From the NCBI RefSeq assembly GCF_003443535.1, contig NZ_CP031946.1:2542001-2606000 (forward strand): DNA of 64,000 bases, read 5' to 3'. Made by a program: the position numbers and the translations under genes. Position 1 is the stretch's first letter, and the number at the start of each line of letters is the position of its first letter. This document shows, piece by piece, positions 1 to 64,000 of this stretch. This stretch comes from Ruegeria sp. AD91A. Lineage in GTDB: Bacteria > Pseudomonadota > Alphaproteobacteria > Rhodobacterales > Rhodobacteraceae. A model generated the notes under the pieces. It did no database searches, was not told the origin of the DNA, and saw only the letters and a list, made by a program, of their open reading frames with translations.

Positions 1-456
1 CAACGAAAAGCTGAGACAGGACAGGATCAGAAACGCGGCCATGGCGAATGGATGCTCGATCCGAATATCGACGAAAAACGTCGCAGTGACCAATATCACC
101 AACCCCACAAACAGCGCCTTGGTTGCGGCGGCACCGACATATCCGATCACGATCTCGATGAAATTGACCGGAGCGGATAACAACTCGTAGATGGTGCCCA
201 GAAACTTGGGGAAGTAAATTCCGAACGACGCGTTTGAAATCGACAGCATCACCACCGACAACATGATCAGCCCCGGCACAATGAACGCACCGTATGAAAC
301 GCCCTCGACCTCTTGGATACGGCTGCCGATGGCGGTGCCAAACACCACGAAATAAAGCGACGTAGACAGAACCGGCGACAGAAAACTCTGTGCCAGAGTG
401 CGGAAGAAACGGGCCATTTCAAACCGGTAGATGGCAGCGATCGCGGTCCAGTTCAT
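1..456 (-). CDS. ABC-2 type transporter permease (partial, C-terminus outside window)
   Basis: About 152 N-terminal residues are visible; the gene continues leftward past base 1. The protein starts [18 protein letters not shown] and carries hydrophobic segments typical of ABC-2 permeases, including a [13 protein letters not shown] loop after the first membrane helix. It forms the membrane channel of an exporter together with the ATPase encoded just upstream: its ATG overlaps that gene's TGA by 4 nt, so the two are translationally coupled. The substrate cannot be read from sequence. YadH/NodJ-like exporters are the closest family I recognise. Confidence 0.85.
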
Positions 457-1382
457 GCGGCCTCTCCGGATACCAGATTGACGAAAATCTCTTCCAGGCT
501 TGATTGCCTGGTCTGCACGTCGCGCAACACCAAACCGGCCTCGGACACGTCATTCAGCAAGGTCGTTATGCCGGTACGATCCGCGTGGGTATCGTAGGTA
601 TAGATCAGGCAATCACCCGCGCCATTGAGGGCAAGATTGTGGCTGGCCAGACTGTCGGGAATCCGAGCGATGGGTTCGGTCAGCATGACTTCGATCTGCT
701 TTTTACCCATCTGCGACATGAGTGTGGCTTTGTCCTGCACCAGCAAAAGTTCTCCCTTGTCGATGACGCCGACACGATCCGCAATCGCTTCTGCTTCTTC
801 AATATAATGGGTGGTCAGAATGATGGTGACACCGTCCCGTTTCAGTTCCGCCACAAGCTCCCACATATCCTTGCGCAACTCGACATCCACTCCGGCAGTC
901 GGCTCGTCCAGAAAAAGCACCCGAGGCTCATGGGCCAGGGCCTTGGCAATGAGCACCCTCCGCTTCATGCCACCGGACAATTCCTTGATCGCGTTGTTGC
1001 GCTTGTCCCATAGGGACAGCTTGCGCAGAATCTCTTCGATCCGCGCGTTGTCCTTGCCAAGCCCGAACAGCCCGCGCGACAACCGAACCGTGTTCCTGAC
1101 CTTTTCAAATGGTTCCAACGCGATCTCTTGCGGCACAAGCCCGATCATCCTGCGCGCTGCGCGATAATCGGACTGGATGTCATGTCCACCAACTGTGACC
1201 ACCCCCGAGGTCGGGTTTGTTATCCCGCAAATCGTCGAAATCAGGGTTGTCTTCCCGGCGCCATTTGGTCCCAGAAGCGCAAGTATCTCGCCCTCTTCAA
1301 TATCCAGAGACACACCCTTCAGGGCCTCGAACCCATCGGCGTAAGATTTGCGAAGATCTTTGATGGACAAAATGGTCGTCAT
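453..1382 (-). CDS. ABC-2 exporter ATP-binding protein
   Basis: A 309-aa ATPase with Walker [10 protein letters not shown], signature LSGGMKRRV and Walker [13 protein letters not shown], followed by a C-terminal extension of about 80 residues typical of the CcmA/YadG/NodI type. A longer frame exists to 1448, but the start at 1382 ([14 protein letters not shown]) opens directly on the conserved domain and is preferred. It energises the permease encoded by the overlapping downstream gene. Substrate unknown. Confidence 0.9.
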
Positions 1383-1546
1383 ATCTGTTCCCCGTTCCGA
1401 CCGAGACCCTATCGCGCGGAACCAGCCTGCAACAGGGCAATTTCGCACAACGTGCTGCGCATTTTCTAATGGTTGTCAGAACCATGCTCAATTCCAACTT
1501 GCAATCCGTCAACCCACCCGCAAACTCTTCCACAACGGAGGCGCTG

Positions 1547-2641
1547 ATGCTGAATGGAATACGTATTGTCGAAATCGAAGGGCTGGGCCCCGGCCCGTTT
1601 GCCGCCATGCAGCTTGCTGATCTGGGCGCCGACGTCATCACGATCCATCGCAAAGGCCAGGCTGTAACCCCGGGCATGCCGAACCGCTCGCTTCTGGACC
1701 GCGGCAAACGATCTATCGCACTTGATCTGAAGGACACTGACGATCTGGCGACCGCCCGCCGCCTGATTGACACAGCAGACGCACTGATCGAAGGCTTCCG
1801 CCCCGGCGTGATGGAAAAGCTGGGTCTTGGCCCGGATCTTTGCCTGACCCGCAACCCGAAACTGATATATGGTCGCATGACAGGCTGGGGGCAGGATGGT
1901 CCATTGGCTGACACAGCCGGACATGACTTGAATTACATCGCTTTGTCCGGCGCGCTCTGGTACGCCTCTCTTCCTGATCAGCCGCCTCAAACCCCGGCCA
2001 CTTTGGTCGGTGATATTGGCGGAGGAGCCATGTATCTCGTCACGGGCATCCTGGCAGGCTTGATCAACGCACAAAGAACCGGAAAAGGCACCGTGGTTGA
2101 CGCCGCCATCTACGACGGCTCGGCCCATATGATGAACCTTCTTATGACCATGCGCCAAACCGGAAACCTGTCTGAAACCCGCGGCCAAAGCCTGTTGGAC
2201 GGCCCGCATTGGAGCCGAACTTACACCTGCGCAGACGGCGGATTTGTTTCGGTCCAATGCCTCGAACCGAAATTCTACGCCCGATTCCTGGAAATTCTGG
2301 ACTTGTCCCATGACCCGGCGTTCCAGCAACAATACACCCGCAAATTCTGGCCGGACCTGACCCGGCGCCTGGCAGAAATCTTCGCGTCCAGGCCGCGCGA
2401 ACATTGGGCCAAACTGTTCGACAGGTCAGACGCCTGCGTCGCCCCGGTTCTCAGTCCCGATGAGGCCGCAACCCATCCGATGAATACTGCTCGTCTATCC
2501 TGGCGCGAGACAGACGGAACCTTGCAGGCCGCCGCCGCCCCGCGCTTCTCCACACACCAATGGCATCCGAAACCCAGCCCGTCGCGCGGACAACACACCG
2601 CCGAGATCCTGAACGAACTCCGAGACCCCAAAAGCGCCTGA
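1547..2641 (+). CDS. CaiB/BaiF family CoA-transferase (alpha-methylacyl-CoA racemase-like)
   Basis: 364 aa, type III CoA-transferase/racemase family. The protein opens LNGIRIVEIEGLGPGPFAA, has the conserved GKRSIALDLK segment and the RMTGWGQDGP motif, and GHDLNYIALSG around residues 125-135, as in alpha-methylacyl-CoA racemases. The Asp that acts in CoA transfer or racemisation lies in that block. The start at 1547 is chosen because a GGAGG box sits 6 nt upstream (1536-1540); an in-frame ATG at 1469 lacks this. It is monocistronic, divergent from the ABC ATPase and convergent with hemE. Likely role: epimerisation of 2-methyl-branched acyl-CoA or CoA transfer; the substrate is not determinable. 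Confidence 0.85.
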   Translation: MLNGIRIVEIEGLGPGPFAAMQLADLGADVITIHRKGQAVTPGMPNRSLLDRGKRSIALDLKDTDDLATARRLIDTADALIEGFRPGVMEKLGLGPDLCLTRNPKLIYGRMTGWGQDGPLADTAGHDLNYIALSGALWYASLPDQPPQTPATLVGDIGGGAMYLVTGILAGLINAQRTGKGTVVDAAIYDGSAHMMNLLMTMRQTGNLSETRGQSLLDGPHWSRTYTCADGGFVSVQCLEPKFYARFLEILDLSHDPAFQQQYTRKFWPDLTRRLAEIFASRPREHWAKLFDRSDACVAPVLSPDEAATHPMNTARLSWRETDGTLQAAAAPRFSTHQWHPKPSPSRGQHTAEILNELRDPKSA

Positions 2642-2721
2642 CCCACTCTTCATCTGGCCGGAAATACCCCGGGGGTGAATTGGCCAGCGGCCAAGAGGGG
2701 GCTGGCCCCCTCCCACGCACC

Positions 2722-3756
2722 CTATCCGCCGCGCACCGTGTCGATCATCAGCTGAACATTCTCAGGATCTGCATCTGGTGTGATTCCATGCCCAAGGTTG
2801 AAGATGTGCGGCCCCTTGGAAAACGCCTCAATGATGCGCCGGGTTTCATCCACCAGCGCCTGACCACCTGTCACCATATGCGATGAGGCAAGGTTGCCTT
2901 GCACACAGCCATCAACCTGTACTTTCTCAGCAGCCCATTCAGGCGACACGGAATTGTCCAGCGCGACGCAATCCACGCCGGTCGACTTTGCAAACCCTAT
3001 GTACCCGTCGCCTGCTTCCCGCGGAAATCCAATCACAGGGATACCGGGGTGGCGTTCCTTGATGGCTTGCGTGATCACCCGGCACGGCTCGACCGCGTAT
3101 TTGCGGAAAGCTTCGCCCTTCAAAGACCCCGCCCAACTGTCAAATATCTTGACCACCTCGGCCCCGGCGTCGATCTGAGCGGACAGATATTCAATCGTTG
3201 CCACGGTTATGCGATCCAACAACGCCTCGAACAAAGCAGTATTACCTTCGCGCAGCGCATGGGCGGGACCCTGATCCGGCGTGCCGCGCCCTGCAATCAT
3301 GTACGTGGCCACAGTCCACGGCGCGCCTGCGAATCCGATCAAGGAGGTTTCGGACGGCAATTCCCGCGACAGAATGCGCACCGTTTCGTACACGGGTGAC
3401 AATGTATCATGAATCGCGTCAACCGGTTTCAACGCGTCAAACTCGGACTGTTTCGTGATGGTCGACAAACGCGGGCCTTCGCCGGTCACGAACCAAAGGT
3501 CAGCGCCCAGCGCCTGTGGCACCAGCAGAATATCGGCAAACAGGATCGCCGCATCAAACCCGTAGCGCCGAATTGGTTGCAAGGTGACTTCTGCTGCCAG
3601 TTCCGGGTTATAGCACAAAGACAGGAAATCCCCGGCCTGGGCACGTGTGGCCCGGTATTCCGGTAGATACCGGCCCGCCTGACGCATCATCCAGATCGGC
3701 GGCACATTCTGCACCTCACCCGCCAGCGCCCGCAGCAGTTTCTTTGTCTCGGCCAT
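2722..3756 (-). CDS. hemE: Uroporphyrinogen decarboxylase
   Basis: 344 aa, the usual length for HemE. The N-terminus shows the diagnostic [17 protein letters not shown], which carries the substrate-contacting Arg residues, and the GFAGAPWT block appears near residue 140. It decarboxylates the four acetate side chains of uroporphyrinogen III to coproporphyrinogen III in the cytoplasm. The start at 3756 (MAETKKLL) is preferred over an ATG 15 nt upstream. It lies back to back with hemC, so about 100 nt holds both promoters. Confidence 0.95.
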
Positions 3757-3862
3757 GTTCGCCCCCAGCATTCAGGTTTTGGCAACGGGTCGTCCTTCGG
3801 CGGCAATTTGTCAAGCTCAGCCCCCATTGTCAGGGCAATGTGACGCGACTAAAGCTGTGCAC

Positions 3863-4828
3863 ATGACTTTGACCCTGCCCACCCCCGCATCGCCCCTCAG
3901 AATCGGCACCCGTGGTTCGCCACTGGCTCTGGCTCAGGCCTACGAAACACGCCAGCGCCTGAGCGATGCGTTCGATCTGCCACAGGATGCGTTCGAGATC
4001 GTAGTGATCAAGACGACCGGCGACAATCGCGCCATGATCGACGCGGATCGACCACTGAAGGAAATCGGCAACAAGGGCCTGTTCACCAAAGAAATCGAAG
4101 AGGCGATGCTGCGCGCCGAGATCGACATCGCCGTGCATTCAACAAAGGACATGCCCGTTGAACAACCCGAAGGGCTGGTACTGGGCACGTTCCTGCCGCG
4201 CGAGGATGTGCGCGACGCTTTTATCTCTCCGCGATTGGGCTCGATCCACGATCTGCCCGAGGGGGCCGTGGTGGGCACCTCGTCTTTACGACGCCGTGCG
4301 CAGTTGCTGAACCGGAGACCGGATCTGAAAGTGGTCGAGTTTCGCGGAAACGTGCAGACACGGTTGAAAAAGCTGGAAGACGGAGTTGCCGATTGCACGT
4401 TTCTGGCGATGGCAGGCATTCGTCGTTTGGGGATGGATGACGTTCCGGCCAGCGCCATCTCTCCTGACGACATGCTGCCGGCGATCGCGCAGGGTACCAT
4501 CGGCATAGAACGGCGCAGCAACGACATGCGCGCAGCCGAAATGCTGGAAGCGATTCATCACACGGAAACGGGATGGCGCCTGGCGGCCGAACGCACATTG
4601 CTGGCCGCGCTGGACGGGTCCTGCGAAACCCCGATCGCCGGCCTTGCCGAACTGGACGGCGACACCCTAAGGTTGCGAGGCCAAGTGCTGCGCCCGGACG
4701 GAACGGAAACCGCCAGCAGAGATATGACCGGCCCCGTCGAAGATGGGCCTGAAATGGCCCGCGCGATGGCGGCAGAACTGCTTGAACAGGCAGGACCTGA
4801 TCTATTCGATTGGAAAAATTCAAAATAA
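3863..4828 (+). CDS. hemC: Porphobilinogen deaminase (hydroxymethylbilane synthase)
   Basis: 321 aa. It begins MTLTLPTPASPLRIGTRGSP; the RIGTRGSPLALAQA motif is the family N-terminus. Residue Cys254 in LDGSCETPIAG is the expected anchor for the dipyrromethane cofactor, and VGTSSLRRRAQL is the substrate-binding Arg cluster. It polymerises four porphobilinogen units to hydroxymethylbilane. A frame extending upstream to 3755 overlaps the hemE start and lacks family similarity, so 3863 is chosen. Inverted repeats follow the gene. Confidence 0.95.
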   Translation: MTLTLPTPASPLRIGTRGSPLALAQAYETRQRLSDAFDLPQDAFEIVVIKTTGDNRAMIDADRPLKEIGNKGLFTKEIEEAMLRAEIDIAVHSTKDMPVEQPEGLVLGTFLPREDVRDAFISPRLGSIHDLPEGAVVGTSSLRRRAQLLNRRPDLKVVEFRGNVQTRLKKLEDGVADCTFLAMAGIRRLGMDDVPASAISPDDMLPAIAQGTIGIERRSNDMRAAEMLEAIHHTETGWRLAAERTLLAALDGSCETPIAGLAELDGDTLRLRGQVLRPDGTETASRDMTGPVEDGPEMARAMAAELLEQAGPDLFDWKNSK

Positions 4829-4904
4829 ATTTGCTCAGTGTGAACTTGATCACTGTAGCAGGCGGCGCGATCAGGCATTAATGGGACATACCGAAGAGGA
4901 AGTC

Positions 4905-4981
4905 GGGTCAGTCTCGAAAGTATCGAAAAGTTTTCAGATTGCCGGTGTTTTAATCAGTATTCGAGGGGGCGAGACTGACCC
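4905..4981. repeat. Perfect 12-nt inverted repeat with 53-nt spacer downstream of hemC
   Basis: GGGTCAGTCTCG at 4905-4916 is exactly matched by its reverse complement at 4970-4981. The spacer contains a short A/T symmetrical segment (GAAAAGTTTTC). It could be a stem of a structured 3' UTR, a small RNA or a protein-binding element; the sequence alone does not say which. Confidence 0.6.
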
Positions 4982-4998
4982 CCGGCTTCCAAAGGTAG

Positions 4999-5028
4999 CG
5001 GGTCGCTGTTGGGTTCAACAGCGACCCG
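4999..5028. terminator. Hairpin between convergent hemC and aminotransferase genes
   Basis: A 12-bp perfect stem, CGGGTCGCTGTT / AACAGCGACCCG, with a 6-nt loop, followed on the + strand by TTTACG. It is GC-rich and lies between two converging genes (hemC ends at 4828, the aminotransferase at 5052), so it is probably a bidirectional terminator. The T-tract is weak. Confidence 0.7.
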
Positions 5029-5051
5029 TTTACGTTGTACCCGACCCGCGT

Positions 5052-6323
5052 TCAGGAAATTGCTTCGACAGCGTGACGAACGGCCTCTCTGGTCTGTTCC
5101 AGATCCGCTTCGGTAACCGCCAGCGACGGGTACAGTTTGCCCGGAGCTTTGAATATCCCATGCGCCCGCAACGTTGCATTGTAAGCGGCGTTGCGCTTCG
5201 GGTCATCATGGTTTGCGCTGCGATAATCCCGACATTCGGCCTTGGTGAAATAAATGTCGAACAAGGTCTCATCGCCGCAGATGCGATGGGCAATGCCTGC
5301 CTCATTCAAAGCGTTCGATTGCATCTGTTGCAACTGCCTCCCAATCGAGCGCAGGTGTTCATAGGTGCCTTCGCGCCGCAAAACCTCCATCGTCTTCAAC
5401 CCCGCAGCTGAGGCAACGGGGTTGCCGGACAAAGTACCCAACTGCATCAGCCAGCCCTCTTCTCCGACTTTCGATTTGTCGAAGTGCGTCATGATCTCGG
5501 CACTGGCGCCCAGCGCAGCCAGAGGAAAGCCACCACCGGTGATCTTGCCAAGCGTGCAGATATCCGGGGTCACTCCGTATCGCTCTTGTGCACCGCCGTA
5601 AGCCAGTCGGAACCCGGTGACGATCTCATCAAAAATAAGCAGAACACCAAATTTGTCGCATAACGCCCGCAAGCCATGCAAATACCCCGGCTCGGGCGGG
5701 ATGATCCGCTGCAAGGGTTCGACCATGATCGCAGCGACATCATCATGTTCGTCAAGCAGCGCTGCCACCGCCTCAAGATCATTGAAAGGCGCGATCAGCA
5801 TCTGCTCGGCCACACTTTCGGGGATACCGGCACTGTCGGGAACGGCCTGAGGGAAATTGACTCGGCGGCTGGGGGCCAGGCTCATCTGTGCCTCGGCGCT
5901 CATACCGTGATACCCCCCTTCAAACTTGAGGATCTTGTCGCGTCCAGTGTAGGCGCGCGCCAGCCGCATGGCGTACATGTCTGCCTCGCCCCCAGAGGCA
6001 ACGAAACGCACCTGCTCGCAACAGGGAACGGCTTCGATGACGGCCTCGGCGAGTTCGATGCCCTTGCTGTTGTTGGCGAAAAAGGTCAGGCCCTTGGGTA
6101 GCTGCTCCAGCACCGCTTCCATCACCTCGGGGTGGCCATGGCCCAGCAGCATCGGGCCGGACCCGATCAGATAGTCGATATATTCGTTTCCATCCTCGTC
6201 CCAGACACGGCTGCCCTCGCCACGGGCGATGATGATGCCCGGATCGAAGTTGCCGAAACCGCCGGCAGGCAGAACTTCGTTTGCGCGCGCTATCCACTCT
6301 GACTGCGTTTGGACTTTCAGCAT
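5052..6323 (-). CDS. Class III aminotransferase, HemL-like
   Basis: 423 aa PLP enzyme of the glutamate-1-semialdehyde aminomutase subgroup: EDGNEYIDYLIGSGPMLLGH near the N-terminus, FVASGGEADMYAMRLARA, FDEIVTGFR and the Schiff-base Lys in LGKITGGGFPLAALG. It is the last gene of the leftward dddQ operon, starting 1 nt after the stop of the preceding enolase-family gene; 6323 (MLKVQTQSEW) is chosen over an upstream in-frame ATG at 6377 inside that gene. Alphaproteobacteria normally make 5-aminolevulinate by the C4 route, so a role in haem synthesis is unlikely despite the hem neighbours. A catabolic transaminase acting with the operon is more probable. Confidence 0.85.
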   Translation of the reverse strand: MLKVQTQSEWIARANEVLPAGGFGNFDPGIIIARGEGSRVWDEDGNEYIDYLIGSGPMLLGHGHPEVMEAVLEQLPKGLTFFANNSKGIELAEAVIEAVPCCEQVRFVASGGEADMYAMRLARAYTGRDKILKFEGGYHGMSAEAQMSLAPSRRVNFPQAVPDSAGIPESVAEQMLIAPFNDLEAVAALLDEHDDVAAIMVEPLQRIIPPEPGYLHGLRALCDKFGVLLIFDEIVTGFRLAYGGAQERYGVTPDICTLGKITGGGFPLAALGASAEIMTHFDKSKVGEEGWLMQLGTLSGNPVASAAGLKTMEVLRREGTYEHLRSIGRQLQQMQSNALNEAGIAHRICGDETLFDIYFTKAECRDYRSANHDDPKRNAAYNATLRAHGIFKAPGKLYPSLAVTEADLEQTREAVRHAVEAIS

Positions 6324-6324
6324 C

Positions 6325-7428
6325 TCAATCAATCTCCAAAATCGGGGAGCCAAGAATTTCGAGGTCAGGTGCAACACCTAAGCCCGGACCTTCAGGCGGG
6401 GCAATCCGGCCATTTTCACGTTTTGGTGCATCCGGGCAAATACGTGGCGCAACGTAAGAAGAAAGATCGCATGTGTTCATCAGCGACCCCTGCGGCGTGG
6501 AAGCGGCAAAATGCAGCGAGGCCGCCGTTACGATATCTGATCCCCATGTGCATTCTGCGCAAATCTCGGCGCCCAGCTGAACGGTCAGATCGCGCGCACG
6601 GCGCATCGCTGACAGGCCACCGAATTTCGAAAGCTTCAACGCAACCGCATCCATGCACCCCAATTCATGCGCCCGCATCAGCGATGCAAGATCAAAGGCG
6701 TTTTCGTCGATCTTCATGGGCAGACCCGTCGACTGACGGACAGCAGCACAGTCTTCCAGTGTTTTACAGGGCTGTTCCAGCATCACATCCAGATCTGCCA
6801 CCGCGCGCCCGGTTCGCGTTGCCTGAAGGCGCGATGCCCCGCAGTTCCAGTCGCCATACACAAGCGGTCCAGGTCCCACGGCCTCGCGCATTTTGATCAG
6901 CCGCTCGGCATCGGCCTGCCAATCGCCCTCGACTCCCAGCTTGACCTGAAACTGGCGAATCCCGGTTTGGAAAGCCGCCTTGGCAATTCTGGCCATCTCG
7001 TCCGGCGCAATGCAGGTGATCGAATGATAGAGCGGCATATCCGCCCGTGTTCGCCCGCCCAGCAATGCGTAAACCGGCACCCCCGCCGCGCGGCCGAACA
7101 GATCCCACAGCGCAATGTCCACGATCGACTTCGCGTAGCTGTGGCCTTGCAGAAACCCGTCCAGCTTTCGCATCGGCGCATCGACCCCAATCGGAGAAAT
7201 CCCGAGAATCTCGGGGCCCATTTCAGCAACGGCCCCCGGTACGCCATCCGCATAGGCTGGCAGATAATGCGGGATCGGGCAGACCTCACCCCAACCTGTC
7301 AGACCTGTATCCGTCTCAAGGCGCAGGATATGAGACGTCACGGTCGCACAGGTCTTGCCGTCAGCCATGTGATAGGTTTCATGGCTGGTCAGTTCGATGG
7401 ACCAGAGCGTTAGCTTGTCAATCCTCAA
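6325..7428 (-). CDS. Mandelate racemase/muconate lactonizing enzyme family protein (paralogue 1)
   Basis: 367 aa enolase-superfamily enzyme, the third of three tandem paralogues in transcription order. Visible elements: N-terminal capping domain with GWGEVCP, FQVKLGVEGDW on the second barrel strand, metal ligands in YGDWNC, MLEQPC and KIDENA, and ALKLSKFGG with the opposite-face Lys. The start is TTG at 7428, which overlaps the upstream TGA as TTGA and has an AGGAG box 7 nt before it. These enzymes abstract the proton alpha to a carboxylate (racemisation, epimerisation or elimination). The YGDWN form differs from the YDVN and ADAN motifs of the neighbours, suggesting a different substrate or role. 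Confidence 0.88.
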   Translation of the reverse strand: MRIDKLTLWSIELTSHETYHMADGKTCATVTSHILRLETDTGLTGWGEVCPIPHYLPAYADGVPGAVAEMGPEILGISPIGVDAPMRKLDGFLQGHSYAKSIVDIALWDLFGRAAGVPVYALLGGRTRADMPLYHSITCIAPDEMARIAKAAFQTGIRQFQVKLGVEGDWQADAERLIKMREAVGPGPLVYGDWNCGASRLQATRTGRAVADLDVMLEQPCKTLEDCAAVRQSTGLPMKIDENAFDLASLMRAHELGCMDAVALKLSKFGGLSAMRRARDLTVQLGAEICAECTWGSDIVTAASLHFAASTPQGSLMNTCDLSSYVAPRICPDAPKRENGRIAPPEGPGLGVAPDLEILGSPILEID

Positions 7429-8531
7429 GCATATTCTCCTACTGGATCACCCAATTTGGCTTCATCAGGATGCACGCCAAGCCCCGGCGCTTCGGGCAGA
7501 TGCAGATGGCCATCGACATTGCGAGGCCCACGGCCGTCTGCAACATCAACCGTGATCATGTCCTGACAGGCCCAGACCGCGTGGCAATGGTCATCCGGGA
7601 TCGTGGCGGCCAGATGCAGCGCTTCGGTATCGGCCAGAACCGTTCCGCCGGTGGCCATCACGAATATGTCTATCCCATGGGCCAGCGCGATATCTCGTAT
7701 CCGCGCGGCCTTGGTCAGGCCACCCACGCGATTCAGCTTGATCCCGAATATCTGGGCCAGACCATCGCGGGCAATCCGGGCGGCATCCTGCAAGGTCACA
7801 AGGGACTCGTCCACAGACACCGGAGACGCATGAAGCCCCGAGATCGCCGCGATATCATCCAGTGTTTCACAGGGTTGCTCGAACATCACGTTCAGGTCTT
7901 CGCAGGCGCTCATCACCCGCAAGGCCTGCTGGCGCGTCCAGCCACGGTTGACATCATACAGAACAATCTCTCCGGGCTGCCGGATGCTTTCGACATCCCG
8001 CACACGGGCAATGTCCCGCTCGACATCACCGCCGATCTTCACCGAATGGGCGATATAGCCGCGCTTGCGATACCGCTCCATGACGTCGCGTGTTTCCTCG
8101 ACGGTTTTCGCCCCGACCGAGGACGCAATCGGGCGCGGTGTCCGCGATCCGCCGCCCATCAGATCGGCAATCGGCAGACCCGCTGCCTGCCCAGCAATAT
8201 CCCAGCAGGCCATATCTATGGGGCTTTTGGCATAGAGGTGTCCGGGCAAGGCAATATCCATGGCCCGTTCCACGTCCAAAACCCGACGCGGATCAAGGCC
8301 GAGGATGAAGGGGGCCATCGTTTCGATCCCGGCCCGGATGCCTGGCCCGTGCGCGGGTACATAGGTGTGCCCCCAGGGCGTGCCCTCGCCCCAGCCGACC
8401 AGACCGGTATCGGTTTCGAGCTTGACCAGCGTCGCATCAAGCCTTTCGAACTTCAGGCGACCCCCGGACAGCCAATATGGATGCTCAAGCGGCAAATCGA
8501 CCTGAAAAACGGTAATGGTTTCAATCTTCAT
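7425..8531 (-). CDS. Mandelate racemase/muconate lactonizing enzyme family protein (paralogue 2)
   Basis: 368 aa enolase-superfamily enzyme. Motifs: GWGEGTPWG in the capping domain, HSVKIGGDVERD, metal-site residues in YDVNRGW, MFEQPC and SVDESL, and GIKLNRVGG. It overlaps the previous gene's stop by 4 nt (ATGA) and the next gene's TTG start. Of the three paralogues it and paralogue 3 are the more alike in general plan to 4-hydroxyproline betaine / proline betaine epimerases (HpbD type). That match is from memory of family motifs, not an alignment. Confidence 0.88.
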   Translation of the reverse strand: MKIETITVFQVDLPLEHPYWLSGGRLKFERLDATLVKLETDTGLVGWGEGTPWGHTYVPAHGPGIRAGIETMAPFILGLDPRRVLDVERAMDIALPGHLYAKSPIDMACWDIAGQAAGLPIADLMGGGSRTPRPIASSVGAKTVEETRDVMERYRKRGYIAHSVKIGGDVERDIARVRDVESIRQPGEIVLYDVNRGWTRQQALRVMSACEDLNVMFEQPCETLDDIAAISGLHASPVSVDESLVTLQDAARIARDGLAQIFGIKLNRVGGLTKAARIRDIALAHGIDIFVMATGGTVLADTEALHLAATIPDDHCHAVWACQDMITVDVADGRGPRNVDGHLHLPEAPGLGVHPDEAKLGDPVGEYA

Positions 8532-9634
8532 AGAGCATACTCCGCCACGGGTGCGCCGAGGCTTTCAAAATCAGGGGTTACACCCAATCCCGGCGTATTG
8601 GTTGCATAAAGCTTTCCGTCTTTCACGACAGGACCGCCGACGCCCGTAGATCGCGTGTTGTAGTTCATCAGATCCGTGGTGTTCTGCAGGTATTCAGGCG
8701 GGGTCGATGCCGCGAAATGGGCGACAACCGAAGACGTGATCTCTCCACCCCAGGTGTCTTCGCTGACCACAGGGATGCGGTTGTCGATCAGGTAGTCTCG
8801 TACCCGCCGGGCCTTGCTGATGCCGCCAAGGTTTGAAATCTTGAGACAACAAATCTCTGCCCCCCGGTCCGCGACGATACGCTGAGCCATGTGGATCCCG
8901 GTCACGCATTCATCTAGCTTCAGTGGCTGCTCGGCAATCCGGCGCACTTGCTGGCATTCCTCATACGTGCGGCAGGGTTGCTCTAGAATGAAATCCAGAT
9001 CCCGGGTCTCGCGTGCCACGCGGATCGCATCGTCTACGCGCCAGCCCTGATTGGCATCGGCCATGGCTTTCTCGCCGGGTTTCAGCAACGGTACAGTGGT
9101 GCGTATCCGGTCAATGTCACTGGCCCAGTCGCCTCCCACTTTGACCTGAAATTGCTGATAACCCTGTTCCCGGTACTGGTCCATCTCGGCCACGGTGTCC
9201 TCTACCGCTTTCTGCGGCGCGACCCGGTACATTGGCGCGCCATTAGTCAGCTTACCGCCCAACAGCATCCAGACCGGCTGATCACACTCCTGACCCAGTA
9301 TATCCCAGCACGCCGCATCGAACGGGGCCTTGGCATAGCCATGCCCTTGTACCAGATGGTCCATCAGGTGCTCGATCCGCCCCACCTGACGCGGATCTTC
9401 GACCAGCAGCTTGCCAGCGACAAGTCGCGCCAGCGCAGTCACACCTTCGGAATGGGCCATCATGTAGTTTTCGCCACAGGGGGTGAACTCACCACATCCC
9501 TGCAAACCCGCGTCAGTGTCGACTACCACAACCGAGGCTGTCGCTGTTTGAATTGCATTGCCCGCACCCCAGACATACGTACCGCCGACATAGGGAAGCC
9601 CGGTCTGGTAGATTCGGATGCGGGTGATTTTCAT
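8528..9634 (-). CDS. Mandelate racemase/muconate lactonizing enzyme family protein (paralogue 3, directly after dddQ)
   Basis: 368 aa enolase-superfamily enzyme. It shows [18 protein letters not shown] with the catalytic-face Lys, ADANQGW / LEQPC / KLDECV metal site, and CLKISNLGG with the second Lys. The start at 9634 overlaps the dddQ stop (ATGA); a longer frame to 9679 would intrude into dddQ and is rejected. It is the HpbD-like member of the trio on motif grounds. Probable chemistry: 1,1-proton transfer at a carbon next to a carboxylate. The substrate is not determinable from sequence. Confidence 0.88.
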
Positions 9635-10209
9635 GCTGCGTCCATTCTGGGCAAGTCGCCCATCCCTTCGCCGCGCCACAGGACAAAGGTCAGGATCGGT
9701 TGGTCCGTCGTGGTCATGGCGTGGCTTTGCCAGCTTTTGTGCTGCCGTATCTGGTTCGGGCCAACGAAGGTTTCATCCTCGTCGCTCCGAAAAACCGCTC
9801 CGCCCGCCAAGGTCAGATACAGCTCTTCCGCCTGATGGCTGTGCCAGTCATAGTCCAATCCAGCGCCCCAATATCCCACGTAGCCGCGCAACTGGGTCGA
9901 GTGGAAATGCCCGGTCGGTCCGAACAGTTCGTAATACCCATACCGATTCAGGAAATCCGCGCCGACTTCCTCTTCGGTGTATGTGTGTTTCCAGTGCGCC
10001 AGATGCGCGCTGGCCTGGATCGCCGCGACCAGATCACGGGTTGGCGCCACGCTATCAAGGCCAAAATCGCCCGCCAGATCGGTCGCCGGTATGTGCGCAG
10101 GCTGCAAACTCGTCGGTGTCAGATCGTCCGGCCATGATGCAAACGCGGCAAGGTCAGGATGCGCCTGATGCAATTGGCGGGCCGCCTCGAGAACACCATC
10201 CAGCGTCAT
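9631..10209 (-). CDS. dddQ: DMSP lyase DddQ (cupin)
   Basis: 192 aa. The C-terminal cupin carries His125, Glu129 and Tyr131 in [12 protein letters not shown] and His163 in WQSHAM, the same ligand residues at the same numbering as in the characterised Ruegeria lacuscaerulensis DddQ. The N-terminal helical region and overall length also match. DddQ cleaves dimethylsulfoniopropionate to dimethyl sulfide and acrylate using a bound transition metal; Tyr131 is the proposed base. It sits in the middle of a seven-gene coupled operon with betaine-type enzymes, so the physiological substrate may be DMSP or a related onium compound. ATGA overlaps occur on both sides. Confidence 0.88.
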
Positions 10210-11291
10210 GGGATCACCACAATATTGCCAGTGTGCTGTTTGGCGATAAAGGCGGCTTGTGCTTCCCGCAGCTCTTCCAATGGGTAGGTCGCAGCCAGCG
10301 CCGGTTTGATCTCACCCGCTTCGATGTATTTCACAAGGTTATGCATAACCTGCGGGTCAATCACGGTCGAACCGGTGAAAGTCAGATCGCGCAGATAGAA
10401 GGTCCGCAGGTCGAGCTCGACCATCGGGCCTGCAATGGCCCCCGAACAGGTGTAGCGCCCGCCGCGCTCCAGTACGTCGATCAGGTTCGGCCAGTAAGGG
10501 CCACCTACCACATCAGCGACCACCGTGATCCTCTCGCCGCCCAGCGCCGACCGCAGGTCTTCAGGTGCGCGGGGCAAAACCAGATCAGGGCCAAGGTCGG
10601 CCACGTCGGCGTGTTTGGACTCGGATGCCATCGCAATCACACGCGCGCCACGGCGTTTGGCCAATTGACCCAAGGCACCACCCACCCCGCCAGAAGCTCC
10701 GGGCACAAGAACGGTGTCTTTTTCCGTCACGTTGGCACGCGACAGCATCCCTTCGGCGGTAGAGTAAGAACAGGAGAACGTGGCCAGTTCAGCGTCCGAC
10801 AGGTCCGAGGTGATCGGCACGGCGTTCACCGCCAGTGTTGTGGCATATTCCGCGAACCCTCCATCCCGCTCCGAGCCGAAATACCCGGTCTTGTCCATGT
10901 TGCCCGGGTCCGACGGGTCACGCAGCCATCCATCGGTGATGACACGTTCGCCGATCAGCCTAGGATCAACTCCTTCGCCTACGGCCACGATATGACCACA
11001 GATGTCAGCGCCCTGAATGCGAGGGAAGGTGATAGGATTGCCGCCCCACGTCGGATCCTCGTCACTGACTTCCTCGAACGCGTCGCCTGTCGTCGCATCG
11101 GTCACGGTTTTTGAGTACCAGCCGGATCGCGTGTTGACGTCGGTATTGTTAAGCCCGCAGGCTGCGACCTTGATCAACACCTCGCCGGCCGCGGGATCCG
11201 GGCGCGGCCAGTCTTTGTGCAGCACCATTTGTTCCAAGCCGCCATGGCCCATCGTGACCATGGCTCTCATCGTATCGGGCAGTCTCATCAT
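10206..11291 (-). CDS. MDR-family zinc-type alcohol dehydrogenase/quinone oxidoreductase
   Basis: 361 aa medium-chain dehydrogenase/reductase. It has the GroES-like N-terminal fold with [30 protein letters not shown], and the Rossmann motif [16 protein letters not shown] for NAD(P)H. The N-terminus lacks the full set of structural zinc cysteines, pointing to a quinone-reductase or enoyl-reductase-like role. Being next to dddQ raises the possibility of acrylate or acryloyl-CoA reduction, but the length and sequence are not typical AcuI. It overlaps both neighbours by 4 nt. Confidence 0.85.
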
Positions 11292-13741
11292 GCGGTCTCC
11301 AGTATGGCGTCACTGCGGGGCAGCAAACTGTCGGGATCGTAGGCAGGTTCACCCAGAACACGGGCGGCGCGGGGTTGGCCATGGATCACGACCTCCAGCT
11401 CTGTCCCGGCTTTGGCCGCTTCGGGCTTTAGGTAAGCAAAGGCCAGGATTTTGCCGACGGTGTGGCCATAAGCGACCGACGCTGTGGACCCGACGACGCG
11501 CCCGTCCAGCAGCACCGCCTCTCCACCATGCCCATCAATCTCTCCATCCGGTTCAATTGAAAGATAGGCACAGATCCAGGGCAGATCGGTGTTGAGCGTC
11601 TTGTCCTTGCCCAGATATTCCTTGTCGGTGCGCGCAAAACGCAGCACGTCGGCCTCGGCCAGAGTGACCTCGTTGGTCAGCTCTCCTGCGCCTTTGAAAC
11701 CCTTTTCCATTCGCATCACGTTCATGGCGAAGCTGCCGTAGTCGGCGATGCTATACGCCTCGCCTGCGGCCCAAAGCGCGTTGTAAACGTCGATGCAGGC
11801 GGTGTTGGGCATGTGCATCTCCCAACCCAGTTCCCCGGCATAGGACATGCGGAAAGCCCAGACCTTGTGACCGGCGATGTTGATTTCCTGCGCGGAAAGC
11901 CAGCGGAACCTAGCATTGGTCAGATCGGCATCGGTGCAGCGCGCCAGCACATCCCGCGATCGGGGACCGTTCAGCGACAGGGCCGACCAGTCTGCGGACA
12001 GGGCAGTTACCTGCACATCCTCATCCGCGCATTGCTGCGCCAGATGATCCAGCAGGCGTTGTTCAAAGAAGGCGGCACAGACCAGATAGAAGCGGTCGTC
12101 GGCCATGCGTACAATCGTGGTCTCCAATTCGATACGGCCGCGACGGTTCAGCATGTGGGTCAGTGTGATCGAACCAACCTTCTGAGGCATTCGGTTTGCG
12201 GTCAGCCTGTCAAGCAGGGCATAGGCACCCGGCCCCGAAACCTCAACCTTGGTGAAGGCGGTGACGTCCATGACGCCGACGCACTCGCGCACCGCCTTCA
12301 CTTCGGTCGCCACCATGTCGTCGGCAGGCGTGCGGCGGAAGGAGTAATGGTCGCGCTGTTCCACACCGTCGCGGGCGAACCATCGGGGGCGTTCAAAACC
12401 ATACACTTCTTCATGCACCGCGCCCTTGGATTTCAGCAGCTCATAGAGCGGCGACGGCTTGATCGGTCGCCCGGCCAGACGGTTGAAATGCGGAAAGGGG
12501 ATTTCGTGGCGCAGGCAGTAATCTTCCTCGGCCTTGATCACCTGCCAATCCTTCGTGGCATAGCTGCCGAACCGGCGCGGATCGAATTCGCGCATCGAGA
12601 TATCGGCGGCACCATGCACCATCCACCGCGCCAGTTCGCGGGTCAGACCCGGCCCCCAGCCGATGCCGATCTGCGTCCCACAGCAGCACCAATAGTTCCG
12701 AACACCCGGCGCTGGTCCGATCAGAGGATTGCCATCCGGCGGGTGCGAGATCGCCCCGTGAACGTCGCGCTGAATGCCAAGCTCGGCAAAGATCGGCATC
12801 CGGTTCAGGCTTTCCTCAAGCCGCGGCATCACCCGGTCGTAGTCCGCGTCGAACAGCCAGTTCTCGTATTCCCACGGGCAATGGTCATGCCAGACCGAGT
12901 TCGGGTTCTCTTTTTCGTAAATCCCGATCAGACCGCGCTGCTGTTCCATCCGGATATAGCCCGAGACCTTGCGGTCATCACGGATCACCGGCAGTTCGGT
13001 GTCCAGGTTCTGGAATTCCGGCACCGGTTCTGTCACGAAATAATGGTGCGTCATCGAGGTCATCGGCAGTTGCAGCCCCGACCACTCGCCCATTTGCCTT
13101 GCATAGGTTCCGCCTGCGTTCACTACATGCTCGCAGGTGATTGTGCCGTTCTCGGTTTCAACAACCCACTCACCGTTCCCGGCCTGCGTGATGTTGGTGG
13201 CGCGGCAGCTACGGAAGATGCGGACGCCCTTCTGACGCGCGCCGGTCGCCATCGCCATCGTCACATTGGTCGGGTCCACATGGCCGTCATCCGGCGTATG
13301 AAGTGCGCCCAGAACGCCATCGAGATTGTAGAACGGATGCAGTTCAGCCACCTTTTCGGGGCCGACAAGCTCGATATTGAAGCCCAGCGACCGGCCCACC
13401 GACAAGGTGTGGCGCAGCCAGTCCATCTCATCCTGGGTATAGGCCAGACGGAACGAACCGCAGCCGTGCCATGTGACGGGTTGGCCGGTTTCAGCTTCCA
13501 ACCGGCCGGAATACAGCCCGATGTTGTAATCCACGCACTTGCCCAGTCCAATGCTGGACGTCGAATGCGTGATCTGTCCCGCTGCATGCCAGGTGCTGCC
13601 GCTGGTCAACTCGGCCTTCTCCAGCAGGACGGTATCACCGCCCCATCCTTCATGCGCCAGATGATAGGCCAGACCGACCCCCATCACGCCGCCTCCGACA
13701 ATGACCACGCGGGCGTGTGACGGCAGTTCGTTCCCGGACAT
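11288..13741 (-). CDS. Dimethylglycine dehydrogenase-like FAD/GcvT fusion protein
   Basis: 817 aa, the first gene of the leftward operon. N-terminal DAO-type FAD domain with VVIVGGGVMGVGLAYHL, and GSTWHAAG, whose His52 matches the covalent FAD attachment site of dimethylglycine/sarcosine dehydrogenases. An FAO_M-type linker follows, then C-terminal GcvT domains (TANRMPQKVGSITLTHMLN, YAGELGWEMHMP). Such enzymes oxidatively N-demethylate dimethylglycine, sarcosine or methylproline and pass the one-carbon unit to tetrahydrofolate. With the divergent Rieske oxygenase this is the signature pair of a betaine demethylation route. Confidence 0.9.
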   Translation of the reverse strand: MSGNELPSHARVVIVGGGVMGVGLAYHLAHEGWGGDTVLLEKAELTSGSTWHAAGQITHSTSSIGLGKCVDYNIGLYSGRLEAETGQPVTWHGCGSFRLAYTQDEMDWLRHTLSVGRSLGFNIELVGPEKVAELHPFYNLDGVLGALHTPDDGHVDPTNVTMAMATGARQKGVRIFRSCRATNITQAGNGEWVVETENGTITCEHVVNAGGTYARQMGEWSGLQLPMTSMTHHYFVTEPVPEFQNLDTELPVIRDDRKVSGYIRMEQQRGLIGIYEKENPNSVWHDHCPWEYENWLFDADYDRVMPRLEESLNRMPIFAELGIQRDVHGAISHPPDGNPLIGPAPGVRNYWCCCGTQIGIGWGPGLTRELARWMVHGAADISMREFDPRRFGSYATKDWQVIKAEEDYCLRHEIPFPHFNRLAGRPIKPSPLYELLKSKGAVHEEVYGFERPRWFARDGVEQRDHYSFRRTPADDMVATEVKAVRECVGVMDVTAFTKVEVSGPGAYALLDRLTANRMPQKVGSITLTHMLNRRGRIELETTIVRMADDRFYLVCAAFFEQRLLDHLAQQCADEDVQVTALSADWSALSLNGPRSRDVLARCTDADLTNARFRWLSAQEINIAGHKVWAFRMSYAGELGWEMHMPNTACIDVYNALWAAGEAYSIADYGSFAMNVMRMEKGFKGAGELTNEVTLAEADVLRFARTDKEYLGKDKTLNTDLPWICAYLSIEPDGEIDGHGGEAVLLDGRVVGSTASVAYGHTVGKILAFAYLKPEAAKAGTELEVVIHGQPRAARVLGEPAYDPDSLLPRSDAILETA

Positions 13742-13787
13742 GATTTTTCCTCTTCCCGAGTCGCGTTTCTGCTCGACAGGCTAATTC

Positions 13788-13832
13788 CACAAATGTACCA
13801 TCGTCAATCATGAATGACACAAATGTATCATC
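13788..13832. promoter_or_regulatory. Direct-repeat operator candidate at the divergent promoter
   Basis: CACAAATGTACCATC (13788-13802) and CACAAATGTATCATC (13818-13832) differ at one base and start exactly 30 bp apart, about three helical turns. The second copy lies inside the first codons of the rpiR-type gene (ATG at 13810), so a bound regulator would cover its own start. This placement fits autoregulation and control of both divergent operons by the RpiR protein; that is inference. Confidence 0.6.
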
Positions 13833-14697
13833 AACTGTTCTGGATCGCCTGTCCGAAGAATGGGACGCCCTGACGCCCGAGGCGCAGAAGGCCGCGCGCT
13901 ACGTGCTGGAAAACCCAACGGACGTTGGGGTTTCTACTGTGCGCGAGATTGCCGAGGCCGCCAGAGTAAAACCGAACACCTTCGTGCGAATGGCCCAGCA
14001 GGTGGGGTTCGAAGGCTACGAAGATTTCCGTGCCCCGTTCCGGGATGCGATCCGGCAGGGACGTGTGTCATTTCCGGATCGCGCCCGCTGGTTGCAGGAC
14101 ATCGGCAAGTCAGGGGAACTGGGCGGCCTCTACGCCGATATGATCGGCTCCGCGATCCGCAATATTGAAGAGACCTTTGCCGGGATCGACGCCGCAAAGC
14201 TGAAGGCCGCGGCCGAGGATATCTGGAATTGTCGCCAGATTTTCACGCTGGGTGTAGGCGTCAACAATTCGAACGCGCGAAACTTCACCTATCTGGCCTC
14301 AACCGGCATGAAGCAGTTTCACGCCATCCCGCGTCCCGGCTCGACCCCGGTGGATGATCTGGCCTGGGCCGATGAGCAGGACGTGCTGATCGCGATCACG
14401 TGCCACCCCTATCGCACCGAAGTCATCGAGGCGATCAAGCTGGCCCGACAACAGGGTCTGACCGTCATTGGTATTTCCGACAGTCCGGCCAGCCCGGTGA
14501 TCCTGAATGCTCATCACGGCTTTGTCGTTGCAGCCGACACGCCGCAGTTTTTTCCGTCATCCGTCTCGACCATCGCCTTGTTGGAAACACTGCTGTCCTT
14601 CGTGATCGCCGTGTCCAGCGATGAGATCGTCGAGAGGGTGGAACGGTTTCACCAACGCAGACACCAACTTGGCCTCTACGCGGAGGAGCCCGAATGA
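13810..14697 (+). CDS. RpiR-family transcriptional regulator (HTH + SIS)
   Basis: 295 aa. The N-terminal HTH_6 domain (LTPEAQKAARYVLENPTDVG, then VREIAEAARVKPNTFVRMAQ) is followed by a SIS sugar-isomerase-type sensor domain (residues about 130-260, IFTLGVGVNNSNARNFTYL). It probably senses a pathway intermediate and controls both arms of the cluster. There is no Shine-Dalgarno sequence before the ATG and the proposed operator straddles it, so the transcript could be leaderless or nearly so. The stop overlaps the Rieske gene start by 4 nt. Confidence 0.9.
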   Translation: MNDTNVSSTVLDRLSEEWDALTPEAQKAARYVLENPTDVGVSTVREIAEAARVKPNTFVRMAQQVGFEGYEDFRAPFRDAIRQGRVSFPDRARWLQDIGKSGELGGLYADMIGSAIRNIEETFAGIDAAKLKAAAEDIWNCRQIFTLGVGVNNSNARNFTYLASTGMKQFHAIPRPGSTPVDDLAWADEQDVLIAITCHPYRTEVIEAIKLARQQGLTVIGISDSPASPVILNAHHGFVVAADTPQFFPSSVSTIALLETLLSFVIAVSSDEIVERVERFHQRRHQLGLYAEEPE

Positions 14698-15782
14698 ACG
14701 CACCCCTGACCCACTCACTGGACGCGCGATACTATACCGACCCTGCGATTTTCGAGCAGGAAATACAGGGGCTTCTGGCCCGAACGTGGCAGTTTGCGGG
14801 CCATGTCGCGCAGGTCCGGGAAACGGGGGATTACTTTGCGTTTGAGATCGCCGGCCAGAACCTGTTCTGCATTCGCGGCCGCGACGGCGAAATCCGCACC
14901 TTCTATAACGTCTGCCAGCACCGCGCGCATGAAATGGTCACCGGCGCGGGCAACACGCGTGTCGTCGTCTGCCCCTACCACGCCTGGACTTATGAGCTGT
15001 CCGGTCAATTGCGCGCCGGACCCAACATCAAATCCGTCCCCGGGTTCTACCGCAGCGCCATTTGCCTGACCTCGGTGCGCACCGAAGTGTTCAATGGTTT
15101 CATTTTCGTTAATCTCGATGACAACGCCGCCCCGATGGATGAATGGTACCCCGGCGTGCGCGAGGAAATCCGCGCCTTTGTCCCGCAAATCGACGATCTG
15201 GAACCGCTAGAATGGGTCGAGATCCCCGAAAACTGCAACTGGAAAGTCAGTATCGAGAACTATTCGGAATGCTACCATTGCCCGACCAATCACCCGACCT
15301 TTGCCGAAGGAGTGGTCAAGCCCGAGACCTATGACATTCAGCCGGACGCGGGTGGCGGCTATGTGTTGCGTCACACGACGGAATGCCAAAGCCTCGACAA
15401 GATGACCTACCCCATCGACCTGTCGGTACCCCACGCAGGCGATTATCAGTCATGGTTTCTGTGGCCGATGTTCTCGTTCCAGTGTTATCCCGGCAATGTG
15501 CTGAACACCTATCACTGGCGCGCGGTTGATGCCGATCACTGCACCGTCTGGCGCGGTTGGTACACCGAAGGCGGCTCGGACAGCGCAGTTATCCGGCAAC
15601 TGGCGGTCCAGGATCGCGAAACGACGGTCGAGGAAGACATCCGCCTTGTGGAATCCGTTCATCGCGGGCTCAAGTCGCGGGGCTATCGCCCCGGACCGCT
15701 TGTTCTGGATCCGGGCTGCGGGGTGATGTCGGAACATTCCATTGCGCGACTTCAGCAATGGATGCGCGAGGCTGTGGATTAG
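14694..15782 (+). CDS. Rieske [2Fe-2S] oxygenase alpha subunit, betaine-demethylase type
   Basis: 362 aa. Rieske cluster ligands are Cys74/His76 in VCQHRAHE and Cys93/His96 in CPYHAW; the mononuclear iron site is seen as His195 and His200 in ECYHCPTNHP. Length and layout match the GbcA / stachydrine demethylase / HpbJ group, which removes an N-methyl group from quaternary ammonium compounds as formaldehyde. No reductase partner is encoded in the window, so electrons must come from elsewhere. Coupled to rpiR by an ATGA overlap. Confidence 0.88.
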   Translation: MNAPLTHSLDARYYTDPAIFEQEIQGLLARTWQFAGHVAQVRETGDYFAFEIAGQNLFCIRGRDGEIRTFYNVCQHRAHEMVTGAGNTRVVVCPYHAWTYELSGQLRAGPNIKSVPGFYRSAICLTSVRTEVFNGFIFVNLDDNAAPMDEWYPGVREEIRAFVPQIDDLEPLEWVEIPENCNWKVSIENYSECYHCPTNHPTFAEGVVKPETYDIQPDAGGGYVLRHTTECQSLDKMTYPIDLSVPHAGDYQSWFLWPMFSFQCYPGNVLNTYHWRAVDADHCTVWRGWYTEGGSDSAVIRQLAVQDRETTVEEDIRLVESVHRGLKSRGYRPGPLVLDPGCGVMSEHSIARLQQWMREAVD

Positions 15783-15801
15783 TGGCCGAGGTCGCACGCT
15801 G

Positions 15802-16620
15802 ATGCTGATGCCTGAAGTCTGGCGCCCGGAACACAAACTGTTCCCCCATCAGGTCGGGTTCACCTGCCCGCCGTTCGACTTTGACGCCGCGCCCTCGGAT
15901 TTCCTGCGCATGTGCCCCGAAACCGTGGGCGTTCACGGGTGGATGCTGCACGTGCCAGACTACGTGCACGGATTGGATCAGCGGAGACAGAACTTTGGCA
16001 TGCTCGAAGACTTCGTGCACTGCATGTCCCGCAACGGTGTGGATGTCTGCGGTCAGGTCGGTTCGAATTGGGTCCATGCCTGCGGGCTGGGCGTGGAAGG
16101 CGTTCGGCAACACTGCGAAGACCTGTCAGACAAATATGGCACGCGCTTTCACATGGCCGGATATGCCATGGTCGAGGCACTGCGTGACCTGAATGTCGAA
16201 AAGGTTGCCCTGAACGCCGCCTATCATTGGCCGGAATGGTGGCAGGGCACGGCCGGCTTCTTGAAGGAAGCCGGGTTTGATGTGGTCTGGGCCGGGAATT
16301 TCCACGATCAGGGCTGGTTCGGCAGTCAGGAAGAGGTCAATTCCTGTCGCTGGGTCTTTGACGGCGATCTGGCACTGAAAAGCTTTGAATATGTGGCCGA
16401 CAAGGCACCCCGGGCCGAAGCGATCCTGATCAATGGCATGTGCAATTTCCGTACCGGGCCCGGTGGCTTGCCGCAGCGCCCACTGCATCTGGCCGATACC
16501 CTTGAAGATGCGCTGGGCAAACCGGTGATTGGTCATGACATCGCGCTTTACTGGCGCGTCTTCAAATCCCTCGGTATCGCACCCGGTACACCGCACGGGC
16601 AATTGCTGAAACGTCTTTAG
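15802..16620 (+). CDS. Asp/Glu racemase superfamily protein (maleate isomerase / arylmalonate decarboxylase-like)
   Basis: About 272 aa. It opens MLMPEVWRPEHKLFPHQVGF. The C-terminal part (LEDALGKPVIGHDIALYWRVFKSLGI in outline) has the family pattern of a conserved helix after the second cysteine, here GMCNFRT; a first cysteine is in SNWVHACG. Two-cysteine members isomerise or racemise carboxylic acids. Similarity is judged by pattern only and is weaker than for the neighbours. Start chosen at 15802 with GAGG about 10 nt upstream; 15808 is also possible. It follows the Rieske gene by 19 nt in the same operon. Confidence 0.65.
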   Translation: MLMPEVWRPEHKLFPHQVGFTCPPFDFDAAPSDFLRMCPETVGVHGWMLHVPDYVHGLDQRRQNFGMLEDFVHCMSRNGVDVCGQVGSNWVHACGLGVEGVRQHCEDLSDKYGTRFHMAGYAMVEALRDLNVEKVALNAAYHWPEWWQGTAGFLKEAGFDVVWAGNFHDQGWFGSQEEVNSCRWVFDGDLALKSFEYVADKAPRAEAILINGMCNFRTGPGGLPQRPLHLADTLEDALGKPVIGHDIALYWRVFKSLGIAPGTPHGQLLKRL

Positions 16621-16640
16621 TTATTCGAGAGGCCATGACC

Positions 16641-17381
16641 ATGCACAAAATCCTCGCGCTCTGGGCCGTACCAAGGTCCACGTCAACCGCGTTCGAGTGG
16701 ATGATGCGGCAACGCGGTGATCTCGACTGCCTGCACGAGCCCTTCGGCGAGGCGTGGTATCAGGGTGAAGACCCGCTTTGGCATCGGTTCCAACCAGGGG
16801 ACGTGACAACGCCAGGCCTGACATTGGACAGCGTGTGGCTGGACATTCAACAGCGGGCGAAACGGGGGCTGGTCTTCCTGAAGGATTTTCCGCATTACAT
16901 CAACCACATGTGGAATGCCGGGTTTCTGTCGCATTTCACCCACGCCTTTCTGATCCGGGACCCGGCCAAGACCATCACTTCGATGTACAAACAATGGCCG
17001 GACTTTGCCGAAGGCGAGGTTGGCTTTCCCGAACAGCGTGCCCTGTTCGATCTGTTGACCGCACTGAACGGAACTCCGCCGCCGGTCATTGACAGCGATG
17101 ACCTGCTGGAAGATCCACACGGCATGACCCGGGCCTTCTGTGACGCGGTGGGAATTCCGTTCATCGAACAGGCGCTGAGCTGGGAACCGGGCGGTGATCC
17201 GTCCGCCCTCAGTTGGTGGGACGGCGGGTCGTTCCATGGCAACCTCGCGAAATCGACCGGGCTTGCGCCGCAGACACGCACGCATATCGACATCGCGGAC
17301 GCGCCAGACCGTGTGAAACAGGTGCACCGCAGGATGAAACCGCATTACGATCACCTTTACAAACACCGCCTGACACACTGA
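16641..17381 (+). CDS. Sulfotransferase-family-like protein
   Basis: About 246 aa. The N-terminus ALWAVPRSTSTAFEWMM resembles the phosphosulfate loop of sulfotransferases, and FLIRDPAKTITSMYKQW resembles the family 3'-phosphate motif (RxPxxxxxSxY). Proteins of this kind occur in betaine clusters but their reaction is not established there. GAGAGG at 16627-16632 is 8 nt before the ATG at 16641, which is preferred to the ATG at 16635. Third gene of the rightward arm after rpiR-Rieske. Confidence 0.7.
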   Translation: MHKILALWAVPRSTSTAFEWMMRQRGDLDCLHEPFGEAWYQGEDPLWHRFQPGDVTTPGLTLDSVWLDIQQRAKRGLVFLKDFPHYINHMWNAGFLSHFTHAFLIRDPAKTITSMYKQWPDFAEGEVGFPEQRALFDLLTALNGTPPPVIDSDDLLEDPHGMTRAFCDAVGIPFIEQALSWEPGGDPSALSWWDGGSFHGNLAKSTGLAPQTRTHIDIADAPDRVKQVHRRMKPHYDHLYKHRLTH

Positions 17382-17398
17382 CACACCGGAGACCCGCA

Positions 17399-17782
17399 AT
17401 GGCCGACATTTTCGACGAAGACCTGTTTCTGAAAGGACTGGAGCAAAGGAAGAACACGCTGGGCGAAGAGTATGTGGAGAAAAACCTTGCTGCCGCCGAC
17501 GACTTCACCCGCCCGTTTCAGGAAGCCATGACGGCCTGGTGCTGGGGGTTTGGGTGGGGCGACGACGTGATTGACGCCAAGACCCGGTCGATGATGAACC
17601 TTTCGATGATCGGTGCGCTGGGAAAGATGCATGAATGGGAAATCCACTGCCGGGGCGCCATCAACAACGGAGTGTCAAAGGAAGAAATCCGCGCCATCAT
17701 CCACGTGGTCGGGATTTATTGCGGCGTTCCTCAAGCGCTGGAGTGTTTTCGCGTGGCCCGCAAGGTGCTGGACGAAATCTGA
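17399..17782 (+). CDS. Carboxymuconolactone decarboxylase family protein (PcaC-like)
   Basis: 127 aa, the usual length for a 4-carboxymuconolactone decarboxylase-type domain. The family core is visible as HEWEIHCRGAINNGVSKEE followed by IIHVVGIYCGVPQALE. The AhpD CxxC pair is absent, so it is not a peroxidase-type member. A GGAG box precedes the ATG. It ends the rightward arm and converges on the regulator of the next locus with only 7 nt between stops. Substrate unknown. Confidence 0.85.
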   Translation: MADIFDEDLFLKGLEQRKNTLGEEYVEKNLAAADDFTRPFQEAMTAWCWGFGWGDDVIDAKTRSMMNLSMIGALGKMHEWEIHCRGAINNGVSKEEIRAIIHVVGIYCGVPQALECFRVARKVLDEI

Positions 17783-17789
17783 CGACCCG

Positions 17790-19409
17790 TCACAGACCAG
17801 CCGCCGACAAGAGCCGCACGCCTTCTTCGTAGTGTCGCCTGTTCTTGAAACAGCCGGGCCAGGCCCAGCGCTCGGCGGTAAAGCCCGGCTGCAATTCCAG
17901 AATCTGTCGGGCATGTCGACGCGCCAGGGAATGGTTCCCGGCGGCGGCGGACAGCATGCACAGCACGACCCTGGGACGAACGCGTCCGGGGTCAACCCGC
18001 AACACGTTATGGGCATGCTGCCACGCGGCCTTGTCCCCGGTTATCATCATTGCAATTGCCAGGTTTGCTTCGATCCAAATAGGGGGATGCGGCGTCAATG
18101 CCAGCGCTTTCTTGCAGACCGAAACGCCTTCTTCAGCCCTGTCATCATACACCAACAGGATGCCGTAATATCCCAACAATTCCGGGCTTCCGCTGAAACG
18201 TTCCACGACGGCAAGCATCAAGTTGCAAGCCTCTGACGTGTTGCCAGCAACACTGTGGGTGAAGGCATGGAGGGCCGAGCAGTACGGGTCCGTTGGGTAC
18301 AGATTGCACAGCTTCTTGCATTCGGCCTCTACCATTGCCAGCGCCTCGGTCGGGTTTGCATTCATGCCCAGGCGGATCATGTCCAAATGACAGAAACCGA
18401 TCGCGACACGTGCCGGAAGGTATCCCGGGTCAAACTCCAGACAGGCGCGATATTGACGGATGGCATCCTGCAACCCGTCTTCTGTTGCCTGACTTTCCAG
18501 AATGCGGGCCTTCTGGAACGCCGACCAAGCCTCGGTCGATGTGGCACGACCTGACCAGATTTCTGACCAATACCCGTCGCGCAATCGCAGTTGGAGCGCC
18601 TCGACGACCTTCATGGCGATTTCTTCGACCGCGTCGAATGTTTCCTTTGCGCGAAAGCGGAACCGTTGTGTCCACAGGCAAACCTGATCTGCGGTTGACG
18701 TCAGTTGAGCGGCCACCCGCAGGCCTTCTGCGCCGACCACACTGCCGCTGAGAACATAGCCTTCAACCGGGCCTTCCTGCCTGCGCGCGTCACGAAGCTC
18801 GATCACGTCGGACATTGTGCCCAGAAGAAACATGAGCTCGTCTCGTATGGAGGATGCAGCGATGCTGATATCCGGCGTTTCCCCGACAACTTCAAAAGGC
18901 TCTACAACAACCGCTGGACGCAAACGCCCCCAATGCACCGGCAAACCGCGGCCCGCCAGAACCGGACCGTCTGACTCTGTATCGATGTCCCAATAAGCCT
19001 GCCGCTCAACCGTCAGCCATGCCTCGAACTCGGGGTCGGCAACGTCCAACCCTTCCAGCAACTCAGCGCGGTCTGAACTGAGCTGCTCGTCAAACAGATC
19101 AACCTCGACTGCTGCCAGATTGATCGACACCGTTTCACGGGTTACTTCAAGAAAATCAAGTTTATGCTTGGAAAAGTGTTTGCTGAGAACACTAAGCTCT
19201 TTGCGCAACGACGCCGCGCCTTGTGCGGGCGAACTCTCGCTCCAGAGCTTGTCCTGCAACCAAGCCCTGCTGCGTATCGCGTTTTTCGACAGGAGCACCA
19301 AAGCAAGAAGAGCTTTCGCTTTGGTGCCCCGAGGCGTTACATCCTGACCGTCGTCGCAAATAATCTGAAACGGTCCGGTCAAAAAAACCTTGGTTCTTGC
19401 CTCAGTCAC
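17790..19409 (-). CDS. SARP-like transcriptional regulator with C-terminal TPR repeats
   Basis: 539 aa, GTG start. The first 110 residues resemble the winged-helix DNA-binding and BTAD start of SARP regulators: RGTKAKALLALVLLS, RAWLQDKLWSESSPAQGAASLRKEL in outline. The middle contains a YVLSGSVVGAEGLRVAAQL segment seen in adenylate-cyclase-like TPR regulators, and the C-terminal 200 residues are TPR-like helical pairs. It lies 32 nt downstream of the RiPP-precursor-like gene on the same strand, so probably shares its transcript. Likely a pathway-specific activator. Confidence 0.8.
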   Translation of the reverse strand: MTEARTKVFLTGPFQIICDDGQDVTPRGTKAKALLALVLLSKNAIRSRAWLQDKLWSESSPAQGAASLRKELSVLSKHFSKHKLDFLEVTRETVSINLAAVEVDLFDEQLSSDRAELLEGLDVADPEFEAWLTVERQAYWDIDTESDGPVLAGRGLPVHWGRLRPAVVVEPFEVVGETPDISIAASSIRDELMFLLGTMSDVIELRDARRQEGPVEGYVLSGSVVGAEGLRVAAQLTSTADQVCLWTQRFRFRAKETFDAVEEIAMKVVEALQLRLRDGYWSEIWSGRATSTEAWSAFQKARILESQATEDGLQDAIRQYRACLEFDPGYLPARVAIGFCHLDMIRLGMNANPTEALAMVEAECKKLCNLYPTDPYCSALHAFTHSVAGNTSEACNLMLAVVERFSGSPELLGYYGILLVYDDRAEEGVSVCKKALALTPHPPIWIEANLAIAMMITGDKAAWQHAHNVLRVDPGRVRPRVVLCMLSAAAGNHSLARRHARQILELQPGFTAERWAWPGCFKNRRHYEEGVRLLSAAGL

Positions 19410-19441
19410 TAACGGCCCTCAAAAGCGTTCGGGGGTTGTCG

Positions 19442-19753
19442 TTAACCGCTGCATCCAAAAATGACGATACCGCCCATCGCTTCATAGGCAAGTTTGCAGC
19501 ACCATGACTCGTGATCGGGGTTCGGATCCGGCTTTTTGTCACTCAGGTCCGGAACAACGATATGAACCAGATCCTTGGTGTCATAGACAAACCTGACCTC
19601 TGGGTTACCACTGTCCGCCAGGATTTCTTGAATTTTGCGTTCCGCCGCATCCTGATCATCTTGCGACCCAAGTGCACGACCGCGCGCGGCATTCAGAACT
19701 TCACACCCCAAGTCTTTCAATGAATAATTCGGGTTGATTATCAAACGAGCCAT
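19442..19753 (-). CDS. NHLP-type RiPP precursor peptide candidate
   Basis: 103 aa, preceded by an AAGGAG box at 19761-19766. The segment NPEVRFVYDTKDLVHIVVP (residues 50-68) matches the nitrile-hydratase-alpha-derived leader signature of NHLP precursors (V-x-V-x-D-T, then h-H-h-V-h-P). A hydrophilic linker follows, then LAYEAMGG ending at Gly94-Gly95, a classical double-Gly cleavage site. The predicted core is the last eight residues, IVIFGCSG, with one Cys and one Ser; a CC pair (85-86) lies just before the site. It is divergent from a YcaO gene with 68 bp between starts. The family call is by pattern; no search was run. Confidence 0.7.
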   Translation of the reverse strand: MARLIINPNYSLKDLGCEVLNAARGRALGSQDDQDAAERKIQEILADSGNPEVRFVYDTKDLVHIVVPDLSDKKPDPNPDHESWCCKLAYEAMGGIVIFGCSG

Positions 19754-19821
19754 GTAAAATCTCCTTCTCAAACAACAATGCCCATTTGTATACCCCGTTA
19801 CATGCTTATCCGGAAACGAAA

Positions 19822-20763
19822 ATGACCGACACGTTGATTGAACGCGCTGAAACTGCTCGGCTAATTTCCGAACCCTCGTTTGCCGAATTCCCCAAGGGTG
19901 CGCCAATCCACGCGGCTTTTCGCTTGATCGAGCTGCGCAACGGGACTCTGCCCCCCAAGGGCGGGATGGGCCATCGCGTGTCTTTCGGCACCGGCCGCAC
20001 ACCGGAGGAGGCGGCGCGGCTGGCCGGGTTTGAGGCGATTGAGCGCTATGCCTTGCAATACAGTACCGAAGCACCACAAACCTGCGAAAGCCTGATCGCG
20101 TCGGATGGTGCATCCCATGGGATGTCAACCGAAGCGCTTGCACTGGGTGTTCCGGGCAGCGACGGAACGGTCACTTCGAAAGGTGCCGCTGCCGGTCCAA
20201 CACACGAAGCCGCCGCCCTTTGGGCGGCGCTGGAGTGTTTGGAACACGCTCTTGGATCACACGGATTTGACCATCTGGTGCCGGAGACTGCACTGCCCCA
20301 CGATTTGACGCAGTGGCTGAATGTTCAACTGCGGCAACTGAGCATTCACACCCTCGAAGTCCCGGGCATCGGCCTTCTGCTGCGCGCGGTTTGCGCAGAC
20401 GCGGATGGCGGCAGGCCCACCTATGGATCGGCGCTTTCCGCAAATCTGGCGCAGGGCGTCTGGCACGCAGCATCCGAGGCGGTGGTGTCCTGGCGCAACA
20501 TGGTGATGCTTGATCATAACGGCGTGACGGATCACGGCATGGATGCCGAGCAGGTACGTTTATTCCGGCTTTATCGCGGCGCGCTAAATGACCGGCCCAC
20601 GGCTCCGACAGAGTTGTTCGACGTTCAGGCGTGGAAGACCCCGAACCCGTCGCTGACGACTGTATTAACGGCCGCAAGCTGTGCATTCGGTCGTCCGGTT
20701 GCGATTTTTGATATGACGGCACCTGAAATCCCGCTGCCAGTGGTCAAAGCCGTGCCAGTCTGA
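19822..20763 (+). CDS. YcaO-domain protein (RiPP backbone-modifying enzyme)
   Basis: About 313 aa. Three ATP/Mg-binding YcaO signatures are present in order: GTGRTPEEAARLAGFEAIERY (residues 56-76, in outline), GAAAGPTHEAAALWAALECLEHAL (121-144) and YGSALSANLAQGVWHAASEAV (201-221). It ends PLPVVKAVPV, the Pro-rich tail of azoline-forming YcaO proteins. YcaO enzymes phosphorylate peptide amides to make azolines, thioamides or amidines. No E1-like, ocin-ThiF or TfuA partner is seen. Start at 19822 (MTDTLIERA); 19786 is an in-frame alternative. It converges on the 453-aa gene with 7 nt between stops. Confidence 0.88.
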   Translation: MTDTLIERAETARLISEPSFAEFPKGAPIHAAFRLIELRNGTLPPKGGMGHRVSFGTGRTPEEAARLAGFEAIERYALQYSTEAPQTCESLIASDGASHGMSTEALALGVPGSDGTVTSKGAAAGPTHEAAALWAALECLEHALGSHGFDHLVPETALPHDLTQWLNVQLRQLSIHTLEVPGIGLLLRAVCADADGGRPTYGSALSANLAQGVWHAASEAVVSWRNMVMLDHNGVTDHGMDAEQVRLFRLYRGALNDRPTAPTELFDVQAWKTPNPSLTTVLTAASCAFGRPVAIFDMTAPEIPLPVVKAVPV

Positions 20764-20770
20764 GCACCTG

Positions 20771-22132
20771 TCAGGATCCGTCTTTACGAAAGCGCGTCGT
20801 GTTGCGGTTGGTCCCTGCTTCGCAACGATCCGCGAATTCCGAGAGCTGCCTGCAACGCTGGGTCTCGGGCAAGCCGCAGACAAACCGTCCCGGGTCAACA
20901 TGCGGGATTTCAACAAATTCGACACGGGTGATCACGCGTGGTTTGGCGGCAACTGTGATCATGGGTCCAACCTCGATCAGACTGGCGAGTGTATAGCCCG
21001 AGACCGGGCGCGCCGATGTGCCTGTTCCCAGCATAATATCGTCGAGAAACCGGGGATCATCGTCGGCAGGCCCGAAGTCAAGGCGCATGGGCATTCCAGG
21101 TGCGCCGCGCCGGAACCGGACCCAGTCCAGAGGCACCTTGTGCTCGCCCAAGAACAGTTCTGACGTTTGGAACGCCCGAAAATAAAGCCCAAGCGGATCA
21201 GAGAACGCCATTGCCTTGCCTGTAGGTGGCTTACCACCTTTTCCCACGGCCAGTTCGAGCGTATCGCTCGCCAAACAGACCCCGGCATGCCGGCAGTACA
21301 GATCTTTCCGGTTCGCGAAATCAAGCACTTCTTCGGGTCGGGCACGCCGCCTGCTATCGCCATTCTTAACGACGTAAGGGAACGAGAATAAGTGCATGGC
21401 CTGGATCAGATCGGTCAAACTGTTCGTATCCTTGGCCAGAAACAAAACATGCTGGATATTCAATGGATGTTCCGGCGGATGCGCGTAATCCGTACCCACC
21501 AGCCTTTTGTGAAAACGGGCCGCGCGCTCGGAAACATCCATCGAAGTCCATACCGACTGTGAGACTTCAAAAAGGTCCTTGCAGGAGTAGAAGCGCCCGG
21601 ACGCCGACGCGACCACCGACAGGAAGTGATCGAGATCGAAGACCGCCATGGTTCGCCACCATTCCATCAACTCGGTGGTGGCCACAAAACGCTTCGGGCG
21701 CATTCTGCCGCCGGCATCGGGTCGCATTACCAGCGCGTATTCAAGGTATTCGTTGTGCAGTTCAACCCTGCTGGACCAGCCTTGGTCTGACAGGCGAGCT
21801 GCCAGTTCATCGCCCAGACAATCCCGCGGCTCTCGTGGACTGGCGCGCCATCTGAACCGATTCGATGGCTGGCCCGCCTCGATGTCACGCGGATCCATGA
21901 CCAGAAACGGGCTGACGCCTTGCCTTTCAAAAGTGTTCTGAATGCTTGAATTCCACGCTGACAGGGCAGCGTCGTTCGCGCGTTGATCGGCAAGTCCAGG
22001 CGATTGGAATACAGACATCAACGAACACCGTTGGGCATCAGAAATACAAGAATGGAAAGTCAGAGGCCTATGCCCGCGAGGTTTCATTTCCAATGGGAGG
22101 GTCCCGGCGGGTGACGAATACGGGAGCATCAT
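20771..22132 (-). CDS. Unrecognised 453-aa protein in the YcaO/haloperoxidase locus
   Basis: I do not recognise this family. It is soluble, with no signal peptide or membrane segment. Visible pieces are FVATTELMEWWRTMAVFDLD, a HPPEHPLNIQHVLF segment, a Cys-containing DLYCRHAGVC, and a C-terminal region with VRFRRGAPGMPMRLDFG. The start is uncertain: 22132 (first ATG), 22087 and 22018 are in frame, and the conserved-looking part starts near MSVFQSPGLAD. It is 30 nt downstream of the haloperoxidase-fold gene and so likely cotranscribed. It could be a YcaO partner or leader-binding protein; that is speculation. Confidence 0.75.
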   Translation of the reverse strand: MMLPYSSPAGTLPLEMKPRGHRPLTFHSCISDAQRCSLMSVFQSPGLADQRANDAALSAWNSSIQNTFERQGVSPFLVMDPRDIEAGQPSNRFRWRASPREPRDCLGDELAARLSDQGWSSRVELHNEYLEYALVMRPDAGGRMRPKRFVATTELMEWWRTMAVFDLDHFLSVVASASGRFYSCKDLFEVSQSVWTSMDVSERAARFHKRLVGTDYAHPPEHPLNIQHVLFLAKDTNSLTDLIQAMHLFSFPYVVKNGDSRRRARPEEVLDFANRKDLYCRHAGVCLASDTLELAVGKGGKPPTGKAMAFSDPLGLYFRAFQTSELFLGEHKVPLDWVRFRRGAPGMPMRLDFGPADDDPRFLDDIMLGTGTSARPVSGYTLASLIEVGPMITVAAKPRVITRVEFVEIPHVDPGRFVCGLPETQRCRQLSEFADRCEAGTNRNTTRFRKDGS

Positions 22133-22162
22133 GAAAAACGACCTGTCATGGGGCGGGCACCT

Positions 22163-24145
22163 TCATCCTGCCCAGCCCGCCTGTTCAGGCAAATGACGGG
22201 TCCACCAAAGTTCAGGCGTACTGTTCGCGATATGAATTTCACTACCGGAGGAGCGACCGCTGACGATGCTGAGGCGATCTCCATCAAACGTTTCGAGCGA
22301 CATTTTCGCGGTGCCCCGGAAGTTCGCCATATGCTCGGCCAAAATGCCGACGGCAACGCGTTCACCCATTCGGACACTGTCGAAGTAGTCGCTGTAGAAA
22401 TGAACCCCTGCAAAACTGCGCCCGATCGCGATATTCGCAGCCAATTTGTTCAGTTCGCCATTCAGCGTCAGTTTCTCTGAGCTGTCGTCTAGTCGCTCAG
22501 AATCAATCAGTGTTTTGCCGCCTGCAGCCGGAACAAAAACGCGCGGCATACCCGCCTCGGCCAAAGACACCCGGGACCCGTCCAGCGCATGGGTCCGGAA
22601 AAACCCCTTGAGCAATGTGACGCACGCCCCGGCAACTGCCCCATGCGCCGCGCCGTAGGACGGGTGCATCGGTGAGCCTTCTGGATACGCAATTGGCAAC
22701 AGCAAGTTGCAATCGATTTTCGGCAGCCCATTATGAGACACCGCGTTGTGCGCGAACCGCCTGATGGACGGTGCAGCGGCAATGGCGTCCATCAGACTGA
22801 AGTCTTCGCTGGCGACGCTTTCCAATTTCTCCAGATGCGCTGCGGCAAACGGCTCGGCTGTTCCAAGCACCGCGCCATGACCATTCGCCACCAGAGTAGC
22901 AATATTGCCTAGCTTTTCAGGGCGGGCACGGTTGTGCACCTGAAAGGTCTGGCGTCGCACGGCCCGCAACGCCCTGGTCGCAGTTTCCGCCAGCATTGAC
23001 AGCACATGGGTCCCGCCCCAATCAGCCTTGGCACCATTCGCGCAGGAATGCCCGCCCTCAGGCAGACCGTCATCTGCGTCAACACCTCGGCCCAACATCA
23101 ACAGGCAAGCGTTGAAAAAAGCCTGATAGATCGTGTCAAAATGTACATAGGTTGCAAGGTCACGCGGCGTTTCAATGAATTTCGGGCCACTCGTCTCAAA
23201 GGCTTGTTCGCCGGCTGTGTCTGCCCCGTTCTGAACATCCAGCCATTCGGCCCAGTCCCGCAAATAATCCACGCCAACAGCCTGAGGAGCAACCCTTTGG
23301 TCAAGCCGCAATGCACCAAATGGCATTGCCCCTGATGCCGTTGTTTTTGCCAACCGCTGCCCTTGCGCATGCGCTTGGTCTGACGTCAGCGTGTCATGCC
23401 CCTGTAAAAGGAACTGCGACACGTATGGCCCTTCCAAGCAGCCTTGGCTCGAGCCGCGGAACAAGGTTCGGGAAGACAGACCCTGGCCATCTCGAACCCG
23501 GCGTGCCGAAGGTACTTTACCGATCTCGGCGCCGTTGGCGTCCTTTGGACAACCGTCTTCACGGAACCACTCCAACTTGCCAAGGGCGCCTACCACTTTG
23601 TCGGATACCTCGGCACCCTCTCGAATGGTTTCAAACGGCACATCCCGCAAATAGGCCATCGCATAGAGTTCAGCCATTTCTGCCGCAAGTTCATCTGATC
23701 CAAGCCTGGGTGCCGGAGCGATACCCAAAACGCCGGCATCCAAACCATTCAGACCCAACCGGTGACCCAGGATTGGCCCTTCCCACGCACGCCATCTAAA
23801 TTCACCACCCTCTGATGGCGTGGTGCGGAAGGGCCCGGAATAGGCTGGAGTATCAAACAGCGTCAGCCTGTTTCCATAATTGTCGGTGCAGGTAGGGTCA
23901 GCCACTTCTTCCAGAAATTCGGTATAAACCTGCGCGTCAACAATACCATTTTCGTCATGCCGCAAGCCCTTCGAAAAGCTCGTGGGCCAGATCCCGGCAA
24001 ACAAATCTGTTTCGCCGTTATGTTCTTCGGCCGCCCTCTCTCGGATTCCAACCGGCGCGTTCGAATGACACCGATCCCGGCCCAATCCTTGGATACGCGT
24101 CTCGAGGCCCTGCCAGGGTTCAGATGGAACAGTATGTTGCGGCAT
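22163..24145 (-). CDS. Vanadium-haloperoxidase-superfamily protein with altered active site
   Basis: 660 aa, the length of algal/cyanobacterial-type bromoperoxidases. The N-terminal FSKGLRHDENGIVD and the C-terminal acid-phosphatase/haloperoxidase helices mark the family. Aligning by motif, Arg408 (NRARPE), His501 (PSYGAAHG), Arg576 and His582 (GRSFAGVHF) are kept. The vanadate-binding Lys is Thr400, and the Ser-Gly of the PSxPSGH loop are Ala499-Ala500. This argues against ordinary haloperoxidase activity; a phosphatase-like, redox or structural role is possible. No signal peptide. First gene of a two-gene leftward unit. Confidence 0.8.
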   Translation of the reverse strand: MPQHTVPSEPWQGLETRIQGLGRDRCHSNAPVGIRERAAEEHNGETDLFAGIWPTSFSKGLRHDENGIVDAQVYTEFLEEVADPTCTDNYGNRLTLFDTPAYSGPFRTTPSEGGEFRWRAWEGPILGHRLGLNGLDAGVLGIAPAPRLGSDELAAEMAELYAMAYLRDVPFETIREGAEVSDKVVGALGKLEWFREDGCPKDANGAEIGKVPSARRVRDGQGLSSRTLFRGSSQGCLEGPYVSQFLLQGHDTLTSDQAHAQGQRLAKTTASGAMPFGALRLDQRVAPQAVGVDYLRDWAEWLDVQNGADTAGEQAFETSGPKFIETPRDLATYVHFDTIYQAFFNACLLMLGRGVDADDGLPEGGHSCANGAKADWGGTHVLSMLAETATRALRAVRRQTFQVHNRARPEKLGNIATLVANGHGAVLGTAEPFAAAHLEKLESVASEDFSLMDAIAAAPSIRRFAHNAVSHNGLPKIDCNLLLPIAYPEGSPMHPSYGAAHGAVAGACVTLLKGFFRTHALDGSRVSLAEAGMPRVFVPAAGGKTLIDSERLDDSSEKLTLNGELNKLAANIAIGRSFAGVHFYSDYFDSVRMGERVAVGILAEHMANFRGTAKMSLETFDGDRLSIVSGRSSGSEIHIANSTPELWWTRHLPEQAGWAG

Positions 24146-24785
24146 GTTGTTCTCCCGATCTACCGAACAACGATTCGCATGAAGCCGTTACCGGATCGTG
24201 ACCGGTAATTCGGAAAGGGTTTTTCTTGTTCTGAAACACCTTGAGACGGTCTTACGATTAAGGGGACTCGCGGCACAGAGACTACGCGCGACCGTTGCCC
24301 TCTAATCTTTCGGGAAGACGCAATACCTAGTGCAAATCGGCATCAAGGGCTCTGACAGCTTCGACCTGCACGCACCGACAGAATGAAAAAGAATGCTGAG
24401 TGTCGGAGCGGACGGGACCAGAGTCGAACGTTCTCTGGCTGATAAGTCACTGTTATCGTTTGTTTGGATTCACTTGTAGGGGCCAATTGGAGAGGAAGCG
24501 ACTGTCGAACCAATCAGACCTTCAACGATCCACGACAATTCTGTCGCATGGCCGGAGCGGTCCTGCCCTGGAGCCAAATCAAACTTTCGGGCGTATTCCC
24601 CGAGAACTGAGCAGAACTCCAAAATTCGACCGCGAATGTGATCTCGGACCTCTTTGCCTTCGCGCTGGCGGAGCTCGAAGGTGAAACGACTTGTCGTAAA
24701 TCCCATGGCACACGAGAATTGGCAGAAAGGAAGAAGCCCGGGGAAAATAACGGGCAAGACACTTCGGCGGCAAAAGGAGAAGATG
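24146..24785. other. Intergenic region, no convincing gene
   Basis: About 640 bases between the haloperoxidase-like gene and the GFA gene. It should hold the promoter for the leftward pair. I see short open frames on both strands but no family match; the best, on the minus strand from 24706 (MGFTTSRFTFELRQREGKEV), has no ribosome-binding site. Confidence 0.5.
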
Positions 24786-25274
24786 ATGACCAGACAGGAA
24801 GGGGGCTGCCTTTGCGGCAGCATTCGCTATGCGGTATCGGCACCGCCAAGCCGAGTCACGTTCTGCCACTGCCGGTTCTGCCAGAAGGCGACCGGCTCGG
24901 CCTACATGGTCGAACCGATTTTCGACGAGGCGGCGCTGGAGATCCTGACCGGGACGCCCAAGGTCTATGACCAGGTCTCGGCCGGGTCGGGCAAGACCGT
25001 CCATATCCATTTCTGCGCCGATTGCGGCACAAGGCTGTGGCTGAGTTTCGAACGCTTCCCCGGCGCGATCGGCATCTATGCCGGCACGTTCGATTACCCC
25101 TGCTGGTTCCCGATCGAACCGGAAACGTCCAAGCACATCTTCCTTGGTGTCGCCCGTGTCGACACGGTCATCCCGCCCGGCCTGCCGACCTTTGTCGAAC
25201 ATGCGATGACGAATGACGGTGAACCGCAGAACGCGACGATATTCGAGACCTGCCATTTCATCGGCAGCCATTGA
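24786..25274 (+). CDS. GFA-family protein (glutathione-dependent formaldehyde-activating-like)
   Basis: 162 aa. Zinc ligands of the CENP-V/GFA fold are clear: GGCLCGSIRY, CHCRFCQKATGSAY and FCADCGTRLW. The founding member was proposed to promote S-hydroxymethylglutathione formation, but most family members have no proven activity. A GGAG box at 24777-24780 fits the second of two adjacent ATGs (24786). It is followed by glutathione S-transferase remnants, so this may be what is left of a glutathione-related segment. Confidence 0.88.
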   Translation: MTRQEGGCLCGSIRYAVSAPPSRVTFCHCRFCQKATGSAYMVEPIFDEAALEILTGTPKVYDQVSAGSGKTVHIHFCADCGTRLWLSFERFPGAIGIYAGTFDYPCWFPIEPETSKHIFLGVARVDTVIPPGLPTFVEHAMTNDGEPQNATIFETCHFIGSH

Positions 25275-25327
25275 TCAGCCCCATCGCCTCGACAGGCGAG
25301 GCGCGCCTTCCGGCAGCGGGTGACGCG

Positions 25328-25985
25328 ATGCGAAGCCTGCTCTATACCTCCGGGTCCCCCGTCGCGCGTGGCGTGCGGATCCTGCTTGACGAACTCGGGC
25401 TCGACTATGACCGCAACTAGGCGCTTTCGGCCCCCCGGGGCCGACGATCCGGCCTCGGCGCCCACCCTGCAGGTGCCCATCCTTCGGGACGGTGCAGTCA
25501 CGCGTTTTGGAAAACGGGCTGATCGCCGAATACCTGCTGCAAACCTATCCTGAAAGACCGGCGGCAACTCCGCCACTGGCCGCTCTGGCCTACCGGCCCA
25601 AGCCCCTCTGGCGCGACAAGATGATCCTGGCCACCATCCAGACCTTCGGCACCGCGGCAACGACAATTTCCCAGATGACCTGGCCGGGGTTCGGGTCAGC
25701 GACAACAGCCACCTAGCGCGATCGGCCGAAAAGCTCCATCACATTCTGGCAAGGCTCGAGAAGCAGATCGGCGCGCGCGCCGAGGGTTTCCTGCCCGGAA
25801 GTGTCTCTATCCAGGGCATCTTTCTTGCCGCTCATGTCCATTTCATTCAGGCACGGCCGCTGGACATCGCCGTCGGGCTCGAAAGGTTCGCCAAGATCGC
25901 GGCCCTGCTGGACCGGCTCGACGAGCGAGAAAGCTTCGAGGCCAATCCCGTCTGGTGGTGGACACCCGTCGTAACCGGATACGAG
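25328..25985 (+). pseudogene. Glutathione S-transferase pseudogene
   Basis: The N-terminus reads MRSLLYTSGSPVARGVRILL, a GST thioredoxin-fold start, but a TAG stops it at 25418. GST-like sequence then resumes in other frames: TLQVPILRDG, LENGLIAEYLLQTYPERP, and a C-terminal helical part around EKLHHILARLEKQIG, ending near 25985. At least one in-frame stop and two or more frameshifts are needed, so the gene is dead or the assembly is wrong at several points. Confidence 0.75.
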
Positions 25986-26339
25986 CCCGACGGCACACCG
26001 GTTTTGGGCGACAGCGTCTGCCCCGAAGGATGCGGCGCCGGCCCGCATCCGAAGCGGCTTGTGCATCACTCCACAGGGGGCAGGCGTTCTGATCCGAGCC
26101 GAGTTGCCGCAGGGTCCGAACGAGGGATCGCGCCTGGCCGCGAGGGCGGCGAGTGACATTATGACAAGATTAACTGTCTGTCTTTAAACAGAATTTCAGA
26201 AAGGACGTTCCCGCACATTGAACCGGGTCGCATGCCCGCGCGCCCAAGCGAGTCAGTGCACCCAGCCTCCTTCGGCTGGGTGGCAGAAGAAATGTCACGT
26301 ATGGAATGTTCGGTTCCCGGCGCGCAAATTCAAGCGCCT

Positions 26340-26465
26340 GCCGGGTTTGTCGGCAAGGTCCACAGTCACGCGGTCATAGGCGACGCCCTTTTCCGCCAAG
26401 GCTATAGCGATGCGCTGGACATATGGGCAGAGCGCATGGCCGACCAGCGTCAGGTTTTCGGTCAT
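26340..26465 (-). pseudogene. Glutathione S-transferase N-terminal fragment
   Basis: MTENLTLVGHALCPYVQRIA followed by LAEKGVAYDRVTVDLADKP is the first 40 or so residues of a GST-like protein, with the CPY motif of omega/beta-like members. Similarity ends abruptly after LADKP, and the rest of the gene is missing. It is a second, independent GST remnant within 1 kb of the first. Confidence 0.65.
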
Positions 26466-26523
26466 GATAGCAGCCCCGTGATTCAACCGGTTCATGGCAG
26501 CTTACCTGCATGAACCGGGTTTT

Positions 26524-26883
26524 TCAGTGGTTGGAATCGGGTCGGACGACCACCTTGCCCTGCATCTGCGGGTGAAAGGTGCAGAGGTAAGGGTGTTCGC
26601 CCGGCTGGTCGAAGGTGATCGCGGCGCGGGTGTCGCGCGTCATCTCGCCGGTGTCCCAGGAGCTGTCGGCCGCTGTGGCGGTGTGGGGTGCTGGATCGTC
26701 ATTGATCCAGACAACGGTGTCGCCCATCGCGATCTCGACCAGTGCCGGTTCGAACGCAAATCGGGAAATGCGGACCTCGACCTCGTGTGGGCCGTCGTGG
26801 GCTAGCACGCGTGGGGCCGACCCGGCCAGGGCGAGGGCACAGCCCAGGCCCCGGCCAAAGTCACGTCGCGTCAGCCGATGCAT
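26524..26883 (-). CDS. Periplasmic cupredoxin (plastocyanin/amicyanin-like) protein
   Basis: 119 aa. It starts with a Tat-like signal (RRDFGRGLGCALALAGSA). Type I copper ligands are visible: His in DPAPHTATA, then Cys, His and Met in YLCTFHPQMQGKVVV. Such small blue copper proteins carry electrons in the periplasm. The gene overlaps the end of the DUF4142 gene by 13 nt and is transcribed with it. Confidence 0.88.
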   Translation of the reverse strand: MHRLTRRDFGRGLGCALALAGSAPRVLAHDGPHEVEVRISRFAFEPALVEIAMGDTVVWINDDPAPHTATAADSSWDTGEMTRDTRAAITFDQPGEHPYLCTFHPQMQGKVVVRPDSNH

Positions 26884-27398
26884 GACAGACTCGCAACCAT
26901 CCGTTCGGCGTGCTGCTCATGCACACGGAAGGTGACAAGCGCATCCTCTAGCAATGCCTTCAGGGGTTCGACCGTGACCGTCGGGATGAAGCTTTCGGCG
27001 ACGGTTTGGTTGACGACCTGATGATAGCCCAGCTCGTTCGTCGCATAGGCGCAATCGAAGGCCTTCCCGCTGAGCGCCATCAGCTCCGCACGCTTGGCCT
27101 CGGCACCCTCTACAAGAGCTTGGGAAAGGGCGTTGTCCAGCGGGGTCACGTTCAGTTCGGCGATCAGCGCGCCCGCAGCCTCGTTCACCGCCGAATGGTC
27201 ACGGATCATCGTCTGCGCAAACTCTCGCACCGACTCGTTCTCGGAAATCGCCAGCGCCAAATGGGCATAGCGGATGTCGAGGCCGCCGGCGGTGTAGGCG
27301 GTGTGGGCGATCTCGAGGTCGTTCATCGGCTCCGCGGCATGGGCAGCGAGACCGCCGCTGGCAAGGGCAAGGCCGAGGGCAAGGGTCATAGTCTTCAT
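26871..27398 (-). CDS. DUF4142 family exported protein
   Basis: 175 aa with a cleavable signal peptide (MKTMTLALGLALASGGLAAHA). The remainder is a helical bundle matching the DUF4142 pattern: an ENESVREFAQTMIRDHSAVN segment and HEQHAERMV near the C-terminus, where His residues could bind metal. The function of the family is unknown. It forms a two-gene unit with the cupredoxin, which suggests copper or redox biology. The downstream gene begins inside its last codons. Confidence 0.85.
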   Translation of the reverse strand: MKTMTLALGLALASGGLAAHAAEPMNDLEIAHTAYTAGGLDIRYAHLALAISENESVREFAQTMIRDHSAVNEAAGALIAELNVTPLDNALSQALVEGAEAKRAELMALSGKAFDCAYATNELGYHQVVNQTVAESFIPTVTVEPLKALLEDALVTFRVHEQHAERMVASLSCIG

Positions 27399-27815
27399 CG
27401 GTCATTCTCCGTTTCGTGGTTTCGGTTCCTCCGATCTGCCCGAGGATCTCCGGCGTTTGAATGCTTCCAAGTCCGCATTCCATGCTCGATCGTCCGAAGA
27501 ACTGGACAATCATGGAAACCATGTTAGACCTGCTCATCTATAACTTCACCCGCTTGTCGCTGCTCGGCACGCTCTAGTTCCGCACCAGCTTCACCGATCC
27601 CCAGGGGGTGCGCGTGCCGGCCTTCCGCGACGTGGCGCGCTTTCATTTCGCGCATCGGGTCGAGGCTCTGGTGCGGGTGGCGGGGCTCCCAGTACCGGCG
27701 CATCTGGCTCAAGGCGACCTGACCGCGCTCAAGATGTCCGACCCCCGCAATACGCCGAGCCGAGCTATCCGGCCGGCGAATGACGTCATGCAACTCCAAC
27801 TCGACGGAGAATTAC

Positions 27816-27960
27816 ATGACCAATCAAGATCCTATTCCCGCCCGCGTGGCCGCACTCAAAACCAAGTCCACGCCAGACATGAAGCAACAATGGCGCGAAT
27901 TGTTCGACAGCGAGCCGCCGCCATTCAATCGTCGCTATTTCGAGAGCCGACTGGCGCACC
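27816..27960 (+). pseudogene. DUF2924 gene fragment, truncated by a transposase remnant
   Basis: MTNQDPIPARVAALKTKSTP followed by FDSEPPPFNRRYFESRL matches the start of DUF2924 proteins, which usually sit beside site-specific recombinases in alphaproteobacterial mobile DNA. The match stops after ESRLAHR near 27957, where sequence of an antisense transposase begins. Confidence 0.7.
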
Positions 27961-28115
27961 GCGGACAAGATCCATGCCCTTGTCCTAAAGATAACTTGCC
28001 AGATCAGCCGCCACGTACGACGAGCCGTTGTCGCTGAGCAGCCTCCTATTGTGCACACCGGTAGCGCTGTTGCGGCCTGAAGCGTCCTATGCCAACTCCA
28101 GCGTGTCGGTGACAT
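27950..28115 (-). pseudogene. IS3-type transposase (DDE domain) fragment
   Basis: Read on the minus strand this piece gives LLSDNGSSYVAADLASYL, a stop, then DKGMDLVRGAP. This is the DNGSSY aspartate block and the RGAP motif of IS3-type OrfB transposases. It has internal stops and is cut off at the DUF2924 fragment, whose coding sequence it interrupts. Confidence 0.7.
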
Positions 28116-28159
28116 CGCTCGCCTTCATCGTTGTGCAAAGCTTCTGCTTTTGAACTAAG

Positions 28160-28390
28160 ATTTCCACAGGAACTACGGCTTCATGCGGATCCTGCGCACC
28201 GTCTTCTACGTGTGCGAGGAACTGCCTCTACCCTCGGGTTCGGACGGGCATGCCCGCCATCTGATTGCGGCATCGCGCGACGACTACAACCAATACCGCC
28301 CGCATTCGAGCCTGAGTGGGTTGACACCAAGGGAATATGCTAACCGGTCCGCCGTGGGCCAAAACCCGAACAGAGCTAACCAGTCAACGC
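28160..28390 (+). pseudogene. IS3-family transposase C-terminal fragment
   Basis: The frame reads RDDYNQYRPHSSLSGLTPRE followed by YANRSAVGQNPNRANQ, the typical C-terminal end of IS3-family integrase-core transposases (YNxxRPHSSLxxLTPxE). Everything upstream of the last helix is lost. It lies on the opposite strand to the neighbouring fragment, so at least two insertions or a rearrangement took place. Confidence 0.75.
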
Positions 28391-28532
28391 GGCCTCTTTG
28401 GGGAGCGGGTCATTTCTCGCGCATCTTTCGAGGTACGTGACGAAGGTTGCGCCCAATCAGAAGTGAGCCGATTGGACCCAGGCTGCGCCGCCGGGAAGCA
28501 GCGCGCGCATCCAGCATATAGCTGAGAGACCC

Positions 28533-29498
28533 TTATGGCTCACCAAGGCTTGATGTAACAGCCGAGGCAATTGCCAGGTCCTGGACCCCAAGCCCTGTCA
28601 GATCCACGACGGAAAGGCTCGCGTCAGCAAAATTTGCCCCCTCCGCCTTGCCCGCAAGAATGTCGCAAAGGGACAGGTCTGCCATATCTGAAACGCACCC
28701 GGCGCGCACGGCGGCGCCGAAATCGCCGTGATGCAGACATTGCGCGTGATTGTCTGTGGCGATGATGGCGGCGCGCGCCAATACCTCGGGGGCCAGTTCG
28801 ATCTTGCCGGGACTGTCGGCACCCACCGCAACGATATGGAGCCTGTCCGTCAGATCATCCGCGTGAAGCACCGGCGATGTGGCCGGGGTCGTGGTCACGA
28901 CAATATCCGCAGCATGGCAGAGATCGCGCCCGGTGGATGCGACCGAGACGGTAAAGCCCTTCTCTTCCATGTCAGCGACATAGGTGCGCATGCTCTCGGG
29001 AGAGCGCCCTTTCACGATCAGGCGCGAGATTCCGGTCTCGGTACGGATCGCCTCGGCTTGCAGGCGGGCCTGTGTGCCGGTTCCAACGATACCCAGCGTG
29101 GCCTCTCGTTCTGCCGGCTTCAGCGCGGCCGCCAGTGCGCCGGCTGCTGCCGTGCGCATCTGGGTCAACCAGCCCTCGTCCTGCAGGATCGCAACAGGGC
29201 GGCCAGTTTCCGAAGACAGGACCAGAACCAGACCATCATTCACCGGCAAGCCCCGGTACGGGTTCCGGTAGAACCCGGTGGCAAGCTTGACGACGAACCA
29301 CGGCCGGCCTTTGGCCTGGGCCCCCTTGATGTGGCAATCGCCAAGCAGCTCGCCAACCGCTCCCGGAAACAGGAACTGCATCGGCTCGGGCTGGTCGATC
29401 AGCCCGTTTGCCATGTCGATGAACCCTTGTCGCACCGCCGCAATGGCAGCGGGCATGTCGATCAGTTCTCGCAATTCGTCCAGTGCCACAATCCTCAT
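28533..29498 (-). CDS. Ornithine cyclodeaminase / mu-crystallin family protein
   Basis: 321 aa. The family core is present: FVVKLATGFYRNP, GWLTQMRTAAAGALAA, NAD-binding LGIVGTGTQARLQAEAI and VVTTTPATSPVL. Members deaminate ornithine to proline, dehydrogenate alanine-type amino acids, or reduce cyclic imines such as 1-pyrroline-2-carboxylate. It is the last gene of the GC-rich leftward operon, 9 nt after the aminotransferase. In this context a cyclic imino acid or amino acid intermediate is plausible. Confidence 0.88.
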   Translation of the reverse strand: MRIVALDELRELIDMPAAIAAVRQGFIDMANGLIDQPEPMQFLFPGAVGELLGDCHIKGAQAKGRPWFVVKLATGFYRNPYRGLPVNDGLVLVLSSETGRPVAILQDEGWLTQMRTAAAGALAAALKPAEREATLGIVGTGTQARLQAEAIRTETGISRLIVKGRSPESMRTYVADMEEKGFTVSVASTGRDLCHAADIVVTTTPATSPVLHADDLTDRLHIVAVGADSPGKIELAPEVLARAAIIATDNHAQCLHHGDFGAAVRAGCVSDMADLSLCDILAGKAEGANFADASLSVVDLTGLGVQDLAIASAVTSSLGEP

Positions 29499-29507
29499 GA
29501 TGCTGCC

Positions 29508-30677
29508 TCAGGCCCGGAAATCGGCGTAGTGGGTTTCGAAATGCGCACGCATCGCGGCCAAACCGTCTTCGAACACCTGTTCGCGGCCGAAACCGATGCG
29601 GAAATGGTTCTGCGGGATCTCGGTCAGCTCCGAAGCATAGATCGCGCCGGGCAATAGAAGCACACCGCTTTCTTCCAGCAGTTTGCAGCAAAACGCATCG
29701 CCCCCTTCCGGCCCGACAAAGCGCGGAAAGGCCACGCACCCGCCCAGGGGGCGCGTCCATTCGATCAAGCCCGGGAAATCGGCGAAGAGCCGTTCCAGCG
29801 CCACAACGTTTCGGGACAGAAGCGCGTGGTTGCGCGCAAGGATCCGCTCGCGCGCCTTCAGCGCGATCAGGGCCAGCACCTCAGAGGGGCCGGAATTGCA
29901 GATCGACAGGTAGTGCTTGTAGCGTTCGACCCGTTGCAGCAAGTCGCTGTCCTGCGCCGCGATCCAGCCGATGCGCAGGCCCGGCAGGCCATAGGCCTTG
30001 GACATCACATTGAGCGAAATACCGCGTTCGTAGATATCGGCGATTTGAGGCATCCGGTCGGCGGGGTCGAGTTCGACGCCGCGATAGACCTCGTCGCTCA
30101 GGATCCAGATGCCATGCTCGCGGGCAAGGTCGATCAGTGCCTGAAGATCGTCGCGCGGCATCAGCATGCCGGTCGGGTTGTGCGGAAAGTTCAGCGATAG
30201 CAGCCGCGTGTTCGGGCGGATCGCGGCGCGGATGTCATCAAGATCAACCCGCCAGCCGCCTTTCATCTGCGTCCGGTGCATGGGCACGCCAGTGGCGTCG
30301 CAGACCGACAGCGGAATGGTCTCGGCGCTCTGGTAGTTCGGGGTCGGCACGATGGCATGGGACGCGCCATCCAGCAGAACCTTGGACACCGCGTAAAGCC
30401 CCTCGCCCGCGCCCGCGAGGCACAGGATATTCTCGGCCGCCAGTCCGTCATAGGTTGCCGCGATTTCCGCCCGCAGGGTCGGCGCCCCCCATGTCTCGGT
30501 ATAGCCGAGCCAGAGCTTTTCATAGGCGTCCCGATCTTCGGGTGTGGCAAGCGCCAACAGGTCCGGCACCGACATGCTTTCCAGGTCCGAGGCCGTCATG
30601 TGGTGGCGGGCGGTGAATTCCCATTCCGAGAAGAACACTTCCAGGCCGAAATCGCGCATCGGGCGGGGTGCCGTCAT
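29508..30677 (-). CDS. Class I/II aminotransferase
   Basis: 389 aa, complete fold-type I PLP enzyme. Key blocks are LSLNFPHNPTGML, ILSDEVYRGVEL with the PLP-contacting Asp/Tyr, the Schiff-base Lys in NVMSKAYGLPGLRIGW, and the carboxylate-binding Arg in NHFRIGFGR. It follows the SDR gene by 15 nt. Because the operon also carries an internally deleted aminotransferase, this complete gene may have taken over the transamination step. Confidence 0.88.
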   Translation of the reverse strand: MTAPRPMRDFGLEVFFSEWEFTARHHMTASDLESMSVPDLLALATPEDRDAYEKLWLGYTETWGAPTLRAEIAATYDGLAAENILCLAGAGEGLYAVSKVLLDGASHAIVPTPNYQSAETIPLSVCDATGVPMHRTQMKGGWRVDLDDIRAAIRPNTRLLSLNFPHNPTGMLMPRDDLQALIDLAREHGIWILSDEVYRGVELDPADRMPQIADIYERGISLNVMSKAYGLPGLRIGWIAAQDSDLLQRVERYKHYLSICNSGPSEVLALIALKARERILARNHALLSRNVVALERLFADFPGLIEWTRPLGGCVAFPRFVGPEGGDAFCCKLLEESGVLLLPGAIYASELTEIPQNHFRIGFGREQVFEDGLAAMRAHFETHYADFRA

Positions 30678-30692
30678 CGAGTGGTCCTTCCT

Positions 30693-31529
30693 TCAGGTCT
30701 TTTTCGTATCGTCCACGATTTTCATCGTGGCAAGGCCGCTATTGCCCAATTCCACCGCCGCGAATGGTCCGCCGTGGCACGTGTTACCGGGGTCGCGCGG
30801 GTCCAGCGGAGGCGTCTCAGCCAGGATCTGTTCGGCGAATTGCTCGGCATTGTCCTTCGGGCGATAGCCAAGGAAGCTGGCCTTGCTGTTGTCCACCGGG
30901 CAGCGGTCGTTGTTGGAAACCCCGTAAACAACGGCGAACCCGGTCACTGGTGTTTCGATGCTGCGCTGCACCAGCTGGATCAGGTCATCATAGGACAGCC
31001 AAGACCCAAGCGCGCGGGCACTGGTGACCTGCGCACAGGAGAGGATGCGCATATGCACGCTTTCCAGCCCGCGCTTGTCCCAGTAAAGCGATCCCAGATC
31101 CTCGGCGAAACACTTGGCCAGCCCGTAAAAGGTATCGGGGCGATGGCGAACCTCGGTGTCGATGAAATCGGTCTTGGGGTGCATTCCGACAGCGTGGATG
31201 GAACTGCCATAGACCACCCGCCGCAATCCGTTGCGCGCCGCGGCCTCCCAGATGTTGTAGGCGCCGATGAAATTCGGCCCCAAAAGCTTCTCGAACGGCC
31301 CTTCGTCCGCATAGGCGCCCATATGCACGACCATGTCGGCGCCTTCCAGCGCGCGCATCATGTCGTCAAGGCTGGCAAGATCCGCCTTAGCATAGGTTTC
31401 GCCGTCATAAAGCGTGCCGATATCGTCCGCGATGTCGGTCGAGACAAGCTGGTCGCACATCATGGTCAGCGGTTCGCGCAAGTAAGAGCCAAGCCGCCCG
31501 GCGGCACCTGTCAGGACGAGTTTCTTCAT
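30693..31529 (-). CDS. Extended SDR, uronate-dehydrogenase-like
   Basis: 278 aa. It has the NAD-binding LVLTGAAGRLGSYL, then VHMGAYADEGPFEKLL and the catalytic YGLAKCFAEDL (YxxxK). Size and motifs such as GSSIHAVGMHP match NAD-dependent uronate dehydrogenases and related epimerase/dehydratase-type SDRs. Its ATG shares bases with the stop of the truncated aminotransferase gene, so the two are translationally coupled. The substrate in this hydantoinase-type operon need not be a uronate. Confidence 0.8.
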   Translation of the reverse strand: MKKLVLTGAAGRLGSYLREPLTMMCDQLVSTDIADDIGTLYDGETYAKADLASLDDMMRALEGADMVVHMGAYADEGPFEKLLGPNFIGAYNIWEAAARNGLRRVVYGSSIHAVGMHPKTDFIDTEVRHRPDTFYGLAKCFAEDLGSLYWDKRGLESVHMRILSCAQVTSARALGSWLSYDDLIQLVQRSIETPVTGFAVVYGVSNNDRCPVDNSKASFLGYRPKDNAEQFAEQILAETPPLDPRDPGNTCHGGPFAAVELGNSGLATMKIVDDTKKT

Positions 31530-32305
31530 CAGTTGGATTCCTTTTCAAGTTGGGCTACCGCTGACGCAATGCCGGTCATAGCATAGGTCTTGGAAACGCC
31601 GTTTACCGTCAGCGTGCGGTCCTTGAGGTCCGAGTTGATCGCAGCGAAAGAGCGGAACTTGCGCCCGTTGAACAGGATGTGTTCATCGATTTCGTCCGAC
31701 AGGATCATCACCTGCGGATGGTCGGCCAGCACCACGCCCAAGCTGCGCAGATCGTCGTCGGAGTAAACGGCGCCGGCCGGGTTGGAGGGCAGGTTCAGTA
31801 TGATCCAGCGCGTGCGCGCCGTGATGGCGCGGACAAGGTCTCCGGGTTGTAACCGAAACCTGTTTTCGGCCACGCAAGGGATCGTGACGGGCCTGCCGCC
31901 AAGGATCAGAACGATATCCTTGTATTGGCCGAAATAGGGCGCGCAGAGCAGGACCTCGTCGCCGTCCTCCAGCGTGGCCCTCATCGCGTTGAAGATCACC
32001 TGCTTGGCGCCGTTGGCGACGATGAACTCGTCAACGCCATGGGCGAGATCTTTCTCACGACGCAGCTTGTCGGCCACCGCCTTGCGTAGTGCCAGCGTGC
32101 CGCTGGTGGGCGGGTATTTCGTCTGTCCAGCCATGTCAGCAGCATGGGCGGCGTGCTTGATGTGTTCGGGCGTGTCGAAATCCCGCTCGCCGAGCCCGAG
32201 GTCAATCACGTCCTCGCCGCGCGAACGGGCCTCATTCGCCGCCTGACTGACCCAGGCTGACGCCGAAGGCTTGACCGGATCCAGCCGCGACGACAGCGCG
32301 ATCAT
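31529..32305 (-). pseudogene. Aspartate aminotransferase-like gene with internal in-frame deletion
   Basis: 258 aa instead of about 390-400. The N-terminal two thirds are normal: SASAWVSQAANEARSRG, NLPSNPAGAVY, ILSDEIDEHILF, and the PLP Lys in VNGVSKTYAMTG. The expected WRIGY and about 130 further residues are missing. The frame goes straight from MTG to IASAVAQLEKESN, which looks like the natural C-terminal tail (RIxxAVAxLE). So an in-frame internal deletion has kept both ends and the overlaps with the genes on either side. The product lacks the substrate-carboxylate Arg and is probably inactive. Confidence 0.75.
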
Positions 32306-33075
32306 GCCATGCCTCCGCGCACCTGCGCCAGCAGCGCGTCGGCGCCGCGGGCCAGGATCGAGGCATCGGTGCCGCAGGCCACAAATGTAAAGCCCTCGTT
32401 CAAAAGCTCGGTTGCAAAGCCCGGGTCCAACACCAGCGTTCCGACCGGCACGCCCTTGGCGATCAGCTTTTGCGCCGCCGGTTTGATCAGCGCCCAGACC
32501 TCGGGGTCCATCGGCTTGCCAAGCTTGCCGATGTCGGCCGCGATATCCGCCGGGCCGAAGAAGATGCCCGAGACGCCATCGACATCGGCAATCGCCTCGG
32601 CCTGTTCAACGGCCGCACGGGTTTCCAGCTGCAGCAGCACCGCCGTTTCCGCCTCGACGCGCGCCGTATAGTCGCTAATCCGCCCGAACTTGGTCGCCCG
32701 CGTCGCGCCAGAGACACCACGGGTCCCGTTGGGCGGATAGCGCGTGGCGGCCACCGCGCGGCGCGCTTCCTCGACCGTCTGGATCATCGGAAACAAGAGC
32801 CCCGGCGCGCCCAGATCCAGTAGCCGCTTGACCGCCACCGGGTCGTTCCATTCGACACGCACGATGGCGGTTGTGTCGCTGGCGGCAAAAGCCTGAAGCT
32901 GCCCCAGAGTGCTGAAATAGTCGTTCGGGCTGTGTTCCATGTCGATCAGCGCCCAGTCATAGCCCGCGGGCGCTACGACCTCGGCCGAAAAATTGCTGGC
33001 AAGGCTGATCCACAGGCCGACCTGTTTGCGCCCCGCCGTGAGCGCCGCTGTAAAGGGATTGGCGGCAAGCTGCAT
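32302..33075 (-). CDS. HpcH/HpaI-family aldolase
   Basis: 257 aa class II aldolase with the family signature: VGLWISLASNFSAEVVA, ALIDMEHSPND, GAPGLLFPMIQTVEEAR, RGVSGATRATKFGR and FFGPADIAADIG. It cleaves or forms 4-hydroxy-2-oxo acids to pyruvate plus an aldehyde using a divalent metal. It overlaps the truncated aminotransferase start by 4 nt and shares a base with the upstream oxidoreductase gene. In the pathway it would act on a hydroxy-oxo acid made after deamination. Confidence 0.9.
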   Translation of the reverse strand: MQLAANPFTAALTAGRKQVGLWISLASNFSAEVVAPAGYDWALIDMEHSPNDYFSTLGQLQAFAASDTTAIVRVEWNDPVAVKRLLDLGAPGLLFPMIQTVEEARRAVAATRYPPNGTRGVSGATRATKFGRISDYTARVEAETAVLLQLETRAAVEQAEAIADVDGVSGIFFGPADIAADIGKLGKPMDPEVWALIKPAAQKLIAKGVPVGTLVLDPGFATELLNEGFTFVACGTDASILARGADALLAQVRGGMA

Positions 33076-34292
33076 CAGATGATGGCCTTTTCAATGATCG
33101 GGCAGTGGTTGGGGATGCGCTCGAAGTTGAAGGGCGTCAGGTCAAGCGCCCGATAGCCGCCATAGGTGATCCATTCCGCCGTACCGCGCCCCATCGCAGG
33201 GGATTGTTGCAGCCCGTGGCCGGAGAATCCGTTGAGGAAGAGGAAGTTCTCCACCTTCGTGTGCGGCCCCAAGATTGCGTTGTGATCGAAGGTGTTCATG
33301 GCGTAATGCCCGGCCCATTCGGATTGCACCTTGATCGCCTCAAACTGCGGGATTCGGGTGGCAAGGATCGGCCAGACGTGGTTTTCCCACAGCGAGAAAT
33401 CCATCGCGAAATCGTCGTAGTCCACCGCCGGGTCGATCTCGGAATGGCCGCCGCACTGATAGGTGCCGCCGCCGTTTTCGCGCACATGCACGCCGGATGG
33501 GTCGATGGTCAGCGGCAGATCCATCTCCAGCGGCTGTTCGGCCTTGAAAATCCAGGAATAGCGCTTGCGCGGCTCCACCGGGGTCTCGATGCCGGCCATG
33601 GCTGCGGTGCGCGCCGCTCTCGGGCCCGAGGCGTTGACCACATGGCCGCAGGCAATTACCTCGCCCGATTTCAGCGTGACGCTGCCCACACGCGTGCCGG
33701 CGGGGTTGAGCGTCATCGCCACGACCTCGTTCTTGACATATTCCACGCCGCGTTCGCGCGAGGACCGTCGCCACCAGTCGAACACGGCCGACCCGTCCCA
33801 GAAGCCCTCGTCCACCGTGTTGATCGAGCCCAGCACGATGTCATCGACATTGTAGAAGGGATAGGCGGCCCTGATCTGGTCGGGCGTCATCAACTGCGTG
33901 CCTGCCCCCGCCGCGACCTGAACCTTGTGGCTTTCACGCAGGACATTGGCGAAGGCGTCATTGTCGGCCAGATACATGTAGCCGAAATTGCGGATGCTGA
34001 GTTCCGGCACCCGTTCGTCACCGCCCATGTAGCTGCGCAGGTTCTTGACAAAATCCGCCGCGAACTGGCTGATCCGCACGTTGAGCTCGGCCGAGAACTG
34101 CTGGCGCATGCAGCTGTTGGTGTGGGCTGTTGAGCAGGCCTGGTAGGTCGTGTCGCGTTCCACCACCAGAACCGAGCCGTCGAAATCCTTGTTGTCGCTT
34201 AGAAACCAGGCGGTCGAGGCCCCCATGATCGCCCCGCCGACAATCACTACGTCATACTGGGCCTGTTTCGGGCTTTGCGTTTGTCCGGCCAT
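33075..34292 (-). CDS. FAD-dependent oxidoreductase (DAO / sarcosine oxidase-like)
   Basis: 405 aa. An N-terminal dinucleotide fold (DVVIVGGAIMGASTAWFL) and the DAO-type C-terminal FLFLNGFSGHGLQQSP are present. These enzymes oxidise N-methyl or D-amino acids, or related amines. It shares single-base overlaps with the hydantoinase B gene upstream and the aldolase downstream, so the gene order is fixed by translational coupling. Substrate unknown; N-methylated amino acid released by the hydantoinase pair is one reading. Confidence 0.87.
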   Translation of the reverse strand: MAGQTQSPKQAQYDVVIVGGAIMGASTAWFLSDNKDFDGSVLVVERDTTYQACSTAHTNSCMRQQFSAELNVRISQFAADFVKNLRSYMGGDERVPELSIRNFGYMYLADNDAFANVLRESHKVQVAAGAGTQLMTPDQIRAAYPFYNVDDIVLGSINTVDEGFWDGSAVFDWWRRSSRERGVEYVKNEVVAMTLNPAGTRVGSVTLKSGEVIACGHVVNASGPRAARTAAMAGIETPVEPRKRYSWIFKAEQPLEMDLPLTIDPSGVHVRENGGGTYQCGGHSEIDPAVDYDDFAMDFSLWENHVWPILATRIPQFEAIKVQSEWAGHYAMNTFDHNAILGPHTKVENFLFLNGFSGHGLQQSPAMGRGTAEWITYGGYRALDLTPFNFERIPNHCPIIEKAII

Positions 34293-36001
34293 CAGGCGAT
34301 CTCCCCTTTTGCGACGGCATCCTCGACCGCCTTGATGTCATCGGCCGTCAGGCCGTAATCCCGCGCTGCGGTTTCCGCCGAGATGTATCCCCGCGCCAGA
34401 TCGCGCAGGACCATATCCCGTGGCCGCTCGGCAGGGTAGCCATAGCCCGCGCCACCCGGGAAAGCCATCACGACGCGGCGCCCGTGGGGCACGAACTGCT
34501 TACCCTTGCCGCGCATCGGCGTGCCATCGTCCAGCGCGATGGTGGTGCAGGCCCCGGCCATGCCCCCGCGCCGCCCGCGCGCGGGATGTTCGACCCGATC
34601 GAACATCGCCTGGATGTCGAACTCGTGGCCTTCCATTGCGCCGACCTCCATGTATTGGCCCAGCCCGCCACGCGCCTTGCCCGCACCGCCGCTGTCGGGG
34701 CGTAGCTCCTTGCGCCAAATGATCACGGGCCCCGCGTGTTCCGTTGCCTCGATCGGCATGGTCATCACGCCCGAAGGGAAGGCGGTTGCATTAAGCCCGT
34801 CCAGCTCAGGCCGCGCGCCGGAGCCACCGGAATTGAAGGTCAGCACCTCGGCGCGCCGTGCGTCGACTAGAGTCGGCGCGTCAGAGCGCGGGCGCAGCGA
34901 GACTTGAAAATTACACAGGCATCCAGCCCCTTCGGCAGGCACCAGACCCGGCACGATCTTGTCGAATGCGTCATAGACCGTGTCCGGCACGAAGTGACCG
35001 ACGATGTGGCGCAGCGCGACGGGTGCGGGGTGCAGCGCGTTGACGATGGTGTTTTCCGGGGCCGTGATCTCGAACGGGGCCAATGAGGCTGCGTTGTTGG
35101 GGATCGAGGGCGCAATGGCGACCTTCAGCGCATAACACGCATAGGCCTTGGCATAGACCAGCGGGCAGTTGATGCCCTTCTTGTCGAGCCCTGAGGAGCC
35201 GGTGAAATCCGACACGATGCGGTCTTCGTGCACCGTGACGCGGACTTTCAGCGTGATCGGCGCGTCGAACCCGTCCACCGTCATTTCGCCTTCGGCGGAT
35301 TTTCGTGGCAGGGCGGCAATGGCTTCCAGCGTGGCGCGGCGCGAGTTTTCAAGGATGAACGCCGCGATGCCATCCAGATCATCCAGATCGAACTCGGTCA
35401 TCATGTCTATCAGGCGGCGGTGGCCGATCTCGTTGCAGGTGGCCAGCGCGTAGATGTCGCCGATCAGCTGGTCGGGTTCGCGCACATTGCCGCGAATGAT
35501 CCGCACCAGCGTTTCGTCCACCTCGCCCCGCTCGGCGAATTTCATGATCGGGATATAAAGCCCTTCTTCATAGACGCTGGCCGCGTCCGCTCCGAAGCCG
35601 CGCCCACCGATATCGACGATATGCGCGGTGCAGGCGAAGAACCCTACCGGCACGCCGTTGTGGAACGACGGCGTGACCATGGTGATGTCGTGCAGGTGGC
35701 CGGTGCCCTCCCACGGGTCGTTGGTGATGTAGACATCGCCCTCGAATATGTTCTGCCGCCCGATGCGGCGGATGAAATGCGCCACGGCGTCAGCCATCGC
35801 GTTGACATGCCCCGGGGTGCCGGTGACGGCCTGCGCCAGCATGTTGCCGTGGGTGTCATAGACCCCGGCGGACAGGTCGCCGGCCTCCCGGACGGAGGTC
35901 GAAAAGGCCGTGCGCACCAGCGCCTGCGCCTGTTCCTCGACCACCGAGATCAGCCGGTTCCACATGACCTGATAGGCGACCTTTGAATGTTGCTTTGTCA
36001 T
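34292..36001 (-). CDS. Hydantoinase B / oxoprolinase family subunit
   Basis: 569 aa. It carries the HyuB domain: VREAGDLSAGVYDTHGNMLA, TPGHVNAMADAV, YITNDPWEGTGHLHDIT and GTPMRGKGKQF near the C-terminus. With subunit A it forms an ATP-dependent enzyme opening a lactam such as 5-oxoproline, N-methylhydantoin or a related ring, or carboxylating a ketone in the acetone carboxylase branch. It lies 11 nt after subunit A. Confidence 0.92.
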   Translation of the reverse strand: MTKQHSKVAYQVMWNRLISVVEEQAQALVRTAFSTSVREAGDLSAGVYDTHGNMLAQAVTGTPGHVNAMADAVAHFIRRIGRQNIFEGDVYITNDPWEGTGHLHDITMVTPSFHNGVPVGFFACTAHIVDIGGRGFGADAASVYEEGLYIPIMKFAERGEVDETLVRIIRGNVREPDQLIGDIYALATCNEIGHRRLIDMMTEFDLDDLDGIAAFILENSRRATLEAIAALPRKSAEGEMTVDGFDAPITLKVRVTVHEDRIVSDFTGSSGLDKKGINCPLVYAKAYACYALKVAIAPSIPNNAASLAPFEITAPENTIVNALHPAPVALRHIVGHFVPDTVYDAFDKIVPGLVPAEGAGCLCNFQVSLRPRSDAPTLVDARRAEVLTFNSGGSGARPELDGLNATAFPSGVMTMPIEATEHAGPVIIWRKELRPDSGGAGKARGGLGQYMEVGAMEGHEFDIQAMFDRVEHPARGRRGGMAGACTTIALDDGTPMRGKGKQFVPHGRRVVMAFPGGAGYGYPAERPRDMVLRDLARGYISAETAARDYGLTADDIKAVEDAVAKGEIA

Positions 36002-36012
36002 GTCGGCGCTCC

Positions 36013-38091
36013 TTACCCCTTGGTCACGACGTCGATGCAGCCGTCGGGCTGGCAGATCGCGTCGCGGCTTGCGGGAACGATGATGGTGGTTTCGGCCTCG
36101 GTCACGGCGGCGGGGCCGTTGGCGCGCTGGCCGGTCTGCATGGTCACCCGGTTGATAACCTGGGCCTCGACGAAGGCCCCGGACGCGGCATCGAACACCC
36201 GGCGCTGGCCTTGCGCGACGGCGGTGCTTTCGCCGGCCGATGCGGCCACAGGCGCGACGGCTTCAGGCGGTGTGGTCGCATTGACCGACCAGACGGTGAT
36301 CTCGACATCCAGACCCGCGACCGTGCGGCCGAAGAGCTTGGCATAGTCCTCTTCGAAGCGTGCCAGGAAGGTGGCAGCATCGGGATTAATGGCCTGTTCT
36401 TCCGTCAGCGCGATGGGAATTTCCCAGCCCTGTCCGGCATACCGCATGTAGACCTTGAATTCCGAAAGGATCTCCGAGGTCTCGTCGCAAGTCCGCACGA
36501 AGCCCGTGACCTCGGATTTCAGCTCTGTCAGCAGCGCTTTGATCCGCGCGGGGTCAAAACCGCTGAGTTTCATGTAGACCGAGCGGTTGGCCTCGTAGCT
36601 GTAGGGCGCGCGCAGGAACCCGATGGCCGAACCGACCCCGGCACCGGGCGGCACGATCAGGCGGTCGACACCGAGCTTTTCGCACAAACGCCCGGCATGG
36701 AGCGGCGCCGCACCGCCAAAGGCTATCATGGTGTATTCCGACAGATCCTCGCCATTCTCGACCGCGTGAACACGGGCCGCGTTGGCCATGTTCTCGTCCA
36801 CGACCTCGGCCACGCCAAAGGCGGCCTCGATAGTGTCCATCGACAGCGTGTCGCCGACATGGGCGGTCAGCGCCGTTTGCGATTGGTCGGGGTGCAGTTT
36901 GATCGCCCCACCAGCGAAATTGTCCGGGTCCAGCTTGCCCAGAACAAGGTCTGCGTCCGTGACCGCAGGCCGCGTGCCACCGCGCCCATAACAGGCCGGG
37001 CCGGGTTCGGAGCCCGCGCTCTCGGGCCCGACTCGGATCTGGCGCATGTCGTCCACATGGGCCAACGAACCTCCGCCCGCACCAATCTCCACCATGTCGA
37101 TCACCGGGATCGAGATCGGCATGCCGGACCCCTTCTTGAACCGGTAGGTCCGCGCGACCTCGAACACACGGCTGGTCTTGGGCGTCTGGTTCTTGATCAG
37201 GCAGATCTTGGCGGTCGTGCCGCCCATGTCAAAGCTCAGCACCTTGTCGATGCCATAACGCGCGGCGATATGGGCGGCAAAGACCGCGCCCCCCGCCGGA
37301 CCGCTTTCCACCAGCCGCACCGGGAAATCGGCGGCGTTCTGAAGCGAGATGATGCCGCCGCCCGAATGCATCAGGAAGACGAGGCAGTTTACGCCTTCGC
37401 CGCGCAACCCCTCTTCCAGCCGGCCGAGGTAGGAGGCCATCAGCGGCTTGATATAGGCGTTCGCCACCACCGTGTTGAACCGTTCGTATTCACGCATCTG
37501 CGGGCTGACCTCGGACGAGATCGACACCGAGACATGCGGCAGGCGCTCGGTAAGAACCTCGCGCACCATCTGCTCATGCGCCGGGTTCAGGTAGGAATGG
37601 ATGAGGCCCACCGCGACGCTTTCGAAACCCGCCTCTTCGATCTGCGCGGCCAGCGCCTCGACCTCGGCGCGGTCCAGAGGCACCATGACCTCGCCACGCG
37701 CGTTCACCCGTTCATTCACGGTAAACCGGGACTGCCGCGGCAAGAGCGGCTCTGGCAGGGTCAGGTTCAGATCGTATTGCTCGAACCGGCTTTCGGTGCG
37801 CATTTCAATCACGTCGCGGAAGCCTTGCGTGGTGATCAGCGCCGTCCTGGCTCCGCGCCGCTCGATCAGCGCGTTGGTGGCCAGCGTAGTGCCGTGGATG
37901 ATCTGCCCGATCTCACCGGGCGTGATGCCGGCCCTGACGCAGACCTGGTGCATCCCGTCGATGATCGCGTTTTCGGGCGCGGCATAGGTGGTCAGCACCT
38001 TGGTGGAAAAGATGTCATCCCCTTTTTCAAGCACGACATCCGTGAACGTTCCCCCAATATCCGCGCCAAGCCGGATCGCACGCCTGTTCAT
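36013..38091 (-). CDS. Hydantoinase A / oxoprolinase family subunit
   Basis: 692 aa. The N-terminal ATP-binding motif RLGADIGGTFTDVVLEKG, the HGTTLATNALIERRGA block and SFDMGGTTAKICLI (ASKHA-type phosphate loops) define the family. The start at 38091 (MNRRAIRLGAD) has AAAGGAA upstream and is preferred over 38121. This is the first gene after the LysR regulator on the same strand. The pair would activate and hydrolyse a cyclic amide with ATP; which ring is not readable from sequence. Confidence 0.92.
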   Translation of the reverse strand: MNRRAIRLGADIGGTFTDVVLEKGDDIFSTKVLTTYAAPENAIIDGMHQVCVRAGITPGEIGQIIHGTTLATNALIERRGARTALITTQGFRDVIEMRTESRFEQYDLNLTLPEPLLPRQSRFTVNERVNARGEVMVPLDRAEVEALAAQIEEAGFESVAVGLIHSYLNPAHEQMVREVLTERLPHVSVSISSEVSPQMREYERFNTVVANAYIKPLMASYLGRLEEGLRGEGVNCLVFLMHSGGGIISLQNAADFPVRLVESGPAGGAVFAAHIAARYGIDKVLSFDMGGTTAKICLIKNQTPKTSRVFEVARTYRFKKGSGMPISIPVIDMVEIGAGGGSLAHVDDMRQIRVGPESAGSEPGPACYGRGGTRPAVTDADLVLGKLDPDNFAGGAIKLHPDQSQTALTAHVGDTLSMDTIEAAFGVAEVVDENMANAARVHAVENGEDLSEYTMIAFGGAAPLHAGRLCEKLGVDRLIVPPGAGVGSAIGFLRAPYSYEANRSVYMKLSGFDPARIKALLTELKSEVTGFVRTCDETSEILSEFKVYMRYAGQGWEIPIALTEEQAINPDAATFLARFEEDYAKLFGRTVAGLDVEITVWSVNATTPPEAVAPVAASAGESTAVAQGQRRVFDAASGAFVEAQVINRVTMQTGQRANGPAAVTEAETTIIVPASRDAICQPDGCIDVVTKG

Positions 38092-38213
38092 CCCGTGTTT
38101 CCTTTCGACCAACCAGAGCAAGCGGGGGCGGGGATCGACCCCGCTCGGCCCTCGGCGCTCAGTCTTAGGGCCTGCTGAGGAAAACGAAAAATTGGAATTT
38201 TTTCTTGTTGTGG

Positions 38214-39128
38214 TTATGTTGTGTTATCCTTGGCCGCCTCGGCCGTCAGCCGGGCGAGTTCGGCGGCATAGCGCACGAACCGCGGCACGCGCCGGTCGTC
38301 ATAGCGCGCAAAGACCTGCAAGGGGCTGGGCGTCCAGTCGCAGTTGAGTTCGACCAGCCGGCCCTCGGCAACAGCCTCCTGCACGATCGCCCTGGGCAAC
38401 AGCGCGATGCCCATCCCGTCCACCGCCATCGGCAGGCAGGACGCAAGGCTGCTCGAGTGCACAACCCGATCGCGCGACAGGCCGTTGTGATCGGCAATTT
38501 CGGCCAGCTCACGCACGGCCACGGTGTGCCGCGCATGGGTCAGGACAGGATGGGCAAACAGGTCGGCGAGCCCGATATTGCCGCCAATACCTTGTGCCAT
38601 TTCCGGCGTGGCAACCCAGACGTAGCTGTAACTGCCAAGCGGGATCGTCCCGCGCAATTCGCTGGAAAATGGTGCTGTCTGCAGCGCCAAATCCAGTTGC
38701 CCGCTGACAAGGCCACGGTCGATCTCGCGCGAAAGATCAACTTCTAGTTCAACGCTGACCGATGCATAAGACGCCCTGAACGCGCGCAGAAAGTCGTGCA
38801 GCCACGTGCAGGCGATCAGCTCTGTTACGCCCAGGCGCATCCGCTCCCTGATCAGATCCCGCCGGTTGGCCTGTTCGAGAAACGCCTCGCCTGCCAAAAT
38901 CACCTGTCGGGCCGCCTCGACCAGCGTCTCCCCGGTTTTCGTAAGCCGGACCGATCCCGCATCCCGGTGCATCAGAACGACCCCGAGAGACTTCTCCAGC
39001 GCCGAAATCCGCGCCGAGACATTCGGCTGTGTTGTTCCTAGTGCCGCCGCCGCCTTCCGAAACGTTCCGGTGTCAACCACCAGGACGAAAGCTTCCAATT
39101 GCTTGATGGTGATCCGACTTTTTATCAT
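38214..39128 (-). CDS. LysR-family transcriptional regulator
   Basis: 304 aa. N-terminal winged HTH (TIKQLEAFVLVVDTGTFRKA followed by AALGTTQPNVSARI) and C-terminal periplasmic-binding-type effector domain. Unlike most LysR genes it points the same way as the operon it precedes, with about 120 nt between its stop and the hydantoinase A start. That gap contains a GC-rich hairpin (GCGGGG/CCCCGC, 38128-38144). Probably regulates the downstream catabolic genes. Confidence 0.9.
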   Translation of the reverse strand: MIKSRITIKQLEAFVLVVDTGTFRKAAAALGTTQPNVSARISALEKSLGVVLMHRDAGSVRLTKTGETLVEAARQVILAGEAFLEQANRRDLIRERMRLGVTELIACTWLHDFLRAFRASYASVSVELEVDLSREIDRGLVSGQLDLALQTAPFSSELRGTIPLGSYSYVWVATPEMAQGIGGNIGLADLFAHPVLTHARHTVAVRELAEIADHNGLSRDRVVHSSSLASCLPMAVDGMGIALLPRAIVQEAVAEGRLVELNCDWTPSPLQVFARYDDRRVPRFVRYAAELARLTAEAAKDNTT

Positions 39129-39337
39129 GCGGCTCTCAAGGATAAGAAAAATCTATCCTCATTTTGGCAGATTGACGCCGGAAGGGGAACGGTTCGGCCC
39201 GCTCGCGCGATATGGGGGCTGCGAGGGCTCCTTGATCGCCATGCCAGTCAGCACTGTTTGATGTGTCCATGTGTTGGCGAAGGAGGGATCTTTGAACGTT
39301 TCGTGGAACTAGGCGCAGAACTGGTTCCCACACCCTT

Positions 39338-39518
39338 CAGTGGGACGACGCGTTTGACATAGGTTCTGATACATTGACTGGCGTTAACGACGACGACTAC
39401 CAACCATTGTTCCCACTAACCGCTAAGCTGGAGAAGCTAACGATAAAAATCGACCGGCCCCAGTTGAGTCAAGCCGACATTCAAAAGCTCGAAGACGCGA
39501 TGCAAAGAGCAAGCGACC
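39338..39518 (+). pseudogene. Arylsulfatase C-terminal remnant
   Basis: An open frame reads WDDAFDIGSDTLTGVNDDDY, then KLEKLTIKIDRPQLSQADI. This matches the C-terminal beta-sheet end of type I arylsulfatases (FDIGxDTGTPV, GKLxKLTxxI, then a short helix). No catalytic domain precedes it; the DNA upstream is the LysR promoter side. A decayed end of a sulfatase gene is the best reading. Confidence 0.6.
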
Positions 39519-39597
39519 AGTTGGCTCAAAGGGTTGAGAGGTTGCCTACTTGCTGGAGTCGGGCAGTGGAAAACCGGATGGTATATTTGTCCGCTTC

Positions 39598-39655
39598 GTC
39601 CGCAAAGTAGACGTTCAAGCAAGTTGCCGCGAATGGCCGCTTCAAGCCCAAACTC
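39598..39655 (-). repeat. Dispersed 58-nt intergenic repeat, copy 1
   Basis: Read on the minus strand this segment matches 48245-48302 on the plus strand at 50 of 58 positions by hand alignment, including an identical 19-nt run ending in CTTGAACGT. A more diverged relative lies at 60653-60709. All copies are intergenic. Confidence 0.65.
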
Positions 39656-39777
39656 GACCATATTTATCTGGGCGTAAGGCTGTCAGAGCGAGAGACGAAA
39701 GTGGGTGCCAGTTCGTTTACAGCACAAGATGTCTCCAAACGCGCCCCCCAATCCCGGTATTGTATGAGCCTTGCGGG

Positions 39778-40041
39778 TTATCGTAGATCAGAACTAGCTG
39801 CTTCAGACTTTTGAAACACCAGCAAGGTCATAAAAACACCGCCAATTAGCATTGTGTGAGCCGCAGCCGTTACGCCAAAAACAAAGTAGCTTCCAACCAT
39901 GAGCGAAAAGATAGCGCTCCACATCCAGGCCAGCATTTGCATCAGCAAATGGGCGGTGGGAAGGGACTGGTTTTTTAGAGGATTCTTAGTTTCGTTCATT
40001 ACTGAATCCCACGTTGATTTAACGTCCAATCTATTAGTCAT
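39778..40041 (-). CDS. Small membrane protein, unrecognised
   Basis: 87 aa with a GGGAG box before the ATG. A polar N-terminal 30 residues are followed by two closely spaced hydrophobic segments (MLAWMWSAIFSLMVGSYFVF and AHTMLIGGVFMTLLVF) and a short charged tail. I know no function. It stands alone in a region of decayed genes, but its clean reading frame and ribosome-binding site suggest that it is real. Confidence 0.6.
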   Translation of the reverse strand: MTNRLDVKSTWDSVMNETKNPLKNQSLPTAHLLMQMLAWMWSAIFSLMVGSYFVFGVTAAAHTMLIGGVFMTLLVFQKSEAASSDLR

Positions 40042-40099
40042 GTTTCTACTCCCATTACCTTTATCAATGACCCAACTGGAAACGCTTAGGCGTCTCTAG

Positions 40100-40573
40100 A
40101 ACCCGCGCTGGCGATGAGAAAAGGTATTGGCCGACAACGCGGTCCACAGTGTGTGGTAATACTGGAGATACGTGCCAAAAGCGTTAGCGGACCAATATAG
40201 GCTCAGCTCCGCTGAAAAAGATTGAAGCATTTGCTATGCAGCAACGCCCAAACCGTCTTAGCCCCAAGGGCAGTTTTGTCCGCAACTCGGACATAGACCC
40301 GATTTTGCTGAACATCCGGTCCTGGTGAAAGCAGACATCGCTCAGCATCGCCCCGATTTCGTCGGCTCGAACGTCTGCTTCTGCCGAAAGTGGACATTCA
40401 AGAAAACTACCCGTAGTTCCGCAATGCGGACAAAGCTGCCGTTAGCTACAACAAATTCCGATGACCACTTTCGGCGTACCTTAACACTACCAGGATATGT
40501 TCTCCTGAGTTGGCGGTAAAACACACTTTACGCACATGTGCCTGTCTCCAACCATGGCTCGAAAAGGAATATC
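40100..40573. other. Intergenic region with roseobacter-type GCGGACNTTC repeat debris
   Basis: No gene seen. The stretch contains pieces such as GGACATTCAAG and CGAACGTCTGCTTCTGCCG that resemble the dispersed intergenic repeats described at 39598, 48245 and 60653. Short open frames here look like chance products of these repeats. Confidence 0.45.
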
Positions 40574-41962
40574 TTAAAACCGCCATCCCGCTTCTGTTAG
40601 GGCTGAAATCACTTCGTCCGATAGATTTGGACTGGAATAAAATGCTGCTAGAACAAGATCTGGCCTGAACTCTGGCCACGACTGTTTCAATTGATTCAAG
40701 GTTGCATGTGCCTCTTTGGATTTGCCCAACCTTTGATAGGAAGCCGCCAAAAATACCAAAGACAGTGCACTGACGGGGTCACCATTGTCACTCGCAAATT
40801 TCAAAGACGCGATTGCTTCCCTAAAATCACCGATGTGAAAACTGGCAACCGCGTGAATGTTCCTGTGGGCAAACCGATGACTTCCTACCTCTCTGCGGTG
40901 GCTTGGGTCGCTGACGTCATACGCTTCTTCAAAGCGACCCATAACCAGTAGTATCACGCCGCGAAAGTCCAGAACGTTTCCGTCATTGGGTCGAAGCGAC
41001 TGCGCGAGTGCTGAATACTCCAATGCTCTGTCATAGTCGCGGGAAACGTAAGATACCCATGCCATTGCCGATTGGCTCCAACCGTTTGAGGGCGCAATGT
41101 CCACAGCTTTCTGAGCCATTTGTCCTGAATTCAGTATCAGCGCGTCACGCTCTTCCTCGTCTCGCGTTAGTAGAGCCTGGGTTCCCAGACTATGGGCCAA
41201 TCCGGCATATCCACAGTAAAAATCGGGAGCCTCATTTATTGCTATTCTAAATATGTCGCTGGCCAGGATCTGGTTATCGATAGTTGCGATTGGAAAGAGC
41301 AGGCCCCGAGCTTGATCGCAGTAGTTTGACGCCTGTACTGCAGCGGGTGATTTAGCGGATAGAGCCTGTCGCTCAAGTGAGCGCGCGGATGTCTTTGGGT
41401 TGAGATCAACAACCTGTTCCATGCGCCCGCCCAAGAAGTAAGCAAGAGCAATGATCGCTATGGTGACAGCAGGGATGCCAATCAGCCAGGGTAATCCTGG
41501 CCTGAATGGCGTATGATCGACATTGCTCTGAATTGTACCAGAGCGGTCCTCGAACCAAGGCGCGTAGCCGCCGCTATCAATGTGAATGCGCAGATTGTCT
41601 CCAGCACCTGCCGTTTCATAGTACTGTTGAAGCTTCCGCCGTAACCGCCCTGCATCCACACGGACAACATTGATGTGGCCGTCATCACTGGCAAAACTCT
41701 TGAAGTAGACATCCTGAGCGATCGTTTTGCCAAGAATAGCCTCGGACCTGCCTTCAATGGCCTCTTCAACTACGTAGTTCAAGAAGTTCCGCAGGCGTTC
41801 CGCCTTGGCGAACGTGTCACTGGTCAACACGCGTTCCAAGGCTTCCCTTACGCGGGTTGGATGCCGTTCCGGATCAAGTGTCAGATCTTGCTCAGCCATC
41901 TCGCAAATCAAGTTTTGCTGTATTTTCAAAACAATACTGCCGCCTGACCAACTGGATGTCAC
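40574..41962 (-). CDS. Membrane-anchored winged-helix/TPR regulator-like protein
   Basis: 462 aa (GTG start at 41962; ATG at 41899 is an alternative). The N-terminal 110 residues (LRNFLNYVVEEAIEGRSEAI, then VVRVDAGRLRRKLQQYY, then GGYAPWFE) match the DNA-binding-like module of alphaproteobacterial TPR/adenylate-cyclase-like regulators. One transmembrane helix (LIGIPAVTIAIIALAYFLGG) follows, then TPR-like repeats. A membrane-bound sensor with a cytoplasmic DNA-binding head is a ToxR-like layout. It is divergent from the MBL/HlyD/ABC gene set, which it may control. Confidence 0.75.
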   Translation of the reverse strand: MTSSWSGGSIVLKIQQNLICEMAEQDLTLDPERHPTRVREALERVLTSDTFAKAERLRNFLNYVVEEAIEGRSEAILGKTIAQDVYFKSFASDDGHINVVRVDAGRLRRKLQQYYETAGAGDNLRIHIDSGGYAPWFEDRSGTIQSNVDHTPFRPGLPWLIGIPAVTIAIIALAYFLGGRMEQVVDLNPKTSARSLERQALSAKSPAAVQASNYCDQARGLLFPIATIDNQILASDIFRIAINEAPDFYCGYAGLAHSLGTQALLTRDEEERDALILNSGQMAQKAVDIAPSNGWSQSAMAWVSYVSRDYDRALEYSALAQSLRPNDGNVLDFRGVILLVMGRFEEAYDVSDPSHRREVGSHRFAHRNIHAVASFHIGDFREAIASLKFASDNGDPVSALSLVFLAASYQRLGKSKEAHATLNQLKQSWPEFRPDLVLAAFYSSPNLSDEVISALTEAGWRF

Positions 41963-42043
41963 CCTAATTTCACGGTGTTACCCTACCGCGATACGCCTTG
42001 TGCCCTCAAGCTCGTGCTCAGAGAGGAACCAAGTGGCCGGACG

Positions 42044-42352
42044 ATGACAGACGTCAGTTTACTAGAACTCACTTTCCCTGACCAAATCAACCGCATCCGC
42101 CACATACGAAAGACTCATCATGGATTTGAGACGCTTTGCCAGGATTTCGAGCTGCTCTCGGCCGAGTTGGAGAGACCGGAGAAGGTCAATAATACAACTC
42201 CAGCATATCTGATCGATCCCGTCACGGAAAGCCTTGACGGCCTGGCTGAAGAAATCGCTGAACATCTTTCTTGGGTCATCCAATCAGAAATCGTCCCGAA
42301 ATCAATTTCAGAAGTGGCTCCCATATTCACAAAGGCTCGAACAAAGGACTGA
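42044..42352 (+). CDS. Small hypothetical protein
   Basis: 102 aa, acidic and predicted mostly helical, with no signal peptide or membrane segment (MTDVSLLELTFPDQINRIRH). No family recognised. The stop is 4 nt before the ATG of the MBL-fold gene, so it probably leads that operon. The ribosome-binding site is poor, so the start is uncertain. Confidence 0.5.
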   Translation: MTDVSLLELTFPDQINRIRHIRKTHHGFETLCQDFELLSAELERPEKVNNTTPAYLIDPVTESLDGLAEEIAEHLSWVIQSEIVPKSISEVAPIFTKARTKD

Positions 42353-42356
42353 AAAT

Positions 42357-43811
42357 ATGCTGCAAGACAGATGCAATAAATCGATTAATTCACTCGGCGC
42401 ACTCGCCGCCGCAGCGACATTGTTCGCCACTAGTGCGCTCGGTCAGGCTCCTCCAGTAAAGGAGCCCTCATCCCGAGAAGATATTGAGGCTGCACTGACC
42501 GGCGGCGTCCCCATGGGGCGTTGGAAAGAAGGTCTGACCTTTGAGGGCATCTCTCCACAACCGTGGTTGAAAAGCGCGGCAAACTGGTTCCCGCGCACAG
42601 AAGATGTACAGCCCAATGAGATGAGAATTATCTTCATGGGATCTGCCCCGTTCATTCGCCCTGGGCAAATGAACACGGCGATTCTTGTTGAGCTGGGCAA
42701 CGGTAAGATTTTCATGTTCGACATTGGTGAAGGCTCACCTGCAAACATCATTGCCAGCGGATATGCACTGAATGAAATCACTGATGTTTTTATTACGCAC
42801 CTGCACGTAGACCACTTTGGTGGGTTGCCGTACCTGTGGATGTTCGGAACTTGGGCAGGTGGATGGCACGAGCAGTTGACGGTCCATGGCCCATCCGGCC
42901 GCACCAAAGAGTACGGCACTGCAACGATGGTAGAAGGCATGAAAATGATGACCGGATGGCACCGGGACGCGTTCAGTGTCTTTCCCGTTGGCAAAGGTTG
43001 GGACATCGAAGTCAACGAATTTGATTTCCGTGACAATGGTGGCGTGATCTATGACGAAGACGGGGTCAAAGTCACACATTGGCAAAGAAGCCATGCCAAA
43101 GACGGTGCGTCGGGATACCGGATGGACTGGAATGGCATGTGCTTTATCTGGACAGGTGACGGTCGACCCAACATGATCGACATTCCTTTTGCCAAAGGCT
43201 GTGATGTCTTCGTCACGGAACAGCAGCAGGAAATCATCGAAATCTCCTCTGGAGTTCAAGGCGTGCCGCCCTTCCTCGGGCGTTATACCGTCGATACCCA
43301 TCATACGCCCAGCTACGCTGCCGGCTACATTGCCAATCTGGTACAACCCAGGCTTCTGATGAACACTCACATGAGCTATGACCCATATCAGATCGAGGAA
43401 ACCGTAGCGGAGATCCGAGAGCACTGGAAAGGCCCCTATCACTTTGGAGCGCCTGACGGGATCGTTGTGAACGTCACCAAAGATCAGATATGGGTTCGCG
43501 AAGGCATATTGCCCGAGTTTCCAAACTCAAGAGCGCCGCAGTTTGACTTTAGCAATGGTCAGTTGATCGTGCCCAAGCCGCCGCATCAGCGTGAAGACAT
43601 TCAAGAACCCTACGTGCGAGATATGGAGATCGATCCTAAGCTGTACTATCCCGAAGGATATCATCCTGAATTGCTGACCGAGTGGCCAGTTGATGACGAT
43701 CTTGTTGTTCCTCTGGATGCGCTTCCCGAAAATCTGAAGGAAAGTATGGGCGCGGCGTGGCGCCATCGTGAAGCCAACCGCAAAGTGTTGGAAGAGCAAA
43801 ACGACAATTAA
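42357..43811 (+). CDS. Exported MBL-fold metallo-hydrolase
   Basis: 484 aa with a signal peptide (SINSLGALAAAATLFATSALGQA). The metallo-beta-lactamase motif THLHVDHFGG (HxHxDH) binds two metal ions, and a further metal-site Asp is in WTGDGRPN. The length beyond a basic MBL domain and the RNase Z-like fold order resemble arylsulfatase-like/GntH-like exported MBL proteins. Phosphodiesterase, sulfatase or lactonase activity in the periplasm is possible. First large gene of the rightward set with HlyD, ABC and DUF3299 proteins. Confidence 0.82.
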   Translation: MLQDRCNKSINSLGALAAAATLFATSALGQAPPVKEPSSREDIEAALTGGVPMGRWKEGLTFEGISPQPWLKSAANWFPRTEDVQPNEMRIIFMGSAPFIRPGQMNTAILVELGNGKIFMFDIGEGSPANIIASGYALNEITDVFITHLHVDHFGGLPYLWMFGTWAGGWHEQLTVHGPSGRTKEYGTATMVEGMKMMTGWHRDAFSVFPVGKGWDIEVNEFDFRDNGGVIYDEDGVKVTHWQRSHAKDGASGYRMDWNGMCFIWTGDGRPNMIDIPFAKGCDVFVTEQQQEIIEISSGVQGVPPFLGRYTVDTHHTPSYAAGYIANLVQPRLLMNTHMSYDPYQIEETVAEIREHWKGPYHFGAPDGIVVNVTKDQIWVREGILPEFPNSRAPQFDFSNGQLIVPKPPHQREDIQEPYVRDMEIDPKLYYPEGYHPELLTEWPVDDDLVVPLDALPENLKESMGAAWRHREANRKVLEEQNDN

Positions 43812-43893
43812 GTCATCATGACAAACAGGGCGATCACTCGTAAGCTCGGGTGGTCGTTCAAACTTTCCGGAAACATCACGAAGGAATGAAGTC

Positions 43894-45003
43894 TTGTTAA
43901 TAGTACTCGGCCTCTACTTTGGAATAGTCTGGTTGGTCTTTTCCAAGTTTCACCTTCTCCCCTGGAATGGGTTCTGGAAAACTCTGGTTTACGGTGTAGC
44001 TGCTGTTATCGCTCTGGTGGTCATCGGTGCGCTGAACCACACAACTCCGACTGGCCCGGTATCCATTCAGGGTGTTTCAACGAATATTGCTCCGAATGTG
44101 GCCGGCACGGTTACAGAAGTCATTGTCGAGCCAAACCAGGAAGTCGCAAAAGGCGAGCCTCTGTTTCGAATAGATAATGAGGTGTATAAAGCCGAGGTCT
44201 CTCGGCTCGAAGCCGTCTTGGAAACTGCAAAGTCATCTGCCGATCAACTGGTATCAGATTTATCAGCTGCCGAGGCCGAGATTGAATCCTTGACTGCTCA
44301 GCTGACTTTCGGAATTCAGCGTCGTGATGACATCATCCGTTTGGAAGAACGCGGGGCATCAACCACGTTCCAACTGCAAGAGGCTGTCTCAACCATCGAC
44401 CAGTTGACCGCGAATATCCGCGCAGCCGAAGCCCGGAAGACAAGCCTTGAGCGGCGTATCGCCGCGAAGATCGACGGGCGTGACGCAGGTGTTGTGGAGG
44501 CTGAACAGACGCTTGCGCAAGCTATTTGGGATTTAGAGCAAACAGTTGTGAAAGCTCCGGGAAACGGCGTTGTTACGGCTGTTTCACTCCGACCAGGTAA
44601 CCGCGCCACTCCGCTACAAGGAGCAATTACTTTTGTCGAACCTGGAGACTATGCAATAATTGCTACTCTTCCCCAATCCAGTCGAGCCAATGTTTCGGTC
44701 GGTGACGAAATCCGGCTTGCATTTAGAACGGAACCCGGTGGAGAAATTACCGGCCGTATTTCAGATTTTCCGGTCGGAACTGTCGAAGGTACTGTTGATC
44801 TAAGATCAGGTCTTCCCTCATTGCGGGAACTAGCTGGGATATCCAGCTACATCGTTTTGGTTGAACTAGCTGCAGATGCAGACAGTAATTCATTGCAATT
44901 TGGAACGTCAGGAACAGCTTTGGTCAAGACAGACAAAGCCGGAGCCATTGGTGTTTTGGCAGAGATCCTTTTCTGGATCACCAAAAAGCTCAATTATCTT
45001 TGA
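43894..45003 (+). CDS. HlyD/EmrA-type membrane fusion protein
   Basis: 369 aa, TTG start with AAGGA upstream. Two N-terminal hydrophobic stretches are followed by a biotinyl-lipoyl-like half (SIQGVSTNIAPNVAGTVTEV), a coiled-coil hairpin (about residues 110-200) and the second lipoyl half (VVKAPGNGVVTAVSLRPGN). It would bridge the inner-membrane ABC transporter and the periplasm. The last codon overlaps the region where the ATPase gene begins. Confidence 0.85.
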   Translation: MLIVLGLYFGIVWLVFSKFHLLPWNGFWKTLVYGVAAVIALVVIGALNHTTPTGPVSIQGVSTNIAPNVAGTVTEVIVEPNQEVAKGEPLFRIDNEVYKAEVSRLEAVLETAKSSADQLVSDLSAAEAEIESLTAQLTFGIQRRDDIIRLEERGASTTFQLQEAVSTIDQLTANIRAAEARKTSLERRIAAKIDGRDAGVVEAEQTLAQAIWDLEQTVVKAPGNGVVTAVSLRPGNRATPLQGAITFVEPGDYAIIATLPQSSRANVSVGDEIRLAFRTEPGGEITGRISDFPVGTVEGTVDLRSGLPSLRELAGISSYIVLVELAADADSNSLQFGTSGTALVKTDKAGAIGVLAEILFWITKKLNYL

Positions 45004-45032
45004 AAAACCTGACCAAAGCATCGGTGTCATCA

Positions 45033-45719
45033 ATGAAAACTGTCGAACTCAAATCCTTGGTATTTCGGTGGCCCGGTCAACACGATCCGGTGCTCTCAGT
45101 CGATAACTTCGATCTTGAGGCCGGGGAAAGCGTGTTTATGAGAGGCCCCAGTGGCAGCGGAAAGACCACGTTGCTTTCGGCAATTGCCGGCGTGATCGAT
45201 GTACCGCAAAGCGCGGTTCACGTTGCAGGTACGGATGTCGGGGCTTTGGCCGGAGGTGATCGTGACCGTTTTCGCGTGGATCATTTGGGGATTGTTTTCC
45301 AAGTCTTTAATCTTTTGCCTTGGCTCAGTGCGCTTGAAAACACGTTGCTGCCTTGCCGATTTTCAGCGCACCGTCGCAATCGATCGGGGCCAGCCCCCAA
45401 GGCTACTGCAACACGGTTGCTAAGTGAGCTGGGTCTTGAGGATGCTGAGCTGATCAATCGACCTGCCAGCGCCCTGAGTGTTGGGCAGCAACAACGAGTT
45501 GCGGCGGCGCGGGCTTTGATAGGGGCGCCCGAAGTTGTGTTGGCGGATGAACCTACCTCGGCTTTGGATGAGGAAGCGAAAGACACGTTTGTCCAGCTGT
45601 TGCTGAAAGAATGCAATGCATCAGGGGCGAGTTTGCTATTTGTGAGCCATGATCGCAGCCTGGAAAAACACTTCGATCGGAGCGTCGACCTGCCAAAGCT
45701 GAACGCGGGGAAAACGTGA
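45033..45719 (+). CDS. ABC transporter ATPase (MacB/LolD-like)
   Basis: About 228 aa. Walker A GPSGSGKTTLL, the signature ALSVGQQQRVAAARAL (S-V-G-Q instead of SGGQ) and Walker B VVLADEPTSALDEE. It is of the LolD/MacB type that pairs with FtsX-like permeases. A TTG at 45000 overlapping the HlyD stop is an alternative start. The permease ATG overlaps its stop by one base. Confidence 0.9.
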   Translation: MKTVELKSLVFRWPGQHDPVLSVDNFDLEAGESVFMRGPSGSGKTTLLSAIAGVIDVPQSAVHVAGTDVGALAGGDRDRFRVDHLGIVFQVFNLLPWLSALENTLLPCRFSAHRRNRSGPAPKATATRLLSELGLEDAELINRPASALSVGQQQRVAAARALIGAPEVVLADEPTSALDEEAKDTFVQLLLKECNASGASLLFVSHDRSLEKHFDRSVDLPKLNAGKT

Positions 45720-47209
45720 TGTTCAACCTTTGTTTGAAAAGCCTTCTCAATCGCCGCTTTATCGCTACGTTGACTGTTCTTAGCATTGCCTTGAGCGTGG
45801 CTTTAATTGTTGGGGTTGAACGACTGCGAACAGAGGCACGAGCGGGTTTTTCCAATTCTGCATCAGGTATCGACCTGATCATTGCGGCACGCGGAAACGA
45901 TGTGCAGATCCTGATGGCAACGGTTTTTGGTGTCGGTACAACAGGCGCCGGTATCACCTGGGAAAGCTACGAGATGATCGAAGATCTGCCCCAGGTAAGC
46001 TGGACAGTGCCGATCATGATGGGTGACAACCATCGTGGATATCCAGTGATTGGCACGTCCAAGCATTACTTTGATCGTTTTCGTCACAGCGGCGGCCGAC
46101 ATCTGACCTTTTCTGAAGGACACTCTTTTTCGTCTGCAGATGGCGCAGTGATCGGTGCAGAAGTTGCACGGGTCTTTGAATATGGGCTCGGCACGGCGAT
46201 TGTGAATGCCCATGGTTCGGGCGAAGTTGCCTTTGATGTCCACGACGAAGCGCCTTTCACAGTGACCGGCGTGCTGGGGCATACCGGGACGGCCGTTGAC
46301 CGAATGGTTTTTGTCTCGCTCGAGGGTTTTGACGCCTTACACGAAGAACCTACATCAGAGGGTGCGGACCCGTTTGTTTTGGTCGATGCACCTGAAGTCG
46401 CCGAAGAACACGAAGACCATGACACCGAGCATTCCCATAATGAAGACCACGCAGCCAGCGAATTTGCGAACAGGCATGCGGATCACGGCGAAGAACACGA
46501 AGACCATAGCCATGTGGAGTTAGACGAGCCTGACGAGCACGAAGAAGGGCATCAGGAATATGACGACAGTCATGCCCACGAAAGCGACCATGAAGACGAG
46601 GCGGAAGCTGTCAGGACTTCTGGCGGGCACGATCACGGTGGCCATGATCATGAACCGGAGGCCATCAACGCGATTTTTGCCGGGCTTGAGGAGAAGACAG
46701 CGGTGCTTTCAGTTCAACGGCAACTGGCAGACCATCGCGACGAGGCACTGACTGCTGTTCTTCCTAATGTTGCGCTGTTGCAGCTTTGGTCGATTACCAG
46801 TACGGCCGAGACCGCGCTGCGTCTGATGGCAGGCGCTGTGGCAGTGGCTGGAATGATCGGCATGGTGGTCATGTTGTCTGCTTCGCTCGACAACCGGCGG
46901 CGTGAATTTGCGATCCTTCGATCCGTGGGCGCAACACCAGCCGGCGTCTTTTCCCTGATCTTGCTTGAAGCCGTTTTATTGTTGTCGGCCGGCATCGTGC
47001 TTGGAGTAATCGCGCTCAGCGCTCTCACGCTCGTGATAGATCCGATTCTTGCCGCAAATTTTGGGCTCCGCATCGGTGTTGACCTGCCGAGTTTTCGCGA
47101 GGTTCTTCTCATAGCCCTCGTTTTCTGCTCTGGTCTTCTTGCCAGTATTGTACCTGCGTTAAGGGTGTACCGTATGACGCTATCAGACGGACTGTCGGTG
47201 CGGCTTTGA
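45719..47209 (+). CDS. FtsX/MacB-like ABC permease with His/Asp/Glu-rich loop
   Basis: 496 aa. One N-terminal membrane helix (FIATLTVLSIALSVALIVGV), a large periplasmic MacB-type domain, then three C-terminal helices with the FtsX signature REFAILRSVGATPAGVFSLI. Between residues about 227 and 317 lies an acidic insert with 19 histidines (46395-46665), in repeats such as EEHEDHDTEH and GGHDHGGHDHE. Such an insert would bind transition metals, zinc most simply, in the periplasm. The transporter is therefore likely linked to metal handling or metal sensing. Confidence 0.87.
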   Translation: MFNLCLKSLLNRRFIATLTVLSIALSVALIVGVERLRTEARAGFSNSASGIDLIIAARGNDVQILMATVFGVGTTGAGITWESYEMIEDLPQVSWTVPIMMGDNHRGYPVIGTSKHYFDRFRHSGGRHLTFSEGHSFSSADGAVIGAEVARVFEYGLGTAIVNAHGSGEVAFDVHDEAPFTVTGVLGHTGTAVDRMVFVSLEGFDALHEEPTSEGADPFVLVDAPEVAEEHEDHDTEHSHNEDHAASEFANRHADHGEEHEDHSHVELDEPDEHEEGHQEYDDSHAHESDHEDEAEAVRTSGGHDHGGHDHEPEAINAIFAGLEEKTAVLSVQRQLADHRDEALTAVLPNVALLQLWSITSTAETALRLMAGAVAVAGMIGMVVMLSASLDNRRREFAILRSVGATPAGVFSLILLEAVLLLSAGIVLGVIALSALTLVIDPILAANFGLRIGVDLPSFREVLLIALVFCSGLLASIVPALRVYRMTLSDGLSVRL

Positions 47210-47227
47210 ATAAGAGGATCCGCTGAA

Positions 47228-47881
47228 ATGAAGACCATTGCGCATTTTCTGAATATCTTATTCGCCCTTGCGATTGCGGGGCCTCTTCTTGCAGCGGATC
47301 CGCGCAACATAAGTTGGCAGGATCTCCTTCCTGAAGAGCGGCCCTACCACGATCCTTTTGCCACCCTAGAATATTCTCAGGTCAATGCGTTGGCCATGCT
47401 TTATCGGATTGAGGTTCTGCATGCGGACACTGCGGATGACAAGAAGCGCGCCGAAGCGGTTCAGATCCGCGAAGACCTCGTATCTCAAGGTCTTGATCCA
47501 GATTGGTTGTTTGAACAACGCGAAATTGTGATGAACCAACGGTTGATTGCCGCGCGCGAACCGAACCTTGACCTTTTGGGGGAGAACGTGCGCCTTCCCG
47601 GCTATCTCCTTCCCCTGGATATTGTTGACCAGAAGGCGGTCGAATTCCTTCTGGTTCCGACAGTTGGAGCCTGCATTCACACACCACCACCTCCAGCCAA
47701 TCAGATGGTCTATGTGCGATACGAACAAGGCTTCGAAATCGACGAGTTGTATAAGCCAGTCTGGATAAGCGGGGAAATGCAGGCACTGAGCAGGTCCCAG
47801 TCACTCAATTACGTGGACGGCCAGGCCAACATCGAAACCTCATATGCGATGGATGCGCTGTCGGTAGAAATCTATGACTGA
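47228..47881 (+). CDS. DUF3299 exported protein
   Basis: 217 aa with a signal peptide (HFLNILFALAIAGPLLAA). The DUF3299 core is clear: VRLPGYLLPLDIVDQKAVEF and LVPTVGACIHTPPPPANQMV. The conserved Cys-His pair (GACIH) could bind metal. DUF3299 genes often accompany ABC/FtsX pairs with His-rich loops. It starts 18 nt after the permease stop. Confidence 0.88.
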   Translation: MKTIAHFLNILFALAIAGPLLAADPRNISWQDLLPEERPYHDPFATLEYSQVNALAMLYRIEVLHADTADDKKRAEAVQIREDLVSQGLDPDWLFEQREIVMNQRLIAAREPNLDLLGENVRLPGYLLPLDIVDQKAVEFLLVPTVGACIHTPPPPANQMVYVRYEQGFEIDELYKPVWISGEMQALSRSQSLNYVDGQANIETSYAMDALSVEIYD

Positions 47882-48039
47882 TCAGTCAGACTAGAGGTCC
47901 GTTCTATGGCTTCACCGGGATACATCTTTGCACCGCACCCCTGTATCAGGATCTTTGGTTCGTGCAGATGTGACGCTGCAAATCTCTCCTGAAGCTCCTT
48001 GATGATCAATACGGCGATTTTTTTGTCACGAACCGCCAT
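47872..48039 (-). CDS. Possible small protein, 55 aa
   Basis: An open frame starting MAVRDKKIAVLIIKELQERF has a GAGG box 7 nt upstream (48047-48050) and ends within the last codons of the DUF3299 gene on the other strand. No family recognised. It may be a chance frame; the Shine-Dalgarno sequence and a protein-like N-terminal half are the only support. Confidence 0.25.
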   Translation of the reverse strand: MAVRDKKIAVLIIKELQERFAASHLHEPKILIQGCGAKMYPGEAIERTSSLTDQS

Positions 48040-48380
48040 TTTGTGACCTCACCAATCCGCGCGCATGGGTTTCACAAGTACACCCGGCAACCCTCGCTGG
48101 TTAATCTGCTTATCATAAGTAGCGAGAACTCTTTTTCATTGCTCTTGATCGATCATGTTGTCTCTTTGACTTATTGATCAGAGTTCTTAATCGAATCGCA
48201 TACCGCGCTTGTAAGCCGCCTTTCGTGCGTGTCGCGGCATCCGTTAGTTTGGGCTCAATGCGGTCGTTCGCTGCAACTTGCTTGAACGTGTACTTTGCGG
48301 ACTTAGCAAACCTTCGAACTAAGTCGGAAAAAATTCCGGAGCAGAGTTGTGCTATGGTGCCTTAAATTAGGGAGGAAAAA
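48040..48380. other. Intergenic region before the DUF3604 gene
   Basis: About 340 bases with a visible drop in GC at 48100-48180. It contains one copy of the dispersed 58-nt repeat and, at its end, GGAGG (48371-48375), which serves the DUF3604 gene. No gene seen on the plus strand. Confidence 0.5.
48245..48302 (+). repeat. Dispersed 58-nt intergenic repeat, copy 2
   Basis: Matches the reverse complement of 39598-39655 at 50 of 58 positions. It starts TAGTTTGGGCTCAATGCGG and ends GTGTACTTTGCGGAC. Confidence 0.65.
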
Positions 48381-50291
48381 TTGTTTCGCTATGTTTTGCC
48401 AGCAGCTCTCATTCTGGGGAGCCCAGTCTTAGCTCAGGATGCAATAAATCCGTCGGGCCTTTCCGGTCCTTCCGGTCGACCTTATTCACCTTACGCCGAA
48501 CGCGCATATCCAACACAAGTCTATTTTGGTGACACTCACGTTCATACTGGGCTTTCCGGCGATGCTGGTGGAGGCGGTACGCGCCTCATGCCGCGTGATG
48601 CCTATCGGTTTGCGCGTGGCGAAGAAGTTGTGTCGAACACGGGGCAACCTGTAAAATTGTCGATGCCTCTCGATTTCTTCATGATTACAGATCATTCGGA
48701 TGCGATGGGTGCTATCACCGACATCATCGGAGGTGCTCCCAACATCTTAGCAGATGAGCAAGGCAGATATTTCCATGAAGAATTCAACAAAGGTGGAGAA
48801 GCCGCTCTGGCGGCTGCGCTCGAGCTGACAGCGGCGTTTGCTCAAGGACAGGTTTCCCCTGCGCTGAACTATCAACCGGGCAACCCCGCGTATGCCCGTG
48901 TTTGGGGCGATATTATCGATGCCGCGGAAGAGTACAATGATCCCGGCGTGTTCAGTACCTTTATCGCCTATGAATGGACATCTCTTGTTGCAGGGAACAA
49001 TTTGCACCGAAATGTGATCTTTCGCGACGGCCCTGAGCTCACAAGACAAATACTGCCTTACACAACAACGCCACCGGTGGGCTCACCTAACCCTCGTGAT
49101 CTTTGGAAGTGGTTGGAGAACTATGAGCAAACGACAGGCGGGCGTGTGCTTGCTATTCCACATAACGGGAACTTGTCTAACGGCTGGATGTTCCCGTTAG
49201 TCGATGACTTCGCGGATGGGGTGCCGTTAGATCCCGCATACGCAGAAGCGCGAAACAAATGGGAAAGACTATATGAACCAACTCAGATTAAGGGAGATGG
49301 TGAGGCCCACCCGTTTCTATCACCTGACGATGAATTTGCTGACTTCGAAACATGGGATTACGGCAATCTGGATGCTTCGGTTCCGAAAGAGCCAGAAATG
49401 TTGCCCGGTGAATACGCTCGATCCGGATTACTTCGAGGCCTGTCTTTGGAAAAGACTTTGGGGGTGAATCCTTTCAAGTTTGGCTTGGGTGGGGCCAGTG
49501 ACACACACACAGGTTTGACGACTCCAGACAACGACAATTTCTTCGGGAAATTCACCGGGTATGAGCCCAGCGAAGAGCGCAGCCAACATGTCAGCAAGAC
49601 CTATGCTGACGGGACTGTTGCGCTGCTTTCATCGCAATACATTACTGGCGGTCTGACCGCAGTATGGGCGCAGGAGAATTCCCGAGAAGCCATTTGGGAT
49701 GCGATGCATCGGCGTGAAACCTACGCAACTACAGGACCTCGAATGCGCGTCCGTATGTTCGGAGGATATTCTTTTACCGAAGAAGATGCCTTGCGGCGCG
49801 ACTTGGCGCTTGTGGGATACACCAAAGGTGTGCCGATGGGTGGTGATCTTGCCCCCGGGGAAGGCGCACCTTCCTTTCTGGTATATGCGCTTCGTGATCC
49901 GATGGGAGCAAACCTGGATCGAATCCAGATCATAAAGGGCTGGTTGGATGCAGATGGAGATCAACGGGAAAGGGTCTATGACGTGGCCTGGTCTGGTACC
50001 CGCGAACCAGATGCCGCTGGTAGGTTGTCATCCGTAGGCACCACAGTGGACCTTTCAATTCCCTCGTGGACCAACACAATTGGAGCCTCTGAGCTGGGAA
50101 CCGTGTGGGAAGACCCGGATTTCGATCCTTCGGAAAGCGCATTCTATTATGCCCGGGTCATAGAAATTCCAACCCCTCGATGGACGGCGTATGATGCCGT
50201 CAAATTTGGAATACAAATGCCAGATAACGTCCCAATGACAGCACAGGAACGCGCGTACACTTCGCCGATTTGGTACTCGCCGCAACAGTAG
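48381..50291 (+). CDS. DUF3604 exported protein (PHP-like)
   Basis: 636 aa, TTG start 5 nt after GGAGG. A signal peptide (RYVLPAALILGSPVLAQ) precedes the DUF3604 domain. Metal-binding motifs FGDTHVHTGLSGDAG, MITDHSDAMG and IPHNGNLSNG follow the PHP-type phosphoesterase pattern, and GLGGASDTHTGLTTPDNDNF is characteristic. Members are periplasmic and often lie beside sulfatase genes; a sulfatase remnant occurs 9 kb upstream. The reaction is unproven. Confidence 0.88.
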   Translation: MFRYVLPAALILGSPVLAQDAINPSGLSGPSGRPYSPYAERAYPTQVYFGDTHVHTGLSGDAGGGGTRLMPRDAYRFARGEEVVSNTGQPVKLSMPLDFFMITDHSDAMGAITDIIGGAPNILADEQGRYFHEEFNKGGEAALAAALELTAAFAQGQVSPALNYQPGNPAYARVWGDIIDAAEEYNDPGVFSTFIAYEWTSLVAGNNLHRNVIFRDGPELTRQILPYTTTPPVGSPNPRDLWKWLENYEQTTGGRVLAIPHNGNLSNGWMFPLVDDFADGVPLDPAYAEARNKWERLYEPTQIKGDGEAHPFLSPDDEFADFETWDYGNLDASVPKEPEMLPGEYARSGLLRGLSLEKTLGVNPFKFGLGGASDTHTGLTTPDNDNFFGKFTGYEPSEERSQHVSKTYADGTVALLSSQYITGGLTAVWAQENSREAIWDAMHRRETYATTGPRMRVRMFGGYSFTEEDALRRDLALVGYTKGVPMGGDLAPGEGAPSFLVYALRDPMGANLDRIQIIKGWLDADGDQRERVYDVAWSGTREPDAAGRLSSVGTTVDLSIPSWTNTIGASELGTVWEDPDFDPSESAFYYARVIEIPTPRWTAYDAVKFGIQMPDNVPMTAQERAYTSPIWYSPQQ

Positions 50292-50671
50292 TTCGATTTA
50301 CAACGTCGGTCGGGTATGGGTTCACACCTGCTAATGATGTCAATCGCCAACGTCAGACTTTCTGTTGATGTGCCCTCGCCATTGCCGAATAGAGGCAGGG
50401 TGCAGAGTGCTTGTCGGGTCGTGCGCCCAGAGGGCAGGCAGCAAATGCCAAGAGCGGAACGATCCGGGTCGAGGTATTGCCGTCATTAAAATGCGATCAC
50501 TCCGCTTCAGTGGACGAAGATGTGGCTCGCCTGAGAAGCGCAATGATGGCCGTTTTCGATGCCGGGTTGTGTCGCTAGGTATGTGTTCCTTCGTTGCTCC
50601 TTCGTTTCCAACAGCGAAACGAAGATCCGCTCCGGGCTCGAAGCGGCCATCGAAACAGTTCTGTCGAATGA

Positions 50672-51280
50672 CTGCTTTTCCTTGGTACCGGTCATGCACG
50701 GTGACTCCATCCTGCCGCATCCGGCGCAGCAGCATCAGCATGGACATGTTCGACAAGGGATGATGCCGCTTTTGACCCTCGAACACATAGTCAGACGCCA
50801 GCGCACGCAGCGGCTCCAGTATGGCCAGCATTTCGTCGGTGAGGGGGACACGATGGACCTGCCCGCCTTTCATGCGATCCGCAGGTAGTCGCGCAAGGTG
50901 TTGAGCCATTGCTGACCGTGCTTTGCATTCTTCCATGTAGGCAGGCGGTCGATGTGGACCTGACGGCTGAGTTCTTCGAAGGTCGGGAATTCACGTTGAG
51001 CGTTGAATCGAGGGTTCAACCCTGCTTTCGCCATACGCCTGTATTCCAGTGCCCTCTCGCGGGCCTGAATCAGTGTGACGACGTCAGCGCCGCCCAATCC
51101 AAAATCTGTGCGCAGCGGCGCGCCCTTGCGGTTCTTCTGTCCCTTGACTGTTACGCGGACGACCCAGCGTCGCGCACCCGAGGGATCGACAACAAGGTAC
51201 AGGCCAGAACCGTCGCCATGCCGACCCGGGCCAAGATTCTCTACCAGCTTCTTTGTCTGCTTCCCGCTGAGCGCAGCCAT
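50672..51280 (-). pseudogene. Tyrosine integrase pseudogene next to tRNA-Ser
   Basis: The N-terminal part (MAALSGKQTKKLVENLGPGR, GSGLYLVVDPSGARRWVVRV) is the DUF4102 arm-binding domain of P4-type tRNA-targeting integrases, then TFEELSRQVHIDRLPTWKN. After WLNTLRDYLRIA the frame stops at 50870. The adjacent frame contains catalytic-domain sequence VHRVPLTDEMLAILEPLRAL up to LRRMRQDGVTVH. The middle of the catalytic domain and the final HxxR/Tyr part are lost. So it is an internally deleted, frameshifted and truncated integrase. Confidence 0.8.
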
Positions 51281-51426
51281 GAAATACCACAATATATACC
51301 ACTCAATGAAATACACTAAGAGCAACTTAGTAAAACTCAAGATGATACTATGAGATGGTAAATACCGATTATTTATATATTTACAGCATGTTAAACACGC
51401 CATGCCAATTCACTGAAATGGGTTGA

Positions 51427-51516
51427 TGGCGGAGACGAAGGGATTCGAACCCTCGAGACCCTTCCGGGCCTACTCCCTTAGCAGGGGAGCGCCTTCGACC
51501 ACTCGGCCACGTCTCC
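51427..51516 (-). tRNA. tRNA-Ser (anticodon GCT)
   Basis: The minus strand folds as a class II tRNA: acceptor stem GGAGACG/CGTCTCC, D-arm GTGGCCGAGTGG, anticodon loop CTGCTAA with anticodon GCT, a long variable arm (GGCCCGGAAGGGTCTC) and T-arm GGTTCGAATCC. The CCA is encoded (51427-51429). Its 3' end points at the broken integrase, the usual arrangement for an island attachment site. Confidence 0.95.
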
Positions 51517-51717
51517 GTCGACGGGTATATCCGTGCAAGCGACGGAAATACAAGGCCGTTTCTACATTGTTTGGCTTTTTTTAACGACTCGCTCGAAGTC
51601 ATTGAAAAAGCGCAGAATAGCTGCGTCTTCCACCGGTTTTGGGTCAGATTTGATTAACGCATTTCAAGCCCCAACATTCAGCAATATTCATAGAATCGCG
51701 TTTCCCAAGGGGTCGGA

Positions 51718-52120
51718 TGGGCTTTGTTGCACAAATCCGTTGTCGGGCAGACTTCCCCTTTGCCCGGACGGACTTACCCCCCGGACGGACTAATCCTACG
51801 GGCTCTCTGACGGGTGTGCCAAAAGCGGTTTAGTGGTTCAGGACCCCAACGCCTGCCCGGATTTCCACGACCTGTCAGTCGCAGGTGCGAGCCATGAGTG
51901 ACTGAACACGAAGTTTCACGCAGTTCGTCTTGCTCTCGACATGGATCCAGCGGTGATATCCGCTCCTTCGCCGCCACAGGGCCCGGCCCAGGTATCGCGA
52001 TGCGTTGACTGCTTCGTTCCGGGCTATTGCCTCTGCGCTGGTTGTTTCAGAGTTTGGTGTTCTCACGCGGCGGGATGACCGCATGGATATAACGGGCAGT
52101 GAACGCGCGGCTTGCCGGGA
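51718..52120 (-). mobile_element. Degenerate IS5-family element remnant
   Basis: GGGCTTTGTTGCACAAATCC at 51718-51737 is a typical IS5-group terminal repeat. On the minus strand, IARNEAVNASRYLGRALWRR and SGYHRWIHVESKTNCVKL followed by QSLMAR are the C-terminal part of an IS5-type transposase (ARNEAxxASRYLGRALWRR, YHRRSxVETKMHCxKL). The frame breaks after MART, and the left two thirds of the element are missing. Confidence 0.75.
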
Positions 52121-52352
52121 AACTTGGGCAACGGGTTCAAGACGCGCCATCTAGGCGTCGGCCGCCCCCAAGAGATCAGACGTGTTTATCGCTCGTTATC
52201 GAACGTGAGTTACTCTGCCAAACGGAAATCAAGGGGTCAGGACCCTTTGGCGGGTCGACGCATCCTTCAACCGACAGGCAGCCGGTTTCCCTGGATTCTC
52301 CACATTCATCCAATAACTGTTATATGTGAATTCATCAAACAATGAGGACATG

Positions 52353-52679
52353 ATGAACTCACTAACCAGAATAACACGAGGGATAGGCGTCGCCCTCAAG
52401 GACGGCAGAGTGAAAGGCATTCTTGCATTCACGGTTGGAATGATTTTATGGGCCTCGGTCTTTTACCACTTTGTCGAAGGTTGGAGTTGGCTCGACTCAA
52501 TCTACTTTTCTGTCGTGACAATTTCGACCGTGGGGTTTGGTGACTTCTCACCTGAAACCGCGGCAGGGAAGATCTTCACAATGATTTACATCGTCGTGGG
52601 CCTCGGTGTCTTCGTAACCGCGGCGACCACAGTGGCGGATACAATCTTGTCCCAGGACGACAAAAAAGCGGACAAGTAG
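52353..52679 (+). CDS. Two-TM potassium-channel-type protein
   Basis: About 108 aa. Two membrane helices flank a pore loop with the selectivity filter TVGFGD (residues 59-64), as in KcsA-like/ion_trans_2 channels. There is no cytoplasmic RCK domain, so it is a minimal channel, presumably a tetramer. ATGs at 52350 and 52353 are both possible; spacing from GAGG favours 52353. It lies between IS5 remnants with the AI-2E and HlyD/DUF2955 genes. Confidence 0.88.
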   Translation: MNSLTRITRGIGVALKDGRVKGILAFTVGMILWASVFYHFVEGWSWLDSIYFSVVTISTVGFGDFSPETAAGKIFTMIYIVVGLGVFVTAATTVADTILSQDDKKADK

Positions 52680-52855
52680 ATTATCCCAGTTTGGCCAAAT
52701 CGAGTTCATGCCCAGGCATTGGTTTGACTGGGACCCTCAAGCCGTGGCCCGGATTCATTTGTGTCTTCAAGCTGATAGATGATCACCAAAATTCAAAAAA
52801 ATATACATATTATGTTTTTTGAGTGTAACATTCGAAAAACACATGGAGGGATGGA

Positions 52856-53935
52856 ATGGAAAAGACTCAGGACGCGAAGATTGTCGATCTGGCAATACGA
52901 TTGCTCTTTCTCGGACTGTTCCTCTACAGCGCCTTGATCATGGTCGCCCCGCTTGCAAGCGTGGTTATCTGGGCAACGATCCTTTGCGTTGCGCTGTACC
53001 CGGCATTTGATTGGCTGCAATCCAAGTTGGGAGGGCGGAAGAAGCTTGCGGCGGCGATCTTGGTTTTGGTGGGTCTTGTTTTGACCTTGGGGCCGGTTGC
53101 TACGGCGATATCCGGTGCTGCAGAACTTGGGTCTGAATTCGCGGAACAAGCAGACAAGGGTGAGTTGAAAGTCCCGCCTGCGCCCGAGGGCCTTAAGGAA
53201 CTGCCATTGGTTGGAGACAAAATTTCCGATGTTTGGGGTATGTTCGAGCGGAATCTGGACGGCGCGCTTGCAAAATACGGCGCGCAAATCCTTGAGATCA
53301 CAAAATCGCTCTTCGGAAAGGTGTTGGGCATCGGAATCGGGCTTCTTGGCTTGGCCCTGTCCGTATTGATTATGGGGGCGTTGTTCAGCCCCGGGCCAAA
53401 TTTGGTCCAAGGTCTCCAACGCTTTGCAAACCGTGTTTTCGCACCGCGCGGCGGTGAATTCGTAACACTGGCAGGTGCAACAATTCGGAACGTGACAAAA
53501 GGCGTGATCGGCGTAGCAGCCATTCAGGCGGTCTTCGTTTGGATACTGCTGGCTTTGTTCGGAATTTCTTCGGCCGCCACGCTGGCATTTATCTGCCTGA
53601 TACTCTCGATCATCCAAATCGGGCCCGGATTGGTTCTTATACCGGTTATTATCTACGCATGGAGTTCCATGTCCGGCGGAACTGCTTTGATATTCACCAT
53701 ATTGGCCGTGCCCGTCACAATAATGGACAGCTTCCTAAGACCCGTGTTCATCTCAAAAGGCCTTGAGACTCCCATGTTGGTCATCCTCATCGGTGTTCTC
53801 GGAGGTATGATGGCGTACGGTTTGATCGGCGTCTTTATGGGGCCGGTACTCTTTGCTGTGTTCTATGAGCTGTTCAAGGTTTGGATTGATACCTCGCCCG
53901 AAGCCGAGGGTGCTTCTGAAGGTGCGGCGAAATGA
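52856..53935 (+). CDS. AI-2E family transporter (PerM/DUF20-like)
   Basis: 359 aa with about eight membrane helices arranged as in the AI-2 exporter/PerM family: paired helices at the N-terminus (residues about 12-75), a soluble segment (ELGSEFAEQADKGELKVPPA), and the C-terminal pore block LILSIIQIGPGLVLIPVI, LETPMLVILIGVLGGMMAYG and FMGPVLFAVFYELF. Family members include TqsA (AI-2 export) and sodium/proton antiporters. It overlaps the HlyD gene by 4 nt, which is unusual and suggests a shared job in efflux. Confidence 0.85.
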   Translation: MEKTQDAKIVDLAIRLLFLGLFLYSALIMVAPLASVVIWATILCVALYPAFDWLQSKLGGRKKLAAAILVLVGLVLTLGPVATAISGAAELGSEFAEQADKGELKVPPAPEGLKELPLVGDKISDVWGMFERNLDGALAKYGAQILEITKSLFGKVLGIGIGLLGLALSVLIMGALFSPGPNLVQGLQRFANRVFAPRGGEFVTLAGATIRNVTKGVIGVAAIQAVFVWILLALFGISSAATLAFICLILSIIQIGPGLVLIPVIIYAWSSMSGGTALIFTILAVPVTIMDSFLRPVFISKGLETPMLVILIGVLGGMMAYGLIGVFMGPVLFAVFYELFKVWIDTSPEAEGASEGAAK

Positions 53936-54996
53936 GGAAGACGATCTGGACAACCCTGGCTGTCATTCTGATTTTTCTTGTCTGGTACCTGGTCGCTGAT
54001 CGGAAAACGCCATTTACCGGGAACGCCAGAGTAAAAGCTGTGGCGACCCAGATCGTCCCGCAGGTGACAGGCACTGTTACTGACGTACTGGTCGAAAATG
54101 GCCAGATAGTCTCGGCCGGAGATGTCCTTGTCCGGATCGACCCCCGACCCTATGAAATTCAACGCGACAAGGCGGAAGCTGACCTCGAAGCTGCCACGCA
54201 GGAAGTGGGTGCATCCTCGGCAGAGGTAAGAGCTGCACAAGCCAAACTGGCAAGGGCGCAGAGTGATCTGGATACGATGCGCATTCAAACGGAACGCGTT
54301 TTTGCGCTTGAAAAGAAAGGGTTGATTGCCGTCTCAAAGGCCGATGATGCACGAGGTCAACTTGCAGAGTCTGAGGCAAACTACGAGAACGCAAAGGCAG
54401 ATCTGGAAAAAGCAAAACAGAGGCTTGGTGACGACGGGATTGAAAACCCGAAAATCCAGCGCGCGTTGGCTGCATTGGCGGATGCGGAACTGAACCTTGA
54501 ATGGACCGAACTACGCGCTCCGGCGACGGGCGTCATATCCAATCTGCTGATAGCGCCAGGGACGTATGCGCGATCCGGTCAGGATCTATTGACGTTTCTG
54601 GACGCAACTGACGTCTGGATCGAGGCGTATTTTACCGAGAACAACCTTGGAAGAGCCTCCATAGGGTCTCCGGTTGATGTCGTGTTGGACATGCATCCCG
54701 GTAAAATCGTTTCGGGGGTCATCGAGAGCTTTAGTGCGGCCGTTTCCTTAAGTGGCGGTGATGAGCCCGGGCAATTGGCGAGCCCGCCAAGCACCAAAGG
54801 GTTTTTGCGAGAGCCTGAAAGGTTCCCGGTCCGGATTGTTTTGCCCGGTTACGAAGCTGGAAGCACAGAAGATGACCTTCGCTTTCAGCTCAACGGACAG
54901 GCCGATGTGATTATGTACCTAAGTGACAACACTTTGCTGAACCTCGTTGGTCGTACCTACATTCGCTTGGTTTCAATTCTGTCCTATGCGTACTGA
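53932..54996 (+). CDS. HlyD/EmrA-family membrane fusion protein
   Basis: 354 aa. One N-terminal membrane anchor (TIWTTLAVILIFLVWYLV), lipoyl half VKAVATQIVPQVTGTVTDVL, a coiled-coil region (about residues 85-165) and second lipoyl half TELRAPATGVISNLLIAPGT, then a beta-barrel domain. It is the periplasmic adaptor for a proton-driven or FUSC-type pump, most likely the DUF2955 protein whose start overlaps its stop. Confidence 0.87.
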   Translation: MRKTIWTTLAVILIFLVWYLVADRKTPFTGNARVKAVATQIVPQVTGTVTDVLVENGQIVSAGDVLVRIDPRPYEIQRDKAEADLEAATQEVGASSAEVRAAQAKLARAQSDLDTMRIQTERVFALEKKGLIAVSKADDARGQLAESEANYENAKADLEKAKQRLGDDGIENPKIQRALAALADAELNLEWTELRAPATGVISNLLIAPGTYARSGQDLLTFLDATDVWIEAYFTENNLGRASIGSPVDVVLDMHPGKIVSGVIESFSAAVSLSGGDEPGQLASPPSTKGFLREPERFPVRIVLPGYEAGSTEDDLRFQLNGQADVIMYLSDNTLLNLVGRTYIRLVSILSYAY

Positions 54997-56002
54997 GGAC
55001 CAACGCTCTGTCACCCGGCTTGCACTGGGTGTAACTGGCGTGTTTTCCTTGGGCCTGTTTCTTGGCTGGCCACTCGCTGTTGTTGGCGCGGTGTTCACGG
55101 CCCTTTTTCTGCAAGCACCTGCCGCATTGCCTTTAGCAGCATTTGCCAAGCTTTTTGTCTTCTCTATTGGATTGATGTTCATTTCATTCCTATTGTCGTC
55201 GATCTTCTCGCCTTATCCACTCGTGTTTCTCATTCTCGTGGCAATTGGAATAATCCTGTCTTTCATGTGGTCGGTTTCCGGCGCCGGAGTTTTACCGGGT
55301 GTCATAGCTCTCATGGGGGCGTTGATGATCCCGAACCTGGTTCTGCAATCCCAGGATCTGGCCTTGGTGCTAGTGTATTGGATTCCGTTGAACCTGCTGT
55401 TTGCAGGCATGGTATCGACGCTGATGTTCGTACTGATACCTGCTGAACCTCAAACGGCAGCTCAAAAGAAAGCTGTATTGTCGCCGGACTTCGACCCACA
55501 TCGTCGAATAGTCAGGATGTCGCTTGTCACCATTCCGTTTGCTATGGCGTTTTTTGTTTCCGGCGCGTCTGCTTTGCTGGTTCTGTTCTTTGTCGCGTTG
55601 CTGAGCCAGCAACTTGCGGCGATGCCTGCGGCCGGCAAGACAGTTGCAAAATCTATGCTGACGGCAAACCTCCTTGGGGCTGCGGTGTCTATCGTATGCT
55701 ATGAAATAAACGTCATAGCTCCGGTTATTCTGACACCCATTCTGCTGTGTTTCTTCTTCTGTCTGTCACTCGGAGCGCTTGGAAAATCTCAAGCTCCGCT
55801 CGCCGCGGCAGCCGGTTCAGCTATTACAACGGCTCTGATCGTATATGGCGGGTCGGTTGCGCCGTTTTCAGACGAGGCTGACGTCAAGAGCATCACTCGG
55901 GTTATGCAAGTTGCCAGCGCCGCTATCTTTGTGATCATCGCATATGTCGTGGTGGATGAATTCTGGCCGGAAAAAAAGCGCCAGACAGCTCAATGCAGCT
56001 AG
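54986..56002 (+). CDS. DUF2955 membrane protein (FUSC-like efflux permease)
   Basis: 338 aa with about ten hydrophobic segments in two repeats (VFSLGLFLGWPLAVVGAVFT, then FSIGLMFISFLLSSIFSPY, and the second half from FAMAFFVSGASALLVLFF). DUF2955 proteins belong near the fusaric-acid-resistance FUSC group and are found with EmrA-like adaptors. The start at 54986 overlaps the HlyD stop (TGA 54994-54996). Likely exports an aromatic or weak acid compound; substrate not determinable. Confidence 0.82.
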   Translation: MRTEDQRSVTRLALGVTGVFSLGLFLGWPLAVVGAVFTALFLQAPAALPLAAFAKLFVFSIGLMFISFLLSSIFSPYPLVFLILVAIGIILSFMWSVSGAGVLPGVIALMGALMIPNLVLQSQDLALVLVYWIPLNLLFAGMVSTLMFVLIPAEPQTAAQKKAVLSPDFDPHRRIVRMSLVTIPFAMAFFVSGASALLVLFFVALLSQQLAAMPAAGKTVAKSMLTANLLGAAVSIVCYEINVIAPVILTPILLCFFFCLSLGALGKSQAPLAAAAGSAITTALIVYGGSVAPFSDEADVKSITRVMQVASAAIFVIIAYVVVDEFWPEKKRQTAQCS

Positions 56003-56011
56003 GGTCAGGAT

Positions 56012-56193
56012 TCAAAACCAGCAGATGACGGTTGCTGAGATGAAGACCTTGGGACAACGCTCATGGCGTGCCGCCACGCGCCTCCAATCCCTGAGCTTGC
56101 CAAACAAAATCTCGATGCGATTTCGCCGCTTGTATCTGCGCTTGTCGTACTTGAACGGCGTCTTGCGTTGTTTTCGACCGGGATGCAGGCCCG
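56012..56193 (-). mobile_element. IS5-type transposase C-terminal remnant
   Basis: The minus strand reads GLHPGRKQRKTPFKYDKRRY, then KRRNRIEILFGKLRDWRRVA, then FISATVICWF and a stop. This is the last 60 residues of an IS5-type transposase (KRRNRIExxFGRLKDWRRVATRYDRC). Sequence upstream has diverged, and no inverted repeat was found. Confidence 0.8.
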
Positions 56194-56524
56194 TAGGTAC
56201 TCTTTGGTATCTTTAGTTTGCTCCGTGGCGCAGCACCGTTGCAGCGCCGCATGAGGAGGCTCCAAGCGCAAGGAGCGCCCCTTGGAGCGCTAAGTGCTTG
56301 ATATTTTACTGGTAATTTTGGTTGCGGGAGCAGGATTTGGCCTTTGCCGAACGTCTGTGGAACTTAGAATCTAGTAGGCCAATTTTACGCATGCCCTAGC
56401 TGCTTAAATTAATGACCGCGTTGGGACGGATGGCAGACCCAGAGTTGAAAAGCGCTGAAGATGTCTTGCGGATTGTCCCGCAATTGGCCCGCTTGTGCCG
56501 GAGGGCTGCGGACATAGCGGACTC

Positions 56525-57274
56525 TCAATCGTTTGATTTTCGCCCCGATCTGTATTCTGGAAGTTTGGCCAAGGCCGATTTCAGCGCGTCACCCCATCCA
56601 TCGGAAACAATGCGAAAATACTGGTCGTCGGATTCGAATCTTGACCGCGTACCGCCGTCAAGGCTGTCTTCATCGTATAGAAGCAGGTCAAGCGGAGCCC
56701 CGACAGACAGATTGGCCTTAATCGTGGAGTCAAAACTGACAAGCAAGAGTTTTACGGTTTCTGAAAAACTCATTTCCGGATCATAGGCTCGCACCAAAAT
56801 AGGGCGACCGTATTTCGTCTCACCAATCTGAAAGAACGGGGTGTCGGCGCCGGCCTCGATAAAGTTACCTTCGGGGTAGATCAGAAACAGGCGTGACGGG
56901 CCACCTTTGATTTGGCCGCCTAGAATGAGTGTCGCATGAAAAGCGCTGTCGGCTTGCTGACCAGTCCGGGCGTGCTCTTCAATGACATCGTTTAATGTTG
57001 CCGCGACCAGTTGCGCGACTTGAAACATTGTCGGTGCCTCTAAGATCGATGGTGAACGATCTGCAGGCGCTTTTGTTCGTTCTTCCAGAAGGCTTATCGT
57101 GGCCTGAGTAGTGGCCAGGTTTCCGGCCGTTAGGATTGTGATCGACCGGTCACCTTCGACTGTCCAGTTGAACATCTTGTTGAAGGTCGAAACATTGTCC
57201 ACGCCTGCATTCGTGCGCGTATCGGACATGAATACCAGCCCGCGATTCAGCCGCATGCCCACAGCATAGGTCAT
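56525..57274 (-). CDS. Anbu, bacterial proteasome-like beta subunit
   Basis: 249 aa. The start at 57274 gives MTYAVGMRLNRGLVFMSDTR, so Thr2 would be the N-terminal nucleophile after Met removal, as in Anbu/HslV/20S beta subunits; the conserved Lys is in FNKMFN. A GGAG box sits 6 nt upstream, whereas a GTG at 57289 would bury the Thr. Anbu forms helical or ring assemblies with an unsettled function. It is the last gene of the operon ATP-grasp, alpha-E, transglutaminase, Anbu. Confidence 0.92.
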   Translation of the reverse strand: MTYAVGMRLNRGLVFMSDTRTNAGVDNVSTFNKMFNWTVEGDRSITILTAGNLATTQATISLLEERTKAPADRSPSILEAPTMFQVAQLVAATLNDVIEEHARTGQQADSAFHATLILGGQIKGGPSRLFLIYPEGNFIEAGADTPFFQIGETKYGRPILVRAYDPEMSFSETVKLLLVSFDSTIKANLSVGAPLDLLLYDEDSLDGGTRSRFESDDQYFRIVSDGWGDALKSALAKLPEYRSGRKSND

Positions 57275-57285
57275 CAAATTCTCCG

Positions 57286-58083
57286 TCACTGCTGTGCGAC
57301 TTGCAACTGCACTGTCAATTGCTCGCCCGCTGCCCCAATTCTATTCCCTATTACCGGTGCGGCTTGGGCATAGTCCAGCCCGGTTGCGACGCGTACGTAT
57401 CGATCGTCAGGTGAGATCCCATTTGAAACGTCAAACCCCACCCAGCCAAGCCCGTCCAAATGCACTTCGGCCCAGGCATGGGTCGCATCCTGAAGTTCCG
57501 TTTCGTTCATCATTAAGTAACCCGATACATAGCGTGCTGGCACTCCAATCTGTCGTGCGCATGTAATGAAGATATGCGCATGGTCCTGACACACACCGCC
57601 CCCAGCTTTGAGTGCATCTTCAGCGCTCCAGCCCGGGTGCGAACTTCCAATTTCGTAAGCGACCTGAGCTCGAATTGTTTCGGACAGAGCATGTATCTGT
57701 TCCAGCGGTTCACCTTTGGGCAACGCGCTTATCAGTTCGGCAACCCCTTTCCCCGGCGTTGTCTGCGGGGTGCCCCTTTTGAATAGCCACAAAGGCGTCG
57801 ACCCTTCGTGGTGCCCCAAGACGCCATGGGTGTCTTCCACCTCGACAACGCCCTCAGAGATCAACGAGATACTTTGGGTGTTCGCGTCGAAACTGATCAA
57901 CTCCACGGTGTTGCGGTGATAGTCTTCAAATGTCAGTTCTTTGCGCCCGCCGGTAATTTGGGTGCTCCAACTTACAATGTTCTGATTGCGGAATGACTTT
58001 GGTGTCTTCCTCAGTTGCTGCAGCCCGAATGGAACTGGCGCGTCGTAATCGTATCGTGTCTCATGTCGAATGTGCAGTTTCAT
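57286..58083 (-). CDS. Transglutaminase-like protease-fold protein (Anbu operon)
   Basis: 265 aa. A bacterial transglutaminase-like N-terminal beta domain (MKLHIRHETRYDYDAPVPFG) precedes the catalytic core with Cys in GGGVCQDHAHIFI, His in DATHAWAEVHL and Asp in GFDVSNG. These are cysteine peptidases or amidases rather than cross-linking enzymes. It starts 3 nt after the alpha-E gene. Confidence 0.92.
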   Translation of the reverse strand: MKLHIRHETRYDYDAPVPFGLQQLRKTPKSFRNQNIVSWSTQITGGRKELTFEDYHRNTVELISFDANTQSISLISEGVVEVEDTHGVLGHHEGSTPLWLFKRGTPQTTPGKGVAELISALPKGEPLEQIHALSETIRAQVAYEIGSSHPGWSAEDALKAGGGVCQDHAHIFITCARQIGVPARYVSGYLMMNETELQDATHAWAEVHLDGLGWVGFDVSNGISPDDRYVRVATGLDYAQAAPVIGNRIGAAGEQLTVQLQVAQQ

Positions 58084-58086
58084 TGG

Positions 58087-59028
58087 CTACTCGTAAAACC
58101 GATAATCGATTTCTATCTGACGGCTTAAGTTGCCGAGATCTGTCAGAAAATCCTGAATGTACTCATGCAGTCCGAGCTCGAAAATATCGGAGATTTTCTG
58201 ATCCAGGTATTTCTCGTAGAGAACTTTAGACGCCTCGCACGAAGGCCCGGCAAAGCCATAGTCTTTCTGCAGGTATGACAGGTTCTCCTGAATTTTTCTG
58301 CAGCAAAAGTGCAGGCTGCGAGGCATGCGCTGATCCAAGATTAGAAACTGGGCAATATCAGACGGCCGCGTTTTTTCTCCATGGGTCATTCGATACCCGC
58401 CACCCGCACCAACAGAGCGGAGGATGCTTTCCCATTGTATATTGTCCAGTGATGAGCCAACTGAAAAGGCCGTGGGCAAAAGAACATAGTACTTAACGTC
58501 GAGAATGCGCCCGGTATTGTCGGCCCGCTCGAGAAACGTACCAATACGGGTGAAGTCGAAAATGTCATTGCGCAGCATGGTTCCCAATGTGGCACCACGA
58601 ACCAAAGCCGCCTGTTGGCGAATAAGTTCCAGCGTTGCAGGCAAATCACGCTCATTCACACGGCGCTTCATGATTTCATCGATCTGCATCCAAGTGGAGT
58701 TTACTGCACTCCAGACGTCATGGGTCAACGCGGTTCGAACAAGGCGCGCGTTGTCTCGTGCCTGTTTGATGACTGACTTGATCGAGGATGGATTATCAGC
58801 ATCGCGCAGCACCCAATCCACCGCGTTGTCTTTTGAAACATCATCGTATTTGGCGTAGTACGCATCCAGAACTCCGGCCGTTTTCAGAACAGAGGCCCAT
58901 TCCTCAGCGGAGTTCTTAGTACGGGTCAACGCCATCCGCTGACCTGTTTCCAGCAGCCTAGCCGTGTTTTCCGCTCGCTCTAGGTACCGGGACATCCAAA
59001 ACAACCCACCTGCAGTTTTTCCCAGCAT
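58087..59028 (-). CDS. Alpha-E domain protein (Anbu operon)
   Basis: 313 aa, almost fully helical. It opens MLGKTAGGLFWMSRYLERAE, the hallmark of the alpha-E family. Its biochemical role is not known, but it always travels with a circularly permuted ATP-grasp protein and a transglutaminase-like protein. Its ATG is 2 nt after the ATP-grasp stop. Confidence 0.92.
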   Translation of the reverse strand: MLGKTAGGLFWMSRYLERAENTARLLETGQRMALTRTKNSAEEWASVLKTAGVLDAYYAKYDDVSKDNAVDWVLRDADNPSSIKSVIKQARDNARLVRTALTHDVWSAVNSTWMQIDEIMKRRVNERDLPATLELIRQQAALVRGATLGTMLRNDIFDFTRIGTFLERADNTGRILDVKYYVLLPTAFSVGSSLDNIQWESILRSVGAGGGYRMTHGEKTRPSDIAQFLILDQRMPRSLHFCCRKIQENLSYLQKDYGFAGPSCEASKVLYEKYLDQKISDIFELGLHEYIQDFLTDLGNLSRQIEIDYRFYE

Positions 59029-59030
59029 GG

Positions 59031-60449
59031 TCAGTCCTCCAGAACCCAGGTGTCTTTGGTCCCGCCACCCTGACTTGAGTTAACGACTAGAGATCCCTTC
59101 CTAAGCGCCACGCGGGTCAAACCGCCAGGGGTGATCTTGATCCCCTCGGGTGACACCAAAACGAACGGCCTTAGGTCAACATGTCTGGGCGCAAGTCCCG
59201 AGCGCGCAAAGATCGGAACCGTCGAAAGCGACAGCGTCGGCTGAGCAATGTAGTTCCCGGGCCGCGATTTGAGCTTGTCGCGGAACGCCGAAATCTCTTT
59301 CTTGCTGGCGGTCGGTCCGATCAACATTCCGTAGCCGCCAGACCCGTGTACTTCTTTCACAACAAGCTCGGACAGGTTGTCCAGCACGAAGGAGAGAGAC
59401 TCAGGATCACTGCAGCGCCAGGTTGGGACGTTTTGCAGCAAGGGCTTCTCACCCGTGTAGAATTCAACGATTTCAGGCATGTAGGAATAAATCGCCTTAT
59501 CGTCAGCAATACCGGTCCCCGGTGCGTTTGCGATTGTGATACCTCCTGCACGGTAAACGTCCAGGATACCTGGTACGCCCAAAGCGCTATCGGGGTTGAA
59601 ATTCAAAGGGTCCAGAAAGTCGTCATCTACCCGGCGGTAAAGTACGTCAATGGGCTTATAGCCTCTGGTGGTACGCATGCAGACCCGCCCATCGACAACG
59701 CGTAGGTCATGGCCTTCGACCAACTCCACGGCCATCTGATCAGCAAGAAACGCATGTTCGTAGTAGGCTGAATTATAGATGCCGGGGGTTAACACCGCGA
59801 CAGTAGGTTCTCCGTCTGCGAAAGCCGGTGCGCAGGCAGCAAGAGACCGCCTCAGATTACGGGGGTAGTCTGAAACATTCCGAACATTGGTTGCGCTAAA
59901 AAGCTCGGGGAACATCTTTAGCATCGTTTCCCGGTTCTCCAACATATAGCTGACCCCGGATGGCGTACGAGCATTGTCTTCCAGAACGAAAAACTCGTCT
60001 GGTCCGGTTCGCACCAGATCGACGCCGACAATGTGTGTATAGACCTGACCGGGCGGTGAGACACCAAGCATCTGCGGCAGGAAGGCCTCGTTTCCGGCAA
60101 TCATCTCTGCTGGCACACGCCCTGCCCGGACAATTTCTTGACGGTGATAAATGTCATGTAGGAATGCGTTGATTGCCCGCACCCTCTGTTCGATACCGCG
60201 TTCCAGCCGCTGCCACTCTCGTGCCGAAATGACACGCGGCACGATATCAAACGGTATCAATCGCTCCTCGGCCTCGACTTTGCCGTAAACATTAAAGGTG
60301 ATGCCAGTCAGCCTAAAAACCTCTTCGGCTTCGCGCTGTTTGGCCCTCAGTCGTGATGCGTCTTCAGCATTGAACCAACGGCCGATCTCTTCGTATGGAC
60401 CTTTGAGTGATCCATCGCCGTTGAACATTTCATCATAATACTCACTCAT
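59031..60449 (-). CDS. Circularly permuted ATP-grasp protein (Anbu operon)
   Basis: 472 aa. The CP_ATPgrasp fold is seen in DIYHRQEIVRAGRVPAEMI, GVDLVRTGPDEFFVLEDNAR (ATP/Mg region) and VVKEVHGSGGYGML. Members are thought to ligate amino acids or peptides using ATP. As first gene of the operon it would make a peptide-like product that the transglutaminase and Anbu could process; that pathway is an inference from conserved gene order. Confidence 0.92.
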   Translation of the reverse strand: MSEYYDEMFNGDGSLKGPYEEIGRWFNAEDASRLRAKQREAEEVFRLTGITFNVYGKVEAEERLIPFDIVPRVISAREWQRLERGIEQRVRAINAFLHDIYHRQEIVRAGRVPAEMIAGNEAFLPQMLGVSPPGQVYTHIVGVDLVRTGPDEFFVLEDNARTPSGVSYMLENRETMLKMFPELFSATNVRNVSDYPRNLRRSLAACAPAFADGEPTVAVLTPGIYNSAYYEHAFLADQMAVELVEGHDLRVVDGRVCMRTTRGYKPIDVLYRRVDDDFLDPLNFNPDSALGVPGILDVYRAGGITIANAPGTGIADDKAIYSYMPEIVEFYTGEKPLLQNVPTWRCSDPESLSFVLDNLSELVVKEVHGSGGYGMLIGPTASKKEISAFRDKLKSRPGNYIAQPTLSLSTVPIFARSGLAPRHVDLRPFVLVSPEGIKITPGGLTRVALRKGSLVVNSSQGGGTKDTWVLED

Positions 60450-61220
60450 GCTTTAAGTTTCACGCATAAATCAGAATTTTCAAGTCATTCAGGCTTGGTT
60501 GGATGCTGCCTCGGGAAGTAGCGTCTAATTTTCAGGCTAAATGGATAATGTGATGATCTTAACAAGATGGCGTTATTCGTGTTTCCAGTTGAAGTCACAT
60601 TCATAGTTTTGCGCTCAACAGCATCTTGCTTTGTGCTGAATCTGAACGTCCGGATTTGGGCTCGAAACAGACGTTCGCTGCACTCGGTGTGGACGACCGC
60701 TATGCGGACAAACCTGTCATTGATCGCTGAAAGGTCACCGACAACTCCCGGCCCAAAGCAGTCTTTTGTGCAATTGACCGCGAAAGGCAGCTTTGAACAC
60801 AAAGTGAGCTTTTGATAGTGGAGCGTTCGTCTCCAGCGACAGGAAAAAAGCCTCTCTGGTCGGGTATGCTGGCACGGTCGGTAATCTCGGATTGGATATA
60901 CTAGGATTTTAGTTCACGGTTCCGTCGAGCATACTGGTTTCAGCCGCAACACGATGCTTTGCGGCGAACAAGAGTTCCTCAGAACTGGCGTAAGATGGCC
61001 AGAGGGCGGCTAATCATTAGGTTAAGCCTTTAAAGAGAAATAGTTTAAAGTCATTATTCTTCCGCTTCTCCAACATTTGAAATCTTGTATCGGAATAGGT
61101 TTTGAGCTTTGATTCAGCAAGTCTATGCAAAAATACGCCCCTCCCGGCTGATAGCTGCGCGAAAAGGTTGCCAAGTTAAATCCGGCTAGCCACATTGGGC
61201 AGGAAACGCCCTTTAGCCAG
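60450..61220. other. Long intergenic region with a diverged dispersed repeat
   Basis: About 770 bases between the Anbu operon and the LuxR-type gene. It contains the third relative of the dispersed repeat at 60653-60709 (TTTGGGCTCGAAACAGACG and onward). The reading frames across it look like repeat by-products. Both flanking promoters should lie here. Confidence 0.5.
60653..60709 (+). repeat. Dispersed intergenic repeat, diverged copy 3
   Basis: Shares TTTGGGCTCGAA and GTTCGCTGCA with the copies at 39598 and 48245, and ends in the same TGCGGAC. The second half is poorly conserved. Confidence 0.45.
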
Positions 61221-62006
61221 GTGGGATACTTGGGAAAGTCCGAAAAGCCAACTTACGCGGAAGACGTCGCCGGGGCGATCAGGGCTGTAGGCACGTCCAG
61301 TTTTATGCCGGAATTGTTGAACCTCATGCGCGAGGCAGCTTCGTTCAAGGGCGCGTTTGTCAGCCTTTTGAACCCGGGAAAAGCGCCCGAACATGTCTAT
61401 GACAATGTGCGTTCGGAACGTCGCTCGGTTGTTGTCGACCGATGGCTTGATCGCGCCTGGCTGCTGGACCCATTTGTTGTTCGTTTCATTGGTGAACGCC
61501 ACGAACCAGTGATGGTATTAAGAGACGTTACACCGGACAGGTTTGCCAATTCCGACTACTTTCGGATCTACTACAAATCCCTGTTTCTGACGGATGAGAT
61601 CGGGGTGTTCGTAGCAATAGCAAATGGCACCTTGTTTCTTTCTCTCGGTCCTTCCGAGGGAAAAACCCGGTTCACGCGGCGGGATGTCGAACGGTTGACT
61701 GACCTGCACCCGATCATATCGGCGCTTTGCGAGCAGCACTTCCATCGCAACCCCTCGTCAGGCCGACTCGACGAGAGCGAGGTCGATTTCGACGGGGTAA
61801 TCGACAAGGTTTGCAAAGGTTTGACACATCGGGAGATCGAGGTCGTGCAGTTCCTTTTGCGCGGGCACTCGACGCGGTCCATTGCGCTTTTGCTGGATGT
61901 TTCCCCGGCGACGATCAAAGTGCATCGCAAGAACATCTATAGAAAGCTGCACATATCTTCCCAGTCTGCCCTGTTTTCAATGTTTCTGCATTCGGCAAAC
62001 GATTAG
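61221..62006 (+). CDS. LuxR-family transcriptional regulator
   Basis: 261 aa, GTG start as drawn; the first internal Met (residue 29) is an alternative. The C-terminal GerE-type HTH is clear: KGLTHREIEVVQFLLRGHST followed by VSPATIKVHRKNIYRKL. The N-terminal 180 residues do not look like an acyl-homoserine-lactone domain, so it is probably an orphan regulator sensing something else. It is followed by a repeated CCCTTTGGGGGTA motif and then a PotA-like gene, which it may control. Confidence 0.85.
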   Translation: MGYLGKSEKPTYAEDVAGAIRAVGTSSFMPELLNLMREAASFKGAFVSLLNPGKAPEHVYDNVRSERRSVVVDRWLDRAWLLDPFVVRFIGERHEPVMVLRDVTPDRFANSDYFRIYYKSLFLTDEIGVFVAIANGTLFLSLGPSEGKTRFTRRDVERLTDLHPIISALCEQHFHRNPSSGRLDESEVDFDGVIDKVCKGLTHREIEVVQFLLRGHSTRSIALLLDVSPATIKVHRKNIYRKLHISSQSALFSMFLHSAND

Positions 62007-62008
62007 TC

Positions 62009-62050
62009 GTACCCCTTTGGGGGTACAAATCACACCGCCCTTTGGGGGTA
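62009..62050. promoter_or_regulatory. Palindrome and direct repeat upstream of the pot-like operon
   Basis: GTACCCCTTTGGGGGTAC at 62009-62026 is a near-perfect palindrome, and CCCTTTGGGGGTA recurs at 62038-62050, 25 bp after the first copy. Lying between a LuxR-type gene and a transporter operon, the pair is a plausible regulator-binding region. A terminator is less likely because no T-tract follows. Confidence 0.55.
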
Positions 62051-62120
62051 TTCACAGGGTAAGTCTCCCGGCTCTAAGCTGATTCTACATATCAACAAGT
62101 TCGGGTGTCCGGATCAGACC

Positions 62121-63182
62121 ATGATCGACGTAAAGAATGTGACAAAACGTTTTGGCGAAGGTCAGGCGGCCGTGACGGCTCTGGGGGACGTGTCGCTGAC
62201 CATTCCCGAAGGAAGCTTTTTCACGCTTTTGGGCCCGTCAGGTTGTGGCAAGACGACACTACTGCGGCTGATCGCCGGGTTCGAGCTTCCAAGCGAAGGC
62301 GAAATAGCGCTGGACGGTGAGTCGATTGGCCATCTGGCACCCAACAATCGGCCCGTGAACACGGTGTTTCAGAACTACGCCCTGTTTCCGCACATGAGTG
62401 TGGCCCGCAATGTCGGGTTCGGCCTTGAGATGCTGAAAAGGCCGAAAGCCGAGATCGACAGCACCATCACTGAGATGTTGGACCTGGTGCAGCTGAGCGA
62501 GTTTGCAACGCGCCGGGTTGATCAATTGTCAGGCGGGCAGCAGCAGCGCGTGGCTTTGGCGCGCGCACTGGCGCCGCGCCCAAAGGTTCTGCTGCTGGAC
62601 GAACCCCTTTCTGCTCTGGACCTGAAACTTCGCAAAGGAATGCAGAGCGAGTTGAAGCGACTGCAGCATGAGACAGGCATTACGTTTGTTTTTGTCACGC
62701 ATGACCAGGGGGAAGCACTGGCGATGTCGGACCGGATCGCTGTGATGTCGGCAGGCTCGGTACGTCAGGTCGGCACACCGGAAGAGATTTACACAGCCCC
62801 GAAAAGCAGGTTCGTCGCGGATTTTATCGGGGACACCAACATCGTAAACGCTACGTTGCTTGGCTTTGACGGAGACGCGGCAAAAATCCGGTTTGGCGAA
62901 GGCAAACCACTCACGATTCACACTGCCAGCACCTTGCTCGAACCGGGCCCCGTACATGTCGCTCTGCGCCCCGAAACGATCCGTGTGGTCGAGGAGAGTG
63001 CCGAAACAGCGCTCTTGCGTGGCGAGGTCGTGGACAGCACCTATTTCGGGGCCGGGTCGCAAATGCTAGTGCGGCTGGAAGATGGTGTCAGTGTTCACGT
63101 CCAGGTTTTCACTCCGCGCCCCGTCGGATCGCGCGTCGGGCTCGAATGTGACACCTCCATGCTGCATGTGCTGGAAGACTGA
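62121..63182 (+). CDS. PotA-like ABC transporter ATPase
   Basis: 353 aa. Walker [12 protein letters not shown], signature [16 protein letters not shown], Walker [15 protein letters not shown], and a C-terminal TOBE domain (about residues 275-350). This matches spermidine/putrescine or related importers of the PotA/PotG type. The permease ATG overlaps its stop (TGATG). The substrate-binding protein is not in the window, so polyamine specificity is a family-level guess. Confidence 0.9.
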
Positions 63183-64000
63183 TGGCCGGCGTTGCACATA
63201 TCCCGCAGCCGGACGCCGCGTCGAGATTGCTTGCGGCGCAGGCCGAGCGCGCGCGTCAAAGACGCAGAACGCGGCTTTTCCTGCTGGCCCCGGCGCTCGG
63301 GATTATCGGTATCTTTGGACTGTTCCCGCTCTCTATCGCCCTGGTTTACTCGTTCCTTGAACCCGGGACCTATGGCGGCGTTGAATGGACGTTCTCTTAC
63401 GACGCCTATGTGCAGTTCCTGTTCGAGCGGGATATTTTTGATGACACGCTGACCTTTAACAGCGCCTATCTTCAGATCTTCGGGCGTTCCTTTGGTCTTG
63501 CCATCACTACTATGACTGGAACCCTGCTCCTTGGGTTTCCTGTTGCTTACTTCATTGCGGCCCGTCCACAGGAACAACGCAATTTCTGGCTGTTCGCCAT
63601 CACTCTGCCGTTTTGGACAAACCTGTTGATCCGTACGTACTCAATGCTTCTGATCGTACGGGACGAGGGTTTTGTGAACCTGACGCTGATGAACATCGGC
63701 CTGATCAGCGAGCCGATCGAGATGTTGTACACCGATGGCGCGGTACTGGCCGGGCTGGTCTACAGCTACCTGCCTTTCATGATCCTCCCGATCTATGCCT
63801 CGCTGGAGAAGTTCGACTTTTCGCTGCTTGAGGCAGGGCATGATCTTTATGCTACACGCACGCAGGTTTTCCGCCACATCATTATACCGATTACCCGTCC
63901 GGGCATTGTCGCTGGCTGCGTTCTAGTGCTGATCCCGGCGCTTGGGGCCTACATCACGCCGGAACTGCTCGGCGGTGGTAAGAAACTGATGATCGGCAAC
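63182..64000 (+). CDS. PotB-like ABC transporter permease (partial)
   Basis: 273 residues visible; the gene runs off the right edge. After a basic N-terminus the first helix (LFLLAPALGIIGIFGLFPLS) and the PotB-type segment LPFWTNLLIRTYSMLLIVRD are seen. The EAA-loop region EAGHDLYATRTQVFRHIIIP, which contacts the ATPase, follows. It is coupled to the ATPase gene by a 1-nt overlap. Confidence 0.9.
   Translation, partial: MAGVAHIPQPDAASRLLAAQAERARQRRRTRLFLLAPALGIIGIFGLFPLSIALVYSFLEPGTYGGVEWTFSYDAYVQFLFERDIFDDTLTFNSAYLQIFGRSFGLAITTMTGTLLLGFPVAYFIAARPQEQRNFWLFAITLPFWTNLLIRTYSMLLIVRDEGFVNLTLMNIGLISEPIEMLYTDGAVLAGLVYSYLPFMILPIYASLEKFDFSLLEAGHDLYATRTQVFRHIIIPITRPGIVAGCVLVLIPALGAYITPELLGGGKKLMIGN

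Follow-up and report, generated by a model that had tools for sequence, protein, structure and literature searches.

The question raised by this locus is whether a small NHLP-like protein, a stand-alone YcaO enzyme and a haloperoxidase-fold protein, encoded side by side in Ruegeria, belong to one peptide-modifying system. The window, i.e., the whole stretch of 64,000 nucleotides that was analysed, carries all five open reading frames that the original prediction had placed here, and the coordinates agree. The features of the locus are:

17790..19409, minus strand: SARP/HilA-like regulator with TPR repeats, 539 aa (TPR_14 above the Pfam cut-off; kept in 14/14 loci)
19442..19753, minus strand: small NHLP-like protein, 103 aa, candidate YcaO substrate (precursor) (15-member family; profile-profile NHLP score)
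19445..19489, minus strand: small-protein residues 89-103, conserved C-terminal tail (E91, G94, C101), candidate core (lowest mean entropy among five stretches compared)
19754..19821, no strand: divergent intergenic region, 68 bp, candidate shared promoter/operator (length kept across most loci)
19822..20763, plus strand: stand-alone YcaO, 313 aa (PF02624 above cut-off; profile matches to TruD, LynD, MusD and MJ1094)
20771..22132, minus strand: 453-aa protein, PF26676 family (48 homologues with this label)
22163..24145, minus strand: haloperoxidase-fold protein, 660 aa, Thr400 in place of the vanadate-binding Lys (homology to solved bromoperoxidases; alignment)

A conserved gene set with a three-gene core

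The order of the five genes is identical in all eight Ruegeria loci examined (the window and seven further ones). Of 54 congeneric genomes, eight have a match to the small protein, and the same eight match the 453-aa protein. Compared with the window copies, dN/dS of the five genes lies between 0.019 and 0.351 in every comparison that allowed dS to be estimated; saturation of dS affected four of the seven small-gene comparisons and one each for the haloperoxidase-fold and the regulator genes. The five genes are coding and conserved beyond chance.

When five distant loci were read, the conserved unit was found to be smaller, consisting of ycaO, the small-protein gene and the SARP/TPR-like regulator gene. 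This trio is co-located in 14/14 loci, which are the homologues with readable context, the aligned members P0008, P0011 and P0012 being left out; no small-protein homologue without a YcaO neighbour occurs among them. The three members of the trio diverge in a correlated way over nine lineages (r 0.83-0.91 between their distances), and at most one of 5000 permutations was as high. The compact YcaO/NHLP-like RiPP-type locus with little machinery that had been proposed recurs in roseobacters. The predicted pairing with a haloperoxidase-fold protein is kept in 8/8 Ruegeria loci, but neither the haloperoxidase-fold gene nor the 453-aa gene belongs to the widely conserved core, and both count as add-ons: of the five distant loci, one has a divergent relative of the haloperoxidase-fold gene and two carry BioF-like enzymes instead.

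The regulator gene starts 32 bp after the small-protein gene. Its product had been described as SARP-like; TPR_14 scores above the Pfam cut-off, whereas the matches to HilA/EilA (E 3.8e-5) and AfsR (E 0.0013) stay under the curated cut-offs. The intergenic region between ycaO and the small-protein gene measures exactly 68 bp in 10 of the 13 loci compared; the remaining three have 67, 86 and 96 bp.

The small protein and the YcaO enzyme

The small protein had been regarded as an NHLP-type precursor. None of the 15 family members matches the NHLP model TIGR03793 at E 10, and single sequences compared with NHLP give weak scores (11.9-24.5). However, profile-profile comparison of the family with NHLP (one comparison) yielded a score of 34.3 with E 1.2e-5, above the maximum of 19.3 in 300 permutations used as control and the 8.7 of a Nif11 control. 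This supports a remote relationship of the small protein to NHLP leaders, so that the kinship part of the claim is retained while the model match is not. For the structure model (pLDDT 74.6) neither an NHLP or nitrile hydratase structure nor any informative match was obtained in the PDB.

The 103-aa protein ends in EAMGGIVIFGCSG. In the alignment of the 15 members the N-terminal MAR is invariant, and so is the C-terminal pattern E..G......C (E91, G94 and C101 in 15/15); Gly directly precedes the invariant Cys in 14/15, giving the tail consensus E-x-x-G-x-x-[VT]-x-x-[GR]-C. Because of this pattern the C-terminal tail is likely, on sequence grounds, to be the target of the YcaO. Such a fixed tail, unlike the many diversified RiPP cores, would also fit a role other than in natural products. 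The proposed "GG core" had to be given up as a conserved feature, since the second G is present in 8/15 members and absent in 7/15 (F in three, otherwise S, W, E and A). The tail contains no Trp.

The 313-aa protein passes the Pfam YcaO family PF02624 with 32.7 bits (cut-off 25.7), and its profile matches TruD, LynD, MusD and MJ1094. All three ATP motifs had been claimed; the motifs E..ER and S.G.AAG...E..E align with TruD/LynD and are invariant in a 30-row alignment, but the third region (EAVVSWRNM) aligns with them only across a 5-residue gap, and hence not cleanly. No RRE was recognised in the protein.

Add-on enzymes and surrounding genes

The assignment of the 660-aa protein to the haloperoxidase superfamily is borne out by its homology to solved vanadium-dependent bromoperoxidases (PDB 5LPC, 1QHB and others) over more than 500 residues, with E 7.7e-89 for 5LPC. 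However, all eight Ruegeria copies carry Thr400 at what we take to be the vanadate-binding Lys position, where 5LPC and the three other aligned bacterial homologues (3/3) have Lys. H501, H582 and R576 are presumably the two His and the Arg of the vanadate site; H501 and R576 are invariant in 8/8 copies, and H582 is found in 7/8, with Asn in L015. The relative in locus L041 lacks further motifs. As the vanadate-binding Lys is lost, peptide halogenation by this protein is doubtful, judged from the alignment, and as a key metal-binding residue is missing in a haloperoxidase-like member, the chemistry of the locus may be new.

The 453-aa protein was called unrecognised, and this still applies in that it has no match in Pfam, NCBIfam or the PDB; 48 homologues, many of them 414-416 aa long, are labelled PF26676. 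Residues 1-38 have low confidence in the structure model, and the true start is probably Met39, at about 22018. On two plasmids, relatives of this protein overlap genes of DyP-type peroxidases.

For the flanks, a selection of 20 ORFs was scanned with Pfam. In agreement with the prediction that no C39 exporter or E1-like partner is near, the 10 nearer ORFs (8.5-29.5 kb) contain no exporter, C39 peptidase, E1-like or TfuA family. Over all 20 flanking ORFs no C39 peptidase was recognised, and neither these nor the cassette proteins gave a TfuA match or an E1-like/ocin-ThiF-like partner, although a divergent partner could escape such a scan. A MacB/FtsX-type permease (45716-47209) and an AI-2E family transporter (52856-53935) lie about 21 kb and 29 kb from the locus. 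With the GG site not conserved and no peptidase or near exporter recognised, release of a peptide is unexplained.

A possible route and its alternatives

We tentatively favour, at slightly less than even confidence, a minimal proteusin-related RiPP-type YcaO system whose core is short, conserved and C-terminal. In this system the small protein would use its NHLP-like body to present the tail to the stand-alone YcaO. With ATP, this enzyme would activate the Gly100-Cys101 backbone amide and most likely produce a thiazoline at that site, needing no E1-like partner, like one bottromycin YcaO. The regulator encoded directly behind the small protein would control the locus, and branch-specific enzymes might act on the tail by tailoring or releasing it. 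These would be the haloperoxidase-fold protein with its altered vanadate site together with the PF26676 protein in Ruegeria, and the BioF-like enzymes in two distant loci.

The hydrophobic residues that precede the Cys are reminiscent of the bottromycin core. PMC8442711 and PMC7136475 offer a stand-alone bottromycin YcaO as a precedent in function, partner-free and forming thiazoline from a Cys, as proposed here for a Cys near the core C-terminus; in bottromycin, however, the core sits at the N-terminus ahead of a follower peptide and two YcaO genes are present, whereas the Ruegeria tail is C-terminal. In PMC12455567, MprC is a YcaO that works on NHLP leaders, and the MprE-MprC system with its oxidase MprD shares the NHLP-type substrate and action on a Cys of the C-terminal core. 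MprC has an RRE domain, however, and the mpr system has many precursors (MprE1-MprE10), whereas the Ruegeria tail is conserved and its NHLP kinship remote.

An intracellular signalling or scaffold role, in which the modified small protein is neither cut nor exported, the tail acts inside the cell, e.g., by binding to the TPR-containing regulator as a ligand, and the add-on genes serve as outputs, is unlikely but has several points in its favour: the regulator gene follows the small-protein gene in 14/14 loci, tail and MAR are fixed, and the flanking ORFs scanned revealed no peptidase or near exporter. However, the adjoining add-on enzymes appear biosynthetic, binding of the tail by the regulator is putative, and natural-product clusters, too, commonly encode SARP-type regulators with TPR repeats. 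Thioamide or amidine formation at the tail is rather less probable; YcaO enzymes do produce thioamides (with TfuA) and amidines, according to PMC8442711, but TfuA has no match among the cassette proteins or the 20 flanking ORFs scanned, and an invariant Cys, preceded by Gly in 14/15 members, fits heterocyclisation.

The originally predicted GG-cleaved proteusin, halogenated by a vanadium haloperoxidase, is improbable. It could draw on the GG in 8/15 members, the profile-profile kinship and the strong haloperoxidase homology, and PMC10858898 describes the proteusin brominase SrpI, where an NHLP-type substrate likewise meets a halogenase. SrpI, however, is flavin-dependent and brominates Trp, which the Ruegeria tail lacks. 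Several points speak against a halogenated, GG-cleaved proteusin: the second G is missing in 7/15 members, the core would comprise only about eight residues, the vanadate Lys is lost, further active-site residues vary, and the 20 flanking ORFs scanned gave no C39 peptidase. Just as improbable is that small protein and YcaO are partners in another pathway, e.g., as carrier or inhibitor. Modification of the small protein is what we infer, and most YcaO proteins have no known function (PMC8442711), but the divergent gene pairing across distant loci, the correlated distances and the invariant Cys argue for a substrate.

A wider version is possible though less probable than the minimal system itself: a new Rhodobacteraceae YcaO system in which an NHLP-like carrier bears a conserved C-terminal Gly-Cys tail. 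A minimal YcaO that needs no partner would modify this tail, the TPR regulator would read it, and the tailoring modules would be exchangeable. Among these modules would be a haloperoxidase-fold enzyme repurposed after loss of the vanadate lysine and partnered with PF26676, a family also found beside DyP-type heme peroxidases. In the literature searched, which left most subscription journals outside, no paper joining YcaO with a haloperoxidase was found.

Taken together, the product of this small conserved Ruegeria gene set is probably a modified peptide derived from the small protein's tail; more distant relatives share the three genes of the core but combine them with other add-on enzymes. 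If true, YcaO/NHLP-type peptide modification would here be the work of a very small system whose C-terminal target is fixed, so that co-expressing two proteins and analysing them by mass spectrometry could directly answer the substrate question. Peptide tailoring would then include a haloperoxidase-fold protein that lacks the canonical vanadate lysine, and also PF26676, an uncharacterised family that occurs next to peroxidases.

A conserved three-gene YcaO core with an add-on pair

All five open reading frames named in the original prediction are present on the 3.66 Mb contig and are arranged in the window as follows.

17790..19409, minus strand: gene of the SARP/TPR-like regulator, 32 bp behind the small-protein gene
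19442..19753, minus strand: gene of the small protein (103 aa), divergent from ycaO across 68 bp
19822..20763, plus strand: ycaO, convergent with the following pair
20771..22132, minus strand: gene of the 453-aa protein
22163..24145, minus strand: gene of the haloperoxidase-fold protein, 30 bp from the 453-aa gene

The small protein matches 8 of 54 genomes in the genus, its own genome among them, the 453-aa profile matches the identical eight, and the YcaO profile matches these eight and one genome of another genus among 293 relatives. The five genes stand together and in the same order in eight Ruegeria loci including the window (L012 and L013 being one locus). Within the limits of the stretches fetched, the left-flank DNA (about 9.9-15.8 kb) is similar in each of the seven remaining Ruegeria loci. 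dN/dS against the window ranges from 0.019 to 0.351 in comparisons with measurable dS. In two of the loci, L019 and L020, the small protein and the regulator are 96-99% identical to those of the window and YcaO 89-91%, whereas the 453-aa and haloperoxidase-fold proteins reach only 79-85%; recombination inside the locus may have occurred. The Silicimonas locus L018 retains ycaO, the small protein and the regulator; its contig begins just past ycaO, so that the other two genes lie outside its scope.

When 394 genomes of the family were searched with the YcaO profile, seven matches in six genera emerged at E 1e-20; for the five that are distant (L038-L042) the neighbouring genes were read. Each encodes a small protein that starts with MAR[LF] and has a Cys one or two residues from its end, and each has a regulator related to that of the window within the YcaO locus; in L042 the regulator gene is separated from ycaO by two unknown genes. 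BLAST detects the small protein in three of the five (L038, 2e-14; L039, 1e-9; L042, 1.5e-6), while in L040 and L041 the identification relies on gene position and sequence pattern, a weaker criterion. The three genes thus occur together in 14 of 14 loci (eight Ruegeria, L018, five distant), a count that is not an independent sample since all loci were found via the small protein or YcaO. The exact 68 bp gap between ycaO and the small-protein gene recurs in 10 of 13 loci compared, the others having 67, 86 and 96 bp. Pairwise distances of the core proteins correlate over nine lineages (r 0.83-0.91, including a contribution from host relatedness), and 0, 1 and 0 of 5000 label permutations were as high.

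The 453-aa protein is found in none of the five distant loci. The proposed pairing with a haloperoxidase-fold protein holds in the eight Ruegeria loci but in just one of the distant ones, L041, where that protein is very divergent (25% identity, E 2e-16). In L039 and L040 the core is joined instead by genes of BioF- and serine palmitoyltransferase-like proteins, matched below curated cut-offs (L039:597-3617 and L040:6012-7298). L039 also encodes 253-aa and 259-aa proteins without family match. The comparison shows a YcaO core of three genes that is conserved, together with a pair of add-on genes.

Support for a remote kinship of the small protein to NHLP leaders

Fifteen small proteins, 22-80% identical to that of the window, were aligned. 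M1, A2, R3, G16, D58, P68, E91, G94 and C101 are invariant, and residues 89-103 are the most conserved of five stretches compared. The GG site that had been proposed is not conserved: the second residue is G in only eight of 15 (F in three; S, W, E and A once each).

The protein had been called an NHLP-type precursor. NHLP, Nif11 and other leader models are matched by none of the 15 members, and what stands is a profile-profile relationship. HHalign against ten NHLP leaders of a single genome, eight of them over NCBI's cut-off, gave a score of 30.9 with the full alignment (probability 65, E 6.3e-5) and 34.3 with match columns (probability 81, E 1.2e-5), each in one comparison, versus a maximum of 19.3 in 300 column permutations, 9.4 for the reversed profile and 11.3-13.2 for five other protein alignments and one extended set. 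Rotation controls (20.6-34.4) are not informative as rotation leaves most of the motif intact. Subsets gave lower scores, with 26.7 for the Ruegeria rows alone, 28.1 for the distant rows alone and 11.9-24.5 for six single sequences. Against Nif11 the small protein reached 8.7 and NHLP 29.6. Much of the NHLP profile signal is held by the stretch 'yD....nIVIPdl'. The comparison supports a kinship to NHLP that we read as remote, not as membership. AlphaFold modelling of the small protein (pLDDT 74.6, below 50 in the tail) added no information.

Outside the window, one 209-aa frame of the same genome (G000:C1:1571938-1572333), possibly a nitrile hydratase alpha subunit, has two sub-cut-off NHLP-model matches.

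YcaO and the two add-on proteins

YcaO passes the Pfam model, its profile matches TruD, LynD, MusD and MJ1094, and a 30-row alignment shows no variation at the Glu and Arg residues of nucleotide motifs one and two. No RRE or E1 part was recognised in the 313 aa. At least 29 homologues were found at E 0.01 among the 8000 best word-sharing candidates, and those named among the matches listed belong to Rhodobacteraceae or an unclassified Pseudomonadota MAG. The C-terminus, IPLPVVKAVPV, contains prolines, which PMC8442711 describes as typical of azoline-forming YcaO enzymes. A second YcaO of the genome, outside the window (402 aa; L084:5466-11485, from G000:C1:1459000-1471000), whose best NCBIfam match is SagD-type but below cut-off, adjoins an 840-aa cyclase/TPR-like protein and 174-aa and 566-aa proteins without family match.

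The haloperoxidase-fold protein shows strong homology to solved bromoperoxidases. The QKF stretch of 5LPC, which we take to contain the vanadate lysine, corresponds to QKF, QKW and QKY in relatives from Pseudanabaena, Polymorphobacter and Microvirga. The eight Ruegeria copies have QT[FL], with Thr400 replacing the Lys, and at the His position of PMHPSYG four of the eight have H, two Q, one D and one T. In the Ruegeria haliotis copy (L015:5586-7583) H582 is replaced by Asn and the PMHPSYG His by Thr; in the protein beside the L041 core (L041:9025-10776) the vanadate-site motifs are lost. A dN/dS of 0.09-0.20, where measurable, indicates purifying selection. The gene is retained, but probably not as an ordinary haloperoxidase.

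For the 453-aa protein at least 48 homologues, all labelled PF26676, were found among the 8000 best word-sharing candidates, including Bradyrhizobium, Sinorhizobium, Rhizobium and Paracoccus. A confident model (pLDDT 87.6) gave no PDB match. The plasmid collection yielded two records, in both of which the gene after the PF26676 gene overlaps it and its product matches Dyp_perox_C.

L029:10022-12488: overlapping PF26676 and Dyp_perox_C genes, Rhizobium leguminosarum plasmid pSK02
L030:12001-14528: overlapping PF26676 and Dyp_perox_C genes, Streptomyces plasmid

As PF26676 is found beside two unrelated peroxidase-type folds, a peroxidase partner is suggested for the 453-aa protein. The two overlapping genes of the Streptomyces plasmid are followed by radical SAM and ferritin-like genes.

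Flanking genes, precedents and possible product

The nearest flanking genes scanned are of ordinary metabolism, with Rieske dioxygenase, sulfotransferase-like and carboxymuconolactone decarboxylase genes on one side and GFA, cupredoxin and ornithine cyclodeaminase genes on the other. At distances of about 21 kb and 29 kb there are a permease of the MacB/FtsX type and a transporter of the AI-2E family, respectively, and no tie to the locus was seen for either. For Ruegeria, a genome-mining paper mentions Nif11-like precursors in clusters linked to TfuA (PMC8120280); the present small protein does not resemble Nif11, and TfuA was not recognised among the flanking ORFs scanned.

Literature searches, with most subscription journals outside their scope, found no paper joining YcaO to a haloperoxidase, whether or not vanadium and RiPP were included, none on vanadium haloperoxidase gene clusters of roseobacters and none linking nitrile hydratase leader peptides to YcaO and to Rhodobacter. 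A review from 2025 on the halogenation of peptides emphasizes flavin-dependent halogenases and, as far as its text was available, treats vanadium haloperoxidases as general biocatalysts (PMC12615548). Precedents are found in a bottromycin YcaO, which forms thiazoline without a partner protein (PMC8442711), in MprC acting on NHLP leaders (PMC12455567) and in the brominase SrpI acting on proteusin leaders (PMC10858898). In the locus described here, the Gly-Cys in the tail of the small protein would be the site of YcaO action and thiazoline the product, which the add-on pair would tailor.
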